Source: Melioribacteraceae bacterium
GTDB lineage: Bacteria; Bacteroidota; Ignavibacteria; Ignavibacteriales; Melioribacteraceae
Direction: 5' to 3'
NCBI GenBank assembly: GCA_021739765.1
Contig: JAIPBD010000010.1
Location: 81,001 to 145,000, forward strand
Length of the DNA: 64,000 nt
A program made the position numbers and the translations under genes. The notes under the pieces were generated by a model. That model saw nothing but the letters and a program-made list of their open reading frames with translations, was not told where the DNA came from and did not search any database. Positions 1-64,000 of this stretch are shown in pieces. How positions within the stretch are numbered: the first letter of the stretch is position 1; every line of letters starts with the position of its first letter.

Positions 1-1
1 A

Positions 2-526
2 AAGGGATTAACCACACCCGATAAATTAAAAGTTGAACGGTTTATATCATTTTTTAATGAATTACAAATTGATCTCGATTTTCACAAATTCAGCGAAACT
101 TATCTAGATGAACTCTCACAAGTAACCGAATTTTTACCCGGTGCCAAAAATCTCCTTGATTCACTTTATGCAAAAACAAAATTAGTGCTTATTACAAATG
201 GACTTAAAAAAGTACAAAGGCGCAGATTTTCAAAAGAATGGGTAAACAAATATTTTGCTGCCATCATTATCTCGGAAGAAATCGGATGCGCTAAGCCTTG
301 CAATGAAATCTTCACTGCCGCTTTTGATTCGGTTAATCACACAAATAAATCGACGGCGATTATTATCGGAGATAAATTAAGTTCCGATATCCTCGGCGGA
401 ATTAATTTCGGTATAGACTCTTGCTGGTACAATCCGAATTCGGAAAATGGTGACGGGATAACCAAACCAACTTACACCATTAGCGAGCTGTCTCAATTAG
501 AAAACCTCCTTTTCCCCGAAGAATAG
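2..526 (+). CDS. HAD-superfamily hydrolase, YjjG/YfnB-like nucleotidase (5' truncated by window)
   Basis: The reading frame is open from base 2, so the start and the nucleophile DxD motif lie upstream of the window. What is visible is the middle and C-terminal part of a haloacid-dehalogenase phosphatase: motif II in LVLITNGLKKVQRRRF (near base 187-230), a motif III lysine region (GCAKPCNEIF) and the motif IV region IIIGDKLSSDILGG. The spacing ITNG...Q..R and the GDxLxxDIxGG motif resemble the YjjG/YfnB pyrimidine 5'-nucleotidase group, which dephosphorylates (often non-canonical) nucleoside monophosphates in the cytoplasm. The exact substrate cannot be told from this fragment. It ends 160 bases before metG and is probably a separate transcript, since a promoter-like motif lies between them. 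Confidence 0.75.
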   Translation, partial: KGLTTPDKLKVERFISFFNELQIDLDFHKFSETYLDELSQVTEFLPGAKNLLDSLYAKTKLVLITNGLKKVQRRRFSKEWVNKYFAAIIISEEIGCAKPCNEIFTAAFDSVNHTNKSTAIIIGDKLSSDILGGINFGIDSCWYNPNSENGDGITKPTYTISELSQLENLLFPEE

Positions 527-646
527 TTTTCACCAATATTTATTTTGATTATCAAGCGTTTGATTACTGCTCGTTTTTTCCACAGTTAGGAAATCGGATA
601 TTTGCACTTTTTAATTATTGATTATAAGCAGGAGCTTAAAATTTTC

Positions 647-654
647 TATATTTG
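647..654 (+). promoter_or_regulatory. Candidate Bacteroidota-type -7 promoter element (TAnnTTTG) for metG
   Basis: TATATTTG matches the Bacteroidota -7 consensus TAnnTTTG and lies 32 bases before the metG GTG start. No convincing -33 TTTG is present at the usual distance. The same octamer occurs upstream of the DinB gene, the sensor kinase and the K+ channel gene in this window. Confidence 0.35.
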
Positions 655-685
655 TGGCTTAGTTTAATTTAGATTTGGGATTGTT

Positions 686-2722
686 GTGCAGAAAGAAAAA
701 GTATTAGTTACATCGGCTTTACCTTACGCAAACGGACACATTCATCTTGGTCACTTGAGCGGTGCCTATCTTCCGGCGGATATTTATGTACGTTACAAAA
801 GATTAAAAGGCGATGACGTTTTATATGTCTGTGGTTCTGATGAACATGGGGTACCGATTACAATTACCGCGGATAAGGAAAACGTTAAACCGAAAGAGAT
901 TATTGATCGTTACCACAATGCTAACACCGAAGCGTTCAAGAAATTTGGAATGAGTTTCGATATTTATTCGCGCACAAGTAAACCTGTTCACCATGATGAC
1001 GCAAAAACATTTTTCCTAAGTTTTCACAATCAAGGATTATTAAACGAGAAAAAAACGCTTCAATTCTATGATGAAAAAGCGAATATGTTTTTACCCGATC
1101 GATATGTTGAAGGAACATGTCCGAATTGCGGAAACGAAGATGCCCGTTCCGATGAGTGTGAAAATTGCGGCGCTTTATATGATCCTTCCGAATTATTAAA
1201 TCCCAAAAGTAAAATTACCGGTGAAACACCTGTCCGAAAAGAAACAACACATTGGTTCTTCCCGCTTGGTAAATATCAAGAAAGACTCGAAGCATACATA
1301 GATGAAATGAATTCCAAATATGGTTGGAAGGATAATGTTCTTCAATATTGCAAAAGTTGGTTCAAGGAAGGATTGAAGGATCGTGCCGTAACTCGGGATC
1401 TGGATTGGGGTGTGAGAGTGCCTCTTGAAAATTCTGAAGGCAAAGTTTTATATGTTTGGTTCGAAGCGGTTTTGGGTTATATCTCAGCAACGAGAGATTT
1501 ATCCGAACAACGAATGGAACCGGATTTATGGAAAGATTATTGGCAAAATCCAAAAACTAAATATGTCGCATTCATCGGTAAAGATAATGTGGTTTTTCAT
1601 ACAATTATTTTCCCGGCAATGTTGATGGCCTGGAACGATGGAAATGACGAAAAATTTGTGCTACCCCAAAATGTTCCCGCAAATGAATTTCTAAATTTTG
1701 AAAGTAAAAAATTTTCTAAATCTCGAGGATGGGGAATTGACGCGAAAGATTTCTTGAATTTATTCCCTGCCGATCCTTTGCGTTATTATTTAGCGGCGAA
1801 CGCTCCCGAAAATAAAGACAGCGATTTTTATTGGAAGGAATTTCAATCCCGCAACAATGATGAATTAGCTGATATTCTTGGCAATTTTGTAAATAGAACA
1901 TTCATATTTGGCGAAAAACATTTTGAGAGCAAAGTACCGGAATTAATAAATCCGACTGAAATCGATTTAAGAATGCTTGAAAGGATTACTGAATATCCCG
2001 CGAAAGTCGGGGCTTTACTGGAAAAATATAAAGTCAAAGATGCCGTTCTTGAAATGATGAATTTTACACGTTCTTGTAATAAATATTTTAATGATTCCGA
2101 ACCGTGGAAATCTGTAAAAACAAATAAAGAACAATGCGGAACTACAATAAATATTTGTTTGCAGGCTATTTATACGTTGGCGGAATTATTTTCCCCTGTA
2201 ATTCCAAATACGACAGTGAAATTATTCAATATGTTAAATGCGCGACCGACAGACTGGTACAACTCGGGTAATCCGACTCTGGCGGCCGGTCACGAACTAA
2301 ATAAACCCGAAATACTTTTTGCTAAAATTGATGATGAGAAAATAGAGGAGCAAACAACCAAATTAGAAGAAGAAAAACTTCCTCCGGTTGAGGACCCTAA
2401 AATTTCATTTGATGATTTCACCAAAATTGATTTAAGAGTCGGGGAAATACTTGAAGTTGAAAAAATACCGAAAAGTAAAAAATTGATTAAACTGAAAGTT
2501 GATTTGGGCGATTCACAAAAACAAATTCTTGCCGGAGTCGCACTAAGTTACACTGCTGAAGAATTGCTCGGTAAAAAGGTTGTGGTTGTTTCAAATTTAC
2601 AACCGGCAAAATTGATGGGAATTGAATCTGAAGGTATGATAATCGCCGCCGACAAAAAGGATGGCGGAGTTCAAATTTTGGAAGTGAGTGCTGAAATTCC
2701 TTCCGGAACAAAGGTTAAGTAA
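686..2722 (+). CDS. metG: Methionyl-tRNA synthetase with C-terminal tRNA-binding domain
   Basis: This class I aminoacyl-tRNA synthetase charges tRNA-Met in the cytoplasm. The 678-residue protein has the HIGH-type motif HIHLGH at about residues 18-23, a zinc knuckle insert with CPNC and CENC pairs at about 145-166, the KMSKS-type motif KFSKS at about 342, an alpha-helical anticodon-binding domain, and a C-terminal EMAP/Trbp111-like OB-fold tRNA-binding domain from about 572 (ISFDDFTKIDLRVGEI). Length and order match the long, dimerising bacterial MetG form. The start is GTG at 686; an in-frame TTG at 683 is an alternative. It is followed after 12 bases by a DNA methyltransferase gene in the same direction. 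Confidence 0.97.
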   Translation: MQKEKVLVTSALPYANGHIHLGHLSGAYLPADIYVRYKRLKGDDVLYVCGSDEHGVPITITADKENVKPKEIIDRYHNANTEAFKKFGMSFDIYSRTSKPVHHDDAKTFFLSFHNQGLLNEKKTLQFYDEKANMFLPDRYVEGTCPNCGNEDARSDECENCGALYDPSELLNPKSKITGETPVRKETTHWFFPLGKYQERLEAYIDEMNSKYGWKDNVLQYCKSWFKEGLKDRAVTRDLDWGVRVPLENSEGKVLYVWFEAVLGYISATRDLSEQRMEPDLWKDYWQNPKTKYVAFIGKDNVVFHTIIFPAMLMAWNDGNDEKFVLPQNVPANEFLNFESKKFSKSRGWGIDAKDFLNLFPADPLRYYLAANAPENKDSDFYWKEFQSRNNDELADILGNFVNRTFIFGEKHFESKVPELINPTEIDLRMLERITEYPAKVGALLEKYKVKDAVLEMMNFTRSCNKYFNDSEPWKSVKTNKEQCGTTINICLQAIYTLAELFSPVIPNTTVKLFNMLNARPTDWYNSGNPTLAAGHELNKPEILFAKIDDEKIEEQTTKLEEEKLPPVEDPKISFDDFTKIDLRVGEILEVEKIPKSKKLIKLKVDLGDSQKQILAGVALSYTAEELLGKKVVVVSNLQPAKLMGIESEGMIIAADKKDGGVQILEVSAEIPSGTKVK

Positions 2723-2734
2723 CTCGGTTTCCAT

Positions 2735-3676
2735 TTGGTCAGTTCTAGAAATCGAACCATATCGCTCTCAAACGAAGAAAGAGAATTATTTGTTACGAAA
2801 CTATTAACATTAGATAAAAATGTAAGTATCTCAGAAATTACTAATAAAACGATCAATCAAGATTTATTTGAAGTATTCGACTTTCTGCCGGAAAAAACTG
2901 TTGATTTGCTGTTCATAGATCCGCCCTATAATAAATACAAAAATTTCAATTCGAGGGTTTTCAAAAAACTATCCCATTCCGATTATTCAGATTATCTGGA
3001 AAGTTTTCTTCCGCAGTTGATAAAAATTCTTAAACCGACCGCCTCAATTTATGTTTGCTGCGATTGGTTATCATCCGCATCGGTTGTAACTGTTCTGGAG
3101 AAGTATTTTTTGGTTCGTAACAGAATAACCTGGGAGCGAGACAAAGGAAGGGGATCACTTTCAAATTGGAAAAATAATTCCGAAGATATTTGGTATTGTA
3201 CGATGTCGGAGGATTTTGTTTTTAATGTTGAGGATGTAAAAATCAAGCGGAAAGTTTTAGCTCCTTATAAAGAAAATGGAGCGCCGAAGGATTGGGATGA
3301 AGAAAGTGACGGATTGTTCAGACTTACTTATCCTTCCAACATTTGGAATGATATTTCGATTCCTTTTTGGTCTATGCCCGAAAACACTCCGCATCCTACT
3401 CAGAAACCCGAAAAGCTTTTAGCCAAAATTATACTTGCGAGTACAAACGAAAATGATTTAGTTTTTGATCCATTTTTGGGTTCAGGAACCACATCAGTAG
3501 TATCAAAAAAGCTGAAGAGACAATACATCGGCGTGGAGGTTGACCAGGAATTTTCATTACTGGCTGAAAAAAGACTTCACTTGGTCGATGAAGATATTTC
3601 AATTCAAGGTTATGAAGACGGCGTATTTTGGGAACGAAATTCAATCGTAAAACGTAAAAAGAAAACAAATTCATAA
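2735..3676 (+). CDS. Orphan site-specific DNA methyltransferase (N6-adenine or N4-cytosine, class beta order)
   Basis: This 313-residue amino-methyltransferase would transfer a methyl group from S-adenosylmethionine to an exocyclic amine in DNA. The catalytic motif IV DPPYN is at about residues 62-66, HPTQKP at about 220, and the SAM-binding motif I DPFLGSGTT at about 245-253. Motif IV precedes motif I, which is the beta-class arrangement. It starts at TTG 2735, 12 bases after metG, and is probably co-transcribed with it. No restriction endonuclase gene is adjacent, so it may be an orphan regulatory methyltransferase. The target sequence cannot be predicted from the motifs. A hairpin with a T-run follows the stop codon. 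Confidence 0.88.
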   Translation: MVSSRNRTISLSNEERELFVTKLLTLDKNVSISEITNKTINQDLFEVFDFLPEKTVDLLFIDPPYNKYKNFNSRVFKKLSHSDYSDYLESFLPQLIKILKPTASIYVCCDWLSSASVVTVLEKYFLVRNRITWERDKGRGSLSNWKNNSEDIWYCTMSEDFVFNVEDVKIKRKVLAPYKENGAPKDWDEESDGLFRLTYPSNIWNDISIPFWSMPENTPHPTQKPEKLLAKIILASTNENDLVFDPFLGSGTTSVVSKKLKRQYIGVEVDQEFSLLAEKRLHLVDEDISIQGYEDGVFWERNSIVKRKKKTNS

Positions 3677-3686
3677 TTGCATTGAG

Positions 3687-3706
3687 TCAAGGCTTTCCTT
3701 GATTTT
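3687..3706 (+). terminator. Small intrinsic terminator after the DNA methyltransferase
   Basis: A 6-bp perfect stem (TCAAGG / CCTTGA) with a 4-base loop is followed directly by TTTT. It lies between the methyltransferase stop and the Shine-Dalgarno sequence of the chaperone operon. The stem is short, so it may be weak. Confidence 0.45.
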
Positions 3707-3766
3707 CAAGGCATCTATCGGTAAAATTCAAGATTATATTTTTCTGCAAAAGGAGGAAATTTTTTG

Positions 3767-5728
3767 ATGAAAAGATTCCATTATTCAATTACTGCTTTAT
3801 TGTTATTTATTACGATTCAATCTACACATGCGCAAAATTCTGATGTTCTTGCGGAATTTTCCGGTCAAGAAATAAAAATTGAAGAATTCACCAAAGCTTA
3901 TCAAAAAAATGCCGGTAATATTTTTACAAATACCACAGGCGAAACAAACATGAAGGATTTTCTCAATCTGTACGTTAATTACAAAATGAAATTAAAAGAT
4001 GCGGAGGATAGAGGAATTACGAATGACCCGGCACTTGAGAAGGAATATATCGATTATAAAAAACAAGTCGGCGCTTCTTACATAATTGAAAATAACATTA
4101 TCAAACCCGGTATTAGAAAATTATACAATGATACGCAATATGATTATCATGTAAAGCATGTAATGTTTAAAGGTGATTCGGCAATTACCAATGCCGCCAC
4201 AGTGCTTGAGCAAATTAAAACCGGGAAAATTAGTTTTGAAGAAGCAGCGTTTAACTACACTATTGATAATATCACAAAAGCTGATAGCGGTGACATTGGA
4301 TTTATATCTACGGGTATCGCGCTTCCGGCATTCGAAAAAGCTGCGCTAAGTCTTGAAGTCGGTGAAGTTTATCCGGCACCGGTTCAATCCCGTGCGGGAG
4401 TTCATTTAATCAAACTCGAATCAAAAATCCCAACCAAAAAACAAGTTAGAGTAAGTCACATATTAATTAGAGATCCCGCCCCGGATGGAACTGATGTCGA
4501 TGATCCTTTTAAAAAAGCGGAAGGAATTAGACAAAATTTACTTGATGGAGCTGATTTTGCTGAAATGGCAAAAGCACATTCTGCAGATTTACAAAGCGCT
4601 GAAAAAGGCGGTGACTTAGGTTATATTAGAAGAAGACTAACAGTGAAAGAATTTGACGAAGCGGCATTCTCTCTCAAAGTTGATGAAATTTCAGACATTG
4701 TAAAAACCAGATATGGTTACCATATCTTGAAAGTCTCGGATATCAAACGACCGGGTCCTTTTGAAGTGGAAGAAGACGAATTAAAAAAAGTATTTCAAAC
4801 GAAATACTATGATGATTATCTAAGAGATTATTTTGATTCCCTTAAAACTCTATATAATTTCACTTTGAATGATCGTTTAATCGACTCACTAATTTCACAT
4901 AAAGATTCAATACAGTTTAATTCCAGCGGAAAAAAATATTGGGTCGTAAACAAAAATCTGGAAAGTGTTGTATTCTCGGCAGATGGTATGTCTATGAATC
5001 TGGATTCGTTGTTTACCTACGCAATGGTTGATGATAAATTTAAACACCGCAGACCAAATGAAGAAATGATGGACAAACTTATTCTTGAATACGGTTCCAA
5101 AGAACTGCTAAAATTGGAAGCAATGGAATTGGATAAAAAGGATAAACGATTTAGTGATTTAATGAGTGATTATGAAAAAGGAATATATATATTCAAATTG
5201 CAGGAGTTAGAAGTTTGGAATCAACTTGAAATCGATACTAATTCAGTCTACGAATTTTATTTAGCAAATAAGGAAAATTATAAGTTTCCCTCAAAGGTTG
5301 ATTTTAGTGAAATCTACGCAAGAAAAGATTCTTTAATAAACTTCGTTTATGATAAGATTGAGGCCGGAATGCCATTTGATTCGGCAGCTGTAAAATATAC
5401 GGAGCGGGATCAATACCGTGATCAAGCCGGGCGTTACCCGATTATGGAGGTTGCGACAAATAGATTAGCGGCGACCGCCAATCAACTCGAAAAACCGGGT
5501 GATTATACAAGAGCATTCTTTTATGGCGGTGGGTGGTTTATTCTAAAGCTGAATGAGAAAATTCCATCGCGGATTAAAACATTCGATGAAGCGCGAAGTG
5601 AAGTAATTGGCCATTACCAAGAAAGTGAAACCAAACGATTAGAAGCTGAATATATTAGTCGGTTGAAAGAGAAATACAATCCAAAGTATTATTACGATAA
5701 TTTGAAAAATGTTAAAACCCCTGAATAG
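3767..5728 (+). CDS. Exported peptidyl-prolyl isomerase of the PpiC/SurA (parvulin) type, multi-domain
   Basis: This periplasmic folding factor has a signal peptide ending near THAQ (residue 23). Two consecutive rotamase domains follow at about residues 125-330; the second carries the typical VSHILI, GGDLGYI and GYHILKV motifs. A third, degenerate parvulin-like segment sits near residues 480-610. Length is 653 residues from ATG 3767; TTG 3764 is in frame just before it. A strong Shine-Dalgarno AAAGGAGG lies at 3748-3755. It overlaps the next gene by 20 bases and begins a run of three related genes, so it probably acts on outer-membrane protein assembly. The role is inferred from family and context. 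Confidence 0.85.
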   Translation: MKRFHYSITALLLFITIQSTHAQNSDVLAEFSGQEIKIEEFTKAYQKNAGNIFTNTTGETNMKDFLNLYVNYKMKLKDAEDRGITNDPALEKEYIDYKKQVGASYIIENNIIKPGIRKLYNDTQYDYHVKHVMFKGDSAITNAATVLEQIKTGKISFEEAAFNYTIDNITKADSGDIGFISTGIALPAFEKAALSLEVGEVYPAPVQSRAGVHLIKLESKIPTKKQVRVSHILIRDPAPDGTDVDDPFKKAEGIRQNLLDGADFAEMAKAHSADLQSAEKGGDLGYIRRRLTVKEFDEAAFSLKVDEISDIVKTRYGYHILKVSDIKRPGPFEVEEDELKKVFQTKYYDDYLRDYFDSLKTLYNFTLNDRLIDSLISHKDSIQFNSSGKKYWVVNKNLESVVFSADGMSMNLDSLFTYAMVDDKFKHRRPNEEMMDKLILEYGSKELLKLEAMELDKKDKRFSDLMSDYEKGIYIFKLQELEVWNQLEIDTNSVYEFYLANKENYKFPSKVDFSEIYARKDSLINFVYDKIEAGMPFDSAAVKYTERDQYRDQAGRYPIMEVATNRLAATANQLEKPGDYTRAFFYGGGWFILKLNEKIPSRIKTFDEARSEVIGHYQESETKRLEAEYISRLKEKYNPKYYYDNLKNVKTPE

Positions 5729-6536
5729 AATCAAAGCCGGTTCATGGATTTTTATTGTACTAATTTTGACGATTTATGCGTGTGATGAAAAACCGCCGCT
5801 TAATAATCGTGTTGTCGCGCGAGTTGGAGATTACGAATTGACCGATCACCAGTTGGATTCGTTAATGGGGGCAAAATTTTACTCCAATAAAATAAAAAAT
5901 GAATTGATCAGGCAATGGATCGAAAAACAAATGGTTTATTCTGAAGCAGTCGAGAACAACGTTTTGGAATCTGAAGATTATAAATTTGTAATCGGTAATT
6001 CGGAAAAGGAGCTGGCCGCTGCTTTGCACTTAAAAGTAATATTGGGCGATAGACTAAACCAAATCTCCGAAAGAGAATTAAAAGAATATTTTGATGAGCG
6101 GAAATCAGATTTCCGTTTGAATAGTGAAGCATTTTCCTTTTATTCGGCTGAGTTTTATGATAAACAAGATGCGATCAATTTTCGAAAAGATGCATTAAAC
6201 GATTGGCAGAATGCGTTAACTGCTCACGAACAAAAAATTGCCGTCAAATATGAAACCGGTTTCGACTATGATTTTAATATCGAGCCGGTACCATTATTAA
6301 GAGTACTGAACGAATTGTATATAAATGAAGTAAGTGTAATATTAAATTTGAAACCAAGGTTGTTCACAGTTGTTCAACTGAAAGATAAGTTCACAAAAGG
6401 TGATATTCCCTCTTTCGAATCTGTAAAATCTCAGATCCGTAAAAGATTAGAGATACAAACCAAGAAGGACATTTATAAAGAATATATCGACAAACTTTAC
6501 TCAAAGTATGAAGTCGAAATAAACGAGGTTAATTGA
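5709..6536 (+). CDS. SurA-N-like lipoprotein, catalytically empty PpiC relative
   Basis: The 275-residue product starts with a hydrophobic segment and lipobox-like ILTIYAC near residue 25, so it is probably a lipoprotein. The following region (RVVARVGDYELTDHQLDSLM) resembles the N-terminal chaperone part of SurA/PpiC proteins, but no parvulin motif (HILI, GGDLG, GYHI) is seen afterwards; the C-terminal helix ends in a KR-rich region. It overlaps the upstream isomerase by 20 bases and the downstream SurA gene by a few bases, implying translational coupling. A holdase or adaptor role for the neighbouring isomerases is an inference. Confidence 0.7.
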   Translation: MLKPLNRIKAGSWIFIVLILTIYACDEKPPLNNRVVARVGDYELTDHQLDSLMGAKFYSNKIKNELIRQWIEKQMVYSEAVENNVLESEDYKFVIGNSEKELAAALHLKVILGDRLNQISERELKEYFDERKSDFRLNSEAFSFYSAEFYDKQDAINFRKDALNDWQNALTAHEQKIAVKYETGFDYDFNIEPVPLLRVLNELYINEVSVILNLKPRLFTVVQLKDKFTKGDIPSFESVKSQIRKRLEIQTKKDIYKEYIDKLYSKYEVEINEVN

Positions 6537-7807
6537 TGAAGAAATTATTGTTTTGTTTTTTGATGATTGTTTATTCAGCTCTGAACGCACAAGAGGTGCT
6601 GGATAAAATTGTTGCTGTAGTTGATGAAGAAATTATTTTAAAATCTGAAGTGGAGCTAAAAGTTGTAATGTTTGCTTCACAAAGAAATTTAGACCCGACG
6701 AGCGAAGACTTAAAAAGGACCGTTCTAAATGAATTAATAAATGAAAAATTATTATTCGCTCAAGCTGAGCTTGATTCGATTGTGATATCGGAGGATGAAG
6801 TAAAAGCGCAACTTGAATATCAGATGAATTATTTTATTCAACAACTTGGTTCGAAAGAAAGAGTTGAACAGGCTTACGGAATGAGTATGGAAAAGATGCG
6901 CCGTGAGCTCAAAGACGAAGTTGAGAAGAATCTGATGACGCAAAGAGTAAAAGCGAAAAAATTTGCTGAAATAAGTGTGACTCGAAGAGAAGTAAAAGAG
7001 TTTTTTGAAAATTATAAAGATTCGCTTGGCCTCATCCCGCAAAAATTTACTCTATCCCACATTTTTATTAATCCGAATACAAACTATAGAGTTAAACAAA
7101 GAGCTTTTGAAACCGCAAAAACTTTGCTGGATTCAATTCAAAAAGGAGCTGATTTTGCGGCTCTTGCTGAAGAATATTCAGACGATCCCGGCAGTGCCGT
7201 AAAAGGTGGTGATTTGGGTTATGTTAAGAGAGGCGTATTCTTCCCCCAATTTGAGGCCGCGGCTTACGCGCTTCAACCGGGCGAAATATCGAAAGTTGTT
7301 GAAACTCCGGTCGGCTATCACATTATTGAGATGCTCGATAGGAGAGGAGAATCGATTAAAACACGACACATATTAATAAAGCCCGAAAGCGACGATGATT
7401 CTGATCTTGAAGCGATTGAGTTTTTGGCTTCGTTAAGAGATAGCATTCAACAAGGCGTAAATACTTTTGAGTATTATGCGAAGGTGTATAGTGATGATAA
7501 GGAAAGCTCTAAAAAATTAGGACAACTTGGAGTATTTGAACTAGATCAACTTGATAAGCCACTTCTTGATCAAGTGTATAAATTGGAAGTCGGAGAAATT
7601 GGATTTCCCAAAAGACTTCAAGTAAATAAAGACACTTACGGATTTCACATCCTAAGATTGGATAAACGAACAAATGCACATAAACCCGATTTTGAAACCG
7701 ATTATGAAGAGATTAAACAACTCGCGGATTTTAATAAAAAACAGCGCTTGTTTAATGAATGGTTGAAAAGCTTGAGGGAAGAAATATTCTGGGAAATTAA
7801 GGCATAG
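6536..7807 (+). CDS. surA: SurA-like periplasmic chaperone with two parvulin domains
   Basis: The 423-residue protein has a signal peptide (ending near ALNAQ), a SurA N-terminal chaperone domain (VLDKIVAVVDEEIILKSEVE, the classic SurA opening) and two rotamase domains. The first, at about residues 170-275, has LSHIFI, GGDLGYVKRGVF and GYHIIEM; the second, at about 277-385, has TRHILI and GFHILRL. Family function is folding of outer-membrane beta-barrels. ATG 6536 overlaps the TGA of the upstream gene and is preceded by GAGG; the in-frame TTG at 6533 is less likely. It ends 7 bases before the MoxR gene. Confidence 0.9.
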   Translation: MKKLLFCFLMIVYSALNAQEVLDKIVAVVDEEIILKSEVELKVVMFASQRNLDPTSEDLKRTVLNELINEKLLFAQAELDSIVISEDEVKAQLEYQMNYFIQQLGSKERVEQAYGMSMEKMRRELKDEVEKNLMTQRVKAKKFAEISVTRREVKEFFENYKDSLGLIPQKFTLSHIFINPNTNYRVKQRAFETAKTLLDSIQKGADFAALAEEYSDDPGSAVKGGDLGYVKRGVFFPQFEAAAYALQPGEISKVVETPVGYHIIEMLDRRGESIKTRHILIKPESDDDSDLEAIEFLASLRDSIQQGVNTFEYYAKVYSDDKESSKKLGQLGVFELDQLDKPLLDQVYKLEVGEIGFPKRLQVNKDTYGFHILRLDKRTNAHKPDFETDYEEIKQLADFNKKQRLFNEWLKSLREEIFWEIKA

Positions 7808-7814
7808 GATAATT

Positions 7815-8813
7815 TTGGATAATAAAGAAACAACTATTGATGATGTTGAATTGGTTGCTAAACTAAATTCAACAGTTGCTGAATTAAAATCGGAAATCGG
7901 TAAAGTAATTATTGGTCAGGAAGAAGTTATTGATAATCTTCTAACAGGACTTTTAGCCCGAGGACATTGTCTTTTAGTCGGTGTTCCCGGACTGGCAAAA
8001 ACGTTATTAATCAAAACTCTTGCCGAAGTTTTAGACTTGAAGTTTAATAGAATCCAATTTACACCGGATTTAATGCCGAGTGATATAACCGGTACTGAGA
8101 TTATTGAAGAAGATCAAGTTACAAAAAAACGATCCTTCAGATTTATTCAAGGTCCTATCTTCGCCAACGTAATTCTCGCAGATGAAATAAACAGAACTCC
8201 GCCCAAAACCCAAAGCGCTTTATTGGAAGCGATGCAAGAGCATAAAATTACCGCTGCCGGACAAACTTATGATCTCGGTGATCCTTTTTTCGTTCTCGCA
8301 ACCCAAAATCCTATCGAGCAAGAAGGAACTTATCCGTTACCCGAGGCTCAACTCGATAGATTTATGTTTAATCTTTGGCTGGGTTATCCCTCTTACGAGG
8401 ATGAAATTAATATCATTAAATCAACAACAAGTGACTATCAACCTAACCTGAAGAAAACTGTTTCTACTTCGCAATTAGTAGAATTTCAAGATCTGGTTAG
8501 AAGGGTTCCGGTTGCCGATAATGTTATCGAATATGCGGTGAAATTTGTAAATGCAACTCGCCCAAACACAAAAAATTCGAAGGAATTTGTTAATGAATGG
8601 GTTAATTGGGGCGCCGGTCCGCGTGCCTCTCAATATTTGATTTTATCGGCAAAAGCTAAATCAATTATGGCGGGACGTTATACACCAAACATTGATGACG
8701 TGAAATCTTCTTTGATTCCCGTTTTAAGACACAGAATTATTCCAAATTTTAATGCCGAGGCAGAAGGAATAAACTCAGTAGAAATTATCAAAAAAATTGA
8801 AGAATCCATTTGA
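7815..8813 (+). CDS. MoxR-family AAA+ ATPase
   Basis: The 332-residue cytoplasmic ATPase carries Walker A GVPGLAKT at about residues 56-63, Walker B VILADEINRTPPKTQ near 118-132, and the sensor region ATQNPIEQEGTYPLPEAQLDRF that is hallmark for MoxR. MoxR ATPases act as chaperones in maturation of enzymes or of VWA-domain proteins, but the usual DUF58/VWA partner genes are not next to it here. It starts with TTG 7815 and overlaps the next gene by four bases (TTGA), showing tight coupling to a PQQ-like propeller gene. The substrate is unknown. Confidence 0.9.
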   Translation: MDNKETTIDDVELVAKLNSTVAELKSEIGKVIIGQEEVIDNLLTGLLARGHCLLVGVPGLAKTLLIKTLAEVLDLKFNRIQFTPDLMPSDITGTEIIEEDQVTKKRSFRFIQGPIFANVILADEINRTPPKTQSALLEAMQEHKITAAGQTYDLGDPFFVLATQNPIEQEGTYPLPEAQLDRFMFNLWLGYPSYEDEINIIKSTTSDYQPNLKKTVSTSQLVEFQDLVRRVPVADNVIEYAVKFVNATRPNTKNSKEFVNEWVNWGAGPRASQYLILSAKAKSIMAGRYTPNIDDVKSSLIPVLRHRIIPNFNAEAEGINSVEIIKKIEESI

Positions 8814-10273
8814 TTTTCCATAAACGAATTTTTCTTTCGGCTCTGTTTATTATTGCATTTTGTGCTACTTCACTATTCTCACAAGCCCAAATAAGTGATG
8901 ATGAAGTTATTATCGGTACATTCCTCGGAAACGAAAAACGAAATTATTACGGTTCCAATCCCCCGGATAATCTAAATATTAATTGGAAACATTATCTGGG
9001 TGAAGGCATAACAATAATCTCAACAGGACCGGACACATTATTGTGGAAGGGGAGTGGTTGGACGGGGCAGCCTCTGCTTATAAAAGAGAATAATGAGCTT
9101 TATCTCATACAGGCTTCACTCGATCACAATCTGAAAAAAATTAAAGCCACAACGGGAGAGTTGGTCTGGGAATACAAATTTGATGATGTACTAAAGGGAA
9201 CAGGAACGATTTGGGAAAATAATTCCGCAAAAAATCCGGAAGACCGATTTATTATTTTACAAGGCAGCCGCCGGGGTAATGATAAAACGATGTACTCGAA
9301 AATTGTCCCGAGTTTTCGGGCGATTTCATACGGATCCGGCAAAGAATTATGGCGGCTCAACATTCGCAAAACCCGAAGTTATAGTCGAGATATGGATGCG
9401 TCACCTCTAATTATCAACGATACCATTTATACACCGCTCGAAAACTCAACATTCGTTTTAATCGATTTAAAAGCCAAATTTGAAGTTGGCAGAGACGGAA
9501 AAAACTATGCCAATATCATTCAAGAATCCTTGTTATACAAACAGCAAGATGTTTTGAAACATGGCGGGAATCTAGTGGCCGAAAGTTCACCTGCGCGAAT
9601 AAATGATCACCTTTATATTCCGGCAGGTTCTGGTTGGGTTTTTGGATACGATCTGATTAAAAAGAGAATCGATTGGGAGTATTTTATCGGCTCGGATATT
9701 GACGGAAGCCCGGTCGTGACCGGAGATGATTGTATCTTAGTTTCGATTGAAAAGCAATATATCGATGGAAATGGCGGAGTAATAAAACTAAATCCGGCAA
9801 AAGATCCGAAAAATGCCGTAGAATGGTTCTTCCCGACTGAAAATGTAGATTATGAGTCTTGGGAAGGTGGAGTTATAGGATCTGCGAGTGTGAACGATTA
9901 TTACAATAAATCCGGCCGCAAAAATTTGGCTTCGTTTATTGCATTGGATGGATTTCTATATTTAGTGGATTATTCCGAAATTGACAATTCCAAAGGTCAA
10001 GTTTGGGGACCTAATAACAAAATGAAATTCCCAACTCCCAAACTGCTCGATAAATTTGACATTGGTCCATCGATTTCGACTCCAATAATTGTTGATAACA
10101 AAATTATCGCCGCATCTTATAGCGGGCTGTATTTATTCAGGATAACCGAAAATTACACCCTTCAACTAATTGATAAAATAACGGGTTTTGGCTTTGAGGC
10201 GACTCCAATTGTTTATCAAGGAAAATTATACATCGGTGCAAAAGATGGTTATTTGTACTGCCTTGGGAATTAA
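8810..10273 (+). CDS. Secreted PQQ-like beta-propeller protein
   Basis: The 487-residue product has an N-terminal signal peptide (ending near SQAQ, residue 27) and repeated propeller blades of the PQQ/PQQ_2 type, with motifs such as ATTGELVWEYKF, GSGKELWRLNI, YDLIKKRIDWEYF, and a final GKLYIGAKDGYLYCLGN. Such folds occur in BamB-like scaffold proteins and quinoprotein dehydrogenases. No dehydrogenase active-site segment was recognised, so a structural or binding role is more likely. Its start TTG lies inside the MoxR stop codon region, and the M23 peptidase follows after 11 bases. Context suggests an envelope function, perhaps BamB-like, which is an inference. Confidence 0.75.
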   Translation: MIFHKRIFLSALFIIAFCATSLFSQAQISDDEVIIGTFLGNEKRNYYGSNPPDNLNINWKHYLGEGITIISTGPDTLLWKGSGWTGQPLLIKENNELYLIQASLDHNLKKIKATTGELVWEYKFDDVLKGTGTIWENNSAKNPEDRFIILQGSRRGNDKTMYSKIVPSFRAISYGSGKELWRLNIRKTRSYSRDMDASPLIINDTIYTPLENSTFVLIDLKAKFEVGRDGKNYANIIQESLLYKQQDVLKHGGNLVAESSPARINDHLYIPAGSGWVFGYDLIKKRIDWEYFIGSDIDGSPVVTGDDCILVSIEKQYIDGNGGVIKLNPAKDPKNAVEWFFPTENVDYESWEGGVIGSASVNDYYNKSGRKNLASFIALDGFLYLVDYSEIDNSKGQVWGPNNKMKFPTPKLLDKFDIGPSISTPIIVDNKIIAASYSGLYLFRITENYTLQLIDKITGFGFEATPIVYQGKLYIGAKDGYLYCLGN

Positions 10274-10284
10274 TCGAACATAAT

Positions 10285-11544
10285 ATGAAAAAAATATTTT
10301 CACTTATTTATATATCAATTTTTATAATTGGATGTCAATCCAACGAATTACCGGAAAATCAAATCGAAGTTGATTCATTGTCGATAGTCGATACGATTGA
10401 GATTGCTCCAAGTTACACCGTACTTAATCAGAAAGTTGGAAGAAACGAAACATTTTCTGATATTCTCACAAAGTATAACGTCCCGGTCAAAAAAATATTA
10501 CAAATTGCCGAAGTTGCAAAAGACACTTTTGATGTACGAAAAATTCAGCAGAATAAAGAGTACGTAATTTACTTGAACGAAGATTCACTAAAAAGCATCT
10601 CGAAAATAGAATACACTGTTAACCCGCTGGAATCTATAATTTTTGATTTACAAGATACAATCAATGTTTATCGATCAAGAAAACCAATTAAAAGTGTTGA
10701 ACGACAAACTTCAGGCGTAATTTCCGGCAGCCTTTATGAAACTCTTCAAAAGAACAATATTTCAATAATATTGGCGTTAAAACTATCCCAAGTTTTGGCG
10801 TGGCAAGTTGATTTCTATAAAGTTCGCCAAGGCGATAAATTCAAAGTGATTTATGATGAACTTTCCGTTGATGATCAAATAATCGATATCGGCAGAATAA
10901 AAGCAGTTTACTTTAAACATTGGAATCAAGATTATTATGGATTTTATTTCCAATCAGGCGATGTTGAAGATTATTTTGATGAAAAGGGAAATTCGTTAAG
11001 AAAAGCTTTCTTAAAATCTCCGTTAAAATTTGGGCGTTTAGCCTCCCGGTTTTCAAAGAGCAGATTACACCCAATCCTAAAATATTATCGTCCTCATTTG
11101 GGAACGGATTACGCCGCGCCAACCGGAACCCCAATATTATCAATTGGAGATGGAATGGTTACGGAAAGGGGATATACAAAAAGTGCCGGAAATTATGTTA
11201 AAATTAAACATAACGGCGCTTATACAACCAGTTATTTGCATATGTCTAAATTTGCCAAAGCAACAAGTAAGGGATCTCGTGTAAAACAAGGGCAGGTAAT
11301 TGGCTATGTCGGCTCAACCGGATTGGCGACCGGCCCGCATGTACATCTTAATTTCTATCAAAACGGAAAAGCGGTGGATCATCTCAGAGTTAAATTTCCA
11401 TCTGTTAAGCCTATTGATTCAAATCTTAAAGATCAGTATATGTCACATATGAATATTTTAATGAATAGATTAGCGGTAATTCCTCTCGGGGAAGATTCGG
11501 TTTATTCAAAAACCGAATCTGTTGAGTTGACTACAAATCCTTAA
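10285..11544 (+). CDS. M23-family metallopeptidase lipoprotein (peptidoglycan endopeptidase)
   Basis: The 419-residue protein has a lipoprotein signal (ISIFIIGC, Cys17), a LysM/OapA-like N-terminal region (GRNETFSDILTKYNVPVKKI at about 50-70), and a C-terminal LytM domain. The zinc ligands are visible: HLGTD at about 271-275, the catalytic His in YLHM, and HVH at about 352-354. The family cleaves peptide cross-links in peptidoglycan or activates amidases, acting in the periplasm. It is the last gene of the 3.8-11.5 kb envelope operon. Its stop codon directly abuts the stop codon of the convergent 2-oxoglutarate dehydrogenase gene, with no base between. Confidence 0.92.
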   Translation: MKKIFSLIYISIFIIGCQSNELPENQIEVDSLSIVDTIEIAPSYTVLNQKVGRNETFSDILTKYNVPVKKILQIAEVAKDTFDVRKIQQNKEYVIYLNEDSLKSISKIEYTVNPLESIIFDLQDTINVYRSRKPIKSVERQTSGVISGSLYETLQKNNISIILALKLSQVLAWQVDFYKVRQGDKFKVIYDELSVDDQIIDIGRIKAVYFKHWNQDYYGFYFQSGDVEDYFDEKGNSLRKAFLKSPLKFGRLASRFSKSRLHPILKYYRPHLGTDYAAPTGTPILSIGDGMVTERGYTKSAGNYVKIKHNGAYTTSYLHMSKFAKATSKGSRVKQGQVIGYVGSTGLATGPHVHLNFYQNGKAVDHLRVKFPSVKPIDSNLKDQYMSHMNILMNRLAVIPLGEDSVYSKTESVELTTNP

Positions 11545-14500
11545 TTATTTAAAAGCACTTCTGACTAAGTTCTCTTGTGTTTTCATAAACAATTTGCTTG
11601 AACCGTTCGCCGGACTTGGGTTTTCATCTCTTCCGCAATAATCCAGTTTTTTCCCTTTCGGTAAATCATTAATCAATTTTGGGAATAAATAGTACCATGC
11701 TCCCATATTTTGCGGCTCTTCCTGAACCCAGACAATTTTTTTCGCTTTCGGGTAAGTATCAAAAATATTTCTTATTCCGATCGGATCGTATGGATAATAT
11801 TGTTCAAGTCGGATAATCGCGGTGTCTTTAATTTCATTCATATCACGAAATTTCTCAAGTTCGTAATAAACTTTTCCACTGGTGAACAGAATTCTTTCAA
11901 TTTTGTTTTTATCCTTATCCTCAATATTATCATCAATTATATTCCTAAAAGTTCCATCAGTAAAATCTTTAATTTCTGATCTTGCCGCTGGCAGTCGAAG
12001 TAAACTTTTTGGTGTAAGCACGATTAAAGGTTTTTCGATTCTGGTTAGTATTTGCCTTCTCAACAAGTGAAAATACTGAGCCGGTGTTGTCGGATTCGCT
12101 ACCACCATATTGTTTTCGCCGCATAGAATCAAAAATCTTTCCAATCTTGCGCTGCTGTGCTCGGGCCCTTGACCTTCTTGGCCGTGAGGAAGTAACATTA
12201 CAAGATTGTTCGGGAGATTCCATTTCACTTCTGCTGATGCAATAAAGTTATCAATTATAACTTGCGCACCGTTCGCAAAATCGCCAAACTGTGCTTCCCA
12301 AAGTACTAATGCCAGCGGATCAGCCGCGCTAAATCCAAATTCAAAACCGAGAACTGCGTTTTCGGAAAGAAGACTGTCTAATGCTTCAAGCGTTTCTTGA
12401 TTTTCGCGGATATGATTATGCGGTAAAACTTCCTCGCCTGTGTTGATATCCGTAAAGATTAGATGTCTTTGACTAAAAGTACCGCGCGCACTATCCTGAC
12501 CGCTAAGTCTTACCGGAGAACCTTCCAGTAATAATGTTCCGAACGCGAGCGCTTCGCCAAACGCCCAGTCTATTCTGGCGTTTCCTGTAAGCAATTCTTT
12601 TCGTTTATTAATGTGTTTTTTCAACTTAGGATTAAGCGTGAAATTTTCGGGAAAGTTTGTGATACCTTTAACAACTTCAACCAGTCTTTCTTTCGTAACT
12701 CTTGTTTCATAAACCACTTTTGCGTTTTTCAAGGTCTCCATTGAAATCGCGAGTGGTCGATCTGGCTTAAACATTTGTTTTTTGTTTTTTGAAGATTTTA
12801 ATGATTTTTCAAGAGTTTTATATACCTCTTCCTCCATCGATTTTATCTCTTTTTCAGAAAAGGTGTGATCATCAACTAACTTTTTAGCGTAAATATTTTT
12901 AACCGATGGATGCGCTTTGATCTTTTTATACATTAAAGGTTGCGTATAAACCGGATCGTCACCTTCATTATGACCATGTCTGCGGTAACCAAAAAGATCG
13001 ATCACAACATCTTTGTTAAACCGCTGCCGATAATCGAAGGCAAGTTTTGTCACCCAAATTGATGCTTCGGGATCATCGCCGTTTACATGGAAGATTGGAG
13101 CTTGAACCATTTTCGCGACATCCGTTGCATAAGGTGATGACCTGGCATCTTCGGGTGCGGTTGTAAATCCAATTTGATTGTTGATGATCAAATGAATCGT
13201 TCCGCCCGTTCTATATCCTTTTAATTGCGACAAGTTCAAAGTCTCCGCGACGATCCCTTGTCCGGCAAATGCGGCATCACCGTGTATTAAAAGTGGAATA
13301 ATTTTATTGCGGTCCAGATCGTTTTTGCGGGTTTGTTTTGCCCGAACAATTCCTTCAACAACGGGATTAACGAATTCCAAGTGACTCGGATTGGAAGCAA
13401 CCGAAACTTGAATTTCTTTGTTAGTCATAGTTTTATAAGTTCCCGTCGCGCCAAGGTGGTATTTAACATCGCCTGTTCCTTGCGGAGAATCCGGATCAAT
13501 ATCATCTTCAAATTCTGAAAAAATTTGATCGTACGATTTCCCGATTATGTTTGAAAGCACGTTCAATCTGCCTCGATGCGCCATCCCGAGGAAAACTTCT
13601 TCAACTCCATCTTCGGCTGAGAGACTAAGTATGTAGTCGAGAACGGGAATAACGGTTTCTGATCCTTCCAGTGAAAATCTTTTATGACCGATAAACTTTG
13701 TATGAAGAAAATGTTCGAAACTTTCCGCGATAATCAATTTTTCCAGAACTCGTTTTTTTGTTTGATCATCATATTTAGGACTATTTCTGATTGGCTCCAT
13801 TCTGCTCATCAGCCAATATTTTTCTTCGGGATTCTGGATATGCATAAATTCAGCGCCAACTTTTTCGCAATAGGTATGATGTAAAGCATCAAGAATTTCA
13901 CGAAGCGTTGCTTTCTCTAAACCTTGTAAGTTGCCTGTGATAAATTCCCTGTCATAATCCCAAATTGTGAATCCATAACTCGCGGGATCTAATTCAGTGT
14001 AATAATCGGGTTTAAATGCTAATGGATTCAGATTTGCATTTAGGTGCCCACGGACTCGATAAATATTTATCAATAAAGGAATTTGAGCTTGTTTACTGAT
14101 TTCTTCCATATGAGCCGCTGAACCGTAAGATGAAGATGTTGTGTCAACACCCCATGAAACTGGACTCTGAGGAATTTCCAGGTCATCGTAAATTTGTTCG
14201 TAAAAATTATCGTCACCTCTGAGCAAACTATCGATTTCTTTCAAAAATTCACCGGATTCAGCACCCTGGATTATTCGATGGTCATAAGTACTGGTCATGT
14301 TCATCACTTTACCGATTCCCAAACCGGCAAGAGCGGATTGACTCATAGCCTTAAATTCGGCAGGATAATCGATGGCGCCCACAGCAATGATGCAGCCCTG
14401 TCCGGTCATTAATCTTGGCGTTGAAGATACAGTCCCGATTCCTCCGGGATTTGTTAAACTAATTGTTGTTCCTTGAAAATCAGACGGTTCAATTTTACCG

Positions 14501-15186
14501 GTTCTTGTTCTAGTTATAAGGTCATCATAAGCAGCTTTAAATTGTGCGAAATTCATTTGAGACGCTTTTTTGATATTCGGAACGATGAGTGACCGGGTAC
14601 CATTTTTACGAATCATATCAACGGCAATGCCAAGATTGATAAATGGCTTTTTTACGAGGTGTGGTTTGTCATCAACAAGCGCAAAAGAATTGTTTAATGA
14701 TGAAAATTTTCTGATTGCTTTTACAATTGCATAAGCGACAACATGCGAATACGAAATTTTGCCGCCGTTAATTCGTTTTAAATGATGATTGATAATTCGT
14801 CTATTTTCTTCAAGTAGTTTTACCGAAACCGTTCTTAATGAAGTTGCAGTTGGAATTGTTAAACTGCTATCCATATTCTCAATAATTTTTGCACCGATTC
14901 CGGTAATTAATTCCGCTTCATCGTCGGACGAGATTTCAAACGAGGGGGATAGGTTTTGTTTTGCGACAGAAGTTGAAGACTGTTTGGCTACCGGTTTTGA
15001 TTCTTCGGAAGCCGTTCCATTACCAAATTTTGTAATTTTATCGAAATAGCTCTTCCAATACTCCGATACGGATTCTCTATCTTCTAAATATTTTTCCAAT
15101 AAATCAGAAACAAATCCAAAATTGTATCCAAAATGTTCAAATAATTCTTTGTGAAAATCTTCCACCTTTTTCATGTAAGCAGCCAT
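11545..15186 (-). CDS. kgd: Fused 2-oxoglutarate dehydrogenase E2-E1 (multifunctional, Kgd-type)
   Basis: The 1213-residue enzyme joins three parts: a short E1 N-terminal helix region (residues about 5-50, HFGYNFGFVSDLLEKYLED), a Ser/Ala-rich linker, an E2 acyltransferase catalytic domain (about 85-335, with the active-site motif DHRIIQG near 297-303), and a full thiamine-diphosphate E1 (about 360-1213, with GMAHRGRLNVL near 534 and HNEGDDP). There is no lipoyl domain. This is the architecture known from actinobacterial Kgd/OdhA, which decarboxylates 2-oxoglutarate in the TCA cycle and uses lipoyl domains supplied by another protein. Start MAAYMKK: the second Met is an alternative. It is divergent from the lysine operon. 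Confidence 0.93.
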   Translation of the reverse strand: MAAYMKKVEDFHKELFEHFGYNFGFVSDLLEKYLEDRESVSEYWKSYFDKITKFGNGTASEESKPVAKQSSTSVAKQNLSPSFEISSDDEAELITGIGAKIIENMDSSLTIPTATSLRTVSVKLLEENRRIINHHLKRINGGKISYSHVVAYAIVKAIRKFSSLNNSFALVDDKPHLVKKPFINLGIAVDMIRKNGTRSLIVPNIKKASQMNFAQFKAAYDDLITRTRTGKIEPSDFQGTTISLTNPGGIGTVSSTPRLMTGQGCIIAVGAIDYPAEFKAMSQSALAGLGIGKVMNMTSTYDHRIIQGAESGEFLKEIDSLLRGDDNFYEQIYDDLEIPQSPVSWGVDTTSSSYGSAAHMEEISKQAQIPLLINIYRVRGHLNANLNPLAFKPDYYTELDPASYGFTIWDYDREFITGNLQGLEKATLREILDALHHTYCEKVGAEFMHIQNPEEKYWLMSRMEPIRNSPKYDDQTKKRVLEKLIIAESFEHFLHTKFIGHKRFSLEGSETVIPVLDYILSLSAEDGVEEVFLGMAHRGRLNVLSNIIGKSYDQIFSEFEDDIDPDSPQGTGDVKYHLGATGTYKTMTNKEIQVSVASNPSHLEFVNPVVEGIVRAKQTRKNDLDRNKIIPLLIHGDAAFAGQGIVAETLNLSQLKGYRTGGTIHLIINNQIGFTTAPEDARSSPYATDVAKMVQAPIFHVNGDDPEASIWVTKLAFDYRQRFNKDVVIDLFGYRRHGHNEGDDPVYTQPLMYKKIKAHPSVKNIYAKKLVDDHTFSEKEIKSMEEEVYKTLEKSLKSSKNKKQMFKPDRPLAISMETLKNAKVVYETRVTKERLVEVVKGITNFPENFTLNPKLKKHINKRKELLTGNARIDWAFGEALAFGTLLLEGSPVRLSGQDSARGTFSQRHLIFTDINTGEEVLPHNHIRENQETLEALDSLLSENAVLGFEFGFSAADPLALVLWEAQFGDFANGAQVIIDNFIASAEVKWNLPNNLVMLLPHGQEGQGPEHSSARLERFLILCGENNMVVANPTTPAQYFHLLRRQILTRIEKPLIVLTPKSLLRLPAARSEIKDFTDGTFRNIIDDNIEDKDKNKIERILFTSGKVYYELEKFRDMNEIKDTAIIRLEQYYPYDPIGIRNIFDTYPKAKKIVWVQEEPQNMGAWYYLFPKLINDLPKGKKLDYCGRDENPSPANGSSKLFMKTQENLVRSAFK

Positions 15187-15446
15187 TTTATTTATTTGTG
15201 TAAGTCGATTAAAATAAGAGTAAATGTTCGATATAAAAATAAGTTTTGTAAACTATATGTGAAAGCAATATTGTCGCGAAAATGAATAAATTTTCATGCA
15301 TTTGAGATGGAAATGGAAAGAGTTAAAGCGCATTTATTCGAGACTATTTATCCGCTTTACAATGTCATAAATTGTCAATAAGTTGAATGATGAGTTTATT
15401 CTAAGCATATTCTCAGCTAATTTATTTTATAATAAGTGAGGTTATT

Positions 15447-15614
15447 ATGGCAGCCGAATGTCCGGTCTGTGGTGCTGATATTGAGTTTCCGGAAGGCACA
15501 GTTGAAAATGAATTAATCGAATGCCCGGATTGCGGAACTGAATTGGAAGTCATCTCCGTCGATCCTCCCAAAGTTGAAGAAGCTCCGAGTGAAGAAGAAG
15601 ATTGGGGTCAGTAA
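15447..15614 (+). CDS. lysW: LysW amino-group carrier protein, C-terminus EDWGQ
   Basis: This 55-residue acidic protein carries alpha-aminoadipate during lysine synthesis. It has a zinc-ribbon with two CxxC pairs (C5/C8 and C26/C29) and the family's C-terminal EDWG motif. In characterised LysW proteins the last residue is Glu, whose gamma-carboxyl is joined to alpha-aminoadipate by LysX. Here the last codon is CAG (15609-15611), giving Gln. The ATG follows a good GAGG Shine-Dalgarno with a five-base gap. The stop codon is immediately followed by the TTG start of homocitrate synthase, with zero spacing. Identity as LysW is firm; how the Gln terminus works is not. Confidence 0.95.
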   Translation: MAAECPVCGADIEFPEGTVENELIECPDCGTELEVISVDPPKVEEAPSEEEDWGQ

Positions 15615-16778
15615 TTGTTAAAAATACTTGATACAACCCTTCGCGAAGGTGAACAAACCCCCGGTGTTTATTTCGATCTGCACATAAAATCCGCAATTGC
15701 CGATTTATTGGATGAAATCGGTGTGGATATTATCGAAGTTGGTCACCCGGCTGTTACAGAAGAAATTAGACTGGCTGTTAGTTCGATCGCGAAAAGAGGA
15801 TTAAATGCCAGAGTAGGTGCTCATTCCAGAACAACCTTAAATGATGTTGAACTTGCTTTAGATTGTGGTGTTGGGTTTCTGGGAATTTTCTACTGTGTTT
15901 CCAATGATAGACTTAACGGTGTATTTAAAAAAGAACTTTCTCATGCCATCGGGCAAATTCAAGAAATGATCACACTGATCAAATCTAAAAATTCAGATAT
16001 TATTGTTCGATATACTCCCGAAGATACTGTCAGATCAAAATATGAAAATGTGTTTTCAGCCGCCTCCGCTGCGGTTGAAGCCGGAGCTGATGTAATTTCG
16101 ATCGCCGATACAACCGGATTTATGATCCCGGGAACATCGCATAATATGTACGATCATGTTAAGAGATTAAAAGCTGATCTGGCTGAAAAGAATTTATTCC
16201 CCATGATCGCGGTTCACTGTCATAACGATAGAGGTCTTGCACTTGCCAATGCGTTGGATGCTTATCGCGGAGGGGCTGAGATTATCGATGCTTCCGTAAT
16301 CGGATTAGGAGAAAGGGCCGGTATTGTTGATTTAGCTCAACTCCTTGTAACATTATCATCCGGATTTGGGTTTGAAAACAGATGGGATTTGAAAAAACTA
16401 GTTGAACTTTATGACCTTGTAAGCAAACATTCAGGTGTAACAATTTCTAAAAATTTTCCTATAATTGGTGAAAATGCATTTACACATTGTGCGGGTGTAC
16501 ATACACATGCTGCCGCAATCAATCCAATGCATTACGAAAGTCTTGATCCTGCACTAGTTGGCAGAGAGCGTACATTTGCATTAGACCATATGTCCGGAAT
16601 TGCATCAGTAAAATATGCGCTTGAATTAATCGGTATTTTCAATCCTGATAAAGAAACTATTCAAGAAGTATTATTTGAAGTAAAAAAAGTTGGTCAAAAA
16701 GGACGACTTGTCGATCTTACCGAACTTCCTCATATCGTAAAATCTATAAAACACATCAAGTCTACAGCTGTTAAGTAG
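15615..16778 (+). CDS. Homocitrate synthase
   Basis: The 387-residue enzyme belongs to the DRE-TIM (LeuA/homocitrate synthase) family and should condense acetyl-CoA with 2-oxoglutarate to homocitrate, the first step of the alpha-aminoadipate lysine pathway. The metal- and substrate-binding opening ILDTTLREGEQTPG is at residues 3-16, RYTPEDTVRS near 136-145, and the metal-ligand motif HCHNDRGLALANAL near 200-213; the C-terminal segment holds GENAFTHCAGVHTH. The start is TTG directly after the lysW stop. Placement between lysW and lysX argues for homocitrate synthase rather than isopropylmalate or citramalate synthase. Confidence 0.9.
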   Translation: MLKILDTTLREGEQTPGVYFDLHIKSAIADLLDEIGVDIIEVGHPAVTEEIRLAVSSIAKRGLNARVGAHSRTTLNDVELALDCGVGFLGIFYCVSNDRLNGVFKKELSHAIGQIQEMITLIKSKNSDIIVRYTPEDTVRSKYENVFSAASAAVEAGADVISIADTTGFMIPGTSHNMYDHVKRLKADLAEKNLFPMIAVHCHNDRGLALANALDAYRGGAEIIDASVIGLGERAGIVDLAQLLVTLSSGFGFENRWDLKKLVELYDLVSKHSGVTISKNFPIIGENAFTHCAGVHTHAAAINPMHYESLDPALVGRERTFALDHMSGIASVKYALELIGIFNPDKETIQEVLFEVKKVGQKGRLVDLTELPHIVKSIKHIKSTAVK

Positions 16779-16807
16779 ACCTTAATAATTACATTTAAAT
16801 TTAAGGT
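16779..16807 (+). promoter_or_regulatory. Hairpin overlapping the lysX ribosome-binding region
   Basis: A 7-bp perfect inverted repeat, ACCTTAA (16779-16785) and TTAAGGT (16801-16807), lies between homocitrate synthase and lysX. Its right arm contains the AAGG that serves as the lysX Shine-Dalgarno, so folding would hide it. This could tune LysX translation; the AT-rich stem is weak. Confidence 0.35.
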
Positions 16808-16815
16808 AAATCAGA

Positions 16816-17658
16816 ATGAAAATAGGATTTTTACATTCCGTTATGCGAAGAGACGAAAAGTTATTACTGGAGGCTTTTAATAAGAGACCAAATATTGAAT
16901 TAGAATTAATTGACGATCGAAAGTTAGCTTTTAATATCAGTCATAATAAATTTTCGTACGATACGGTAATTGAAAGAGCAATAAACCACTCACGGGCATT
17001 GCACGCGATAAGGCTTTTCGAAAGTGAAGGTATCAAATGTGTCAATAATTCTAAAGTTGCGACTATCTGTGGAGATAAATTATTAACTTCAATTAATCTG
17101 AAAGAACATAATATTCCTCAACCGGAAGTTAGAGTTGCTTTTACCGAAGAATCCGCGCTTGAAACTATTGAGGACATGGGTTATCCGGTGGTTCTTAAAC
17201 CGGCCGTTGGATCGTGGGGAAGATTGCTCTCAAAAATAAATGACCGTGACGCGGCAGAATCAATTTTGGAGCATAAAGCTATTCTCGGTACATATCATCA
17301 TTCGATTTTTTATATCCAAAAGTATGTTGCAAAACAAGGGCGTGATATCCGCAGCTTTGTAATCGGTGATGAGTGTATTGCCGCAATTTACAGGACTTCC
17401 GAGCATTGGATTACAAATACGGCGCGAGGTGCGGTAGCATCAAAATGTGAGATGAATGATGAGATTTTCGATCTTTCGGTTAGAGCCGCAAAGGCCGTTG
17501 GTGGAGGCGTTGTCGCAATCGATCTTTTCGAAACAGATGAAGGTTACTCAGTAAACGAAGTTAATTATACAATGGAATTTAAGAATAGTATTGATACAAC
17601 CGGAGTTAATATCCCGGATAAAATCGTAGATTATGTAATTAGTGAAGGCACAAAATGA
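16816..17658 (+). CDS. lysX: LysX, LysW-alpha-aminoadipate ligase (ATP-grasp)
   Basis: The 280-residue RimK-related ATP-grasp ligase attaches the alpha-amino group of alpha-aminoadipate to the C-terminal side chain of LysW. Visible ATP-grasp features are the [11 protein letters not shown] segment near 83-93, the lysine in [17 protein letters not shown] near 120, and the C-terminal metal site [11 protein letters not shown] (about 255-265), which is typical of LysX. Length fits the family. The stop overlaps the lysY ATG (ATGA). It could in principle act on Glu as well (ArgX-like), which sequence alone cannot decide. How it handles a LysW ending in Gln is an open question. Confidence 0.93.
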
Positions 17659-18704
17659 TGAACAAAATCTCAGTATCTATTGTCGGCGGCTCCGGATACG
17701 CTGGGGGAGATTTAATCCGATTATTACTCTTCCATCCAAACGTTGAACTAAAACAAGTTACTTCCGAGCGATTTTTAGGTAAAGCACTTTATAAGGTACA
17801 TCCAAATCTTAGAAAGCAAACTGATCTAAAATTTTGTGCTATTGATGAATTGGAGTCGTGTGATGTTATATTTCTGTGTTTGCCTCATGGCAAAGCTATG
17901 GGAAGTATCGAAAAATTTAATTTGCTGGCTGACAAAATAATAGATTTAAGTGCTGACTTTAGACTAAACAATCCTGCTGAATTCAAAAAATGGTATGGCG
18001 AGGATCATAAATTTCCTGAAAAATTGAACGAATTTGTTTATGGAATTCCGGAACTTCACCGTGAGGAAATGAAAACTGCAAAATATATTTCTAGTGCGGG
18101 TTGTAATGCAACGACTACAATTTTAGGTCTTTATCCATTATATAAAGAAGGTTTGGTTGAACCGGATAGAACGGTTGTTGAAGTAAAAGTAGGTTCGAGT
18201 GAAGGGGGAAACAGGTCAACTGAATCCAGTCACCATCCGGTGAAAGATGGGTCGGTTCGTTCATATCAACCTACTCAACACAGGCATACGGCTGAAATAA
18301 TACAAGAGCTCTCTTTTGGCAAAGAGATTAAAATTCATTTTTCCGCCACTGCTCTGGATATCGTACGCGGTATTCTCGCGACTTCACATGTTTTCTTAAA
18401 TCAGGAATTAGAAGAAAAGGATATTTGGAAGCTTTATAGAAAATATTATGCGAACGAATATTTTATTCGTATCGTGAAGGAAAAAGAGGGCAATTACCGT
18501 TACCCCGAACCGAAAATAGTTGCCGGTACAAATTTTTGCGATATTGGGTTTAAGAAAGATGAAGAATCAAACCGATTGGTTGTGATTTCTTCAATTGATA
18601 ACTTGATGAAAGGGGCCGCGGGACAGGCGCTTCAGGCATTTAATATTATGAATGGATTGGAAGAAAAAACCGGGCTTGAGTTTCCGGGTCTTCATCCTTA
18701 TTAA
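17655..18704 (+). CDS. lysY: LysY, LysW-aminoadipyl-6-phosphate reductase (ArgC family)
   Basis: The 349-residue NADPH-dependent reductase is homologous to ArgC and converts the LysW-bound aminoadipyl phosphate to the semialdehyde. The Rossmann motif [18 protein letters not shown] is at residues 7-25, and the catalytic cysteine lies in [10 protein letters not shown] near 149-155. HRHTAEI and the C-terminal [16 protein letters not shown] are family hallmarks. ATG 17655 overlaps the lysX stop; ATG 17658 is a near alternative. The surrounding lysW/X/Z/J genes favour LysY over ArgC. A dual role in arginine synthesis is possible, since no arg genes are in the window. Confidence 0.93.
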
Positions 18705-18715
18705 ACCGTCAATTT

Positions 18716-19351
18716 ATGTGTCGATTACTTTATATAAAATCAAAAAATGAATTTGAGATTCCGGAATACCTGAATAGATTTTCTAAAATTTGTAAAAAGA
18801 GCAAAGAATTTCAAGGACACGGATGGGGAATTTCATACATCAAAAATGATGAGTGGATTCACTACAAAAACGTCTCACCGATTTGGGATGATAATCTGAC
18901 ACGGTTCCCAGAATCAAATCAAATAATCGTACATGCCCGAAGTGCTTTTCAGGATAAAGATATTCGCGTCGAAAATAATATGCCGTTTTACGATACTAAT
19001 CGAGTTTTTATTTTTAATGGCGAACTTCGGGGTGTAAAAATTAAAGCTGAAGGAAGAATTGGAGCGGAGAAAATCTTCAATTTTATTAATCGATTTTTCA
19101 AAAATGATTATCTGGAAGCTTTGAAAAAGGGAACTGAAGTAATTATCAAAAGAAGTGGTTATGTTCGTGCGATGAATATTATTGTATCGGACAAATCCAA
19201 TGTTTTTGTCTCATCCACTTTTAATGAAGATCCGGAATATTTTCAAATGAAATTTGCGAATCAAGATGATAGATTAATGATTTGTTCTGAGGAACTGGAA
19301 GGAATTCCAGATTGGAAATTGATCGAAAATAATTCAGTGAGGAAGTTTTAA
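18716..19351 (+). CDS. Class II glutamine amidotransferase-like (EgtC/YafJ type) amidohydrolase in the lysine operon
   Basis: The 211-residue protein begins MCRLL: removal of Met exposes Cys2, the N-terminal nucleophile of class II amidotransferase domains. Other family features are GHGWGISYI (about 38-46), VHARSA (about 72-77, Arg for substrate carboxylate), FNGEL (about 99-103, the oxyanion N-G pair; the usual His before NG is Phe) and a C-terminal CSEELEG. There is no synthase domain, so it is a stand-alone hydrolase like EgtC, which cuts gamma-glutamyl amides. Its TAA overlaps the lysZ ATG by one base (TAATG), so it belongs to the operon. Possible roles are deamidation of the LysW C-terminal Gln or release of lysine from LysW; both are inference. 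Confidence 0.82.
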   Translation: MCRLLYIKSKNEFEIPEYLNRFSKICKKSKEFQGHGWGISYIKNDEWIHYKNVSPIWDDNLTRFPESNQIIVHARSAFQDKDIRVENNMPFYDTNRVFIFNGELRGVKIKAEGRIGAEKIFNFINRFFKNDYLEALKKGTEVIIKRSGYVRAMNIIVSDKSNVFVSSTFNEDPEYFQMKFANQDDRLMICSEELEGIPDWKLIENNSVRKF

Positions 19352-20142
19352 TGATAATCGTGAAAATCGGTGGTGGTGAAAATATTAATATCAGCGGTGT
19401 AATAGCTGATCTCGCGAAACTTGATGAAAAGTTTATTGTCGTTCATGGAGCAAATGCGCTTAGAGATGAACTTGCCCAAAAACTGAATTATGAAAAGAAG
19501 ATTCTTACATCTGTATCAGGCTATCAAAGTGTCTATTCTGATGACGAAGCGCTTGATAGTATGATGATGGCTTATTCAGGATTAAGAAATAAACGCATTG
19601 TTGAAGAGTTTCAAAAAAATGGTGTTAATGCTGTTGGAATTACCGGTTTGGATGGCAAAACAATTCAAGGAAAAAGAAATAAAGGAATCAGGGTTCGTGA
19701 AAATGGGAAGTTGAAAATGCTTCGTGATTTTTCCGGCAAACCCCAGTCTGTCAACACAGATCTTATTAATCTTTTATTGGATAATAATTACACTCCGGTT
19801 TTAACAATGCCAATTATTGATGAAACGGGTTACGCGATAAATTCGGAAAATGATGATGTTGTAGCAGTCCTTCAAAAAGAATTAAAAGCCGGCAAAGTAA
19901 TTCAATTAATTGAAGCAACGGGATTTTTAGAAAATTCGAAAGACGATTCCTCTGTGATACACAAAATCACGAAAGCTGAATTGGAAACTAAAGAGCATCA
20001 AGTAGAAGGCCGTATGAAACGAAAAGTTTTAGCACTAAGAAATTTATTTGAATCTTCCGATACAACCGTTTATATCTCAGACGGTAGAACCGAACATCCG
20101 ATTGAAGACGCACTTAACGGAAAAGGAACGGTGATAGAATGA
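19351..20142 (+). CDS. lysZ: LysZ, LysW-aminoadipate 6-kinase (amino acid kinase family)
   Basis: The 263-residue kinase of the ArgB/acetylglutamate kinase fold phosphorylates the LysW-bound aminoadipate side chain with ATP. Seen are the phosphate-binding MIIVKIGGGE at the N-terminus, VVHGAN near 31-36, GITGLDGKTIQGKRNKGI near 97-115, and the C-terminal EGRMKRKVLALRNL segment, typical for LysZ. The start overlaps the stop of the amidohydrolase gene by one base, and its end overlaps the lysJ start by four bases (ATGA), consistent with tightly coupled expression. Confidence 0.94.
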   Translation: MIIVKIGGGENINISGVIADLAKLDEKFIVVHGANALRDELAQKLNYEKKILTSVSGYQSVYSDDEALDSMMMAYSGLRNKRIVEEFQKNGVNAVGITGLDGKTIQGKRNKGIRVRENGKLKMLRDFSGKPQSVNTDLINLLLDNNYTPVLTMPIIDETGYAINSENDDVVAVLQKELKAGKVIQLIEATGFLENSKDDSSVIHKITKAELETKEHQVEGRMKRKVLALRNLFESSDTTVYISDGRTEHPIEDALNGKGTVIE

Positions 20143-21293
20143 GCAGAACCATAGACTTGCAAAATAAGTATGAATTTGATGTTTATCCAAAGCGTGATCT
20201 TGTTATAAACAGAGGCAAAGGTGCTAAGGTTTGGGATGAAAACGGACGGGAATTTATTGATTGCATCGGTGGAATTGCCGTTGCTTCAGTTGGTCATGCA
20301 AACGAAAACGTCGTTAAAGCAATAAGCGATCAGGCGGCAAAGCTAATCACTTGTCCCGGTATTTTTTACAATGAAACAAAAGCAAAATTTTTAGAAAAGT
20401 TAATTTCGATTGCGCCGCATCCTTTGAAAAGAGCCTTTATTACAAATTCGGGAACCGAAGCGGTGGAAGCAGCGCTAAAATTCGCAAGATTTTCAACCGG
20501 TAAAACGGATTTTATTTGCGCAATGAAAGGATTTCACGGCAGAACTTTCGGCGCGATGAGCGCAACTTTTAAAAAGGAATATCGGGAAATTTATGAACCG
20601 AACGTGCCCGGGTTTTCATTTGTTCCTTTTAATAATATCGAAAAGTTAAAAGATAAAGTAACCGATAAAACAGCCGCGATAATGTTAGAAGTTATTCAAG
20701 GTGAAGGCGGAATTAATATTGGTGAAAAAGAGTATCTAAAAGAAGTAAACAATTTTTGCAAAGCAAACGGTATTTTGTTGATTGTTGATGAAATCCAAAC
20801 CGGATTTGGTCGGACAGGTAAAATGTTTGCATCGGAATATTATGAAATTGAACCCGATATGATGACTGTTGCAAAAGCTATTGCGGGAGGTTTCCCATTA
20901 GGAGCGGTTTTGTGCGCGGAATCTGTTCAAATCCCTAAGGGAAAACATGGCTCAACCTTCGGCGGCAATCCATTGGCTTGCGCTGCGGGATTGGCGGCAA
21001 TGGAATTTATCACAGCTAACGATCTTCCCCAAAAGGCAAAAGATTCAGGTGAATATTTTATCGCTAAAATAAGGGATATCAAATCGGATAAAATTCGAGA
21101 TATAAGAGGACTTGGTTTGATCATCGGAATCGAGCTAAAAGAAAAAGTTCAACCATACATTCTCAAATTGATGGAAGAAAATATTTTAACGCTCCCTGCC
21201 GGCGTAACTGTCCTTAGACTTGTTCCTCCGCTCGTAATAACAAATGAAGAAATCGATCTTGTTGTTGAAAAATTAAGTACAGTGCTTGCATAA
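20139..21293 (+). CDS. lysJ: LysJ, LysW-aminoadipate-semialdehyde transaminase (PLP class III)
   Basis: The 384-residue aminotransferase of the ArgD/acetylornithine group converts the LysW-bound semialdehyde to LysW-lysine, with glutamate as donor. The PLP-binding features are NSGTEAVEAALKFAR near 106-120, IVDEIQTGFGRTGKMF near 214-229, and the Schiff-base lysine in TVAKAIAGGFPLGA (Lys246). Length matches the family. It is the last visible gene of the lysine operon; no lysK deacetylase-type peptidase, homoaconitase, homoisocitrate dehydrogenase or lysN gene follows, so those steps must be encoded elsewhere or replaced. Confidence 0.94.
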   Translation: MSRTIDLQNKYEFDVYPKRDLVINRGKGAKVWDENGREFIDCIGGIAVASVGHANENVVKAISDQAAKLITCPGIFYNETKAKFLEKLISIAPHPLKRAFITNSGTEAVEAALKFARFSTGKTDFICAMKGFHGRTFGAMSATFKKEYREIYEPNVPGFSFVPFNNIEKLKDKVTDKTAAIMLEVIQGEGGINIGEKEYLKEVNNFCKANGILLIVDEIQTGFGRTGKMFASEYYEIEPDMMTVAKAIAGGFPLGAVLCAESVQIPKGKHGSTFGGNPLACAAGLAAMEFITANDLPQKAKDSGEYFIAKIRDIKSDKIRDIRGLGLIIGIELKEKVQPYILKLMEENILTLPAGVTVLRLVPPLVITNEEIDLVVEKLSTVLA

Positions 21294-21436
21294 TTTATAA
21301 CTCAAAACCTGAGCAGAGTAACCAAACCGAATTGGTTTAATTTGGTCGATTGCTGAAAAATTTAACAAATTCCAAAAAAGTTTACAAAATAGGCCTTTAA
21401 TCCATCAAAATCGAGATTAATGACATTAGGGGAATA

Positions 21437-21517
21437 ATGAAAAAAATCTTCAGAAAAGAGTTATTTCTTGTATATTCCGTGTTCTTGAACAATTTTATGA
21501 GAGTTTTTGATGTATAG
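21437..21517 (+). CDS. Possible short leader peptide (26 aa)
   Basis: A small frame starts at ATG 21437 after an AGGGGAA Shine-Dalgarno and runs 26 codons to TAG 21515-21517. It encodes a hydrophobic, basic-start peptide with no recognised family. It overlaps the start of the next lipoprotein gene by eight bases, so it could be a translational leader, or only chance. Confidence 0.25.
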   Translation: MKKIFRKELFLVYSVFLNNFMRVFDV

Positions 21518-21866
21518 AAAAATAATACTAGCAGCAATTTTTGCGTCTATCCCATTGGTTTCTTGTTCATCGCAAAAAGAGGGTGAAAGCGGGAATGATA
21601 AAATGCAAGTGGAAAATTTTGAATTTCCAGACAGTCTAATTTTTGATGGAAGGATTACCCGGGTGGGTAACGAACCTTTCACAAAATTGGGTTTAATGTT
21701 GGATGAAAAAACTGTTTATTTAATTGAGTGTGATTCAGAAACTAAAGAAACACTTCTTGATCACCAAGGTCAATTATATAAAATTTATGCGAAAGAAAAG
21801 CTGGAAACCGCAACCGGAATAAAACTGGTGTTAGCGAAAGCGGAAAAATTAATTGAGAAAAATTGA
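21510..21866 (+). CDS. Small lipoprotein of unknown function
   Basis: The 118-residue product has a lipoprotein signal with lipobox IPLVSC (Cys near 19) followed by SSQKEGES, then a compact domain of about 85 residues with alternating beta-strand pattern (FDGRITRVGNEPFTKLGLML, VYLIECDSE, GQLYKIYAKEK). This resembles small OB-like periplasmic domains but no family is claimed. ATG 21510 is preferred over TTG 21507. The following protease gene starts nine bases after the stop, so the two are likely co-expressed. Confidence 0.6.
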   Translation: MYRKIILAAIFASIPLVSCSSQKEGESGNDKMQVENFEFPDSLIFDGRITRVGNEPFTKLGLMLDEKTVYLIECDSETKETLLDHQGQLYKIYAKEKLETATGIKLVLAKAEKLIEKN

Positions 21867-21874
21867 GGTTATAT

Positions 21875-24166
21875 ATGAAATCATTTTTGGTAGTGTTTAT
21901 AATATGTATTCTTAGCTTTGAACCGATATCGGCACAAACTGTTCAATATCAGAAAGCTGAGGAGAAATCTGAAAACAAACCATATCAAATAGATGCCAGA
22001 CACTTTCTGGCAAAAAAAGATGTCCTTATTACTAATTTTCTAAAGGAAAATCCGAATTACTTTCAAGAGATAAAGCTTAAAAAGAAAACTGCCTGGAATT
22101 TTTCCGTCGGTTCAACTAAAAGTTGGTTCGCTGAGGATCTTACGAAAAATGACGGAACTTATTCGGTGCCTTCAACTTGTAGAGCAGTTGGAACTAATTG
22201 TTATATCTTCGTAGAAAATTCAATTTGGAATACAAGAGTTACTCAAGCTAATGTTAACGCGGTTATGGAAGCCTTTGATAACTCTACCCCGGCAAATAGC
22301 CAAAAAGGGATTTATGAAACTGTAACCGAAGTATTTGGAGATGCACCTGATGTAGATGGTGATCCAAAAATAATAATTTTGATTTTAGATATAGTAGATG
22401 GTTATGAGGCCGGTACAAATTCTGGTTATACTGCAGGATACTTCTACGGATTAAATCAATTTGCCACGTCAGGAAGTAATATTGCAGAAATTTATTATGT
22501 TGATGCCGATCCTTTGGATTTAAGCACTGCTAATGGATTAAATACTGCTCTTAATACAACAGCCCATGAATTCCAACACATGGTGCATTTTAATTATCAT
22601 GATGGATCAAGCGGTAAACCATTCCAAACTACTTTTATAAATGAAGGCTGCTCTGAAGTTTCTTCCGTTGTTTGTGGTTATCCGTTACGCGATCAAGGTT
22701 TGTTTAATAATGAATACAATCATTATTTATTAGATTGGAGAAGTGGTGATGCCGTTCTAAATGATTATGCAAGAGCCGCGCGATATATTATTTATCTATA
22801 CGATCAATTCGGACCAAGAATTTTAGGCAATATAGTTCAAAGCATTAATATTGATATACCAAGTATCAATGATGCATTAAATAAATTGAAACCTGCCACC
22901 TCGCTTCGGTTTCCTGAAACTTTAGAGAATTGGATGGTTGCAAATGCGATAAATAGCACAAGTGTCGACCCGGCTTGGGGTTACTTAACCGCCGGAACAA
23001 ATACCGTTAATCCCAGGAAAGTCTCAAATCCGAACTATTCATCTGGAGTAACTAGAGTTGAACGTGCCGCAGCCGATTATATCGAATTCGAAGGCGGCAA
23101 AAACCTCAAAGTAAATTTTGATGATTTTGGCACCGGAAAATTAATCTTCAAAGCAATTAAGAAAACAAGCACAAACCAAATTGATGTTGAAGATATGGTT
23201 GCGAATACAGAATACACTTTTAGTGATTTTGGTTCGGTTTATGAGTCGATCACATTCGCGATAATGAATGTTGACGCTTTTAATACTTATAATTACTCAG
23301 TTACATCTTCCGGTGAATTTGATGCCGGAAATATCGTGCTAGCCTATGATGAAAATCCGCCCACTGGTGTTTTAGGGTTAGCGAATAGAGATACGGTTTG
23401 TGTCTACTTTGATGGAGTTCCCGGCGGAAAGCTGGATTCAATTCGAGTCGCGCTTCGACAAGCCGGTTCAGTTTCCGGTGGAATTTATGAATTTACCGGT
23501 GAATTAAGACCATCCCCATTGGGTAAAGTACTGATGTCAAATTTAACGGTCACGTCCAATATCGCTGAAAGGCCAGTTTATGACCAACAATCACAAAGTT
23601 ACCCGGTTCCATTTCCAAACTGGATTACCGTTGATTTAAAATCCGCGAATATTGATGTCAGTAAACCTTTCGTTGTTGCATTCATGGTAGAAGGAACATA
23701 TCCGGATAAAAATAGAATTATGATTACCGAACAGCCTTATATCGATAATCACAGCTTCACATTTTTTACTCCCACCGGCAGTGAAACACCTAATTGGTAT
23801 AATATTACCGCTTCGGAGACTACTGCTTATGCATATTTAATCAGATCTTATGTTGGTGTTACTGCAACTGATATTGAGGTTGAGTTAGCGGGAACACTAC
23901 CGGATGAATTTACGGTTTCGCAAAATTATCCTAATCCGTTCAATCCATCTACAAAAATTGAATTTGCATTACCCGTACAAGATAATGTTAAGCTCAATAT
24001 TTATAACGGAATGGGCGAACTTGTCCAAACGGTGATTAATGACGAATTTAGTGCCGGAATACACTCCGTAAACTTCGACGGGAGCGATTTTGCCTCCGGT
24101 ATCTATTTTTACCAAATAGTTGTTGGTAACAGAATCGAAACGAAAAAAATGATACTAATGAAATAA
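21875..24166 (+). CDS. Type IX-secreted HEFQH metalloprotease (M30/hyicolysin-like) with C-terminal sorting domain
   Basis: The 763-residue protein has a signal peptide (ending near ISAQ), then a zinc-metallopeptidase domain with HEFQH at about residues 231-235 and a downstream glutamate in FINEGCSEV, consistent with HExxH peptidases of the M30/gluzincin type. It ends in a type IX secretion sorting domain: YPNPFNPST near 682-690, LNIYNGMGE, and a final SGIYFYQIVVG...KKMILMK. It is therefore expected at the cell surface or released, digesting external protein. ATG 21875 with GAGG upstream is chosen; the in-frame TTG 21863 adds four residues. Peptidase activity is inferred from the motif. Confidence 0.85.
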   Translation: MKSFLVVFIICILSFEPISAQTVQYQKAEEKSENKPYQIDARHFLAKKDVLITNFLKENPNYFQEIKLKKKTAWNFSVGSTKSWFAEDLTKNDGTYSVPSTCRAVGTNCYIFVENSIWNTRVTQANVNAVMEAFDNSTPANSQKGIYETVTEVFGDAPDVDGDPKIIILILDIVDGYEAGTNSGYTAGYFYGLNQFATSGSNIAEIYYVDADPLDLSTANGLNTALNTTAHEFQHMVHFNYHDGSSGKPFQTTFINEGCSEVSSVVCGYPLRDQGLFNNEYNHYLLDWRSGDAVLNDYARAARYIIYLYDQFGPRILGNIVQSINIDIPSINDALNKLKPATSLRFPETLENWMVANAINSTSVDPAWGYLTAGTNTVNPRKVSNPNYSSGVTRVERAAADYIEFEGGKNLKVNFDDFGTGKLIFKAIKKTSTNQIDVEDMVANTEYTFSDFGSVYESITFAIMNVDAFNTYNYSVTSSGEFDAGNIVLAYDENPPTGVLGLANRDTVCVYFDGVPGGKLDSIRVALRQAGSVSGGIYEFTGELRPSPLGKVLMSNLTVTSNIAERPVYDQQSQSYPVPFPNWITVDLKSANIDVSKPFVVAFMVEGTYPDKNRIMITEQPYIDNHSFTFFTPTGSETPNWYNITASETTAYAYLIRSYVGVTATDIEVELAGTLPDEFTVSQNYPNPFNPSTKIEFALPVQDNVKLNIYNGMGELVQTVINDEFSAGIHSVNFDGSDFASGIYFYQIVVGNRIETKKMILMK

Positions 24167-24206
24167 GAATATATCTATTGATATAAGATACTTTAAATTG
24201 ATAAAG

Positions 24207-24305
24207 TCGGTCTCGAAAAAAACAGCAATAAATAAAGTTGTTTTCTATCGAGAGAAGAATTAATTTCTCAAACCGTTTTTGACTAAGCGGCATTTTTGAG
24301 ACCGA
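24207..24305. repeat. Inverted-repeat-bounded element of about 100 bp
   Basis: TCGGTCTCGAAAAA (24207-24220) pairs with TTTTTGAGACCGA (24293-24305): eight bases perfect, one bulged G, five A/T pairs. Inside it lies a smaller pairing GAGAA/TTTCTC near 24253-24270. It sits after the metalloprotease stop and is followed by a T-rich stretch. It could be a transcription terminator with an extended stem, a structured RNA or a remnant of a small mobile element. Confidence 0.4.
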
Positions 24306-24356
24306 TTTTATTTCTCCTCTTTTCAGCCTCCATACTTAGAAATCTTGCATACAAAG

Positions 24357-24364
24357 TATATTTG
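24357..24364 (+). promoter_or_regulatory. Candidate TAnnTTTG promoter element for the DinB gene
   Basis: TATATTTG lies 49 bases upstream of the DinB-family start codon (24413). No clear -33 element is visible. Confidence 0.35.
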
Positions 24365-24412
24365 GATAAAATGTATTATTATATGTGATCATTAATTAAT
24401 TTGGAGAGTGAT

Positions 24413-24961
24413 ATGAGAAAAACTCATTTTTTTGCGATTTTGATCCTCACAATTTCTTTTTTAGCGGTTAAGTCTTACGCTCAAGATTCAGAATTAAGTC
24501 CGTTTCAAAAAGATATATTGATAGGATTCGATTCGCATGTAGATAAAATATCCAGTTTGGCGAATGAATTCCCTGCCGATAAATATGACTGGAGACCGGC
24601 CGAAGGAATTCGCTCGGTAAAAGATTCATTTATGCACTTGGCATCAGCTAATTTTTTCCTTTCCACGTATCTTGGCAAAATGCTGCCGGAGGGAATTAAT
24701 CCGCGTGAACTTGAAAAAACCATCGGCAACAAAGAGGAGGCGCTAAAAATTCTAACCCAAGTTTTTGAACATTCCAGGGATGCAATCAACTCTTTACCCG
24801 CAAGCCAGCTGGACGATGAAGTTGAACTATTTGGACAGAAAGCAACAAAGCGGCGAGTGATTCTCATTATTGAAGATCATATGTCCGAACATCTCGGGCA
24901 ATTAATAGCTTATGCAAGATCAACTGAAGTTACTCCTCCCTGGAGCAAAAAATCTGAATAG
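24413..24961 (+). CDS. Exported DinB-family protein
   Basis: The 182-residue product has a signal peptide (LAVKSYAQ, cleavage near residue 23) followed by a DinB/YfiT-like four-helix bundle: FDSHVDKISSLANEFPADKYDWRPAEGIRSV, a histidine in SFMHLASANF, and a second histidine pair in DHMSEHLGQLIAYARS. These histidines are placed as the metal triad of the DinB fold. DinB relatives are metal-dependent thiol transferases or of unknown function; an exported version is less usual and seen in this superphylum. ATG 24413 follows GGAGA; the frame also opens at TTG 24401. A bidirectional terminator follows. Confidence 0.82.
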   Translation: MRKTHFFAILILTISFLAVKSYAQDSELSPFQKDILIGFDSHVDKISSLANEFPADKYDWRPAEGIRSVKDSFMHLASANFFLSTYLGKMLPEGINPRELEKTIGNKEEALKILTQVFEHSRDAINSLPASQLDDEVELFGQKATKRRVILIIEDHMSEHLGQLIAYARSTEVTPPWSKKSE

Positions 24962-24982
24962 CGGTTTGATTTTAAAAATAAA

Positions 24983-25013
24983 AAAGCGACACAACCATTC
25001 ATTGTGTCGCTTT
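24983..25013. terminator. Bidirectional intrinsic terminator between convergent genes
   Basis: A 12-bp perfect stem (24983-24994 with 25002-25013, AAAGCGACACAA / TTGTGTCGCTTT) and a seven-base loop, with A and T tracts on both sides, lies between the DinB gene (+) and the outer-membrane protein gene (-). It should work for both. Confidence 0.88.
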
Positions 25014-25049
25014 ACTTTTGAGAAGAAGAAATATGCAGAGGAAAATTGA

Positions 25050-25526
25050 TTATAATTTAAACAGAGCGTGCACACCTATAGAAGAAAAATCAGTAGCTAA
25101 GAAATCGTAACTTGCTCCTACTTCAAACATTCCCAGTTCAATTCCGGCTCCAAGTCCATAAGATATTCCACTGTTCCCGCTGAATACACCACCGCCTTCT
25201 ACGGTACCGCCAATCACTGAGTAACCGAATTTACCGATTCCGTATATATTATCAGCCAAATAATATTTCGCGAAACTTTGAACAGGTATAACTGTCATTG
25301 TTAGCAAATCTGAAGTATAATAGTAGAAACTTCCGGTTCCTCCGTATGACAAATTGCCATCTTTGCTTATTCCGTATTGAACAGTTGCTCCGAATCCCAT
25401 ACCCAAATCAAAGACATCTACAATTGCACCGGAAGGTATGCTTAGAGAAGCTCCAATATCAAATTGAGCGTTTGATACTGATGTTAAAAAAAAGAGTGCT
25501 ATGGCAACAGAAAATAGTTTTTTCAT
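25050..25526 (-). CDS. Small outer-membrane beta-barrel protein
   Basis: The 158-residue product has a signal peptide (FFLTSVSNAQ) and alternating amphipathic strands rich in Gly, Tyr and aromatic residues (GFGATVQYGISKDGNLSYGG, YGIGKFGYSVIGG, ISYGLGAGIELGMFEVGASY), ending in a terminal strand HALFKL, with hydrophobic last residues. This is the pattern of OmpA-like or OmpW-like eight-strand porin-fold proteins. It has a good Shine-Dalgarno (GAGGTG). Function is unknown; it stands alone, convergent with the DinB gene. Confidence 0.72.
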   Translation of the reverse strand: MKKLFSVAIALFFLTSVSNAQFDIGASLSIPSGAIVDVFDLGMGFGATVQYGISKDGNLSYGGTGSFYYYTSDLLTMTVIPVQSFAKYYLADNIYGIGKFGYSVIGGTVEGGGVFSGNSGISYGLGAGIELGMFEVGASYDFLATDFSSIGVHALFKL

Positions 25527-25712
25527 TATTCACCTCAATTGTTGGTAAAAATTAATTAGATAGTTTTCAATTGTTTCAGACTTTTACTTCTATTTTTAAT
25601 AATTGATTTCAAGAGCGAAACAATCATATTAGATTGTTGCGAATATGATGCCAATCTTAAATTGCGCGTTTTTAGGAGGAAAAGAGTCTTTATTTGATCA
25701 ACTTGTTGTCAA

Positions 25713-25744
25713 AATCCGACACTAATAAAATGGACTGTCGGATT
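25713..25744 (-). terminator. Hairpin downstream of the 109-residue minus-strand gene
   Basis: A 9-bp perfect inverted repeat AATCCGACA / TGTCGGATT (25713-25721, 25736-25744) with a 14-base loop lies 44 bases beyond the minus-strand stop at 25788. On the minus strand it is followed by a short T-run (TTTTGACAA), so it may be its terminator. Confidence 0.5.
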
Positions 25745-25787
25745 ATTGCAACTGTCTCAGTTTTAGTAGAGGTGTTAGGAGGAGAAG

Positions 25788-26117
25788 TTATTCTGCCAAA
25801 AGTTTGCCATCATAAAAAGGGGTAACGCAAATTAAAGGATTATGAGGAACGTTAAAGTACCCGAAAATATCTTCAAATAAACGGAAATGCATTCCCTGGG
25901 TTTCCAATTTTGAAAAATGTTTGTATTTCATAAACTCACCTTTTTTATTTAAAGGTGAGTCGAAGATTTCCGCATTGGCAAAATCTATTTTTGCCATTTG
26001 TTTCAGGTATGAGATTTTGCTTTCATCATCACCTTCAATCAGATATGATTTCGCTCTAAATTCTTTTACGCTGTCATCTTCAATTACCAAAAAGATATTT
26101 AGTATTGTTTCTTTCAA
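25788..26117 (-). CDS. Conserved-looking cytoplasmic protein of unknown function (109 aa)
   Basis: A 109-residue acidic product with no signal peptide or membrane segment. It starts at TTG 26117 after a GGTGG Shine-Dalgarno. The N-terminal part (ILNIFLVIEDDSVKEFRAKSY) has a beta-strand pattern; the rest mixes short helices and strands. I do not recognise a family. It stands alone between the outer-membrane protein gene and a divergent sensor kinase, and has a hairpin downstream. Codon use is like its neighbours, supporting a real gene. Confidence 0.55.
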   Translation of the reverse strand: MKETILNIFLVIEDDSVKEFRAKSYLIEGDDESKISYLKQMAKIDFANAEIFDSPLNKKGEFMKYKHFSKLETQGMHFRLFEDIFGYFNVPHNPLICVTPFYDGKLLAE

Positions 26118-26170
26118 TTAACCACCAAAAAAATTCTGAAAGGAAGAGCCAAAAGTACAAAAAATGCAGA

Positions 26171-26178
26171 TATATTTG
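26171..26178 (+). promoter_or_regulatory. Candidate TAnnTTTG promoter element for the sensor kinase
   Basis: TATATTTG occurs 139 bases upstream of ATG 26317, in the divergent region between the 109-residue gene and the sensor kinase. The long leader makes the assignment uncertain. Confidence 0.28.
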
Positions 26179-26316
26179 AATTCAATTGTTTTTTAGTAAT
26201 TTCTGTGCTGGCATTAGCCCATATTACTTTTGGTTAAGAGATGCTTGAGAGTTATATTAGGAGAGATTTTTGTCTTAATAATAAACGCTCAGGTAATCAT
26301 TTATCCCGAGAATTTT

Positions 26317-28191
26317 ATGAAAAAAATATCTTTATTGCTTTCCATAATAATATTCTGCTCTTGCTCATCCTTATTTGAAACTGAACCCTCGGAAAAAGAA
26401 TTTTTAATCGGCTTTTCGCAATGCACAAGCGAGGACCTTTGGCGTCAAACCATGAATGATGAGATAAATAGAGAAATTTTCTTCTACGAAAATTTATCAT
26501 TAGTAATGACCGATGCGGACAATAGTATTGAAAAACAAATAGCTGACATCCGGTCGCTGGTAGAACAAAAAGTCGATCTGCTGATAGTTTCCCCGGTTGT
26601 TTCAGGACCATTAACCTCAATAATTGATGAAGTTTACAAAATGGGAATTCCCGTAATTCTACTCGATAGGAAAATTGAAGGGGATAGTTATACAGCGTTT
26701 ATTGGTGCTGATAATCATGAAATTGGTTACCAGGCTGGAATCAAAGCAGCGCAATTATTGGAAGGGAAGGGACGTATTTTAGAGTTTTGGGGGCTGAACG
26801 AATCATCTCCCGCAAAAGGAAGGCACGAAGGTTTTGCGGATGCTTTGAATAATTATAAAAAGATAGAAATTGTGGATTCCGGTCCCGGCAACTGGTATCC
26901 GGATAGCGCGGCAATTTTAGCAAAGAAAATGTTTGAAAAGGACAAAAATTTCGATTTAATCTATTCACATAATGATGCGATGGCAAAAGAAGTTTATAAA
27001 GTTGCCAATTCGATGAATGTGGATATTGAGTATTATATAGGTGTTGACGCTTTACCGGGGAATGAGGGTGGAATTCAAATGGTGATCGATGGAATTCTCG
27101 ATGCCACTTTTGTTTATCCGACGTTTGGAAGTCAGGCAATACAAACTGCTGAAAAGATTCTTAAAGGCATATCGTGGAAAAAAGATAACCTCTCAAATTC
27201 AATTGCTGTATTACCTTCCACCGCAAAGATGCTAAAACACCAAACAGATCAACTACTTGCCGACCATAAAAAAATTGAAAGACAGCGTGAAATCCTCAAT
27301 AAACAAATTGTACGAATTGAATCCCAGCGAGATGCGTTATATATACTCGGATTTGCTTCAATGATTATACTTCTCGGCATCTTTTTTGCGGTCAGAGCTT
27401 ATTTTGTTCACAAAAAATTAAATCTGAAGTTGAATAAAAATAATGAAGAACTGAGGTTCTTAAATGCGAAACTCGCCGAGTCTGAAGCATCCTTAATTGA
27501 GCTAAATGCAACAAAAGATAAATTATTCTCCATTATTTCACACGATCTGAAGAATCCGTTCAACATTATACTGAATGCTTCAAAGGAGTTGGCTGAGGAA
27601 TATTCTACTTTTTCCGAAGATGAACGGGTTGAATATATCGGTATGATCAAAGAGGAAGCTGTTAATTCTTATGTGCTATTGGAGAATCTTTTGCACTGGT
27701 CAAGGGCGCAAAGGGGAGCATTAACAGTTTCTAAGGATGTTCAAAATTTAGAAAAATTGATTCAAAAGGGAATTATTAATTGCGTTCAACCGGCAACTAA
27801 TAAAAACATTAAAATTGAGATAGAAATTGATGAAAAGCTAAACGTATTTGTTGATGATACAATGTTGATAACGGTAGTTCGAAATCTGGTCGCAAACGCG
27901 GTTAAATTTACGATGCAAGGAGGAACAATAAAAGTATCATCCCGCATATTAGATGAAAAATTTATTGAAGTGTCTATTAAAGATAATGGCGTTGGAATGG
28001 AACAAGATAAGTTGGATAGATTGTTTTTAGTAAACGAACAGATAACGTCACCGGGAACTGAAAATGAACCGGGAACCGGATTGGGATTAATTATTTGCAA
28101 GGAGTTTGTAGAAAAGAACGGTGGTGAAATTCTGGTTGAAAGCGAATCCGGCGAAGGCACAACCTTTTATATTACATTAACGAGAAATTGA
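26317..28191 (+). CDS. Hybrid sensor: periplasmic sugar-binding-protein domain fused to a histidine kinase
   Basis: The 624-residue protein (from ATG 26317) has an N-terminal signal with Cys residues (IIIFCSCSS) that resembles a lipobox, a type I periplasmic-binding domain of the ribose-binding (Peripla_BP_4) family (about 30-300: EFLIGFSQ, DLLIVSPVVSG, PVILLDRKI, YSHNDAMAKE), a short coiled coil, a transmembrane helix at about 341-362, a second coiled coil, then a HisKA domain with phospho-acceptor His409 (SIISHDLKNPFN) and an HATPase with N-box NLVANAVKF, G1 DNGVGM, G2 GTGLGL. It should sense a sugar-like ligand outside and signal by phosphorylation. No response regulator is adjacent. Confidence 0.9.
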   Translation: MKKISLLLSIIIFCSCSSLFETEPSEKEFLIGFSQCTSEDLWRQTMNDEINREIFFYENLSLVMTDADNSIEKQIADIRSLVEQKVDLLIVSPVVSGPLTSIIDEVYKMGIPVILLDRKIEGDSYTAFIGADNHEIGYQAGIKAAQLLEGKGRILEFWGLNESSPAKGRHEGFADALNNYKKIEIVDSGPGNWYPDSAAILAKKMFEKDKNFDLIYSHNDAMAKEVYKVANSMNVDIEYYIGVDALPGNEGGIQMVIDGILDATFVYPTFGSQAIQTAEKILKGISWKKDNLSNSIAVLPSTAKMLKHQTDQLLADHKKIERQREILNKQIVRIESQRDALYILGFASMIILLGIFFAVRAYFVHKKLNLKLNKNNEELRFLNAKLAESEASLIELNATKDKLFSIISHDLKNPFNIILNASKELAEEYSTFSEDERVEYIGMIKEEAVNSYVLLENLLHWSRAQRGALTVSKDVQNLEKLIQKGIINCVQPATNKNIKIEIEIDEKLNVFVDDTMLITVVRNLVANAVKFTMQGGTIKVSSRILDEKFIEVSIKDNGVGMEQDKLDRLFLVNEQITSPGTENEPGTGLGLIICKEFVEKNGGEILVESESGEGTTFYITLTRN

Positions 28192-28283
28192 TTTAATCCC
28201 ATTTTTATAACCGGATGGTGTCTCTAAAATTTGGCAGAACAAAAAATAGAAACAACCACCGGATTAATAAAAAACAATTAAAC

Positions 28284-29060
28284 TTACCCTTTTAGAAGTT
28301 TTAACTCGCCTTTATAAGTTGAAAATTCAATATAATGGCCGCCGCCATTTACTACTCCTCTAACATCATCCCGGGAATGTCTGCCCCTTTCTTCGATATC
28401 AAAATCTGATCTAATGTCACCTTTTTTGCTTAATTCCGCATCGATACTAAATCCGGCAGACTCCGGAATTCGAAGTGCGATTGTTCCTTTATAAGTCTCG
28501 AAACTACAATCGTCATCGAGATTTGTAAAAATGATTTCAACATCACCTTTATAAGTTTCCAAATCAACTGAGCCGTCAATCCCGGACATCAAAACTATCC
28601 CTTTATAAGTCTCAAATTTAATTTTCGAGTTAAGGTTGTTGATTTTGGATTCGGATTTGTAGTCCTTGATTGTTAAGTCTGCACTTTGTGGCATTTTAAT
28701 TTTATAGTGAACGAGTGCTCGAGTATTTGAACCGTTCCATGAATTGTTTTTTTTGTACTCGGTTTCAATGCTTAAAAAATCGTCCGAGGAGTCAAAATCA
28801 ATTCGGACTTCCTCAAGTTGTCTTTCCGGTGAGGTTCCACCGATCCAATCGGAATCATCAGCTTCAATTTTGGCATAAACGGATACTTCATTTTTGTCCC
28901 AAGATTCGATTTCAATGGTTCCTTTGTAAGTATCGATCTGTAACTCGCCGGTGGCGGATAAATTAAAGGATTTTTGAATTTCTCGCTCATGCTGAGCACT
29001 TACTTTGATTGAAATAAAAAATGCGGGAATGAATAGAAAGAGTATAAATTTCTTGAACAT
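28284..29060 (-). CDS. Secreted DUF4097-like beta-solenoid protein with TYKG repeats
   Basis: The 258-residue product has a signal peptide (FFISIKVSAQ) and a repetitive beta-rich body of the DUF4097/putative-adhesin type. The motif TYKG recurs five times, as DTYKGTIE, ETYKGIVL, ETYKGDVE, ETYKGTIA and STYKGELK, and once as DYKSES, spaced about 20-90 residues apart. In such folds each motif marks one turn of a right-handed parallel beta-helix. The last copy is eight residues from the C-terminus. It is predicted to be periplasmic or surface located; the function is unknown. It lies downstream of a terminator and is probably a single-gene transcript. Confidence 0.8.
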   Translation of the reverse strand: MFKKFILFLFIPAFFISIKVSAQHEREIQKSFNLSATGELQIDTYKGTIEIESWDKNEVSVYAKIEADDSDWIGGTSPERQLEEVRIDFDSSDDFLSIETEYKKNNSWNGSNTRALVHYKIKMPQSADLTIKDYKSESKINNLNSKIKFETYKGIVLMSGIDGSVDLETYKGDVEIIFTNLDDDCSFETYKGTIALRIPESAGFSIDAELSKKGDIRSDFDIEERGRHSRDDVRGVVNGGGHYIEFSTYKGELKLLKG

Positions 29061-29130
29061 GGAGTCACCTTAAATTTATGATCGTTCTACTTTAGACTTG
29101 CTTGCGGGGAAAAGGTTGTATCTGGGAAAG

Positions 29131-29177
29131 GAAAAAAGGGGACTGCTTTTCCTGTGCTTAAGATTTAAGCAGCCCCT
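29131..29177 (-). terminator. Intrinsic terminator of the fumC-CDGSH transcript
   Basis: Read on the minus strand, AGGGG-CTGCTT (29177-29167) pairs with AAGCAG-T-CCCCT (29148-29137) with one bulged base and a 17-base or so loop, followed by TTTTTTCC. It lies seven bases past the CDGSH gene stop. Confidence 0.8.
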
Positions 29178-29183
29178 GTAAAA

Positions 29184-29420
29184 TTATATTTTTGAATGAG
29201 TACCATCACAAAATGGTGCGTTGGCAGAATTTTTACAGCCACACCACGCGACAGTTTTGCTTTCTTTTATTTCTTCAATAACCGGTGAAAACTCTGATCC
29301 TTTATGCGAGCCATCGCAGAATGGTTGATTTGATGATTGACCACAGGCGCACCATGCATATTTTCCGGCTTCAACTTTTAGTACAAATGGGGATTTTTGA
29401 GCAATAATTGGTTCAGCCAT
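29184..29420 (-). CDS. CDGSH iron-sulfur protein with two CDGSH motifs
   Basis: The 78-residue protein holds two copies of the CDGSH [2Fe-2S] motif: CACGQSSNQPFCDGSH (about 29-44) and CGCKNSANAPFCDGTH (about 59-74). Each gives the three-Cys-one-His ligand set of mitoNEET-like clusters. Tandem motifs in one short chain match the bacterial mitoNEET-type small proteins, thought to act in electron transfer or iron-sulfur handling in the cytoplasm. It has a GGAG Shine-Dalgarno and starts nine bases past the upstream small lipoprotein, so it is co-transcribed with fumC. Confidence 0.92.
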   Translation of the reverse strand: MAEPIIAQKSPFVLKVEAGKYAWCACGQSSNQPFCDGSHKGSEFSPVIEEIKESKTVAWCGCKNSANAPFCDGTHSKI

Positions 29421-29429
29421 TGTTAACTC

Positions 29430-29738
29430 CTACTTTTTAAAGATATTTTTGATTTCAATTAAAACACCCCATTGGTGAAAACTGACTTGATTTTCCAATT
29501 CTTCGTAATCAAAAATTACCTCGAGTCCTTCGATCTGAAATTCCACGGAAAGATTAATTGGATCATAATGCCTATCGTCATTCCCAATTATTCCCCAGAA
29601 ACCACCTTCGAAGTCGAGATACGTCACTTTCCCTTGAGCTGTTCCAAAGCGTTCATTATCTGTTACACAAGCATTTATTAAAAGGCCTGATAGTAGAAAA
29701 ACAATAATCAGAGCAATTGAGTTTCTCAATTCCCTCAT
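29430..29738 (-). CDS. Small lipoprotein of unknown function
   Basis: The 102-residue product has a hydrophobic N-terminus ending in a lipobox (LLINAC, Cys24), then a domain of about 75 residues with beta-strand pattern (GKVTYLDFEGGFWGIIGNDD, RHYDPINLSVEFQIEGLEV). The GxVxYxDxEGGFWGIxxDDG pattern is like that of small periplasmic proteins of unknown role. Its ATG overlaps the fumC stop by one base (TAATG), indicating translational coupling. No function is claimed. Confidence 0.65.
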   Translation of the reverse strand: MRELRNSIALIIVFLLSGLLINACVTDNERFGTAQGKVTYLDFEGGFWGIIGNDDRHYDPINLSVEFQIEGLEVIFDYEELENQVSFHQWGVLIEIKNIFKK

Positions 29739-31126
29739 TATTTAGGACCAATCATATTTTCCGGTTTAACTTTTTCGTCGAACTCGGTTTCTGTTAGCAG
29801 TCCTAATTCAACAGCTGCTTCTTTCAGTGTAGTATTGTCGTTATATGCTTTCTTTGCCACTTTTGCCGCGTTATCATATCCGATGTGCGGATTCAAAGCC
29901 GTAACTAACATCAACGAATTCTGTAGATTTTTTTTGATGTTGATATGGTTCGCTTCGATTCCGACAACACAATTGTCGGTGAAACTTTCCGACGCATCCG
30001 CAATTAACCGAATTGATTGAAGTAAGTTATAGATCATCATCGGTTTGAATACGTTTAATTCAAAATGTCCGGTTGCGCCTCCTACATTTATCGCGGTATC
30101 GTTACCAATTACCTGCGCGCAAACCATTGTCATTGCTTCAGATTGAGTTGGATTAACTTTCCCGGGCATAATTGAACTTCCCGGTTCGTTGGCCGGAAGA
30201 TTCAATTCTCCGATTCCGCAGCGTGGACCTGAACCGAGTAATCTAATATCATTTGCTATTTTCATTAAAGAAACAGCCAAAGTTTTCAATGTTCCACTCG
30301 CTTCAACAATCGCGTCATGTGCAGCAAGTGCTTCAAATTTGTTCGGCGCAGTTACAAAATTTAGTCCGGTAATTGTAGAAATTTTTTGTGCCGAAAGAAC
30401 AGCAAAATCTTTATGAGTATTTAATCCGGTTCCTACCGCAGTACCACCGAGAGCAAGCTCTGAAAGTCTTGGTAAAAATCCGTTTATTCTATCAAGTCCA
30501 TTTGAGAGTTGCTGAACATAACCGGAGAATTCCTGACCGAGAGTTAATGGAACCGCATCCATTAAATGTGTACGACCGATTTTTATTATGTCACTAAATT
30601 CGCCTGCTTTTTGATTCAGTGCGTCCCTAAGTTTTGTAATCATTGGAATTAATCTTCGATTGACCTCTTCAACTGCAGCTATATGCATAGCGGTCGGGAA
30701 AGTATCGTTGGAGGATTGAGCTTTATTGACATCATCGTTCGGATGAATCGGATTTTTACTCCCCATTTCGCCGCCGGCAATTTCTATAGCCCGATTCGCG
30801 ATAACTTCGTTCGAGTTCATATTAGTTTGAGTTCCGGAACCGGTTTGCCAAATAACCAGAGGGAAGTGTTCATCTAATTTTCCTTCAATAACTTCATCAG
30901 CTGCCTGGATTATCAAATCCGCTTTTTCTTGAGACAATACTCCCAACTCTTGATTAGTTTGTGCAGCCGCTTTTTTTAGAATACCAAGTGCGCGAATCAA
31001 TTCACGCGGCATTTTTTCGTTTCCAATTTTAAAATTCATTATTGATCGTGCGGTTTGCGCTCCGTAATAACGGTCTGCCGGAACTTTTAATTCGCCCATT
31101 GTGTCCGTTTCTAATCTGTAATCCAT
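29738..31126 (-). CDS. fumC: Fumarate hydratase, class II
   Basis: The 462-residue TCA enzyme interconverts fumarate and malate. Seen are the opening [31 protein letters not shown]-type segment [16 protein letters not shown] near 94-109, [20 protein letters not shown] near 131-150, and the superfamily signature [11 protein letters not shown] near 313-323. These distinguish FumC from aspartase by TGTQxNMN and overall similarity, although the aspartase group is closely related. Start chosen at ATG 31126 with GGAG upstream; the TTG at 31138 adds four residues. It heads an operon with a small lipoprotein and the CDGSH protein. Confidence 0.93.
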
Positions 31127-31159
31127 GTTATTCTCCAATTTTTTAACAAATACGAAAAT

Positions 31160-31816
31160 TTATTTTACAAAGTTATTGATTCTTCTCGCTCCAACATAGC
31201 GGGATTTGTAATAATTCGACTGAATATTCGAAATTGTAACGCCTTTGGAAACACTCGAATGCGCAAAAAGATCGTCACCGAGGTAAACCCCGACGTGTCC
31301 CGGAAACGACCTTCTTGTTGTATTAAAAAAAACCAGATCCCCAAACTCAAGATTCAGTTGATCATTAATAACATTACCGACCTGATATTGTAATGAAGCG
31401 GTTCGTGGAAGTTCTACATTTAAGGATTCCTTGAATAAGGTTTGTGTAAAACCTGAACAATCGGCACCGCTTTTGGATTCGCCACCAAATTGGTAGGGTG
31501 TATTTACAAACTTTAGAACATCGAAGAGTAATTTTTCTTTGGGATTTGAAATAGTTGCAATTGTGGGATTGGAAAATTTCTGAAGCAATATTTCATTCTC
31601 CACATCGCTCTCTTCCGGTGGCATTTCATCAAACTCGGCATAGGTTGAATCATCATTTTCAGACGAAAACCTTACCGAATTATCTTTAACAGATTCTTTC
31701 TCGGGCGGAGGTTTTTTAAATCTGCTGCTATAGGAAGATGATGAACAACCTGCAAATGTGAAAATCAGAAATAAAAGAAATGAAAATATGATTTTATAGA
31801 AAAATTCTCTAACCAA
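31160..31816 (-). CDS. NlpC/P60-family cell-wall peptidase lipoprotein
   Basis: The 218-residue product has a lipoprotein signal (LIFTFAGC, Cys24), a low-complexity acidic stretch (about 40-70), and a C-terminal NlpC/P60 papain-like domain with catalytic Cys in GADCSGFTQ (about 119), His in PGHVGVYLG (about 175) and a later polar residue in [10 protein letters not shown]. The family cleaves D-Glu-diamino-acid bonds of peptidoglycan. The start is TTG 31816 and overlaps the sigma factor gene end by eight bases, so it is translated from the sigma transcript. Confidence 0.9.
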
Positions 31817-32663
31817 GATATGTTCTTAAGTTTTTACTTCTAGTTGTGTGCCTTAGCCGTCTTATTGCCTTTTCTTTAATTTGACGAACTCGCTCCCTTG
31901 TGAGGTTAAATTTTTCGCCAATCTCTTCCAGAGTCATTGAATGTTCTTTATCAAGTCCGAAGTATAATCGAATAACTTCGGATTCCCTGTGCGATAATCC
32001 ACCAAGGGCACGTTTAACTTCTTCTTTTAAGGAGTCTGTCATTAGGGTAGAATCCGGAGCTTTTTCTCCGTCATTTTCTAATATATCTATCAATCTGTTT
32101 TCATCGCCTTGCGCAAAAGGCGCATCGACTGAAATATGCCTTCCCGCAATTCTCAGCGCGTCGGAAACTTCCGCCATTTCCATTTCGAGTTCGGTTGCAA
32201 GTTCACTTGCGCTGGGTTCACGCTCAAATTCTTGTTCTAAATTGCTGTAAGCTTTTCCGATTTTATTTAATGCGCCAACACGATTGAGCGGAAGTCTAAC
32301 TATTCTGGATTGTTCGGCTAAGGCCTGAAGAATTGATTGTCGGATCCACCAAACCGCGTACGAGATAAACTTGAACCCACGGGTTTCATCAAATCTTTTT
32401 GCCGCTTTAATCAACCCTAGATTTCCTTCATTGATAAGGTCACCCAAAGTTAAACCTTGGTTTTGATATTGTTTCGCGACGCTTACCACAAACCGTAAAT
32501 TACATTTTACGATTTTTTCAAGGGCTTTGTCATCACCTTTTTTAATTTTAATAGCCAAATCGATTTCTTCATCGGGAGTTAATAAACTAACCTTCCCAAT
32601 CTCTTGCAGATACTTATCTAATGATTGACTTTCCCTGTTTGTGAACTGTTTAGAAATTTTCAA
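31809..32663 (-). CDS. rpoD: Primary RNA polymerase sigma factor, short RpoD/SigA type
   Basis: The 284-residue sigma-70 factor lacks the long region 1.1 and is typical of Bacteroidota primary sigma factors. It has region 1.2 ([20 protein letters not shown]), region 2 ([51 protein letters not shown]), region 3, and region 4 with [30 protein letters not shown]. It starts at TTG 32663 eight bases after AGGAGG. It lies 20 bases downstream of the two microcompartment vertex genes on the same strand. Whether it is the main housekeeping factor or one of several cannot be decided here. Confidence 0.93.
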
Positions 32664-32683
32664 GAATGAAACCTCCTAAATTA

Positions 32684-32950
32684 TTAGCCATTATGAACGG
32701 AATCAACAATTCCCACGATTGAAGCGTCAACCGGCGCCATATTAACATCCAAAGGTATAACTGCCTCACTCGCGGTCACAAAATATATTATTTCCCCGGG
32801 ACCGGCGCCTACGGTATCCAGCGCGACTATCGGGTCACCAATTTTTTCATACTCGCCGTTAAGCGGTTGCACAAACTGCATTTTATAACCGGTTAATGTT
32901 TCGTATTTCTTGGTCGCCCAAATAGTTCCAATCACTCTGCCGAGTATCAT
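32684..32950 (-). CDS. Bacterial microcompartment vertex protein (EutN/CcmL family), copy 2
   Basis: The 88-residue protein is a BMC-P pentamer subunit. It opens MILGRVIGTIWATKKYETL and has LDTVGAGPGEIIYFVTASEA near 44-63, the central EutN/CcmL pattern, then PVDASIVGIVDSV at the end. Five subunits form the pentagonal cap of a polyhedral shell. The ATG overlaps the stop of copy 1 (ATGA). No hexameric shell (BMC-H) or enzyme gene is in the window, so the rest of the compartment must be encoded elsewhere. Confidence 0.93.
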   Translation of the reverse strand: MILGRVIGTIWATKKYETLTGYKMQFVQPLNGEYEKIGDPIVALDTVGAGPGEIIYFVTASEAVIPLDVNMAPVDASIVGIVDSVHNG

Positions 32951-33246
32951 CCGTTAACCGTTTCTTCAAGTTTTTCTTTGATGGATAAATCCAGCTTGTC
33001 AACAATTGCCATAATTACCGCATCGACCGGTTTGTTGTTTGTTAATGTTGTTTGACGAGCAGAACTACCTTGAGCAACCAAAACAATTTCTCCAAAACCG
33101 GCTCCCACAGAATCCACCGCGACAACAAAATCCTTTTTGGGATTTAATTCCAAATCCAATTCTCTTACAATTAAAAATTTTGCGCCAACCAGATTTTCAT
33201 CTTTTCTTGTGGACCAGACTGTTCCGATTACTTTACCTAAAATCAA
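32947..33246 (-). CDS. Bacterial microcompartment vertex protein (EutN/CcmL family), copy 1
   Basis: The 99-residue protein is a second BMC-P paralogue: MILGKVIGTVWSTRKDENL at the N-terminus, VDSVGAGFGEIVLVAQGSSARQ near 45-66, and KPVDAVIMAIVDKLD. It is longer at the C-terminus than copy 2 by a charged tail. Compartments with several BMC-P paralogues are common. It begins 13 bases after a PIN-domain gene and is co-directional with deoB, so deoxyribose or pentose phosphate breakdown inside a shell is a possible link (inference). Confidence 0.93.
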   Translation of the reverse strand: MILGKVIGTVWSTRKDENLVGAKFLIVRELDLELNPKKDFVVAVDSVGAGFGEIVLVAQGSSARQTTLTNNKPVDAVIMAIVDKLDLSIKEKLEETVNG

Positions 33247-33259
33247 ACTTCACCTCTTC

Positions 33260-33634
33260 TTATAAAACTAATATTTCCAATCCGCTTTCTCTGTATCGAT
33301 CTTTATTAAAAGTTACAATTGACAATTTTGAGGATTTTGCAATTGTTAAAATCAAAGCATCTCTTACGTTTGTAACCTTATCCGAGAATTCGCCGACCAT
33401 TAAACTGTATCTTGAATGCATACCAATAACTTTAATTGCATACATTAATTTATCTACAGATTCTTTTTCATGCACAGATTTTACCGAAAAATATATCTCC
33501 GCTGAATTAATAACAGTGGTAAAACATTTCCCACTTTTCATCAGTTCTTCAAGTTTAGATTCACCTTCCGTCTCATGTTCGATGTGATCGATCAAAACAT
33601 CTGTTTCTATCAAATACTCTTTATTTCCAATCAT
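33260..33634 (-). CDS. PIN-domain ribonuclease (VapC-like toxin)
   Basis: The 124-residue product (from ATG 33634; the frame also opens at GTG 33676) has the PIN nuclease acid residues: Asp in IETDVLIDH (about 8-12), Glu in INSAEIYFS (about 42), Asp in NVRDALILTIAK (about 92) and a final Asp in FNKDRYRES. PIN toxins of VapBC modules cut tRNA or rRNA with Mg2+. The gene immediately upstream overlaps it and is the expected antitoxin. It ends 13 bases before the microcompartment vertex genes. Confidence 0.82.
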   Translation of the reverse strand: MIGNKEYLIETDVLIDHIEHETEGESKLEELMKSGKCFTTVINSAEIYFSVKSVHEKESVDKLMYAIKVIGMHSRYSLMVGEFSDKVTNVRDALILTIAKSSKLSIVTFNKDRYRESGLEILVL

Positions 33635-33926
33635 ATTGTGCAATTCTTTCTGATAATAAACCTTTTCGTAATTCACCCTTTGCTTTTAAGAAATAATAAA
33701 CCACACTCGGCGGAAGATTCTGAGTTTTCGAAATCGAATTGAACGCTTCAATATTAAGCCCTTCCGATTTTACGGCAGTTAAAGCGTCGCCATAAATCCT
33801 CATCTCGATTTTTTCGAAACCGTCTTTTTTCAATTTTTGGAAAACAGAAAGATCATATTCTATACTTCCACTATCTGAAATTTTGGCGGAGATTGTTCTC
33901 AGCTCTATATAGTTATCATCTTCCAT
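33621..33926 (-). CDS. Probable antitoxin partner of the PIN toxin (101 aa)
   Basis: The 101-residue product overlaps the PIN gene start by 14 bases and the deoB stop by 11 bases. It has an N-terminal beta-strand pair (IELRTISAKISDSGSIEYDL) and a helical region (FEKIEMRIYGDALTAV, NIEAFNSISKTQNLPPSVVYYFLKAKGEL). It resembles small antitoxins that pair with PIN toxins, with the C-terminal part looking like a helix-turn-helix motif (FNSISKTQNLPPSVV). The exact family was not recognised; the function is inferred from position. Confidence 0.6.
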   Translation of the reverse strand: MEDDNYIELRTISAKISDSGSIEYDLSVFQKLKKDGFEKIEMRIYGDALTAVKSEGLNIEAFNSISKTQNLPPSVVYYFLKAKGELRKGLLSERIAQYDWK

Positions 33927-35082
33927 CTAAAAAACTTTTACCTTTGAGATCATTATTTACTTTGTAGAAATGCGCGATTGTCTGGGCTAAATCCGAAAAT
34001 GTTTCACACGTTCCAAGATTTTTCCCCGCGCGATTTTTTCTGTACAAGAATATCGGGACATACTCCCTGCTGTGGTCGGTACTGATTGTAGTTGGATCGT
34101 TCCCATGGTCGGCAGTAATTGCAAGCACATCACTTTCGTCCAATGCATCAATGATTTCCGGCAGCCGATTATCGAATTCAATCAAAGCGTTGTGAAATCC
34201 ATCGGGGTCGTTTCGATGACCGAAATAAACATCAAAATCTACAAGGTTCGCGAATATAAAACTGTTTTTTGATTCCGCTGAATAGTGAATGATTTTTTCA
34301 ATTCCTTCGCTATTGGATTTTGTCTTGACTTGTTTATTTATTCCACGATAATTGAACAGATCATTTATTTTTCCTATCGCGATGGTATTAATACTTTCTT
34401 CGTGCAAAAAATCCAGTATTGTTTTTTTAGGCGGTGGAATTGAAAAATCCTTTCGATTAGTTGTTCTTTTATATGATCCGCTTTTGCCGACAAAAGGACG
34501 GGCAATTATTCTCCCGACCGAATGTTCATTTATAAAAATTTTGTTTCGTGATATTTCGCATATTTCATACAACCTTTCAATCGGAATAACTTCTTCATGA
34601 GCTGCAATTTGAAAAACCGAATCAGCAGAAGTATAAACAATTGGTTTCCCGGATTGAACATGCTCATCGCCCAATTCTTCTATTATAACTGTTCCCGAAG
34701 CAGCTTTATTTCCAAGAAATCCGGGCAGATTATTCAATTTTATAAATTTATCAAGAATCGAGGGAGGGAAACCATTGTGGTAATAAGGAAAATCAATTTC
34801 AACTTTTAAACCTCCCAGCTCCCAATGGCCCGTAGTAGAATCTTTCCCTTTGGAGATTTCACACATCTTTCCGTAGGAGGCCAGTGGATTGCTAATTGCG
34901 TGCAAACCCTTTAAGTCAAGAATATTGCCGAGTCCGAAATTTTGCAGATTAGGAAGATTTAATCCGCCTACTTTTTCAGCAATATTACCGAGTGTATTGC
35001 TCCCTTCATCCCCATAATTTGATGCATCGGGCAATTCACCTACACCAACTCCATCGAGTACTATGGCAATAAAATTATTCAT
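33916..35082 (-). CDS. deoB: Phosphopentomutase
   Basis: The 388-residue alkaline-phosphatase-superfamily enzyme interconverts ribose- or deoxyribose-1-phosphate and the 5-phosphate. Metal-binding and active-site segments are IVLDGVGVGELPDA at the N-terminus, the catalytic threonine in SKGKDSTTGHWELGG near 78-92, and the C-terminal metal site ITADHGNDPTTISTDHSREYVP near 324-345. Length is normal for DeoB. The enzyme links nucleoside salvage to pentose phosphate and deoxyribose breakdown. It overlaps the antitoxin gene by 11 bases and follows a GAF-domain gene; the sigma and microcompartment genes lie downstream. Confidence 0.95.
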   Translation of the reverse strand: MNNFIAIVLDGVGVGELPDASNYGDEGSNTLGNIAEKVGGLNLPNLQNFGLGNILDLKGLHAISNPLASYGKMCEISKGKDSTTGHWELGGLKVEIDFPYYHNGFPPSILDKFIKLNNLPGFLGNKAASGTVIIEELGDEHVQSGKPIVYTSADSVFQIAAHEEVIPIERLYEICEISRNKIFINEHSVGRIIARPFVGKSGSYKRTTNRKDFSIPPPKKTILDFLHEESINTIAIGKINDLFNYRGINKQVKTKSNSEGIEKIIHYSAESKNSFIFANLVDFDVYFGHRNDPDGFHNALIEFDNRLPEIIDALDESDVLAITADHGNDPTTISTDHSREYVPIFLYRKNRAGKNLGTCETFSDLAQTIAHFYKVNNDLKGKSFLDGR

Positions 35083-35083
35083 A

Positions 35084-37006
35084 TTAGTTAATTGATTTGA
35101 CCGAATTACCGCCTTTTTCGACAGCTTTCAGTAAAGCTAATTCTGCATCATTAATTAATTCTTTCGAATTTTCTTTATGTAAAGTGGAAGCTATTCCGGC
35201 AGAAATTGTAAATGTAGTTTCTTTACCTTCGAATCGAACAGCTTTACGCGCCACTTTGATTCTTAATCTTTCGGCCCATAAAAATGCATCTTTCGTAGTC
35301 GTGTTAAAGAAATACAGCGCGAATATTTTTTGAGCTATTCGCCCGGTAAATGAAAGCGGCGGCATATCTTCTTTAATTAATCCCACAATTCCTTTCAGCA
35401 CCTTCGGAAACGGATCGCTATCAAACAAAGATTGTTGATCGGCATAATCATCAATCTTTAATAAAATAAGAGTTCCATGCGTTTGAGTAACTTGATTTTT
35501 ACTCAGTTCCTCTTCAACTTTTTTGCCGAATGAAATTTCATTTAGGAAGTTTGTTTCAACGTCGACGCTCAGAAGTCCACGTAACTTTGCCGTAGTTGAG
35601 TATGAATAAACTATAAAAGAAAATAATTTTAAGGATTTTTGCAGAAATTGGATCTCTGACTTTTGGTAGAAACTTTTCTTTAGATGTTCAAAGCAAAACG
35701 CGCCGTAGTTTTGATCCTCAAAAACCAAAGGAATTGTGAGAAACGAACCTTCGAGAGTTAAGTCTTCGTTTTTCTTGAATCTTTTGAACGCGCCTCCTGA
35801 TACATCCTCTATATTAACGGGTTTACCGGTTAATATTGCTTTCCCGACAATTGTGCCGGGAAGATCTAACTCTAAATTTTCGCCGATATATTTTAATGAA
35901 GTTTTGTTAACAATTTTGGAAGTTGTGAATTTTTGCCTGCCAGGATCAAAATAGACAAATGTAAATACATCCCAGTTCACGATATTATTTACCGCGGAGA
36001 CAATTGAATCTTGCAGTTCGTCTAACGATTCAAATTTTCTGTCAGCGTTTAATAATCCAAGTAATGCGTTTAATCTTTGTTCGGCGAACGATTCTTTGAA
36101 CTTTTCTTCGAATAAAGAAATAATTATTGAAATTACTCGAACCAACCTTCCCATCGAATAAATTGTCTCAAGTCCGAACACATCATTTTCTTTTGAATCA
36201 AGCGCAAGAATGCCTGCAACATTTTTCCCATAATAAAGCGGTACACCGACAAAACTTTTAATCCCTTCCGGATAATCGTAGTAACGGATCACATCCTTTT
36301 CGGCTTTTGCGCTTATATCTGTAATTATCTCCGGTTCTTCGGAAGTGGCAATTTTACTGAGAATATCATCTTCCAGATCAAACTTTTTCTCGGTAATATT
36401 TTTCGAAGATGAAATATATTTTTCCAAAGTTAAACGACGTTTTATACCATTGAACCAAAAGAAAATAGCGGTGTGCGCCATAAATGAATCTTTTGCAACT
36501 TGAAGCACTTTTTCTAACAGAAACGAGAATTGCGCGTCGTGACCAATATCTTCGGGCAGTTCCTCCTGGGCAATTTTTTCGAAATTTTGTTTAAGATCGG
36601 AAGGTTTGAAATATGAACGGCGCAAACCACGTTCATCAGGTTTGTAATCCCTGGAACTGATTACATCCATATTACGGTTAGGCGTGAGAACTGTAAATCC
36701 CTCGCCTTCATCACCATCAAAATTATTTTCCCTTGCGACCAGTTCTGATAAAACCTCATCTTTCTCTTCGTTTGGCTTCGGCGATGTTTGCATAGATTCC
36801 TCTTCGGCAATATCGTCATCACTATCCTCAAAGCCTGTTGGTTTAGAATTATCTCGCAGGAAAATTATAAATCCGACATAAATTGTGATAGCGACCGCAG
36901 CGGCTATTTTTAGTACCAAATCGTCGGTAAATATTGGTAAAGCGGCAAGAAGCGGTATTATCGCAAAGATTAATATTCGTTTTTTATATTTTGAAGAGTC
37001 ACTCAT
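35084..37006 (-). CDS. Membrane protein with GAF domains and a degenerate GGDEF domain
   Basis: The 640-residue protein (ATG 37006) has two transmembrane helices at about 8-45, an acidic linker, a first GAF domain (about 150-300: EPEIITDISAKAEKD, GVPLYYGKNVAGILALDS), a second GAF domain (about 310-470: GTIVGKAILTGKPVNIEDV), and a C-terminal GGDEF-like fold (about 475-640). In the last domain the active-site GGDEF is replaced by TGRIAQKIF, and the DxF helper is also altered, so diguanylate cyclase activity is unlikely. It may bind nucleotides or cyclic dinucleotide and regulate a partner. It is followed by deoB within two bases. Confidence 0.8.
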   Translation of the reverse strand: MSDSSKYKKRILIFAIIPLLAALPIFTDDLVLKIAAAVAITIYVGFIIFLRDNSKPTGFEDSDDDIAEEESMQTSPKPNEEKDEVLSELVARENNFDGDEGEGFTVLTPNRNMDVISSRDYKPDERGLRRSYFKPSDLKQNFEKIAQEELPEDIGHDAQFSFLLEKVLQVAKDSFMAHTAIFFWFNGIKRRLTLEKYISSSKNITEKKFDLEDDILSKIATSEEPEIITDISAKAEKDVIRYYDYPEGIKSFVGVPLYYGKNVAGILALDSKENDVFGLETIYSMGRLVRVISIIISLFEEKFKESFAEQRLNALLGLLNADRKFESLDELQDSIVSAVNNIVNWDVFTFVYFDPGRQKFTTSKIVNKTSLKYIGENLELDLPGTIVGKAILTGKPVNIEDVSGGAFKRFKKNEDLTLEGSFLTIPLVFEDQNYGAFCFEHLKKSFYQKSEIQFLQKSLKLFSFIVYSYSTTAKLRGLLSVDVETNFLNEISFGKKVEEELSKNQVTQTHGTLILLKIDDYADQQSLFDSDPFPKVLKGIVGLIKEDMPPLSFTGRIAQKIFALYFFNTTTKDAFLWAERLRIKVARKAVRFEGKETTFTISAGIASTLHKENSKELINDAELALLKAVEKGGNSVKSIN

Positions 37007-37092
37007 ATACTGCAATTAAATTTATTGTCATAAATTTAACAATAATTCACTTGAAAATTACACCTATGAGCGTAAAAGAGAATTTAATTTGA

Positions 37093-37836
37093 TCAATTAA
37101 AAATACTCTTCAGGGAAGAATAACCGGACTTACTTACCGGAAGTTTTGTGCCATCCTTGCCCAAAATTTGATATGATTCTTTTGCGACTGACTCAATTTC
37201 TTTGATAAAATCTATGTTTACAATGTAGGAACGGTGGGTTCTGATAAATTTATTTGAATCCAGATGATCTTCGTAAAATTTCATGGTTTTATTTTTAAGA
37301 AAATTCCCTTCGGAACATTTTATGGCGACATAATCATCATTGGCTTCCAAAAAGTTTATGCTTGATACCGGAATAACATGAACTTTGGAATTTTGTTTGA
37401 CCACAATTCTTTCCAATTTTTCTTCCAGATAAACGTCAGCATTGCTGATTTTTTTCGCCGCATTTTCTTCGCTTCGATTTTGAGCCAATTTCTCCATTAT
37501 TTTTTTTACGGTTTGTTCGAATCTTTCTTCGGAGAAAGGTTTTAATAAATAGTCGATGGCGTTTAATTCGAATGCCTTAAGCGCGTATTGATCATAAGCT
37601 GTACTAAAAATAATTTCCGGGGGATCTTCCAGCAATTCAAGCATTTCAAATCCGTTTAGTTTTGGCATCTGAATGTCGAGAAAAATAAAATCCGGTTTAT
37701 TTTGTTGAATGGATTTAATTCCATCGAATCCATTCGAACATTCATCTAATATTTCAATTTCTTCAAACGCTCCGAGAAAATTTTTTATAATTTCTCTGGC
37801 AAGTTTTTCATCATCAATAATTATGCACTTAATCAT
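37093..37836 (-). CDS. LytTR-type response regulator
   Basis: The 247-residue regulator has a CheY-like receiver (1-120: IIIDDEKLAREII, phospho-acceptor Asp in FIFLDIQMPKLNG near 54, KPF in LLKPFSEERF) and a C-terminal LytTR DNA-binding domain (about 145-247: LERIVVKQNSKVHVIP, INFLEANDDYVAIK, FIRTHRSYIVN). LytTR proteins bind pairs of direct repeats of about 9 bp with a 21-22 bp period. The partner kinase gene is next upstream, and a matching repeat pair lies upstream of the whole operon at 40400-40433. Confidence 0.95.
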   Translation of the reverse strand: MIKCIIIDDEKLAREIIKNFLGAFEEIEILDECSNGFDGIKSIQQNKPDFIFLDIQMPKLNGFEMLELLEDPPEIIFSTAYDQYALKAFELNAIDYLLKPFSEERFEQTVKKIMEKLAQNRSEENAAKKISNADVYLEEKLERIVVKQNSKVHVIPVSSINFLEANDDYVAIKCSEGNFLKNKTMKFYEDHLDSNKFIRTHRSYIVNIDFIKEIESVAKESYQILGKDGTKLPVSKSGYSSLKSIFN

Positions 37837-37850
37837 GATTTACTCCTAAA

Positions 37851-38903
37851 TCAGCTTGAAAATAAGGGAATATATATTGTTGCCGTAAATATCTGTTCTT
37901 TCGATTCTGTTTTAAATAAATCATCTCTACCATAAATTAAACTAAGTCTGTTTCTAATATTTGTCAATCCTATCCCTTCACCTTTTTTGTTTTGGATACT
38001 TTCATCGAATTCATTTTTAACTACAATTTTCAGAAAATTATTCGTCTGTTCGCAACTTAATTCCAGTAGAATTTTTTCGGTTGCTTCATAAACTCCAAAC
38101 TTAATTGCGTTTTCGAATAAAGGCTGTAATATCATACTCGGAACTTTTATTTCGCTGCACTCCGCATTAACTTTTTCAACAAATTCAAATTTATCTTCGA
38201 ATCTTACTTTTTCAATTGCTAAGTAATTTCTGATATTGTTTATTTCATCCCTGAAATAAATCATCTGTTTTTCGTTTGAGGATAACGTGCTTCTCAAATA
38301 TTCAGACAGCTTTATTGTCATTGTCTGAGCTTTTTTGGGATCTAACATTGTTAGTGAACTTATCGAGTTCAAACTGTTAAAAATGAAGTGTGGATTAATT
38401 TGATACTTGAGCGTTTTCAATTCGGTCTCTTTTACGAGCGCGTTTAATTTTGATTCCTTTGTTAATGTTTCATGGAAGTTTTGGTAATAGATTAAGAGAT
38501 AATTTATCGTTACCAGAATTGTATAATAAATTAAACCTAATCCCATTCTCCAGGGAATTGAGCCTCGTAAAAATTTCTCGAACTCAGCATTATCATTACT
38601 CCAAGTATTTACTAAATACGTTGTGGAGAAAACCCAGATTAAAGTTGAAACTATTGCCGCCGCTGAATGATTAGTTACAACTTTGAATGTTGTTGATTTT
38701 TCAAATACTAAAAATTTTGTCGGATACCAAAGACTTAATCCCAGTATGAAATAAAGTCCGTTGCTGATAAGCGCGTCTTTTAGCGAAATTGAAAGTGATA
38801 AACCAAATCCGGTAAACAGTACAATTGCATGCGCGAAAAAAATAACACTCCATACAATTGAATACCCCACGTAATATTTTTTTGTTGAATTTACAATATT
38901 CAT
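37851..38903 (-). CDS. LytS/YehU-type sensor histidine kinase
   Basis: The 350-residue kinase has four transmembrane helices in residues 12-145, a short linker, a His_kinase domain with phospho-acceptor in YQINPHFIFNSLNSISSL near 165-182, and an HATPase (VPSMILQPLFENAIKFG, KGEGIGLTNIRNRLSLIYG). No large extracellular sensor is present, so the signal is probably felt in the membrane. The response regulator follows 14 bases downstream. The two LiaF-like genes upstream are four bases away, consistent with a cell-envelope stress system. Confidence 0.95.
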   Translation of the reverse strand: MNIVNSTKKYYVGYSIVWSVIFFAHAIVLFTGFGLSLSISLKDALISNGLYFILGLSLWYPTKFLVFEKSTTFKVVTNHSAAAIVSTLIWVFSTTYLVNTWSNDNAEFEKFLRGSIPWRMGLGLIYYTILVTINYLLIYYQNFHETLTKESKLNALVKETELKTLKYQINPHFIFNSLNSISSLTMLDPKKAQTMTIKLSEYLRSTLSSNEKQMIYFRDEINNIRNYLAIEKVRFEDKFEFVEKVNAECSEIKVPSMILQPLFENAIKFGVYEATEKILLELSCEQTNNFLKIVVKNEFDESIQNKKGEGIGLTNIRNRLSLIYGRDDLFKTESKEQIFTATIYIPLFSS

Positions 38904-38907
38904 AATA

Positions 38908-39612
38908 TTAGTTTAAATAGTTGATTCCACCAAAAATTGATACCCCGTTTATCACGATCGTTTTCTCATTTTTCTCTTCGGATGAAAAAATACGTTTATC
39001 GTTCGTTCCGCCGAAAATAGAGATAGTATTATCAATCAGCTTCCATTCCCTCGGAAGGCGTATATCACACCCTCCAAAAATTGATACAGAATCGAAAGTA
39101 ACTTCCTTTCCTTGCATGCCTGCCTCAGTCAGATCAACATTTGTTCCCCCAAATATAGAAATAGCATCAATCTTGACCAGATTTCGACTTTCAACTTTTC
39201 GTCGAACAGAAGTAAAAAGCGCAATATATTCAAATTCGCTTTGATCATTCTCGGCAGAATCCGATTCAGCATCTTTAGGATAAGGTTCACCATTTTTTGA
39301 CTCATTCCTTTTGAGAATAAAATAAGCTCCGATGCCTATTAATATTAACGGCCACATTTGTCCTAAAACTTCCCAAAATGTATAACCAAAATAATAAGCC
39401 ACAAGCATCGCTGCGCCGAGTCCGATGAAAGATCCGCTCACAACTTTATTCTTTGAGTTGAAGTAAATAATTATCCCTATTCCAATAAACAAAGTTGGAA
39501 TTGAAAAAATGTAGTAGAACAAGTCGAGATAGAAAATTTTATCTATTATTAAAAGTAAACCCCATCCAATAAATATTGAGCCCAATATTGATCTTGAATC
39601 ATTCCATTTCAT
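38908..39612 (-). CDS. LiaF-like membrane protein, paralogue B (SIFGG repeats)
   Basis: The 234-residue protein (from ATG 39612 after GGGGG) has four transmembrane segments in residues 5-105 (LiaF/DUF5668-like membrane domain), a charged linker, and a C-terminal beta domain with the repeated FGG motif: AISIFGGTNVDLTEA, VSIFGGCDIRLPREW, ISIFGGTND and VSIFGGINYLN at the end. LiaF-type proteins sense cell-envelope stress and control LiaRS kinases. It lies directly before the sensor kinase gene. Its in-frame TTG start at 39624 would add four residues. Confidence 0.85.
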   Translation of the reverse strand: MKWNDSRSILGSIFIGWGLLLIIDKIFYLDLFYYIFSIPTLFIGIGIIIYFNSKNKVVSGSFIGLGAAMLVAYYFGYTFWEVLGQMWPLILIGIGAYFILKRNESKNGEPYPKDAESDSAENDQSEFEYIALFTSVRRKVESRNLVKIDAISIFGGTNVDLTEAGMQGKEVTFDSVSIFGGCDIRLPREWKLIDNTISIFGGTNDKRIFSSEEKNEKTIVINGVSIFGGINYLN

Positions 39613-39626
39613 ATTAACCCCCAAAA

Positions 39627-40337
39627 TTAATTTTTTAACTCTCCGCCGCCAAAAATTACCAATCCCTTAATTGTTAATCTTCGGTCTTCTTGCTTTTCCA
39701 TATCGGGAAAAATTGTTCTTTCATCACTGAATCCACCCAAAAGGGGAGTCACATCCAGAGTGACATTCCAATCTTTGGGGACAGTGAAAGTAGAACCGCC
39801 GAACAAAGCAAACACATTAATTACGCTTTCGCCTTTTGCCAATTTGCTTTCAACAAGGTTTAATTCGCTTCCGCCAAAAATTGATGTAACCCTTCCGCCG
39901 CGAAAGTTATTCGATTGGATCCTTTTTTTTCCACCACCGAAAATGGAAACATCATCAATATAATCCGAGCTGTTTCCTGTTCTTTCAGGATCAATATTTT
40001 CTATGCTTCCGTCGTGTTTCCTTTGGAAAAGAATGTACGCACCGACTCCAATTAAAGCTAATGGCCAAAAATCGCTAATAATTCTAAAAAACCGATATTC
40101 AAAAATTTGTGATAAGATCGATATTCCGCCGATAGCGATAAAAATAACTCCAAGCGTTTTGTTTTTGGAACCACTGTATAAAATTAAGCCTACTACCAGC
40201 ATTATTGTGTACCAAGAAAAAACCCAATGCGGTATGTAAAAATCGAAATAGTATATATTAAGGTTATCTAAAAGAAGCATCAATCCGAAGATGACGAACA
40301 CAGCGCCCAAAAATAATCTTATACCCGACCCTTTCAT
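39627..40337 (-). CDS. LiaF-like membrane protein, paralogue A (first gene of the LytS/LytR operon)
   Basis: The 236-residue protein has the same layout as its neighbour: four transmembrane segments (about 8-110), a linker, and a C-terminal FGG beta domain with DVSIFGGGKKRI, TSIFGGSELNLVE, FALFGGSTFTVPKDW and a terminal VIFGGGELKN. It is preceded by GGAGG and starts the operon LiaF-A, LiaF-B, kinase, regulator. A 13-bp direct repeat lies 63-96 bases upstream of its ATG and may be the autoregulatory operator. The duplicated gene pair suggests two sensing subunits. Confidence 0.85.
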   Translation of the reverse strand: MKGSGIRLFLGAVFVIFGLMLLLDNLNIYYFDFYIPHWVFSWYTIMLVVGLILYSGSKNKTLGVIFIAIGGISILSQIFEYRFFRIISDFWPLALIGVGAYILFQRKHDGSIENIDPERTGNSSDYIDDVSIFGGGKKRIQSNNFRGGRVTSIFGGSELNLVESKLAKGESVINVFALFGGSTFTVPKDWNVTLDVTPLLGGFSDERTIFPDMEKQEDRRLTIKGLVIFGGGELKN

Positions 40338-40399
40338 GTTTCCTCCGTTTTATAATTTCTGACGGAAATGTATTCAATTCGTTTTATGAATTAAATCAT

Positions 40400-40433
40400 T
40401 ATTCGGTGAATGACGGTAAATATTCGGTGAATG
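40400..40433. promoter_or_regulatory. Candidate LytTR operator: 13-bp direct repeat, 21-bp period
   Basis: TATTCGGTGAATG occurs at 40400-40412 and again, identical, at 40421-40433. The 21-bp period places both copies on the same face of the helix, the geometry of LytTR-binding sites. It sits between the divergent LiaF-like/LytS/LytR operon (ATG 40337) and the K+ channel gene (GTG 40500), so it may regulate either or both. Confidence 0.6.
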
Positions 40434-40466
40434 GGGTCGTTATGTTAGACTAATCCACTAATTAAG

Positions 40467-40474
40467 TATATTTG
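40467..40474 (+). promoter_or_regulatory. Candidate TAnnTTTG promoter element for the K+ channel gene
   Basis: TATATTTG lies 26 bases before the GTG start at 40500 and 34 bases after the 13-bp direct repeat, which would fit an activator-dependent promoter lacking a good -33 element. Confidence 0.4.
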
Positions 40475-40499
40475 AATCATAAATTTAGAGAGTGATTTA

Positions 40500-41501
40500 G
40501 TGACCGGATCCGGTAAACAGCTGTTTTTAGCATTTAATTTAATTTTTGCCATTATTGTATTTGGAACCATCGGATACATGTTTATCGAAAATATGTCTTT
40601 GCTGAATGCTTTTTACATGACGATTATAACGGTAACGACAACGGGATTCCGCGAAGTTCAGGAATTAACCGATAACGGCAAACTTTTCACGTCGCTTTTA
40701 ATATTTTCGGGTGTGCTTTCAATTGCCTACGCTGGAAGTAAAGCCGCTCAAATAATCCTCGAAACACAAATGTTTAGGAGAAAAAGAATGAGTAAAACTA
40801 TTGACTCATTAACCGACCATTACATTATCTGTGGTTATGGCAGAATGGGGAGACAGATTGTTGAAGGATTAATGGAAATTAATAAACCGTTTGTTGTAAT
40901 CGAAAATGACCAGGAAAAAATTGACGCTTTAATTGACAGAAAGATTCTGTTTATAAACGGTGACGCGACGAATGACGACACACTTATTAAGGCTCGAATT
41001 GATAAAGCAAAAGGATTTGTAGCGGTAGTAAGAACCGATGCGGAAAATGTCTTCGCGACTTTATCTGCTAAAGAACTGAATCCGAATCTCTACATTGTTG
41101 CCAGAGCGATCGATGATTCCACCGAGTCAAAGTTAAAACGGGCCGGGGCGAATCGTGTTGTTAAGCCATACGAACTTGGCGGAAACAGAATGCTGCAATT
41201 GCTTATTCGTCCGGGAGTAATAGATTTTATCGAAAGTGTAGCAAAAAGTAAAGATGTTGAAATAAATCTGGAAGAAATTACAGTATCGGGAAATTCAAGT
41301 TTGATCGGTTCCACTTTGATGGATTCTCCGATCAGAAGGGAACTGAATATTATAATCGTCGCAATCATCCGAAAGGACGGAAAATTTATTTATAACCCGA
41401 AATCAACCACAACTTTTGAAAATGGTGATAAATTAATTGCCATCGGGGAGTTAAAAAATCTTAACCAAATGAATAAAATTTGCGATATAAAAGAGAGTTA
41501 G
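40500..41501 (+). CDS. TrkA-type potassium channel protein (Ion_trans_2 plus RCK domains)
   Basis: The 333-residue protein has two transmembrane helices (about 8-28 and 63-85) with a pore loop and filter-like TVTTTGFREV (about 43-52), then a TrkA-N domain (ICGYGRMGRQIVEGL near 109-123, Rossmann GxGxxG, with VIENDQEKI for nucleotide binding) and a C-terminal RCK_C domain. The filter differs from TVGYG and may affect selectivity. It starts at GTG 40500 and is divergent from the LytS/LytR operon. It is probably a ligand- or NAD(H)-gated K+ channel; no partner gene is adjacent. Confidence 0.88.
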   Translation: MTGSGKQLFLAFNLIFAIIVFGTIGYMFIENMSLLNAFYMTIITVTTTGFREVQELTDNGKLFTSLLIFSGVLSIAYAGSKAAQIILETQMFRRKRMSKTIDSLTDHYIICGYGRMGRQIVEGLMEINKPFVVIENDQEKIDALIDRKILFINGDATNDDTLIKARIDKAKGFVAVVRTDAENVFATLSAKELNPNLYIVARAIDDSTESKLKRAGANRVVKPYELGGNRMLQLLIRPGVIDFIESVAKSKDVEINLEEITVSGNSSLIGSTLMDSPIRRELNIIIVAIIRKDGKFIYNPKSTTTFENGDKLIAIGELKNLNQMNKICDIKES

Positions 41502-41637
41502 TCCTCGATAAAAACAACCAAAAATTAATCCCCTTTAATTTCAGAGTGCATTTAGGCTGCTTTTTACAATTATTTACAAATAGATATTAGTCTATCCAAT
41601 AGTTTTATACCAAGAAAAACGAAAAGAAAGGTTTAGA

Positions 41638-44600
41638 ATGGATTTATTAAAAAAACTGGGAATAGCAGAAGATGGTTCTGTTAATACGATCAAGACAAAA
41701 AAAATTGTTCAGTACATCAATCTTAAGTTGGGCGCGTTAGGCCAACCGCATTTTGGAAATAAATCCGATAATAAATTTCTCGAAATCGCCGAGGATTTAC
41801 TTTCTAACCACAGAGAAAAAAATAGACTTCTAACGGACTATCTTTGTCCTTCCGATCAAAGAATTCAAAATTTTATTGATTCATATTTAAGTGAATATAA
41901 AAAGGACATTTCCCCTCGTCTTCCTTCAAAAACTTTTATTCTTGATTTTCACGGGATCGCGAGAGCGTTATCGCTTTCACCCGATAAGGATAAGTTTCAA
42001 TCAAATATAATCGAGTCTTACCGTATAAAACAAGGTGTACTGCATAATCCGAAAAATGACCGGAGAACAACTAAAGGTGTTTTTCATGTTTCCGAAGGTG
42101 GATTGCCGGTTCCATACGATAAAAAGGCAGTTCCTAAATTAGTTTTCGGAAAACTTCTCGAAGCGGCATTAAATCCACCAAAAGAATTGTTGGAATTCCC
42201 ATTCACAAGTTCACAAGATGAACACGCGGAAATGTTTGTATCGTTGTTACTCCGTCCGAAAGTCAGCCCCGAAGTAAAAGGAATAAGCAAAGAAAAGTCG
42301 ATGGAGATTCGGTTTTTCGCTCCCGGCAATTTGGTCAGCAATCTTGATTTTGTCGAGTCAATTTTTGGTAACGCCGGTGATCCGTATCTGCCAAAAAATG
42401 ACGCCGGATTGGATCTTGATCATTGGTCAGGTCACTCGGGATGTATAATTCTAGCTCCCCATCTTATTAGTTTGTCCAAAAAGGAACTTGGTCTTCCAAA
42501 TATTAAAGATGCAACCGAACGTCAAAAACGAGACGGAATGTGTTGGGAAAATGCCGATGAAAAATATAACGATGGGGGCGCGTTTAAAATAACCGCTCGT
42601 AATGATGAAGGAATTATTGTTACCGTTATTGCTGATAATTACTTCGGATATTCAAAGAAGGAAGTTAAAACCCAAATTAGTTATGCGGCGAATTTATTGG
42701 GAAATGTTGAAGAAGAACACGCCGGCGGTGCTATTGCTTTCCCAAGTTATAATCTCGGCGATGAATTCCACGATGATGATCAATTCTTAAAAAAGAACCA
42801 CTCATTCGAAGATAATTTGAAAAGATATTCTGACTTGATGGAATATAAAGAGGAAGGTTATGCTGTTGATAAAAACTTCAAAAACATAATTTATATCCAC
42901 GAAGACGCGAGATTTAGTCTGCGAGAACAAACTTTACGATGGATGAATGATGGAGTTCAACAGACAATAAAACTCAATCCCAAAATTACTTATATCTATC
43001 CCGCGGGCTATAAACTTAGGATGGAAAAAAATCCTTCAGTTCCATCATGGCGTTTAATCGGAACGGTTGCCGAAGGTACTTTTTGTCACAAACCCTCAAC
43101 GGTTTCCGGTGGGGGAAAATCAGAAATTTCGAAATCAATTTCTGATTCAATTTTGTACGGTCCGTTTTTTGTCTCCGATTATGATTCGGATCTTAAAATT
43201 GTTGATGATATTTTGAGCCGCGATTATTTTGACCGTTATAAAACACGTACGAAAAAACCCGGCAGCAGCCGTCCCATTCTCAGCAATGAAAGGTCTCTCG
43301 GATCTGTTATTAAACTATTGACACCTTCCATTGATTACAAGGATGAGTACAACGAATGGTTGAGAGGAATTCCGCATTACATTAAAGGATTGGTATATAT
43401 TATTAAACGATTTTATAAAGAAGATTGGGGCGAAAACTGGAGAGAACATTTCACAGTTGATATTATCGACGGAAGAAACGGTAACGAGCTAAAATTTTCG
43501 GAAAGAAAACTTGTGGCGACTTATCTCCGTGTCGGACTCGAAAAAAACGGCGCTTGGCGAACTTATAAATTACGCCAAGATTTTATCGCTTCCCAAAAAA
43601 TTCAATTCGAAGATGATATTACTGCGTCAATTGTGATTCCTACAGATAAAGTTGAACATTTGGCTGATGATTTTGACAGTCCATGCGCGAAATTTTTAGA
43701 TAATTGCGAGTACAGATTTTTTCAAAGACCGGACGAAGCGATTCACCGTGGATATGATAAACAAGCCGAACTTGATCTGTCTTCGCCTAACACTTTTATT
43801 TCAAACTTCCAAGCGCTCACGGTTGATGACGCGATCGAAATTACCGAGGACGCGATCAATTTTGATAAATATACCGATCCGATTAAAAAGCTGATTCTTG
43901 ATGTAAAAGAAAAGAAAGATTGCACTTATTTTGTATCGTCTTCCCATCCCCGCATCGTTGAAGGTAAGCCTTCAAAAAATATGAGATATTTACAAAACAG
44001 ACTCGATATTCTCGATCCGTTTGATAAATATGTCGCTGAAATAGGAACTCGTCTGTTCAGAAAAATCCCTCTCGATAAACCGGTGTTAAACCCGGTTAAT
44101 TCGGTTCTTGCGGGAAGACGAAACAATCCTCCGGAAGAGGGAATTCGTCCGCTGGCAGTTTACAATCCAATTCATTATCAAGAATTGCCAGAATTGTTTA
44201 TGGATTTTATTTGTAGCCTGACCGGAAAATCTCCATCCACAACGGGAGCCGGAAGCGAAGGAGCATTAACAAAAGCTCCTTTTAACGCTCTTTGCACTAT
44301 AACCGATTTAAATAACGCATTGGTTTCATTTATTCTTACCGGATACGATGGATTCACGACCGCTGCCGGTTATGTCGGTCCAAATTACAGAGTTGATCAT
44401 GATGTCAGTTTATTGATTCCAGAGATTTGGGCGCGATTAAAAGTAAACGAACGAAATCCTAAACACCTCATCGAAAATGGATTTTTGGAAAAATTAAATG
44501 ATTTTGAGTATGAAGGCGAAACAATTTATGCGAGCAGACTCGGATATCGGATAACCGCAAAATTTGTCGCTAATTATTTTGGACGTGTATTTGAAAATCC

Positions 44601-45087
44601 GACAATGGTATTTAACAGTGAAATGTTAAATCCTGAAAAGCAAAGTCTTGCGGTTTTTGTTGATGGTATCAAAAATATTACCGAGGCCCAAAAAAGAGTT
44701 GCCCAATCTTATTTTGAAGATGGAAGTATTGAAGCAGCTTGTCCGCCTTTGAAAGCCCTTTTAAATATTATGGTAAATGGTGAATATGAGGGCAAATTGA
44801 TCGAAGATAAATCAATTCGTGAAATGTTTACTCGCGAATATCTTATAGATAGTGAATGGTACAAAGAAAGATTAATTAATAAACAATTGAATGATATTTC
44901 TCTACTGCAGAAAAAGATAAAATATATTGAAGAAAAGGTTCTCATTACAAACAATCTTGATGAAAAGTTAAAATCTGAACTAAAAGAGCGATTGATTTCC
45001 GCAAAAGCAGAATTAAAACACGTTAAAGAAGCGAGTTATCTCAAAGAATTAAATGGCTCGATTGGGTTAGATCCTTTATTTCGATAG
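41638..45087 (+). CDS. PPi-type phosphoenolpyruvate carboxykinase (candidate, 1149 aa)
   Basis: This very large single-chain protein has the length and motifs of the pyrophosphate-dependent PEP carboxykinases described from Propionibacterium freudenreichii and Entamoeba. Segments I associate with that family are HNPKNDRRTTKGVFH near 133-147, ATERQKRDGMCW near 291-302, a P-loop-like STVSGGGKSEISKS near 483-496, SLGSVIKLLTPS near 553-564, and STTGAGSEGALTK near 865-877. The reaction is oxaloacetate + PPi = PEP + Pi + CO2, cytoplasmic. The last 80 residues are a coiled coil. The identification rests on recalled family features, not a search. It stands alone, with no terminator seen. Confidence 0.78.
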   Translation: MDLLKKLGIAEDGSVNTIKTKKIVQYINLKLGALGQPHFGNKSDNKFLEIAEDLLSNHREKNRLLTDYLCPSDQRIQNFIDSYLSEYKKDISPRLPSKTFILDFHGIARALSLSPDKDKFQSNIIESYRIKQGVLHNPKNDRRTTKGVFHVSEGGLPVPYDKKAVPKLVFGKLLEAALNPPKELLEFPFTSSQDEHAEMFVSLLLRPKVSPEVKGISKEKSMEIRFFAPGNLVSNLDFVESIFGNAGDPYLPKNDAGLDLDHWSGHSGCIILAPHLISLSKKELGLPNIKDATERQKRDGMCWENADEKYNDGGAFKITARNDEGIIVTVIADNYFGYSKKEVKTQISYAANLLGNVEEEHAGGAIAFPSYNLGDEFHDDDQFLKKNHSFEDNLKRYSDLMEYKEEGYAVDKNFKNIIYIHEDARFSLREQTLRWMNDGVQQTIKLNPKITYIYPAGYKLRMEKNPSVPSWRLIGTVAEGTFCHKPSTVSGGGKSEISKSISDSILYGPFFVSDYDSDLKIVDDILSRDYFDRYKTRTKKPGSSRPILSNERSLGSVIKLLTPSIDYKDEYNEWLRGIPHYIKGLVYIIKRFYKEDWGENWREHFTVDIIDGRNGNELKFSERKLVATYLRVGLEKNGAWRTYKLRQDFIASQKIQFEDDITASIVIPTDKVEHLADDFDSPCAKFLDNCEYRFFQRPDEAIHRGYDKQAELDLSSPNTFISNFQALTVDDAIEITEDAINFDKYTDPIKKLILDVKEKKDCTYFVSSSHPRIVEGKPSKNMRYLQNRLDILDPFDKYVAEIGTRLFRKIPLDKPVLNPVNSVLAGRRNNPPEEGIRPLAVYNPIHYQELPELFMDFICSLTGKSPSTTGAGSEGALTKAPFNALCTITDLNNALVSFILTGYDGFTTAAGYVGPNYRVDHDVSLLIPEIWARLKVNERNPKHLIENGFLEKLNDFEYEGETIYASRLGYRITAKFVANYFGRVFENPTMVFNSEMLNPEKQSLAVFVDGIKNITEAQKRVAQSYFEDGSIEAACPPLKALLNIMVNGEYEGKLIEDKSIREMFTREYLIDSEWYKERLINKQLNDISLLQKKIKYIEEKVLITNNLDEKLKSELKERLISAKAELKHVKEASYLKELNGSIGLDPLFR

Positions 45088-45636
45088 GTGATTGTACTTT
45101 GATAGGTGAATAGAAAGAAAGACGCGAAACGCAAACGGAGCAAGGGAAAGAGGAGGCTGGAAACCGAAAACCGTTGACCGGGTTTTTAACAGCTGGTAAT
45201 TTTAATAATCTTAGTCTTGTTCATGATCTGATTCCCACCTGTCCCTACTTGCGATTGTCTTCGAATTCTTTTTAGTGTTCAATATCCTAATCCTAATCCT
45301 AATCGTAATCATTATCTTAATCGATGACCTAACCGCAAAGGACGCAAAGAGTTCTGTGGGGGATTGTTGTTACAATTATCAGAACTTAACTAAATCCTTG
45401 CAGCCGCGACCGCAACTGGGTATTTAATAAACGACAATGGTGTTGAATTTATTATGTTCTGTGTTTGTGTTTTGTGTAAAGTTTTAGGTGGTTGTGTCAC
45501 GGTTATTATTCCAAATTAGCCATTATGTCTCCCAAAGCATCGGGACATGCAGTGACAGCCTTGGTTTGAGGTGGTGTTGTCAAGGCATCAAGTCCTAGAA
45601 AGATTTCGAAGGCCTTGACAGCCGAGGAAAAGTTAT
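45088..45636. repeat. 549-base non-coding stretch with repeat block R1, a hexamer satellite and a gene remnant
   Basis: No convincing gene. At 45181-45420 lies a diverged copy (R1) of the block found again at 47377-47650 and 49895-50130. It contains a degenerate AATCCT hexamer tract (about 45289-45330) and a CCGCAAAGGACGCAAAGAG-type tract. From about 45429 to 45560 the sequence matches that around 47656-47770, including the last codons of the small peptide gene found intact at 47747-47935; here only its tail survives, with a 21-base or so insertion. Confidence 0.7.
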
Positions 45637-47010
45637 TTAGAATTTTGTTCCTAAAATAAGCACGCCTTTTTGACCATTGATCGATCCTTCGCCAACACTG
45701 CATACAGTTTCTTTATTCAATTGCACACTAAACAGATTTCCATAAAAACCTTCGATCTCGGTTCCCAAGTATTTTTTCCATGAAATACCGTTAAAGTGTA
45801 CTATTTCTCCATGTGATCCAGCTACAAAAACATTATTAATCCCATCTCCGCATATTGTATGTGAGTAATATTCCGTGATGCCATCATTCATCTTTATCCA
45901 ATTAGCCCCTTTTCCGTATGATTTTTCAAAGATTCCGCCACCGACTATCCATGCCCTATATTTCGTTGGATAAAATAACGAACTAATGCTCCATGATAAT
46001 CCGTCTGTTTCCAGTTCAATGATATTGCCATCTCTTATTTCATAAAGAACAGGTCCTCCACCATGAAATTTATCGGATGCTATAACTATTACACCTATAT
46101 CATCAGCTTCATTACTAAAACCAACAATATCCTGTATTGGAAGAGTTGTATTTACATCGATTTTGTTCCATTTAGATCCATCATAATGCGCAATATTCCC
46201 ACCATTGCCTACAACATAAAAATCATCACTCGATTTGCCCCACATGGCGTTAACTATCCAACTATTTCCATCAGTATCTAATGGGAAATTAGTCGTATGG
46301 ACACTCCAGCTTGCACCATTCCACTTGATTTTTCCATCAAACCAAACGTCATTTTCTGAAAATGCAAAAACGGTTCTTCGTTGATAATTTGAATTCGCAA
46401 CCTTTACTAGGTTCCAGCTAATGCCATCCCAGTGAATGGCGCCGTATTTTTCTCCATTTTCATAAATCATACCCACAGCCCAAATGTTGTTTTCATCAAC
46501 TATTGCAACATCATTAAGGTAACTGCTTCCTCCGCTTCCGTCCCCGAAAGTGAAAGTCTGCCAGTTAAAATCATGGCTTGTGGTATCCATAGTTGTAATA
46601 TTAACCGTGTTGGAAGGAATACCGTTTATCTGCGCAAAAAAGGTGTAGTTTGTTGAGGGCATGAGCCCATCAGCGAAAAGAACAGTATCTGTTCCGGTAA
46701 GAGTAAAGCTGCCGTATTCTTCTTTATCACGGAAAAGTGTTAGTTCGGTACCAACAAGGTTCGGTTCGGTTTCCACTTTCAGCCAGACTTCTGTGCAAGA
46801 GGCATCAAGCGCGGTGAGGGAGAGGGAAGTGTTGTTACCGGGATTGGTTGTGTCACAAGAGAAAAGTAAAAAGAGTAAAGATAAAAGGAAGAGGAGGGTG
46901 ATGAGTGAAGGGTGATGTGTGATGGGTAACCGGAGACCGGGAAAGGGAGACCGGTTAATGTTTTTGTTTAGTTGGATATATTGGTTGTTGTTAATTCTTT
47001 TATTATTCAT
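45637..47010 (-). CDS. Propeller lipoprotein, duplicated copy A
   Basis: The 457-residue protein has an unusually long, basic N-terminal extension before a lipobox (LFLLFSC, Cys near 52), an Fn3-like domain (about 60-140: LDASCTEVWLKVE, GIPSNTVNITTMD), then repeated blades with consensus NNIWAVG...GAIHWDGISW, NDVWFDG..KIKWNGASW, DDFYVVGNGGNIAHYDGSKW and NNVFVAGSHGEIVHFNGISW, a beta-propeller pattern. It is expected on the outer membrane surface or in the periplasm. Residues up to about 200 are nearly the same as copy B (48102-49538), while the rest has diverged. RBS AGAGGAC precedes the ATG. Confidence 0.8.
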   Translation of the reverse strand: MNNKRINNNQYIQLNKNINRSPFPGLRLPITHHPSLITLLFLLSLLFLLFSCDTTNPGNNTSLSLTALDASCTEVWLKVETEPNLVGTELTLFRDKEEYGSFTLTGTDTVLFADGLMPSTNYTFFAQINGIPSNTVNITTMDTTSHDFNWQTFTFGDGSGGSSYLNDVAIVDENNIWAVGMIYENGEKYGAIHWDGISWNLVKVANSNYQRRTVFAFSENDVWFDGKIKWNGASWSVHTTNFPLDTDGNSWIVNAMWGKSSDDFYVVGNGGNIAHYDGSKWNKIDVNTTLPIQDIVGFSNEADDIGVIVIASDKFHGGGPVLYEIRDGNIIELETDGLSWSISSLFYPTKYRAWIVGGGIFEKSYGKGANWIKMNDGITEYYSHTICGDGINNVFVAGSHGEIVHFNGISWKKYLGTEIEGFYGNLFSVQLNKETVCSVGEGSINGQKGVLILGTKF

Positions 47011-47030
47011 TTTGTCCTCTAATTCTGAGG

Positions 47031-47376
47031 TATAAATATTTATCCGTTGTTAACGGGTTGGTTTCCATAAAGTAATGGCTGTTTTCGCTAAAATTAAGCG
47101 ATAATATTTAATAAAACCATATCATAAGCAGCCTCCCGGTTATTTTAAAAGTATCAAAATCATTTTTAATGAACTTGTGTAGATAGAATTCGAATAAAAA
47201 AGTATTAAATCCATTAGTAAAATATAAAGCATATATTTTAATATCAACATAATTCTATATCTCTTTTTTAGAATTCGTAGTAATAAGGATGGAGTGTCTT
47301 TTTAATTAAAAAGCAACTTGTTCAAGATAAAAGATAAAAGATAAAAGATAAAAGGGAAGAAGGGAAAGCGGAGACC
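47031..47376. repeat. Leader of duplicated unit, copy A
   Basis: This 346-base non-coding stretch upstream of copy A is almost identical to 49558-49895 upstream of copy B; only a few bases differ over about 300. It begins TATAAATATTTATCCGTTG and ends in a tandem GATAAAA heptamer tract (47328-47355). No gene is seen. It is more conserved between copies than the 3' half of the genes. Confidence 0.85.
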
Positions 47377-47746
47377 TTGGTTTTAGCGGTTGGTAATTGT
47401 AATAATATTATTCTTATTCTTAGTCTTAGTCTTGGTCATGATCATGATCTCATTCCCGCCTTTTCCGACTTGCGGGAATTTATTGGCGTCTTGGGATTCG
47501 TTTTGGTGTTCGTTATCATAATCATAATTGAACACCTAACCGCAAAGAACGCAGAGAAGACGCAAAGAGCGCAGAGTTTAAGATGAGCTTAATTAAATGA
47601 CTGTAACCGCGACCTTCACGAAACTCGTTTTAGAAATCCAGGTTGCGGAAATATTTGATAAACGACAACGTTTTTGAATTTGTTTTAGCCTGTGTTTGTG
47701 TTATGTGTAAAGTTCTAGGTAGTTATGTCACGGTTATTATTCCTAA
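47377..47746. repeat. Repeat block R2 and spacer before the small peptide gene
   Basis: R2 (47377-47650) is the second copy of the block also at 45181-45420 and 49895-50130. It contains a CTTATT/TTAGTC hexamer tract, a conserved core (TTCGTTTTGGTGTTCGTTAT) and a degenerate ACGCAAAGA tandem tract (about 47540-47575). A frame open through the block is hydrophobic and repeat-driven, and is not called as a gene. Confidence 0.8.
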
Positions 47747-47935
47747 TTAGCCATTATGACCGTGACAGCCTTGGAAATAGCCACATTTATGATCACTTAC
47801 CCACCAATGTGGCGTTCCGGTGCCTTCTTTTATCCAGGTATCGAAATTATTTTCTGTAATCGGACCATAAACATGGGCTTCTTGCGCAATTAATAATTGT
47901 GCAAAGAAAAACGAGAATAGCAATAATTTTTTCAT
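47747..47935 (-). CDS. Small secreted His/Cys/Trp-rich peptide (62 aa)
   Basis: The 62-residue product has a strong Shine-Dalgarno (AAAGGAG, eight bases before ATG), a clear signal peptide (LLLFSFFFAQLLIAQ, cleavage near residue 18) and a short mature part ending in PHWWVSDHKCGYFQGCHGHNG-like sequence with two Cys, four His and two Trp. This could bind metal or form a disulfide. I do not recognise a family. It lies downstream of copy B of the propeller lipoprotein; only its tail remains in the equivalent place of copy A. Confidence 0.6.
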   Translation of the reverse strand: MKKLLLFSFFFAQLLIAQEAHVYGPITENNFDTWIKEGTGTPHWWVSDHKCGYFQGCHGHNG

Positions 47936-47982
47936 TTCTAACTCCTTTTGTTATATTACACTTGGTACAAATAAAAAGGCTC

Positions 47983-48062
47983 TTCAGCCAGCTAAGCTGA
48001 ATTATGCCGCAAGCATAACCTTATTATTTGTCGTCTTGCCACGGTGTTGCCGCACCGTGGCA
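47983..48062. other. Cluster of three hairpins between the small peptide gene and lipoprotein copy B
   Basis: Three perfect inverted repeats follow each other: TTCAGC/GCTGAA (47983-48001), TTATGC/GCATAA (48002-48018) and TGCCACGGTG/CACCGTGGCA (48037-48062, 10 bp with a six-base loop). On the minus strand this lies after the lipoprotein copy B stop and before the small peptide gene. The last stem lacks a T-run on that strand, so an RNA-processing or attenuation element is as likely as a terminator. Confidence 0.55.
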
Positions 48063-48101
48063 TTAATTAAGATTGTTTTTTTTAGCTTGTTTTGTCTCCT
48101 T

Positions 48102-49538
48102 TTATCTGGTTAAAAATAATATTGATGCTTGATAATTATTTTCACCAACAACTATTACATTTTGCTTATCCATTGCCACTGCCAGCCAAGTGTAGCCGCT
48201 GGAACCAATATATGGCATTCCAATCTGTTTCCAGCTAAGGCCGTTAAAATGGCGAACGGTATTACGTTCACCCACGAAAACAATATCATTTTCCGCAGTT
48301 CCTCGTAATTGGGTGATATATCCCCAATGTTGAGCGTTACCGTTTCCGCTGTAAAAATTCCCTTCTAATGTTTTAACCAAGTTCCATTTTTTTAACTTTT
48401 TTGTATACAAAAAATGACCGCCAAAGTACAGGGTATGGTTAGGACTTAACCAAACAGTTGACGCAGTGCCCATAAAGAATGGCTCAAATAATTTTGTACC
48501 GTCAACCGGTTGTCCTTCTTTTATTATTTTGGCAACTTCTTCCTCAACAATTATTAATATTCCTGTAAGTCTTGAAGTGTTGCCCCCCGCGATGTATACT
48601 TCACCGGTTTGGGTTCCGGTAATTTCAAGAAGACTATAATTTCTATTGACTTCAATTGAAGCGGGGTTCTTTATCTTATTCCAGCTTCCATTTTTGTAAT
48701 GCGCTATATTTCCGCCATTGCCTACTACATAAAAATCACTGCTTGATAAGCCCCACATGGTGTTAATAGTGAAGCGCTCTTCCCACTGAAAACCCATTTT
48801 GATGAGGTTGTATGAGCCAACACTATTAAAAATCGCGGTCTGAACATTACTGGAGATTGCGAAAGTACCGTCATCAAATGTGAATGCGGAGTTACATGGA
48901 TATGTTGTTCTGCCGTATGAAGGATTGTCTTGATCAATATAGTACAAGATTTTCTCTAATTTCCATTCACTCCCATCCCAATGAACAGCATTATACTTTT
49001 CCCCATTTTCATAAATCATTCCCACAGCCCAGATGTTGTTTTCATCAACAATTGCAACATCATTAAGATAACTGCTTCCCCCGCTTCCGTCCCCGAAAGT
49101 GAAAGTTTGCCAGTTAAAATCATGGCTTGTTGTATCCATTGTGGTAATGTTAACAGTGTTGGAGGGAATACCGTTAATCTGTGCAAAAAAGGAGTAATTG
49201 GTTGATGGCATAAGTCCATCGGAGAAAAGAACAGTATCTGTTCCGGTAAGTGTAAAGCTGCGGTATTCTTCTTTATCACGGTAAAGAGTTAGTTCGGTAC
49301 CAACAAGGTTCGCGTTTGCTTCCACTTTCAGCCAGACTTCGGTACACGAGGCATCAAGGGGAGTAAGGGTTAAAACGCCGTTGTTTCGGGGTTCTGTTGT
49401 ATCACAAGAAACAAGTAAAAAGATAAAAGATAAAAGGAAAAGAGGTGTGAAGGGTGAACGGAAACCGGAGTAAGGAGAGCTGTTAATGTTGTGGTTTAGT
49501 CGGATATTTTGGTTGTTGTAATTTGTATTAATGTTCAT
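48102..49538 (-). CDS. Propeller lipoprotein, duplicated copy B
   Basis: The 478-residue protein (ATG 49538 with GGAGGA upstream; the frame opens earlier at 49595) is the tandem paralogue of copy A. It has the same N-terminal extension and lipobox (IFLLVSC), the Fn3-like domain and the first propeller blades (YLNDVAIVDENNIWAVGMIY). After about residue 190 the two copies diverge, though the blade pattern stays (SDFYVVGNGGNIAHYKNGSW, NDIVFVGERNTVRHFNGLSW). Codon use matches neighbours. The different C-terminal halves suggest variation in the binding part; function is unknown. Confidence 0.8.
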   Translation of the reverse strand: MNINTNYNNQNIRLNHNINSSPYSGFRSPFTPLFLLSFIFLLVSCDTTEPRNNGVLTLTPLDASCTEVWLKVEANANLVGTELTLYRDKEEYRSFTLTGTDTVLFSDGLMPSTNYSFFAQINGIPSNTVNITTMDTTSHDFNWQTFTFGDGSGGSSYLNDVAIVDENNIWAVGMIYENGEKYNAVHWDGSEWKLEKILYYIDQDNPSYGRTTYPCNSAFTFDDGTFAISSNVQTAIFNSVGSYNLIKMGFQWEERFTINTMWGLSSSDFYVVGNGGNIAHYKNGSWNKIKNPASIEVNRNYSLLEITGTQTGEVYIAGGNTSRLTGILIIVEEEVAKIIKEGQPVDGTKLFEPFFMGTASTVWLSPNHTLYFGGHFLYTKKLKKWNLVKTLEGNFYSGNGNAQHWGYITQLRGTAENDIVFVGERNTVRHFNGLSWKQIGMPYIGSSGYTWLAVAMDKQNVIVVGENNYQASILFLTR

Positions 49539-49557
49539 TTTTCCTCCGCATCTGCGG

Positions 49558-49895
49558 TATAAATATTTGCCCGTTGTTAACGGGTTGGTTGCCATTAAGT
49601 AATGGCTATCACGCTAAAATTAAGCGATAATATTTAATAAAACCATATCATAAGCAGCCTCCCGGTTATTTTAAAAGTATCAAAATCATTTTTAATGAAC
49701 TTGTGTAGATAGAATTCGAATAAAAAAGTATTAAATCCATTAGAAAAATATAAAGCATATATTTTAATGTCAACATAATTCTATTTCTCTTTTTTAGAAT
49801 TCGTAGTAATAAGGATGAAGTGTCTCTTTAATTAAAAAGCAACTTGTTCAAGATAAAAGATAAAAGATAAAAGGGAAGAAGGGAAAGCGGAGACC
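49558..49895. repeat. Leader of duplicated unit, copy B
   Basis: Near-identical to 47031-47376: shared features include AAAATTAAGCGATAATATT, GCAGCCTCCCGGTTATTTT and TAGAATTCGTAGTAATAAGG, and the final GATAAAA heptamer tract (one unit shorter than copy A). No gene is seen in it. Confidence 0.85.
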
Positions 49896-50130
49896 TTGGT
49901 TTTAGCGGTTGGTAATTTCAATAATCTTAGTCTTAGTCTTGGTCATGATCTGATTCCCGCCTTTTCCGACTTGCGGGTATTTACTGGCGTCTTGGGATTC
50001 GTTTTGGTGTTCGTTATCATAATCATAATCGAATACCTAACCGCAAAGGACGCGAAGCAGACGCAAAGAGCGCGGAGTTTAAGATGAGCTTAACCTAATG
50101 GCTGAAACCGCGGCCTTCACGAAAATATAG
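49895..50130. repeat. Repeat block R3
   Basis: Third copy of the block at 45181-45420 and 47377-47650, ending with a degenerate ACGCAAAGAGCGCGGAG tract. It closes the tandem duplication on its right side, next to the end of the rmuC gene. Confidence 0.8.
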
Positions 50131-50220
50131 GCAAGCCACAGAAATGGATTCTGAAATCTATAGGACAAGAGGTTATAATTACCGGGCAATCTGCAACACT
50201 CAAAAACACACCTCTAAAAT

Positions 50221-51531
50221 TTATTCATCAATAAACAATTGCTCGCTTCCGCTTGAAGGCAATTCTTGAACATCTCTCAATCGTCGTTCTATTGTTCTCG
50301 ATTTTCGGGAAGCGGTATCTATAGAGTTGCTTGCTTCCTGCAATTTTTTGTGCGTCTTTTCTAATAATGTTCCAAAATTTCCGAATTCGGTTTTTACGGT
50401 TCCCAGAAGTTTCCAAACTTCGCTGGATCGTTTTTCAATAGCGAGAGTTCGGAATCCCATTTGCAAACTATTCATAACAGCGAGGAAAGTTGTCGGACCT
50501 GTTATCGTAACACGGCATTCTCTTTGCACAAAATCCGCTAATCCGGGAATTCTTAGAACTTCTGCATAAAGACCTTCAACCGGTAAAAACATAATTGCAA
50601 AGTCAGTTGTTTGTGGCGGATCAATATATTTTTCTTGAATTCGTTTCGCTTCTTTTTTTATGTTTGCTTCCAGCGATTTTCTCGACGAATCAACCAAAAT
50701 TGGATCAACCGCGTCTTGAGCTTCGAGCAATCTTTGATAATCTTCCATCGGGAATTTGGCGTCAACGGGAATCCAGGTTACATCTTCGTCGTTGGAACCC
50801 GGTAATTTTATCGCGAATTCAACCAGATCATTGCTGTTTCTTTTAACTTTTACATTTTTCGCATATTGATCGATTGTAAGCACTTGTTCAATTAATGCAC
50901 CCAACTGAACTTCGCCCCACGTTCCGCGACTTTTTACGTTCGTCAAAACCCGTTTCAGATCACCAACTCCGGTCGCGAGTTTTTGCATTTCCCCGAGACC
51001 TTCGTAAACAGATTTTAGTTGGGAAGAAACAACTTTAAATGATTCGCCCAATCTTTTTTCCAAAGTTTCGTGGAGTTTTTCATCAACGGTTCTGCGCATT
51101 TCCTCTAATTTTTTCGAATTATTTTCCTGGATATCTTTGAGTCCCGATTCAACTTTGGCTTGAAGTTTATCGATTTTTTCTTCGTTCGATTTAGTTAATT
51201 TTTCGAGTTTTGCCGAGAAATCATTCAATTCTTGTTTTTGGAAATTGTTCATTTTTAGCAGTACATCTGAAAGCTGTTTAGCGAGAGATTGAACTGAGTT
51301 ATTTAATTCCTCTCTTTGTTCCCGAGCAGTTTTATTTCCCTGATCTCGATTATTAGAGAATTCTTCCCGGATTCCTTTTTCCAACTTCTCATTTTTGTTT
51401 TCGATAATTTCCGTCAAGGCCTTAATTTCATCATTTATCGAACTTGATAAACTTTTTCGATAAATTTGAACAAGCAATAAGATTGCTACAAGTAGCAATG
51501 CAATACTAATTACGGGCATAATTTCAATCAT
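50221..51531 (-). CDS. rmuC: RmuC-family DNA recombination protein
   Basis: The 436-residue protein has an N-terminal membrane helix (VISIALLLVAILLLVQIY, about 6-23), a long coiled coil (about 35-185), and the RmuC nuclease-fold domain (about 190-395: KSRGTWGEVQLGALIEQVL, IPVDAKFPMEDYQRLLEAQD, FAIMFLPVEGLYAEVLR, ITGPTTFLAVMNSLQMGFRTL). The family limits inversion at short inverted repeats and is thought to be a membrane-tethered nuclease; its placement next to the tandem repeat region is noteworthy but may be chance. ATG 51531 is chosen. It is divergent from the penicillin acylase gene. Confidence 0.95.
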   Translation of the reverse strand: MIEIMPVISIALLLVAILLLVQIYRKSLSSSINDEIKALTEIIENKNEKLEKGIREEFSNNRDQGNKTAREQREELNNSVQSLAKQLSDVLLKMNNFQKQELNDFSAKLEKLTKSNEEKIDKLQAKVESGLKDIQENNSKKLEEMRRTVDEKLHETLEKRLGESFKVVSSQLKSVYEGLGEMQKLATGVGDLKRVLTNVKSRGTWGEVQLGALIEQVLTIDQYAKNVKVKRNSNDLVEFAIKLPGSNDEDVTWIPVDAKFPMEDYQRLLEAQDAVDPILVDSSRKSLEANIKKEAKRIQEKYIDPPQTTDFAIMFLPVEGLYAEVLRIPGLADFVQRECRVTITGPTTFLAVMNSLQMGFRTLAIEKRSSEVWKLLGTVKTEFGNFGTLLEKTHKKLQEASNSIDTASRKSRTIERRLRDVQELPSSGSEQLFIDE

Positions 51532-51614
51532 ATTGTAGTCTCCACTAATATCTGAATATCAAATTAATGATTATTTCTTTTTTCTGATAATTGAATCAAA
51601 GGTAAACTTAAAAA

Positions 51615-54032
51615 ATGAAAAAATTAATTAAAATCGGTTCGATTCTATTTGGCTCCGTTATTGTTTTGATTCTAGCTTTTATACTAATTACAAATATTTG
51701 GTTGGATTCAACACTCCCGGAATATACCGGAGAAGTTCAAGTTTATGGATTAAATCAAGAAGTCGAAATTCTGAGGGATTCGTCAGGATTTGTTTATATC
51801 AACGCATTAAACATTAACGACGCTGCTTTCTCCCTGGGATATGTTCATGCACAAGAGCGGCTTTTCCAAATGGATTTAACACGAAGGGCTGGGGAAGGCA
51901 GACTTAGTGAAATTCTCGGGCCTGCTACACTTCCGTTCGATAGAATGTTTAGAACTGTTGGAATACATAAACACGTAATGGAAAACTTAGAAAATTACAT
52001 GCCCGAAACGATGGAGTTGCTCCAATCTTATGCCGATGGTGTAAATCAATTTATTGAGGGAAATAAAAACAACCTCAGTTTCGAATTTGATCTGCTTGGT
52101 TATGATCCGTACTTATGGAAACCGGAACACAGTTTGATGATTTCCAAATTAATGGCTTGGGAATTAAATATGAGTTGGTGGACTGATTTTGCGTACATAC
52201 ACATTATGCAAAAATTAGGAGTCGAAAAAACGAAGGAAATCATTCCCGATTACGATGAAAACGCACCGACAATTATTCCCGAAAGTATTAAAGATTACCC
52301 GCCCGTTTCGCTTGGATTAGTTGAAACCGATAAAGCATTCAGAAAATTTATGGGATTTACCGGAACACATATCGGATCAAATAATTGGGTTGTAAATGCC
52401 GCGAAATCCGAATCCGGAAAGCCAATAATCGCGAACGATCCGCATCTTGCTTTTCAGGCTCCGGGAAAATGGTTTTATGTATCGATAAACAGCCCTGATT
52501 GGAAAGTCGCCGGATTTACACTACCCGGAGCTCCGGTAGTTGTAATCGGTGTAAATGAAAATATCGCCTGGGCAATGACAAATGTAATGGCCGATGACGC
52601 TGATTTTTATCTCGAAAAATTAGACGAAGAACGCAAAAATTATTTTGTGGATGGAATCTGGAAAAGCATAGATGTAAGATTCGATACAATTACGGTAAAA
52701 GATTCTACGGATTCTATTCTCAAAATTGAACAAACTCATCGCGGGCCGATAATTTCCGGGATTCATCCATACGATGTTTTATATAATACACAAGATTCTA
52801 CAGCCAGTATAAGTATGCGTTGGTCAGCACTTGATTTCAGCGATGAACTTTTTGCGATGTATTCTCTAAACCGTTCAAAAAATAGTGATGAGATAATAGC
52901 TGCAATAAAAAATTTCTCAGCTCCCGGACAAAATTTTGTCTACGCAGATAAAGCGGGAAATATAGGATATATTTGCGGAGCCCGGTTACCTTTGCGAAAA
53001 TCCCAATCTCCAACTTTAATTTTTGACGGAACAATATCCGAAAATGATTGGCTGGGCAATATTCCATATGAGGAGATGCCAAAGCTATTTAATCCACCCC
53101 AAGATTTTATCGCCTCCGCAAATAACAAAACGGTTCGGGATTTTCCATATCATATCTCGAATGTTTGGGAGCCGCCTTCTCGGATTGAACGGATAAATGA
53201 GCTGCTTAGGAGTAAGAAAAAACATTCCGTTCAAGATTTTCAAAAATATCAAACTGATTTCAAATCGAAATATGCTGAGAAAGTTGTTCCATATATTTTA
53301 GAGGCTTTTAAGAACGTTGAGATAAATGACGAAAACTTAAATATGGTTCTGCTTCTGCTTAGAAAATGGAATTTTGAGATGGAAATGATGAGTCAAACTC
53401 CCACGATTTACAATGCCTTTCTGACCAAATTTATTGAAAATATTCTGCTCGATGAAATGGGAGAAGAGCTGCTGGATCAATATAGATTTGTGGCAAATGT
53501 GCCTTATCGAATTGTTTTAGAATTACTGGGGAAGGGAAAGTCCGTTTGGTTTGATGATATAAATACACCCGAATATGAATCGATGAACACAATTATCAGA
53601 AAAAGTTTGGTTGACGCGATATCCGAATTGGAAGAAAATTTTGGTGATGACGTCTCAAGGTGGCAGTGGGGAGAAATTCACTCGGTAACATTTAAACATC
53701 TGTTTGGGATGGAATCGGATTTGATCGGACAATTCGTAAATGTCGGTCCGTTTCCTCTCGGCGGCGACGGTACAACTGTTTTTAATACCGAATACTCCTT
53801 TAACGATCCGTTCGATAATAATCTCGGTCCTTCGATGAGATACGTTTACGATTTCGCGGAACCGGATTATATCAACCTGATTTTACCAACCGGTCAATCC
53901 GGTAATTTTAGAAGTGATTATTACTCCAATATGACTGAAAAATGGTTGAATGGTGAGTTAGTAAAGATTCCACTTTGGTTCGAAAATTTGAACGGATTCG
54001 AAAAAGATAGATTGATTTTGCAGCCGGAATAA
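51615..54032 (+). CDS. Penicillin acylase-family N-terminal-nucleophile hydrolase
   Basis: The 805-residue protein has an N-terminal membrane helix/signal (SILFGSVIVLILAFILI), an alpha-subunit region (LGYVHAQERLFQMDLTRRAGEGRLSE near 75-100), a spacer, and the autocatalytic cleavage point before Ser255 in HIGSNNWVV, followed by the beta subunit (GKPIIANDPHLAF near 267-279, FTLPGAPVVVIGVNENIAW near 300-318). Such enzymes hydrolyse amide bonds of penicillins, acyl-homoserine lactones or other acylated amines in the periplasm; the substrate cannot be told. A small terminator-like hairpin follows. Confidence 0.92.
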   Translation: MKKLIKIGSILFGSVIVLILAFILITNIWLDSTLPEYTGEVQVYGLNQEVEILRDSSGFVYINALNINDAAFSLGYVHAQERLFQMDLTRRAGEGRLSEILGPATLPFDRMFRTVGIHKHVMENLENYMPETMELLQSYADGVNQFIEGNKNNLSFEFDLLGYDPYLWKPEHSLMISKLMAWELNMSWWTDFAYIHIMQKLGVEKTKEIIPDYDENAPTIIPESIKDYPPVSLGLVETDKAFRKFMGFTGTHIGSNNWVVNAAKSESGKPIIANDPHLAFQAPGKWFYVSINSPDWKVAGFTLPGAPVVVIGVNENIAWAMTNVMADDADFYLEKLDEERKNYFVDGIWKSIDVRFDTITVKDSTDSILKIEQTHRGPIISGIHPYDVLYNTQDSTASISMRWSALDFSDELFAMYSLNRSKNSDEIIAAIKNFSAPGQNFVYADKAGNIGYICGARLPLRKSQSPTLIFDGTISENDWLGNIPYEEMPKLFNPPQDFIASANNKTVRDFPYHISNVWEPPSRIERINELLRSKKKHSVQDFQKYQTDFKSKYAEKVVPYILEAFKNVEINDENLNMVLLLLRKWNFEMEMMSQTPTIYNAFLTKFIENILLDEMGEELLDQYRFVANVPYRIVLELLGKGKSVWFDDINTPEYESMNTIIRKSLVDAISELEENFGDDVSRWQWGEIHSVTFKHLFGMESDLIGQFVNVGPFPLGGDGTTVFNTEYSFNDPFDNNLGPSMRYVYDFAEPDYINLILPTGQSGNFRSDYYSNMTEKWLNGELVKIPLWFENLNGFEKDRLILQPE

Positions 54033-54045
54033 ATTTTACGGGAAA

Positions 54046-54062
54046 GTCGAGACGACCTTTTT
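54046..54062 (+). terminator. Short terminator-like hairpin after the penicillin acylase gene
   Basis: GTCG-AGA-CGAC followed by CTTTTT, 14 bases after the stop codon. The stem has only four pairs, so it is a weak candidate. Confidence 0.35.
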
Positions 54063-54261
54063 AGCTTCAGATTAATTTATTTTGCAGCAAATAATTATAG
54101 TTTCTTGCTAATTCAAATCTCTACTCCAGGGTTACATTCTGATGAATAATAATGTCCGTAAAAAGAGTTGAAATCTTTTTATTATGCTAAAATTAAAATC
54201 TTATGTAAAAAATAAAAAAATAAAATAACACGAACAAGATTAAATTCTGTATATCCCAAAA

Positions 54262-55188
54262 TCAGAAACCGGCATCCATATAAACATTCATATAGCTGAA
54301 AATGCTTCTATCTTCTATTGGTAAAAATAAATATGGGCTCGGTGAATATTCAGCAAACCTGCAGTTTGCCCAGCCTGAAGGACTTGTTGTTCTGAATTTT
54401 ACGGTAAACTCATGGAAATACCCGGTAAACAATACGTTAGGATTGGTATTTAAAATTAACTCCCGTGTATTGCCATTTGGTAATGTCAATAGTATTCCAA
54501 AAGGATTTTCATACAACCCAAACTCCTCTTTTACAATCAGAGTAATCCGCATCTCATATTCGTATACTTTGTATAAACGCCTCGTGGAGCATGTTAAAAC
54601 AGCCGGTTGGATATCTATTTTGTCATCATATTTATCTGTAATACTATGTTTAGGAAGTCTGTTCCAATTAATTGATTTGCGACGAGTTCCATTTTCGCGA
54701 TAGATTCTTGAATTATCGTCTCCACGTCCTTCACGAGATTGAATCTGATTTTTATTCAAATTTCTGTCAAAATATAATCCCGTGCCGGTCCTAACCAAAT
54801 TATCCTCACGGTTAGATTTTTCATTATTTCCATCTGAATTCTTTTCGCGATTTGGTGTAATTGTTCTTCTATCCGATGACAGCTTTACCGTGTTTGTAGG
54901 TTGGAGGTTCCTTTCTCCCGTGTTGTTTCTGATTATCGGATCACGTTTACGGGTTCTCTTTTTAGTTGGTTTTTCTTGCGCTCGAGGGCTGATTTCCTGA
55001 GTAATAAAAAACTCCACGTTGGGACCTCGACTTATATTTGAAGCAACAACAAATTCGCCGATTTTATCCATTTCGATATTTACGAAACTGAGCGGATAGG
55101 GTTGGTTTTTAATTTCAATATTGCTTTGGGACTGATTGGTTGTGAGTAGAATTAAAAAATGTAAAAATAAAATTTGTACAACTTTCAT
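54262..55188 (-). CDS. Secreted protein of unknown function with an Arg/Asn-rich linker (308 aa)
   Basis: The 308-residue product has a signal peptide (FLHFLILLTTNQSQ), a short beta domain (about 25-65: LSFVNIEMDKIGEFVVASNI), a long low-complexity linker rich in Arg, Asn, Lys and Asp (about 68-180), and a C-terminal beta-rich domain (about 190-308: VLTCSTRRLYKVYEYEMRITLIV, GILLTLPNGNTREL). I do not recognise a family. The linker's strong positive charge suggests contact with nucleic acid, LPS or acidic polymer outside the cell; that is a guess. It stands alone. Confidence 0.6.
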   Translation of the reverse strand: MKVVQILFLHFLILLTTNQSQSNIEIKNQPYPLSFVNIEMDKIGEFVVASNISRGPNVEFFITQEISPRAQEKPTKKRTRKRDPIIRNNTGERNLQPTNTVKLSSDRRTITPNREKNSDGNNEKSNREDNLVRTGTGLYFDRNLNKNQIQSREGRGDDNSRIYRENGTRRKSINWNRLPKHSITDKYDDKIDIQPAVLTCSTRRLYKVYEYEMRITLIVKEEFGLYENPFGILLTLPNGNTRELILNTNPNVLFTGYFHEFTVKFRTTSPSGWANCRFAEYSPSPYLFLPIEDRSIFSYMNVYMDAGF

Positions 55189-55399
55189 AATTCATTCCTC
55201 TAGATTTGCTCAAATGAATCTGTACAAATTAAATGCCGGGAAAAAGAATCGAATTCATAGTGTGAAGTGCGTCCATATTAATAATTGTTCATTATTCTGG
55301 ACAAAATTGTATTCAATTTAGGTCAATTGAATAAATTACTGCCTATTTCAAGTTCGATTCAACGGTAAATCGCGAACCGATTAAAAAGTAACAAAAAGT

Positions 55400-58159
55400 T
55401 TACTTCAGATACACAATTTTATTGGTGAATATTTCTGCTTCATTCGTTTTTTTATTAGTAATAACCGCTCTGAAAATATAAAAACCGCTACTTACTTCAT
55501 TTCCATCTTTGTTTTTGGCATTCCAGAATAATTTTATAATTCCGCTCGAATGAATGGCATCGGTTACTACCGCGACTTCTTGTCCGAGTGAATTATAAAT
55601 TTTGGCTGAAATTCGTGAATCAGATTTAAGCTCGACTTGAAATGTCACCAAATTGTTGAAAGGATTCGGATATGCTGAAATAATTGTTGAATCAAGTTCC
55701 GGATTGAATTCATCTATTGCGGTTATAGCACTTTCATCAGAGGGGTCCGCCAAAAATTTTAATGAATCATCCGGTTCCAATGCTAACAGTGCCGTATAAT
55801 CGGTCAGTAAATTATGAAATAATGAAAGCCGAACTATTTCAGAGGTATCGATTGGCGCAACTCTAAACAGATCATTTATTTTTTCATTACCCAGCATTGC
55901 TGAAATTATATTGTATGAATTAACTGAATCCCGGGGAATCAGGAACTCAAAATTTCCTGTTCTGGTAGAATCGAATCCTTCAAATTTTGCGGATATGGCG
56001 AAATCCATTTTTAGGTCCGCGTCTGATTTTCCTAAAAAGAATCTTGGTTGATTGGGATCGGGGAAATTATTGACTTCCCGAAATTCTATTATTTCGCCAA
56101 CTCCATCATCAACTGAAATGTCTATATTTAAATCTAAAATATTTGGAATAGAAAAAGGGGAGAATAACGATCTGATGTAATACCAATCGTACAAATGTTT
56201 TTCGACATGCATCCCGTTACTTTGATTAGCTAATTCTTTAAGAAAATAACCGCTTCCGTAATACTCCTGTTGATCTTCGCTTATATAACTTGGTGTAAAT
56301 TCATTGTTATCCAAGATATTAACCGTCATGAACGCGGGTAATTTATTGTTAAAATCCGCGATGTAATCTTGAATAAAAAGTTTTGAGTCGTTGATATTTA
56401 CTAAAGAATCGGAATCGCTTAGTAAAACCACTTTGGAAAAATTAGTGGAGTCATTTTTATTTTTGATAACAGTGAGAAGATCATCTAATAAAAAGGAATT
56501 TCGATTTGAATTTATTCCTAAAAGTGGTGCTCCTAATAATGTTTTCATTGCTGCGTCATCTTTAAGCGACCAAATTCCGGTAACAATAATAATTCCTTCA
56601 TTGATCTTTTTGGAGATAACCGCAGGATCGCCAAATTCGTCCATCAACTCAATTTTAACATCGGGGTCATTATATTCAAAAAAGTAGGAGGCATTTCTTG
56701 TAAAAGATTCGGGGAAATCAACTCCAATATTACCATCTACATTTCTATATAACGTAAGAGCGGAAGAAGTCCTCTTCTTTACTTTTAGACCGGAAATATA
56801 ATTTGTCGCAAGTTTTTCCCGATGCTCACGGTTGTAATCGTAGTAAGTGAGAAAGCGGCCGCCGAATGCGAAAAGTGAATCTAATCGTAAAATTATTCTG
56901 TTAGCGTAGATTTGATCAATCGCGTCATCAAATCCATGTCTGTAAGCCGCAACCACATCCGATCTTGGTATATCCGAAATTGCTGATTTTATTGAGCCGA
57001 ATTCTTTTACGATTGCGACAGAATCCAATTTGTTGTAATTCCAACCGGTCGATGCATCTCGATCACAGAAAAGTATTTTTGGAGTGATTGTATTAGAAAT
57101 GGAAACAGCTAAACCATGATTGCTGAAATCTTGGAAAACAGTATTTATATTTTCACTCGAAGCCGGAAGAAAGGAATTTGTGAATTCAACTATTTTTCCA
57201 TCTCCTGAGATAGTTAATTGGAAATTGTCATTTGGTTTAAGCGAACTTTCTACCAAAGATTTATAAATCGGTAAATTTTTACTAAGATTCTTTTTGAACG
57301 AACCACTTAAGTCTAAAGCTACAAGAACGTCTTGGGAAGTTGAATCAGTCTTTACATTGAAGAATTGCTTTGGTGAAATACCAAATTGGAAATAAGTAGA
57401 ACTACTTGTATCTCTAAATCCATCAACGAAGTATCCTGACGAAAAATTTGTATTAAATGTTAAATTTAAAGAAGTAAAATTCGGAATATCATCAATCTGC
57501 AAGCGCTGATAATCATAGTCGAGGGAATCGGTCAAATATACAAAATCGAATTCCGGTGCCTCCAAAATTTTTGGTTTACCCCAAAGATCTTCTTTTGTGC
57601 GGAAAAGTATTTCTAACGGTTTGGATATTGAATTATTCGATAGTAGCAATTCTAATGGCAATTCCGTAGTTGCGTTACCGCCATGCCACAACGTCGGAAC
57701 GATATAACTTATCTTCACTTTTCGAGTACCTCCCGCCGCCAGGGGATAAACTCTCAGTTCGTATTGACTTCCGGTTTTCGTCAGAAAAGCCGGATCATAA
57801 CGTGCTGCCACAATGCTATCGTAAACGGATCGAGCGCTCCAGGTGTCATACATTTCCGCTTGCATTACGCTGTCGCCAATCCATAACCACATATCATTAA
57901 CTGCGGCATCGTATGGTAACTCAAAACGATGAACTATTTCTAACAAATGGGAAAAAAATTGGGACCGTTCTGAATATTCTAAGTATAACGAGTGTTCCAC
58001 AAAACTGCCGTGGGGTTCGATAACCAAAGTTGCGTTTTCAATATAACCCGGTTTTTCACCATGATTATTCTTGTCTTTAACTGATAATTCATTAGTCGCG
58101 GATAACTTTGCACTCAGAAAAAGGAAACTGATTATGACGATTCTAAATGAACTTTTCAT
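55400..58159 (-). CDS. Type IX-secreted VIT/VWA-domain protein
   Basis: The 919-residue protein (ATG 58159, GGGGAG upstream; TTG 58174 adds five residues) has a signal peptide, a VIT (vault/inter-alpha-trypsin) domain at about 35-150 (SQFFSHLLEIVHRFELPYDAAV, WSARSVYDSIVAARYDPAF), a VWA domain from about 270 with MIDAS-type DLSGS, a long middle beta region, and a C-terminal type IX sorting domain (AYPNPFNNLVTFQVEL near 825, then YNSLGQEVAVVTD, SSGFYIFRAVITN). VIT-VWA proteins act in adhesion and matrix assembly. It is expected on the cell surface. Confidence 0.88.
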   Translation of the reverse strand: MKSSFRIVIISFLFLSAKLSATNELSVKDKNNHGEKPGYIENATLVIEPHGSFVEHSLYLEYSERSQFFSHLLEIVHRFELPYDAAVNDMWLWIGDSVMQAEMYDTWSARSVYDSIVAARYDPAFLTKTGSQYELRVYPLAAGGTRKVKISYIVPTLWHGGNATTELPLELLLSNNSISKPLEILFRTKEDLWGKPKILEAPEFDFVYLTDSLDYDYQRLQIDDIPNFTSLNLTFNTNFSSGYFVDGFRDTSSSTYFQFGISPKQFFNVKTDSTSQDVLVALDLSGSFKKNLSKNLPIYKSLVESSLKPNDNFQLTISGDGKIVEFTNSFLPASSENINTVFQDFSNHGLAVSISNTITPKILFCDRDASTGWNYNKLDSVAIVKEFGSIKSAISDIPRSDVVAAYRHGFDDAIDQIYANRIILRLDSLFAFGGRFLTYYDYNREHREKLATNYISGLKVKKRTSSALTLYRNVDGNIGVDFPESFTRNASYFFEYNDPDVKIELMDEFGDPAVISKKINEGIIIVTGIWSLKDDAAMKTLLGAPLLGINSNRNSFLLDDLLTVIKNKNDSTNFSKVVLLSDSDSLVNINDSKLFIQDYIADFNNKLPAFMTVNILDNNEFTPSYISEDQQEYYGSGYFLKELANQSNGMHVEKHLYDWYYIRSLFSPFSIPNILDLNIDISVDDGVGEIIEFREVNNFPDPNQPRFFLGKSDADLKMDFAISAKFEGFDSTRTGNFEFLIPRDSVNSYNIISAMLGNEKINDLFRVAPIDTSEIVRLSLFHNLLTDYTALLALEPDDSLKFLADPSDESAITAIDEFNPELDSTIISAYPNPFNNLVTFQVELKSDSRISAKIYNSLGQEVAVVTDAIHSSGIIKLFWNAKNKDGNEVSSGFYIFRAVITNKKTNEAEIFTNKIVYLK

Positions 58160-58731
58160 AGCAAATCTCCCCAATTAATTTTTCGTCGAGTCAGATATTT
58201 ATAACCGTTTTTTGACTTCAGATGACTTTGTATAAAAATTTTGATTCGCCTTCAAAAAATAAAAGAGCGCGAGTCCTTTATTTATTGTAAAATCAAAATA
58301 TTGACTATAAAATAATTGGAAATGGAGAAACTAGCAAATTTTTATTATCTGAATATAGAAGCCGGAATCTCTAACATGAGGGTTTTTAAAACCGGCAATC
58401 AATGAAATTTTAGTTCAACTATTTGTCGATGAGACCACTCAAAACCATTTTCATGTGTTGCCGGAATGTTTATTTGCAAAACATTTTGGTATTGTTGGGA
58501 TGATCGCAGAAATCTTGTTTCGTTGAATTAAATACGAAGATTACAGTTTGCGTGTTTGGGGAGATTTCTCGAAGATGCGGCAATAAAATATTTTCGAAGA
58601 AATTCACATTAACAATTAATTTACCATCGTAAAAAAGTATAGGTCAGTTTATAGTCGAATCGTGCAAAAAAAGTATCAAGAAGCTTTTATAAGAATTACT
58701 TAAATTCGACTAGTTATAAATAAAGGAAATT
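58160..58731. other. 572-base intergenic region, no recognised element
   Basis: No frame with coding character, no riboswitch consensus and no strong terminator were seen between the VIT/VWA gene (-) and metF (+). The region must hold the promoters of both divergent genes. Composition is AT-rich with GC-richer patches near 58380-58580 that could be a decayed gene, but no protein similarity is apparent. Confidence 0.5.
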
Positions 58732-59685
58732 ATGAAAGTTATAGAACATATTCAGAACGCAAAAAAACCCCTACTCAGTTTTGAAATTATTCCACCTAAA
58801 AGAGGCGGCAATGTAAAGCAGCTTATGGGAATATTGGATGAAATAGTAAAGTATGATCCGCCATTTATCGATATTACAAGTCATGCCGCCGAAATGTATT
58901 ATGAGGAGAAACCCGGCGGTGGATATGAAATGAAGATCAAACGAAAACGCCCGGGCACACTCGGAATTTGTGCGCTTATTCAAAATAAATACAATGTTGA
59001 CGCGGTCCCGCATGTAATCTGTAACAATTTTACAAAGGAAGAAACCGAGGATTTTTTAATCGAACTGCATTATTTGGGAATTGATAATGTCCTCGCGATC
59101 AGAGGCGATGACAGTGGGTATAAAAAACCGGTATCCAAAGGCAGAAGCGTAAATAATTATGCAATCGATCTTGTAAAACAAATCGCCGATGTTAATAAAG
59201 GACATTATTTGGAAGAAGATTTGCTCGATGCGGAATCGATGGATTTTTGTGTTGGAATTGGAGGCTATCCTGAAAAACACTTCGAAGCACCAAACTTAAA
59301 ATCGGATATTAAGTTCACAAAAGATAAAATTGATGCCGGGGCAGAATATATTGTTACACAAATGTTTTATGATAATTCTAAATACTTTGCTTATGTTGAT
59401 GCATGCAAGGCAGCGGGAATAGAAGCGCCGATATTGCCCGGATTGAAGATACTAACTTCTAAAAAGCAGCTCGCCACTATTCCAAAAAACTTTTATATCG
59501 ATTTCCCGGATGAACTATCAGATGAGGTTATGGCGGCAAAACCCGAACATGTTCTTGATATTGGTTGTGAATGGACCAAAAAACAAGTGGAAGAATTACT
59601 CAATAAAAATGTACCGGCTATCCATTTTTACATTATGCAAAATGCTAAGCCGATCACAAAACTGCTTAAATCATTAGATATTTAA
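58732..59685 (+). CDS. metF: Methylenetetrahydrofolate reductase
   Basis: The 317-residue flavoenzyme reduces 5,10-methylene- to 5-methyl-tetrahydrofolate for methionine synthesis. Features are the opening LLSFEIIPPKRGG with the catalytic Glu (residue 18), DPPFIDITSHAA, VPHVICNNFTKEE, VLAIRGDD near 122-129, and AEYIVTQMFYDNSKYF near 203-218. Length is typical of bacterial MetF. It has AAGGAA as Shine-Dalgarno, and begins an operon with an oxidoreductase 13 bases downstream. Confidence 0.95.
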   Translation: MKVIEHIQNAKKPLLSFEIIPPKRGGNVKQLMGILDEIVKYDPPFIDITSHAAEMYYEEKPGGGYEMKIKRKRPGTLGICALIQNKYNVDAVPHVICNNFTKEETEDFLIELHYLGIDNVLAIRGDDSGYKKPVSKGRSVNNYAIDLVKQIADVNKGHYLEEDLLDAESMDFCVGIGGYPEKHFEAPNLKSDIKFTKDKIDAGAEYIVTQMFYDNSKYFAYVDACKAAGIEAPILPGLKILTSKKQLATIPKNFYIDFPDELSDEVMAAKPEHVLDIGCEWTKKQVEELLNKNVPAIHFYIMQNAKPITKLLKSLDI

Positions 59686-59698
59686 GAGGACGTAAATT

Positions 59699-60694
59699 TT
59701 GAATACTAAAGAAATGATTGATTCCAATCGTAGACGATTAGCAAAACTAAAATGGGGAGTTGCCGGTTGCGGAAAATTTACCGAGCTTAATTTTTTACCG
59801 GCTTTCTCGCAATTAAAAAAAAGTAGATTGATTAGCGTTTATTCATCCGATTTGAACCGAGCGAGGAATTTGGCGACGAGATTTCACGGAATGCACGCGC
59901 ATAATAATTTTGATGAATTCTTAAAAGGTGATTTCGACGCTCTTTACATCGGTAGTAGAAATGCGGACCATTCAGAACAAGTTATTAGAGCTGCTGAAGC
60001 CGGAAAGAATATTTTTTGCGAAAAACCATTGGCGCTTAATTACTCCGACGCAAAAAAAATGGTTGAGGCTTGCGAAAAGAATAATGTTTTTCTCGCTATT
60101 AATTATGTTTACAGATTCCATCCGCTTGTTACAAAAGCAAAAGAGTTAATCCAAAAAGATTTGCTCGGGAAGATTGTTTCAATCTCGGCCGATTTTTTCG
60201 TCGATGTTCCTCCAAGCGATAATTTCCGGTATGATTCAAATGAAGGGGGAGCGTTGCGCGATCTTGGTACGCACACGATTGATCTGCTGCGTTACCTCGG
60301 AGGTAATATCAGCGAAATTCAAGGCTATCTCACAAATTTGATCTATCAAACCGAAGTTGAAGACACAGCTTATGCAATCGTGAAATTTAAAGAAGGGCAT
60401 TTCGGAAGATTCGGTGTTTCCTTTAACGCCAAAAAATCGTTCAACAGATTAGAAGTTGTGGGACACAAAGGCGCGGTTAGTATAGAAGGCTTAATCGGTA
60501 AGAAAAATAATTCAGCAAAATTAATTATAGATCTGGATGGAGAGGCTCGCAAAGCGTTCAGAAAAAGATCAAAACGTATGATTTTTATTCTCCGCGAAAT
60601 CCAGAAATCCTTCCAGAGAAAAATTCCACCTACCGTTAGCGGTTATGATGGCTTAGTAAATATCGAATTGATGGAACGATTATTAAAGAAATGA
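59699..60694 (+). CDS. Gfo/Idh/MocA-family NAD(P)-dependent oxidoreductase
   Basis: The 331-residue enzyme has the Rossmann motif WGVAGCGKFTELNFLPAF near 19-36, IGSRNADHSEQVIRAAEAGKNIFCEKPLAL (split by the catalytic EKP near 106-108) and the C-terminal domain with EGGALRDLGTHTIDLLRYLGG, holding the conserved Asp and His. The family oxidises sugars, inositols or related substrates. It starts with TTG 59699 after AGAGGA, and its end overlaps the aldolase gene by four bases, so a shared pathway on a sugar or sugar phosphate is possible. Confidence 0.92.
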   Translation: MNTKEMIDSNRRRLAKLKWGVAGCGKFTELNFLPAFSQLKKSRLISVYSSDLNRARNLATRFHGMHAHNNFDEFLKGDFDALYIGSRNADHSEQVIRAAEAGKNIFCEKPLALNYSDAKKMVEACEKNNVFLAINYVYRFHPLVTKAKELIQKDLLGKIVSISADFFVDVPPSDNFRYDSNEGGALRDLGTHTIDLLRYLGGNISEIQGYLTNLIYQTEVEDTAYAIVKFKEGHFGRFGVSFNAKKSFNRLEVVGHKGAVSIEGLIGKKNNSAKLIIDLDGEARKAFRKRSKRMIFILREIQKSFQRKIPPTVSGYDGLVNIELMERLLKK

Positions 60695-61353
60695 CAGCAA
60701 AAGAAGAACTCGCCAAAGTATGTAATTTAGTTTATGAAAAGGGATATGTTGCCGCTTTTGACGGAAATCTTTCAAACCGAGTCGGCTCTAATCGAATCCT
60801 AATCACACCATCGGGTAAAAACAAAGGTGAAATTAAGCCGGATGATTTATTACTAATTGATTTGTCGGGCAATACAATTGAAGGTGACGGCGAACCATCA
60901 ACAGAATCGAAAATACATTTGTTTGGTTATAAATACAGACCAGAAGTGAACGCAATTGTTCATGCTCACCCTATATTTGCAACAGCGTTTGCCACAATTG
61001 GGGAATCATTAAACAAACCGGTCTTTCCCGAAGTTGTTTTGACGCTGGGGAAAGTACCGCTTTGCAAATACGCGACACCTTCAACGGAACAAGTAACCGA
61101 TTCGATGCAAAGTCATATTGAATATGCTTGGGCTTTCCTCTTGGAAAATCACGGAGCCGTTTCATTTGGTAAATCAATAATGGATGCTTTTTACAAAATG
61201 GAAAAGCTCGAACATGCGTGCAAAATTCTGGCAATAGCGAGAACTCTCGGACGCGAAAGACAAATTCCACTTCTCAAACTAAAAGAGTTATATTCTATTG
61301 CTGAATCAACTTACGGCATAAATATTCATCCAAAAAACCGCATGGATTATTGA
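60691..61353 (+). CDS. Class II aldolase/adducin-family protein (FucA-like)
   Basis: The 220-residue zinc enzyme has the class II aldolase fold: AFDGNLSNRVGSNRILITPSG (split near 22-43, phosphate-binding), STESKIHL with catalytic Glu72, zinc ligands in VHAHP (about 90-94), and a third His in ENHGAVSFG near 152. Closest is the L-fuculose/rhamnulose-phosphate aldolase type, which releases lactaldehyde and DHAP. The same family is found in microcompartments for fucose/rhamnose, and this genome has BMC vertex genes, but the gene here is far from them. It overlaps the neighbouring genes by four bases on each side. Confidence 0.85.
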   Translation: MTAKEELAKVCNLVYEKGYVAAFDGNLSNRVGSNRILITPSGKNKGEIKPDDLLLIDLSGNTIEGDGEPSTESKIHLFGYKYRPEVNAIVHAHPIFATAFATIGESLNKPVFPEVVLTLGKVPLCKYATPSTEQVTDSMQSHIEYAWAFLLENHGAVSFGKSIMDAFYKMEKLEHACKILAIARTLGRERQIPLLKLKELYSIAESTYGINIHPKNRMDY

Positions 61354-62360
61354 TGGCATCCGGAAAACTTAAAATATTATTATTGGTCGGAGGGTACTCA
61401 TCGGAAAGGGAAGTTTCGAAGATGAGTTCAATTAGTATTTACAAAGCCTTAATTGAATTGGGATATGATGTAGATTTAATGGACCCGGCATACGGTAAAA
61501 ATCAACCTACGGAATCAGATCTATATTTCAAAAAAGATTATTCACATAATGAAATATCAAATAAAAATATCTTAAACGTTCTCTCATCCGAAGCGCTTAA
61601 AAAATACGATTTGATTTTTATCGGTTTACACGGCGGTGCGGGTGAAGATGGAAAGGTCCAATCCATTCTTGATCTTGCCGGCAAAAAATACACGGGTTCC
61701 GGGGTTCTTTCAAGTGCTCTTGCTATGGATAAATATCTTTCAAAATTAGTATTAATTCAAAATGGAGTGCCCACTCCGGACTGGGTTTATATTGCGGATG
61801 TTAAGTCAGCTGAAAAGGCATTCGCGGAAGTTAAAGGAAAATTCGGTTTCCCGTGTGTTATTAAACCAAACGATGGCGGCTCTACAGTTGGTTTAACTAT
61901 CTGTAAAAACGAAGACGAATTTATCAGGAATGTTGAATTTGCGTTCAAATATTCACCGGCAGTTTTAGTTGAAGAGTTTATCCCAGGTAAGGAATTAACT
62001 GTTGGTATTCTGGAGGATAAATCGTTGCCCGTCCTTGAAATTGTGCCGAATTCCGGTTTCTACGATTATGAAGCAAAGTACGAAAGTGGCAATACACAAT
62101 ATCTTGTCCCGGCTCCGATAAATGATAACGTTGCAGTAAAAATAAGAGAAGCCGCGCTTCTTGCATTTAATTCACTTTGCTGCGAAGACTACGCGCGAAT
62201 TGATTTTAGATTGAATGAGAAGGGTGAATTTTATTGTTTGGAAGTAAATACTCTCCCGGGTATGACGAGTCACAGCCTTGTTCCTAAAATGGCAAAACAC
62301 ATTGGTATTTCGTTCAATGAATTAATCGATAAAATAGTTTTATCCGCTCTGAATGACTAA
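61350..62360 (+). CDS. ddl: D-alanine-D-alanine ligase
   Basis: The 336-residue ATP-grasp enzyme makes the D-Ala-D-Ala dipeptide for peptidoglycan. Seen are LLVGGYSSEREVSKMSS near 11-27, FIGLHGGAGEDGKVQSILDLAG near 90-111, YTGSGVLSSALAMDK near 114-128, PCVIKPNDGGSTVGLT near 168-183, and the metal site DYARIDFRLNEKGEFYCLEVNTLPGMT near 273-299 (parts). Length fits Ddl. The start overlaps the aldolase stop (ATGA-type), and its end overlaps the coiled-coil gene by eight bases, so it belongs to the operon. Confidence 0.95.
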   Translation: MMASGKLKILLLVGGYSSEREVSKMSSISIYKALIELGYDVDLMDPAYGKNQPTESDLYFKKDYSHNEISNKNILNVLSSEALKKYDLIFIGLHGGAGEDGKVQSILDLAGKKYTGSGVLSSALAMDKYLSKLVLIQNGVPTPDWVYIADVKSAEKAFAEVKGKFGFPCVIKPNDGGSTVGLTICKNEDEFIRNVEFAFKYSPAVLVEEFIPGKELTVGILEDKSLPVLEIVPNSGFYDYEAKYESGNTQYLVPAPINDNVAVKIREAALLAFNSLCCEDYARIDFRLNEKGEFYCLEVNTLPGMTSHSLVPKMAKHIGISFNELIDKIVLSALND

Positions 62361-62643
62361 AAAAAGAAAAAAAACACTCGTTTATTTTTATCTGATCCTC
62401 TTTATAATAATTTTAATTATACTGACCTTTAACAGTAGTGGATTGCTTAATTTTTATCAATTACAGATTGAATTGAATGAATCGAAAATGAAAATAGAAG
62501 AAGTAGATCAAATGAATACCAAACTTGATGCGGTAAATGATTCGTTAGTTTCAAACGATATTAAAATAGAAGAGGTAGCACGCGAAAGGCATAATATGAA
62601 GAAGGAAAATGAAGAGGTATTAAAAATTAGTGAAGAAAACTGA
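62353..62643 (+). CDS. FtsB/DivIC-like septum protein (coiled coil, one membrane helix)
   Basis: The 96-residue product has a basic N-terminus (MTKKRKKTL), one transmembrane helix (about 10-28: VYFYLILFIIILIILTF), and a coiled coil (about 38-90: LQIELNESKMKIEEVDQMNTKL) with a final segment VARERHNMKKENEEVLKI that matches the FtsB/DivIC pattern (xExxARExxxMxKxxE). The family helps assemble the cell-division complex. Position directly after ddl and before rarA fits a division/cell-wall operon. It overlaps rarA by one base. Confidence 0.78.
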   Translation: MTKKRKKTLVYFYLILFIIILIILTFNSSGLLNFYQLQIELNESKMKIEEVDQMNTKLDAVNDSLVSNDIKIEEVARERHNMKKENEEVLKISEEN

Positions 62644-63929
62644 TGAGCTATCAATCAAGTGAATCTCGTCCGCTCGCCGACCGCGTACGCCCAACTTCAT
62701 TGGACGAAATAGTCGGGCAAGATCATCTGCTGGGAAAGGGAAAACCTATTCGGTTAATGATTGAAGGGGGAGCTCTAAATTCATTTATTTTATGGGGACC
62801 GCCGGGAACGGGAAAAACTACCCTTGCAAAAGTTATCGCTAACAATACCGACGCGGAATATTTTCAACTGAATGCGGTGAGTTCAGGTGTGAAGGATGTT
62901 CGCGGTGTTATCCAAACCGCAAAAACTAATCTCGATTATCACAGACGTACAATATTATTCATAGATGAAATTCACCGCTTCAATAAGAATCAGCAAGATG
63001 CGCTTTTAGCTTCCGTGGAAGCCGGAGAGATCATTTTAATCGGCGCGACAACTGAGAACCCGTCTTTCGAAGTTATACCTGCGCTTAGGTCTCGGGCAAG
63101 AGTCTACGTTCTTAACGAACTCACTAAAAATGATCTCAAAAAAATTCTTACTCATGCTATCGAAAAAGACGAATTAATTAATAAACGAAAAATTAATTTT
63201 GTTGATGAAAATTATCTTTTTCTAATCTCTGGTGGTGATGCCCGGATAATGCTAAGCATAATTGAGGCAATTGTTTCATACTCTAAAGACGAAGAAGTAA
63301 TTGTCGATAAAGAATCCGTTCAGAATATAGTTCAGCGCAAAAATGTTATTTACGATAAATCAGGTGAAGAACATTACAATCTGATTTCTGCTTTTATTAA
63401 AAGCGTTAGAGGAAGTGACCCCGACGCGGCGATATATTGGATGGCGAGAATGTTGGAAGGTGGTGAAGATCCGATCTTTATTGCACGAAGATTAATTATA
63501 CTCGCCTCTGAAGATATTGGAAACGCATCGCCCAATGCATTACTGCTCGCAAATGCCGCATTTAGCGCAGTAGAAAAAATTGGCATGCCTGAAGCTAGAA
63601 TTATTTTAGCGCAATGCGTTACGTATCTTGCCTCCTCCCCAAAAAGTAATGCCTCGTATAAAGCAATTGATGCCGCTCTTGGCGATGCTCGAGATCTACC
63701 GGATTATAAAGTTCCCCTTCACCTTCGCAACGCTCCCACGAAATTGATGAAAGAACTCGGCTACGGAAAAGAATATGTTTATCCGCATAATCATAAAAAC
63801 AATTTTTTTGAGGAGAATTATTTTCCGGATGATATGGAACGAAAACAGTACTACTTCCCGAGTGAGAATGGGTCAGAGAAAAAGCTTAAGGAATTTTTGA
63901 AGTTTTTTTGGAAAAATAAAAAATATTAG
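62643..63929 (+). CDS. rarA: Replication-associated recombination protein A (RarA/MgsA) AAA+ ATPase
   Basis: The 428-residue ATPase has the start PLADRVRPTSLDEIVGQDHLLG near 8-29, Walker A WGPPGTGKTTLA near 50-61, Walker B ILFIDEIHRFNKNQQDALL near 102-120, sensor GATTENPSFEVIPALRSRA near 137-155, and a tetramerisation tail (FIKSVRGSDPDAAIYWMARML near 258-278, DLPDYKVPLHLRNAPTKLMKELGYG). It acts at stalled replication forks. The ATG overlaps the upstream stop (TGATG). It is the last gene of the metF operon and converges on dprA. Confidence 0.96.
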   Translation: MSYQSSESRPLADRVRPTSLDEIVGQDHLLGKGKPIRLMIEGGALNSFILWGPPGTGKTTLAKVIANNTDAEYFQLNAVSSGVKDVRGVIQTAKTNLDYHRRTILFIDEIHRFNKNQQDALLASVEAGEIILIGATTENPSFEVIPALRSRARVYVLNELTKNDLKKILTHAIEKDELINKRKINFVDENYLFLISGGDARIMLSIIEAIVSYSKDEEVIVDKESVQNIVQRKNVIYDKSGEEHYNLISAFIKSVRGSDPDAAIYWMARMLEGGEDPIFIARRLIILASEDIGNASPNALLLANAAFSAVEKIGMPEARIILAQCVTYLASSPKSNASYKAIDAALGDARDLPDYKVPLHLRNAPTKLMKELGYGKEYVYPHNHKNNFFEENYFPDDMERKQYYFPSENGSEKKLKEFLKFFWKNKKY

Positions 63930-63933
63930 TTAT

Positions 63934-63999
63934 TTAAACCTTTATAAACACTTTCCCGGGGAGCTGTTTCACCAATCCGCTGAACTCTAAATTCAGTAA
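63934..63999 (-). CDS. dprA: DprA/Smf C-terminal end (partial, runs off the window)
   Basis: On the minus strand the last 21 codons before TAA (63934-63936) read LLNLEFSGLVKQLPGKVFIK plus a last Val, which matches the winged-helix end of DprA (LLxLEFxGLVxQLPGxxY). The rest lies beyond the window. DprA loads RecA on single-stranded DNA in transformation. It converges with rarA and is four bases away. Confidence 0.65.
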   Translation of the reverse strand, partial: LLNLEFSGLVKQLPGKVFIKV

Positions 64000-64000
64000 A

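Follow-up and report, generated by a model that had tools for sequence, protein, structure and literature searches.

The window analysed here, a stretch of 64,000 nucleotides from a Melioribacteraceae bacterium, carries an operon whose genes, as named by Pfam and NCBIfam profile matches, follow the order lysW-lysS-lysX-lysY-GAT-lysZ-lysJ. The features are as follows.

15447..15614, + strand: lysW, 55-aa amino-group carrier protein ending in EEDWGQ (TIGR01206, 71.4 bits; cut-off 53.2)
15615..16778, + strand: lysS-like homocitrate synthase homologue, HMGL-like (PF00682, 205 bits)
16816..17658, + strand: lysX, ATP-grasp ligase loading the carrier (TIGR02144, 343 bits; cut-off 275.6)
17655..18704, + strand: lysY, argC-like reductase (TIGR01850, 403 bits; cut-off 233.6)
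18716..19351, + strand: GAT, stand-alone Ntn hydrolase of the class II amidotransferase fold, proposed [LysW]-lysine hydrolase and putative LysW-Gln deamidase
19351..20142, + strand: lysZ, [LysW]-aminoadipate kinase (NF010659, 246.7 bits; cut-off 223)
20139..21293, + strand: lysJ, class III aminotransferase (PF00202, 386 bits; TIGR00707, 447.6 bits, cut-off 410)

By its TIGR01206 score the window LysW belongs to the zinc-ribbon carrier family, and its tail reads EDWGQ in place of EDWGE, the terminal Gln being encoded by CAG at 15609-15611. The name of lysS rests on the operon, because its scores against both the homocitrate synthase model (TIGR02146, 341 bits; cut-off 413.55) and the isopropylmalate synthase model (NF002085, 345 bits; cut-off 517) stay below threshold; lysJ likewise reaches 459 bits against the LysJ model NF042418, below its cut-off of 700. 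Next to lysW, on the minus strand at 11545-15186, lies a 1213-aa protein that we read from its sequence as a 2-oxoglutarate dehydrogenase E1 with an N-terminal E2-type catalytic domain. The GAT frame encodes 211 amino acids, begins with MCRLL and contains VHAR and FNGE; re-reading confirmed the MC start, the VHAR and NG motifs and the one-base overlap with lysZ given in the preliminary description, and the absence of a synthase domain that it reported was borne out as well. No synthase partner was seen, so an ammonia-supplying amidotransferase is not supported.

GAT matches only two models in Pfam and NCBIfam at E <= 0.01, GATase_4 (21.3 bits; cut-off 23) and EgtC (TIGR03442, 41.5 bits; cut-off 218.65), both below threshold. 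It has the alpha-beta-beta-alpha class II glutamine amidotransferase/Ntn hydrolase fold with an N-terminal Cys, and the nearest solved fold is EgtC (4zfj, 4zfk, 4zfl) at 15% identity. The label 'EgtC-like' first attached to the protein is therefore right for the fold and wrong for the family, since the EgtC score falls far short and the neighbours are lysW/S/X/Y/Z/J, with no egtABCDE context. GAT does not belong to the LysK family (TIGR01902, M20) either, as no M20 model matches it at this threshold.

Six residues, Cys2, Arg75, Asn101, Gly102, Gly116 and Glu118, are invariant in all 81 GATs compared (80 loci and the window), whose starts were set by a pattern requiring Cys-Arg at residues 2-3 that all 80 satisfy. 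The sequence sets A1 and A2 hold 12 of the 15 GATs from the sample of the window's phylum and 38 sequences, respectively. Arg75 and Asn101-Gly102 align with their counterparts in GlmS and PurF, and from the roles established in class II amidotransferases we take the former to bind the substrate alpha-carboxylate and the latter to form the oxyanion hole. In these amidotransferases the Asp of the motif S-x-[TS]-D-[ST]-E (GlmS Asp123) binds the free alpha-amine of the substrate glutamine. GAT has Gly116 at this position in 81 of 81 sequences (codon 19061-19063 in the window). The clearest comparison is with a paralogue, L198, from an archaeon that also has GAT; it reads SETDSEQIF at the columns where GAT reads GRIGAEKIF. 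GlmS, PurF and one EgtC-like sequence also place an Asp in the Gly116 column in one MAFFT alignment, with hhalign concurring for the EgtC-like one, and a second EgtC-like sequence (L138) aligns a Gly there with uncertain placement. The substitution argument rests on L198, because MAFFT placed GlmS, PurF and EgtC differently in a second alignment; hhalign against single sequences yielded no usable alignment for GlmS and PurF, and L136 (Nonomuraea) gave no usable EgtC frame. Retention of the Arg together with loss of the Asp would be what a protein C-terminal residue calls for, its carboxylate being free and its amine engaged in a peptide bond.

The distribution of GAT follows that of the carrier protein. 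Among 296 genomes of the window's phylum, 15 encode GAT and 15 encode LysW, and these are exactly the same genomes; GAT was found in none of the 281 LysW-negative genomes of the sample. A search of 84,980 species genomes found 234 relatives and listed 80 loci. Going by their record titles, these come from Ignavibacteria/Melioribacter, Bacteroidetes, Calditrichota, Deltaproteobacteria, Binatia, Gammaproteobacteria, SAR324, Phycisphaerales, KSB1, Woesearchaeota and the archaeon AR15. At all 80 of these loci GAT shares a strand with LysW-pathway genes. LysZ is present at 78 of them, and at the other two (L088, L091) the contig stops within 60 bases past GAT; where both LysY and LysZ are found, GAT lies between them in 72 of 73 loci. 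The exception, L121, has an alcohol-dehydrogenase-like frame (a reading of its sequence) rather than lysY before GAT at 264-1500 and another argC-like gene further on; the lysW of this genome lies on another contig, and the locus is perhaps a rearrangement or an assembly join.

These neighbourhoods bear on the possibility that GAT is a mere operon passenger acting on glutamine or a free small-molecule gamma-glutamyl amide, in the manner of a glutaminase or of EgtC. Such a role would agree with EgtC being the nearest solved fold, and EgtC does cleave a free gamma-glutamyl compound according to the available text of PMC9103826. We regard it as highly improbable, given that a Gly occupies the place of the Asp that holds a free alpha-amine in 81 of 81 GATs, and that GAT was not found away from LysW-pathway genes among the 80 loci listed, nor in any of the 281 LysW-negative genomes.

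Several loci depart from the common arrangement in other respects. A woesearchaeotal operon (L092) has an extra frame of ~344 amino acids between lysY and GAT, at 8258-9289, which clusters with frames in L103, L104 and L107. Two archaeal GAT operons, L240 (4057-5965) and L242 (about 6193-7900), carry two LysX-like genes each, which may serve the separate loading of glutamate and aminoadipate. On a Staphylococcus epidermidis plasmid (L130, NZ_CP043848.1, 5001-10168) a LysW ending in EEDWGE accompanies a RimK-like ligase, a DegT aminotransferase, ArgC and an M20 hydrolase, a set that looks like a carrier-protein biosynthetic cluster.

Which enzyme, then, releases the product from LysW in these genomes? 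The usual candidate, LysK, was sought with the model TIGR01902 (cut-off 163.1 bits), which gave 329 bits on a Deinococcus plasmid used as a positive control. In the window's phylum, none of the 15 genomes with GAT (21 genomes searched) gave a match above the cut-off, and neither did the genomes behind 48 of the 80 loci or the six GAT genomes of the samples from the phyla of AR15 and of the Phycisphaerales genome, three of which are also among the 48. Altogether LysK exceeds the cut-off in 0 of 66 distinct GAT genomes, the best score below it being 117.4 bits (G393). The lack of lysK noted originally for the window operon thus extends to all the GAT genomes searched.

The same two additional samples provide the counterpart. 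LysW matches occur in 5 of 193 genomes of the phylum of AR15 and in 21 of 294 genomes of the phylum of the Phycisphaerales genome. Six of these 26 LysW genomes have GAT and none of the six has LysK; among the 20 that lack GAT, 18 have LysK, with scores of 274 to 349 bits, so that the two genes do not overlap. One GAT-less genome, G713, falls short of the cut-off of 163.1 with a LysK match of 156.9 bits whose start is close to a contig end; another (G584), likewise without LysK above the cut-off, has a LysW-like frame ending in EEDWSE near 7408 of L239, with no lysX, lysY or lysZ found nearby. Pooled over the three LysW surveys, the mutual exclusion gives a Fisher p of 1.7e-10 without G584 and 9.4e-10 with it, kinship being ignored.

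Operon structure is in line with this exclusion. Six LysK operons have the order W-X-Y-Z-(J)-K and lack GAT, the Deinococcus plasmid reading S-T-U-W-X-Y-Z-J-K; GAT operons have the order W-(S)-X-Y-GAT-Z-J and lack LysK. In a tree of LysX, LysY and LysZ, which is limited to the 69 GAT operons with usable copies of all three, a single branch with support of 99 separates these from 7 LysK operons (a quick method, with long branches). On this tree the exclusion goes back to a single switch that then spread together with the operon, not to repeated independent swaps.

Could more distant M20 enzymes take the place of LysK? PF01546 was matched in 14 of 14 control genomes, and at E <= 1e-5 it found nothing in five of seven archaeal GAT genomes (AR15, G447, G316, G311, G333). 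M20 proteins are present in the other two, G361 and G393, and in all four bacterial GAT genomes tested; the window genome has seven PF01546 matches. A scan of the 80 loci for M20 used as queries the longest frames of 18 loci, several of which are not M20, and our conclusions on LysK and M20 rest on the genome searches instead. In the bacterial GAT genomes and in these two archaeal ones, M20 proteins scoring below the LysK cut-off might release lysine. GAT could in that case be an editing or quality-control hydrolase stripping wrong amino acids off LysW, with the final release left to a distant M20 or a non-M20 enzyme; it would cut the same bond, and the retention of M20 proteins in 4 of 4 bacterial GAT genomes tested is compatible with such a division of labour. 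It would leave unexplained, however, both the absence of LysK wherever GAT is present and the five archaeal GAT genomes without an M20 match, and we consider it very unlikely.

The C-terminus of LysW supplies a further line of evidence. LysW lies on the contig at 58 GAT loci, with a terminal Glu in 46 of them and a terminal Gln in 12; ten added GAT genomes divide equally (Gln in G000, G051, G062, G393 and G447; Glu in G014, G074, G124, G188 and G361), bringing the proportions to 17 of 68 with Gln and 51 of 68 with Glu. Two weak second LysW matches (L190, L191) were left uncounted. Gln-ending carriers include that of a named strain, Stygiobacter electus 09-Me (L115). None of the 27 GAT-less LysWs ends in Gln; all end in Glu (19 from genomes of the Phycisphaerales-phylum sample, 5 from plasmids and 3 from the PDB), a set that leaves out G584, and takes 5 of the 7 plasmid LysWs found. 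No plasmid record matched GAT; at the level of the whole genome, the PDB species and two of the plasmids (L131, L132) count as only presumably GAT-less. The difference, 17/68 against 0/27, has a Fisher p of 0.002, and for the surveyed genomes alone (5/21 against 0/19) p is 0.049, kinship being ignored in both.

On a tree of LysX, LysY, GAT and LysZ, built from the window and 57 of the 58 loci (one Glu locus without LysZ was left out), the terminal residue changed at least 7 times, six of the changes being forced by starred branches, and the Gln of the window sits beside a Glu row. As far as the consulted text of PMC10433800 goes, the product on LysW is linked to the gamma-carboxyl of the C-terminal Glu, and a terminal Gln should therefore need prior deamidation. 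The coming and going of Gln only within the GAT lineages of the sample fits an enzyme that would hydrolyse this side-chain amide.

Should GAT then be seen as a maturation deamidase only, converting LysW-Gln to LysW-Glu while another hydrolase releases lysine? The window LysW, by our reading of the part of PMC10433800 consulted, should not be loadable by LysX with its Gln end as it stands, and Gln is found in 17 of 68 GAT genomes against none of 27 others. Yet 51 of the 68 GAT genomes already encode Glu and nevertheless keep the catalytic residues of GAT, LysK exceeds its cut-off in none of 66 GAT genomes, and five of seven archaeal ones have no M20 match. We find this explanation very unlikely, and the LysW-Gln deamidation suggested initially was rejected as the conserved function in view of the 51 Glu-ending carriers. 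The co-occurrence proposed at the outset, of GAT with Gln-ending LysW and with loss of lysK, holds in full for lysK and in one direction for Gln: GAT does not imply Gln, but within the sample Gln occurs only with GAT.

Several observations bear on the nature of the released product. The window genome encodes ArgJ above the cut-off (480 bits), and its LysA-like protein reaches 224 bits, below the cut-off of 297.9. In the phylum sample, ArgJ exceeds its cut-off in 12 of 15 genomes with GAT, among them that of the window, which led us to discard a pathway for arginine only; in G062 it is a fragment at a contig end, below the cut-off, and no ArgJ match at E <= 1e-20 was found in the GAT genomes G031 and G124. 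The presence of ArgJ, the weak LysA match and the lysS-like gene make lysine the likely product in the window, and its lysS-bearing operon likely serves lysine synthesis. LysA exceeds its cut-off in 17 of 31 GAT genomes searched and in 20 when all 37 are counted; many of them thus have another lysine route besides the LysW pathway. No lysS match lies near the compact W-X-Y-GAT-Z-J operons listed from Gammaproteobacteria, Binatia and SAR324, and GAT may therefore release another amine there. Four such operons (L101, L107, L125 and L102) belong to genomes that also have LysA and ArgJ above the cut-off.

The archaeon AR15 carries the operon lysW-S-T-U-B-X-Y-GAT-Z-J on a chromosome record of 1,157,790 bases, where T, U and B are the large and small homoaconitase-type subunits and a homoisocitrate-dehydrogenase-type gene. 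AR15 gave no match to M20 at E <= 1e-5, nor to LysA or ArgJ at E <= 1e-20. Its assignment to lysine rests on the operon, because lysS passes the cut-offs of both homocitrate synthase (427 bits; 413.55) and a 2-isopropylmalate synthase subfamily (528.5 bits; 517), and lysT, lysU and lysB are named only at a subfamily level common to leucine enzymes.

We propose, with a probability of roughly four in five, that GAT is a non-orthologous replacement of LysK, a reading that we infer from sequence comparisons; the Cys chemistry that would free the amine could also deamidate LysW-Gln. The preliminary suggestion of a LysK substitute is strongly supported by the co-occurrence of GAT with LysW, its mutual exclusion with LysK, its operon position and the active-site pattern. 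The last step of the pathway appears to be carried out by this unrelated enzyme in the Melioribacteraceae bacterium as well as in many other bacteria and some archaea. The N-terminal Cys would attack the glutamyl residue that ends LysW at its gamma-carbonyl; lysine, or another amine product, would thereby be freed from the gamma-glutamyl amide, and the thioester would then be hydrolysed to give back LysW-Glu. The same chemistry would turn a C-terminal Gln into Glu, so that the maturation of LysW-Gln and the release of the finished product could fall to one enzyme; drift between Glu and Gln at the LysW C-terminus would be tolerated owing to this double activity. Deamidation is plausibly a second activity of GAT rather than the reason for its existence.

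An undescribed family of Cys-Ntn hydrolases, spread over several bacterial phyla and archaea, is probably responsible for both LysW-Gln maturation and lysine or amine release, rendering the Glu/Gln drift neutral. The consulted portion of the Caldithrix abyssi genome paper names LysWXZYJ together with Hcs in a single locus (Cabys_3146-3153) and considers that the lysine pathway of this organism may be incomplete or may involve non-orthologous displacement (PMC5317091). In the open-access literature covered, including passages of the GapMind paper and of a lysine-riboswitch paper, no report of an amidotransferase-type enzyme acting on LysW came to light. If our proposal is correct, it supplies the last step of carrier-protein lysine synthesis that is missing in Ignavibacteria, Calditrichota and some small-genome archaea, and probably the matching release step in related operons found in Binatia, SAR324 and some Gammaproteobacteria; it also gives a specific name to a protein that matches none of the curated models used here above cut-off. 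GAT would further allow an inexpensive test of how a glutaminase fold may be re-aimed at a protein C-terminus via the loss of one Asp, and the repeated Glu/Gln switch of LysW would be a natural record of an extra activity.

How does GAT compare with known systems? With GlmS, PurF and the paralogue L198 it shares the nucleophile, the carboxylate-binding Arg and the oxyanion Asn-Gly, but it lacks a synthase domain and has G-R-[IT]-G-A-E in place of their S-x-[TS]-D-[ST]-E. EgtC differs from it in sequence (15% identity; 41.5 bits against a cut-off of 218.65), and GAT stands apart by the Gly at the place expected of the alpha-amine Asp and by its LysW-operon context. LysK (M20, TIGR01902) has in common with GAT the place in the pathway and the proposed reaction, release of lysine from the LysW gamma-glutamyl amide; GAT, however, is of an unrelated family and chemistry, with an N-terminal Cys as nucleophile where LysK is an M20 metallopeptidase, and its gene lies between lysY and lysZ, whereas that of LysK follows lysZ/lysJ. 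A parallel in concept is Dop, a protein with a glutamine-synthetase-like fold that deamidates the C-terminal Gln of Pup to Glu, the same residue being later cut from an amine; deamidation of the C-terminal Gln of a small protein would be the idea common to Dop/Pup and GAT/LysW, realised in different folds.
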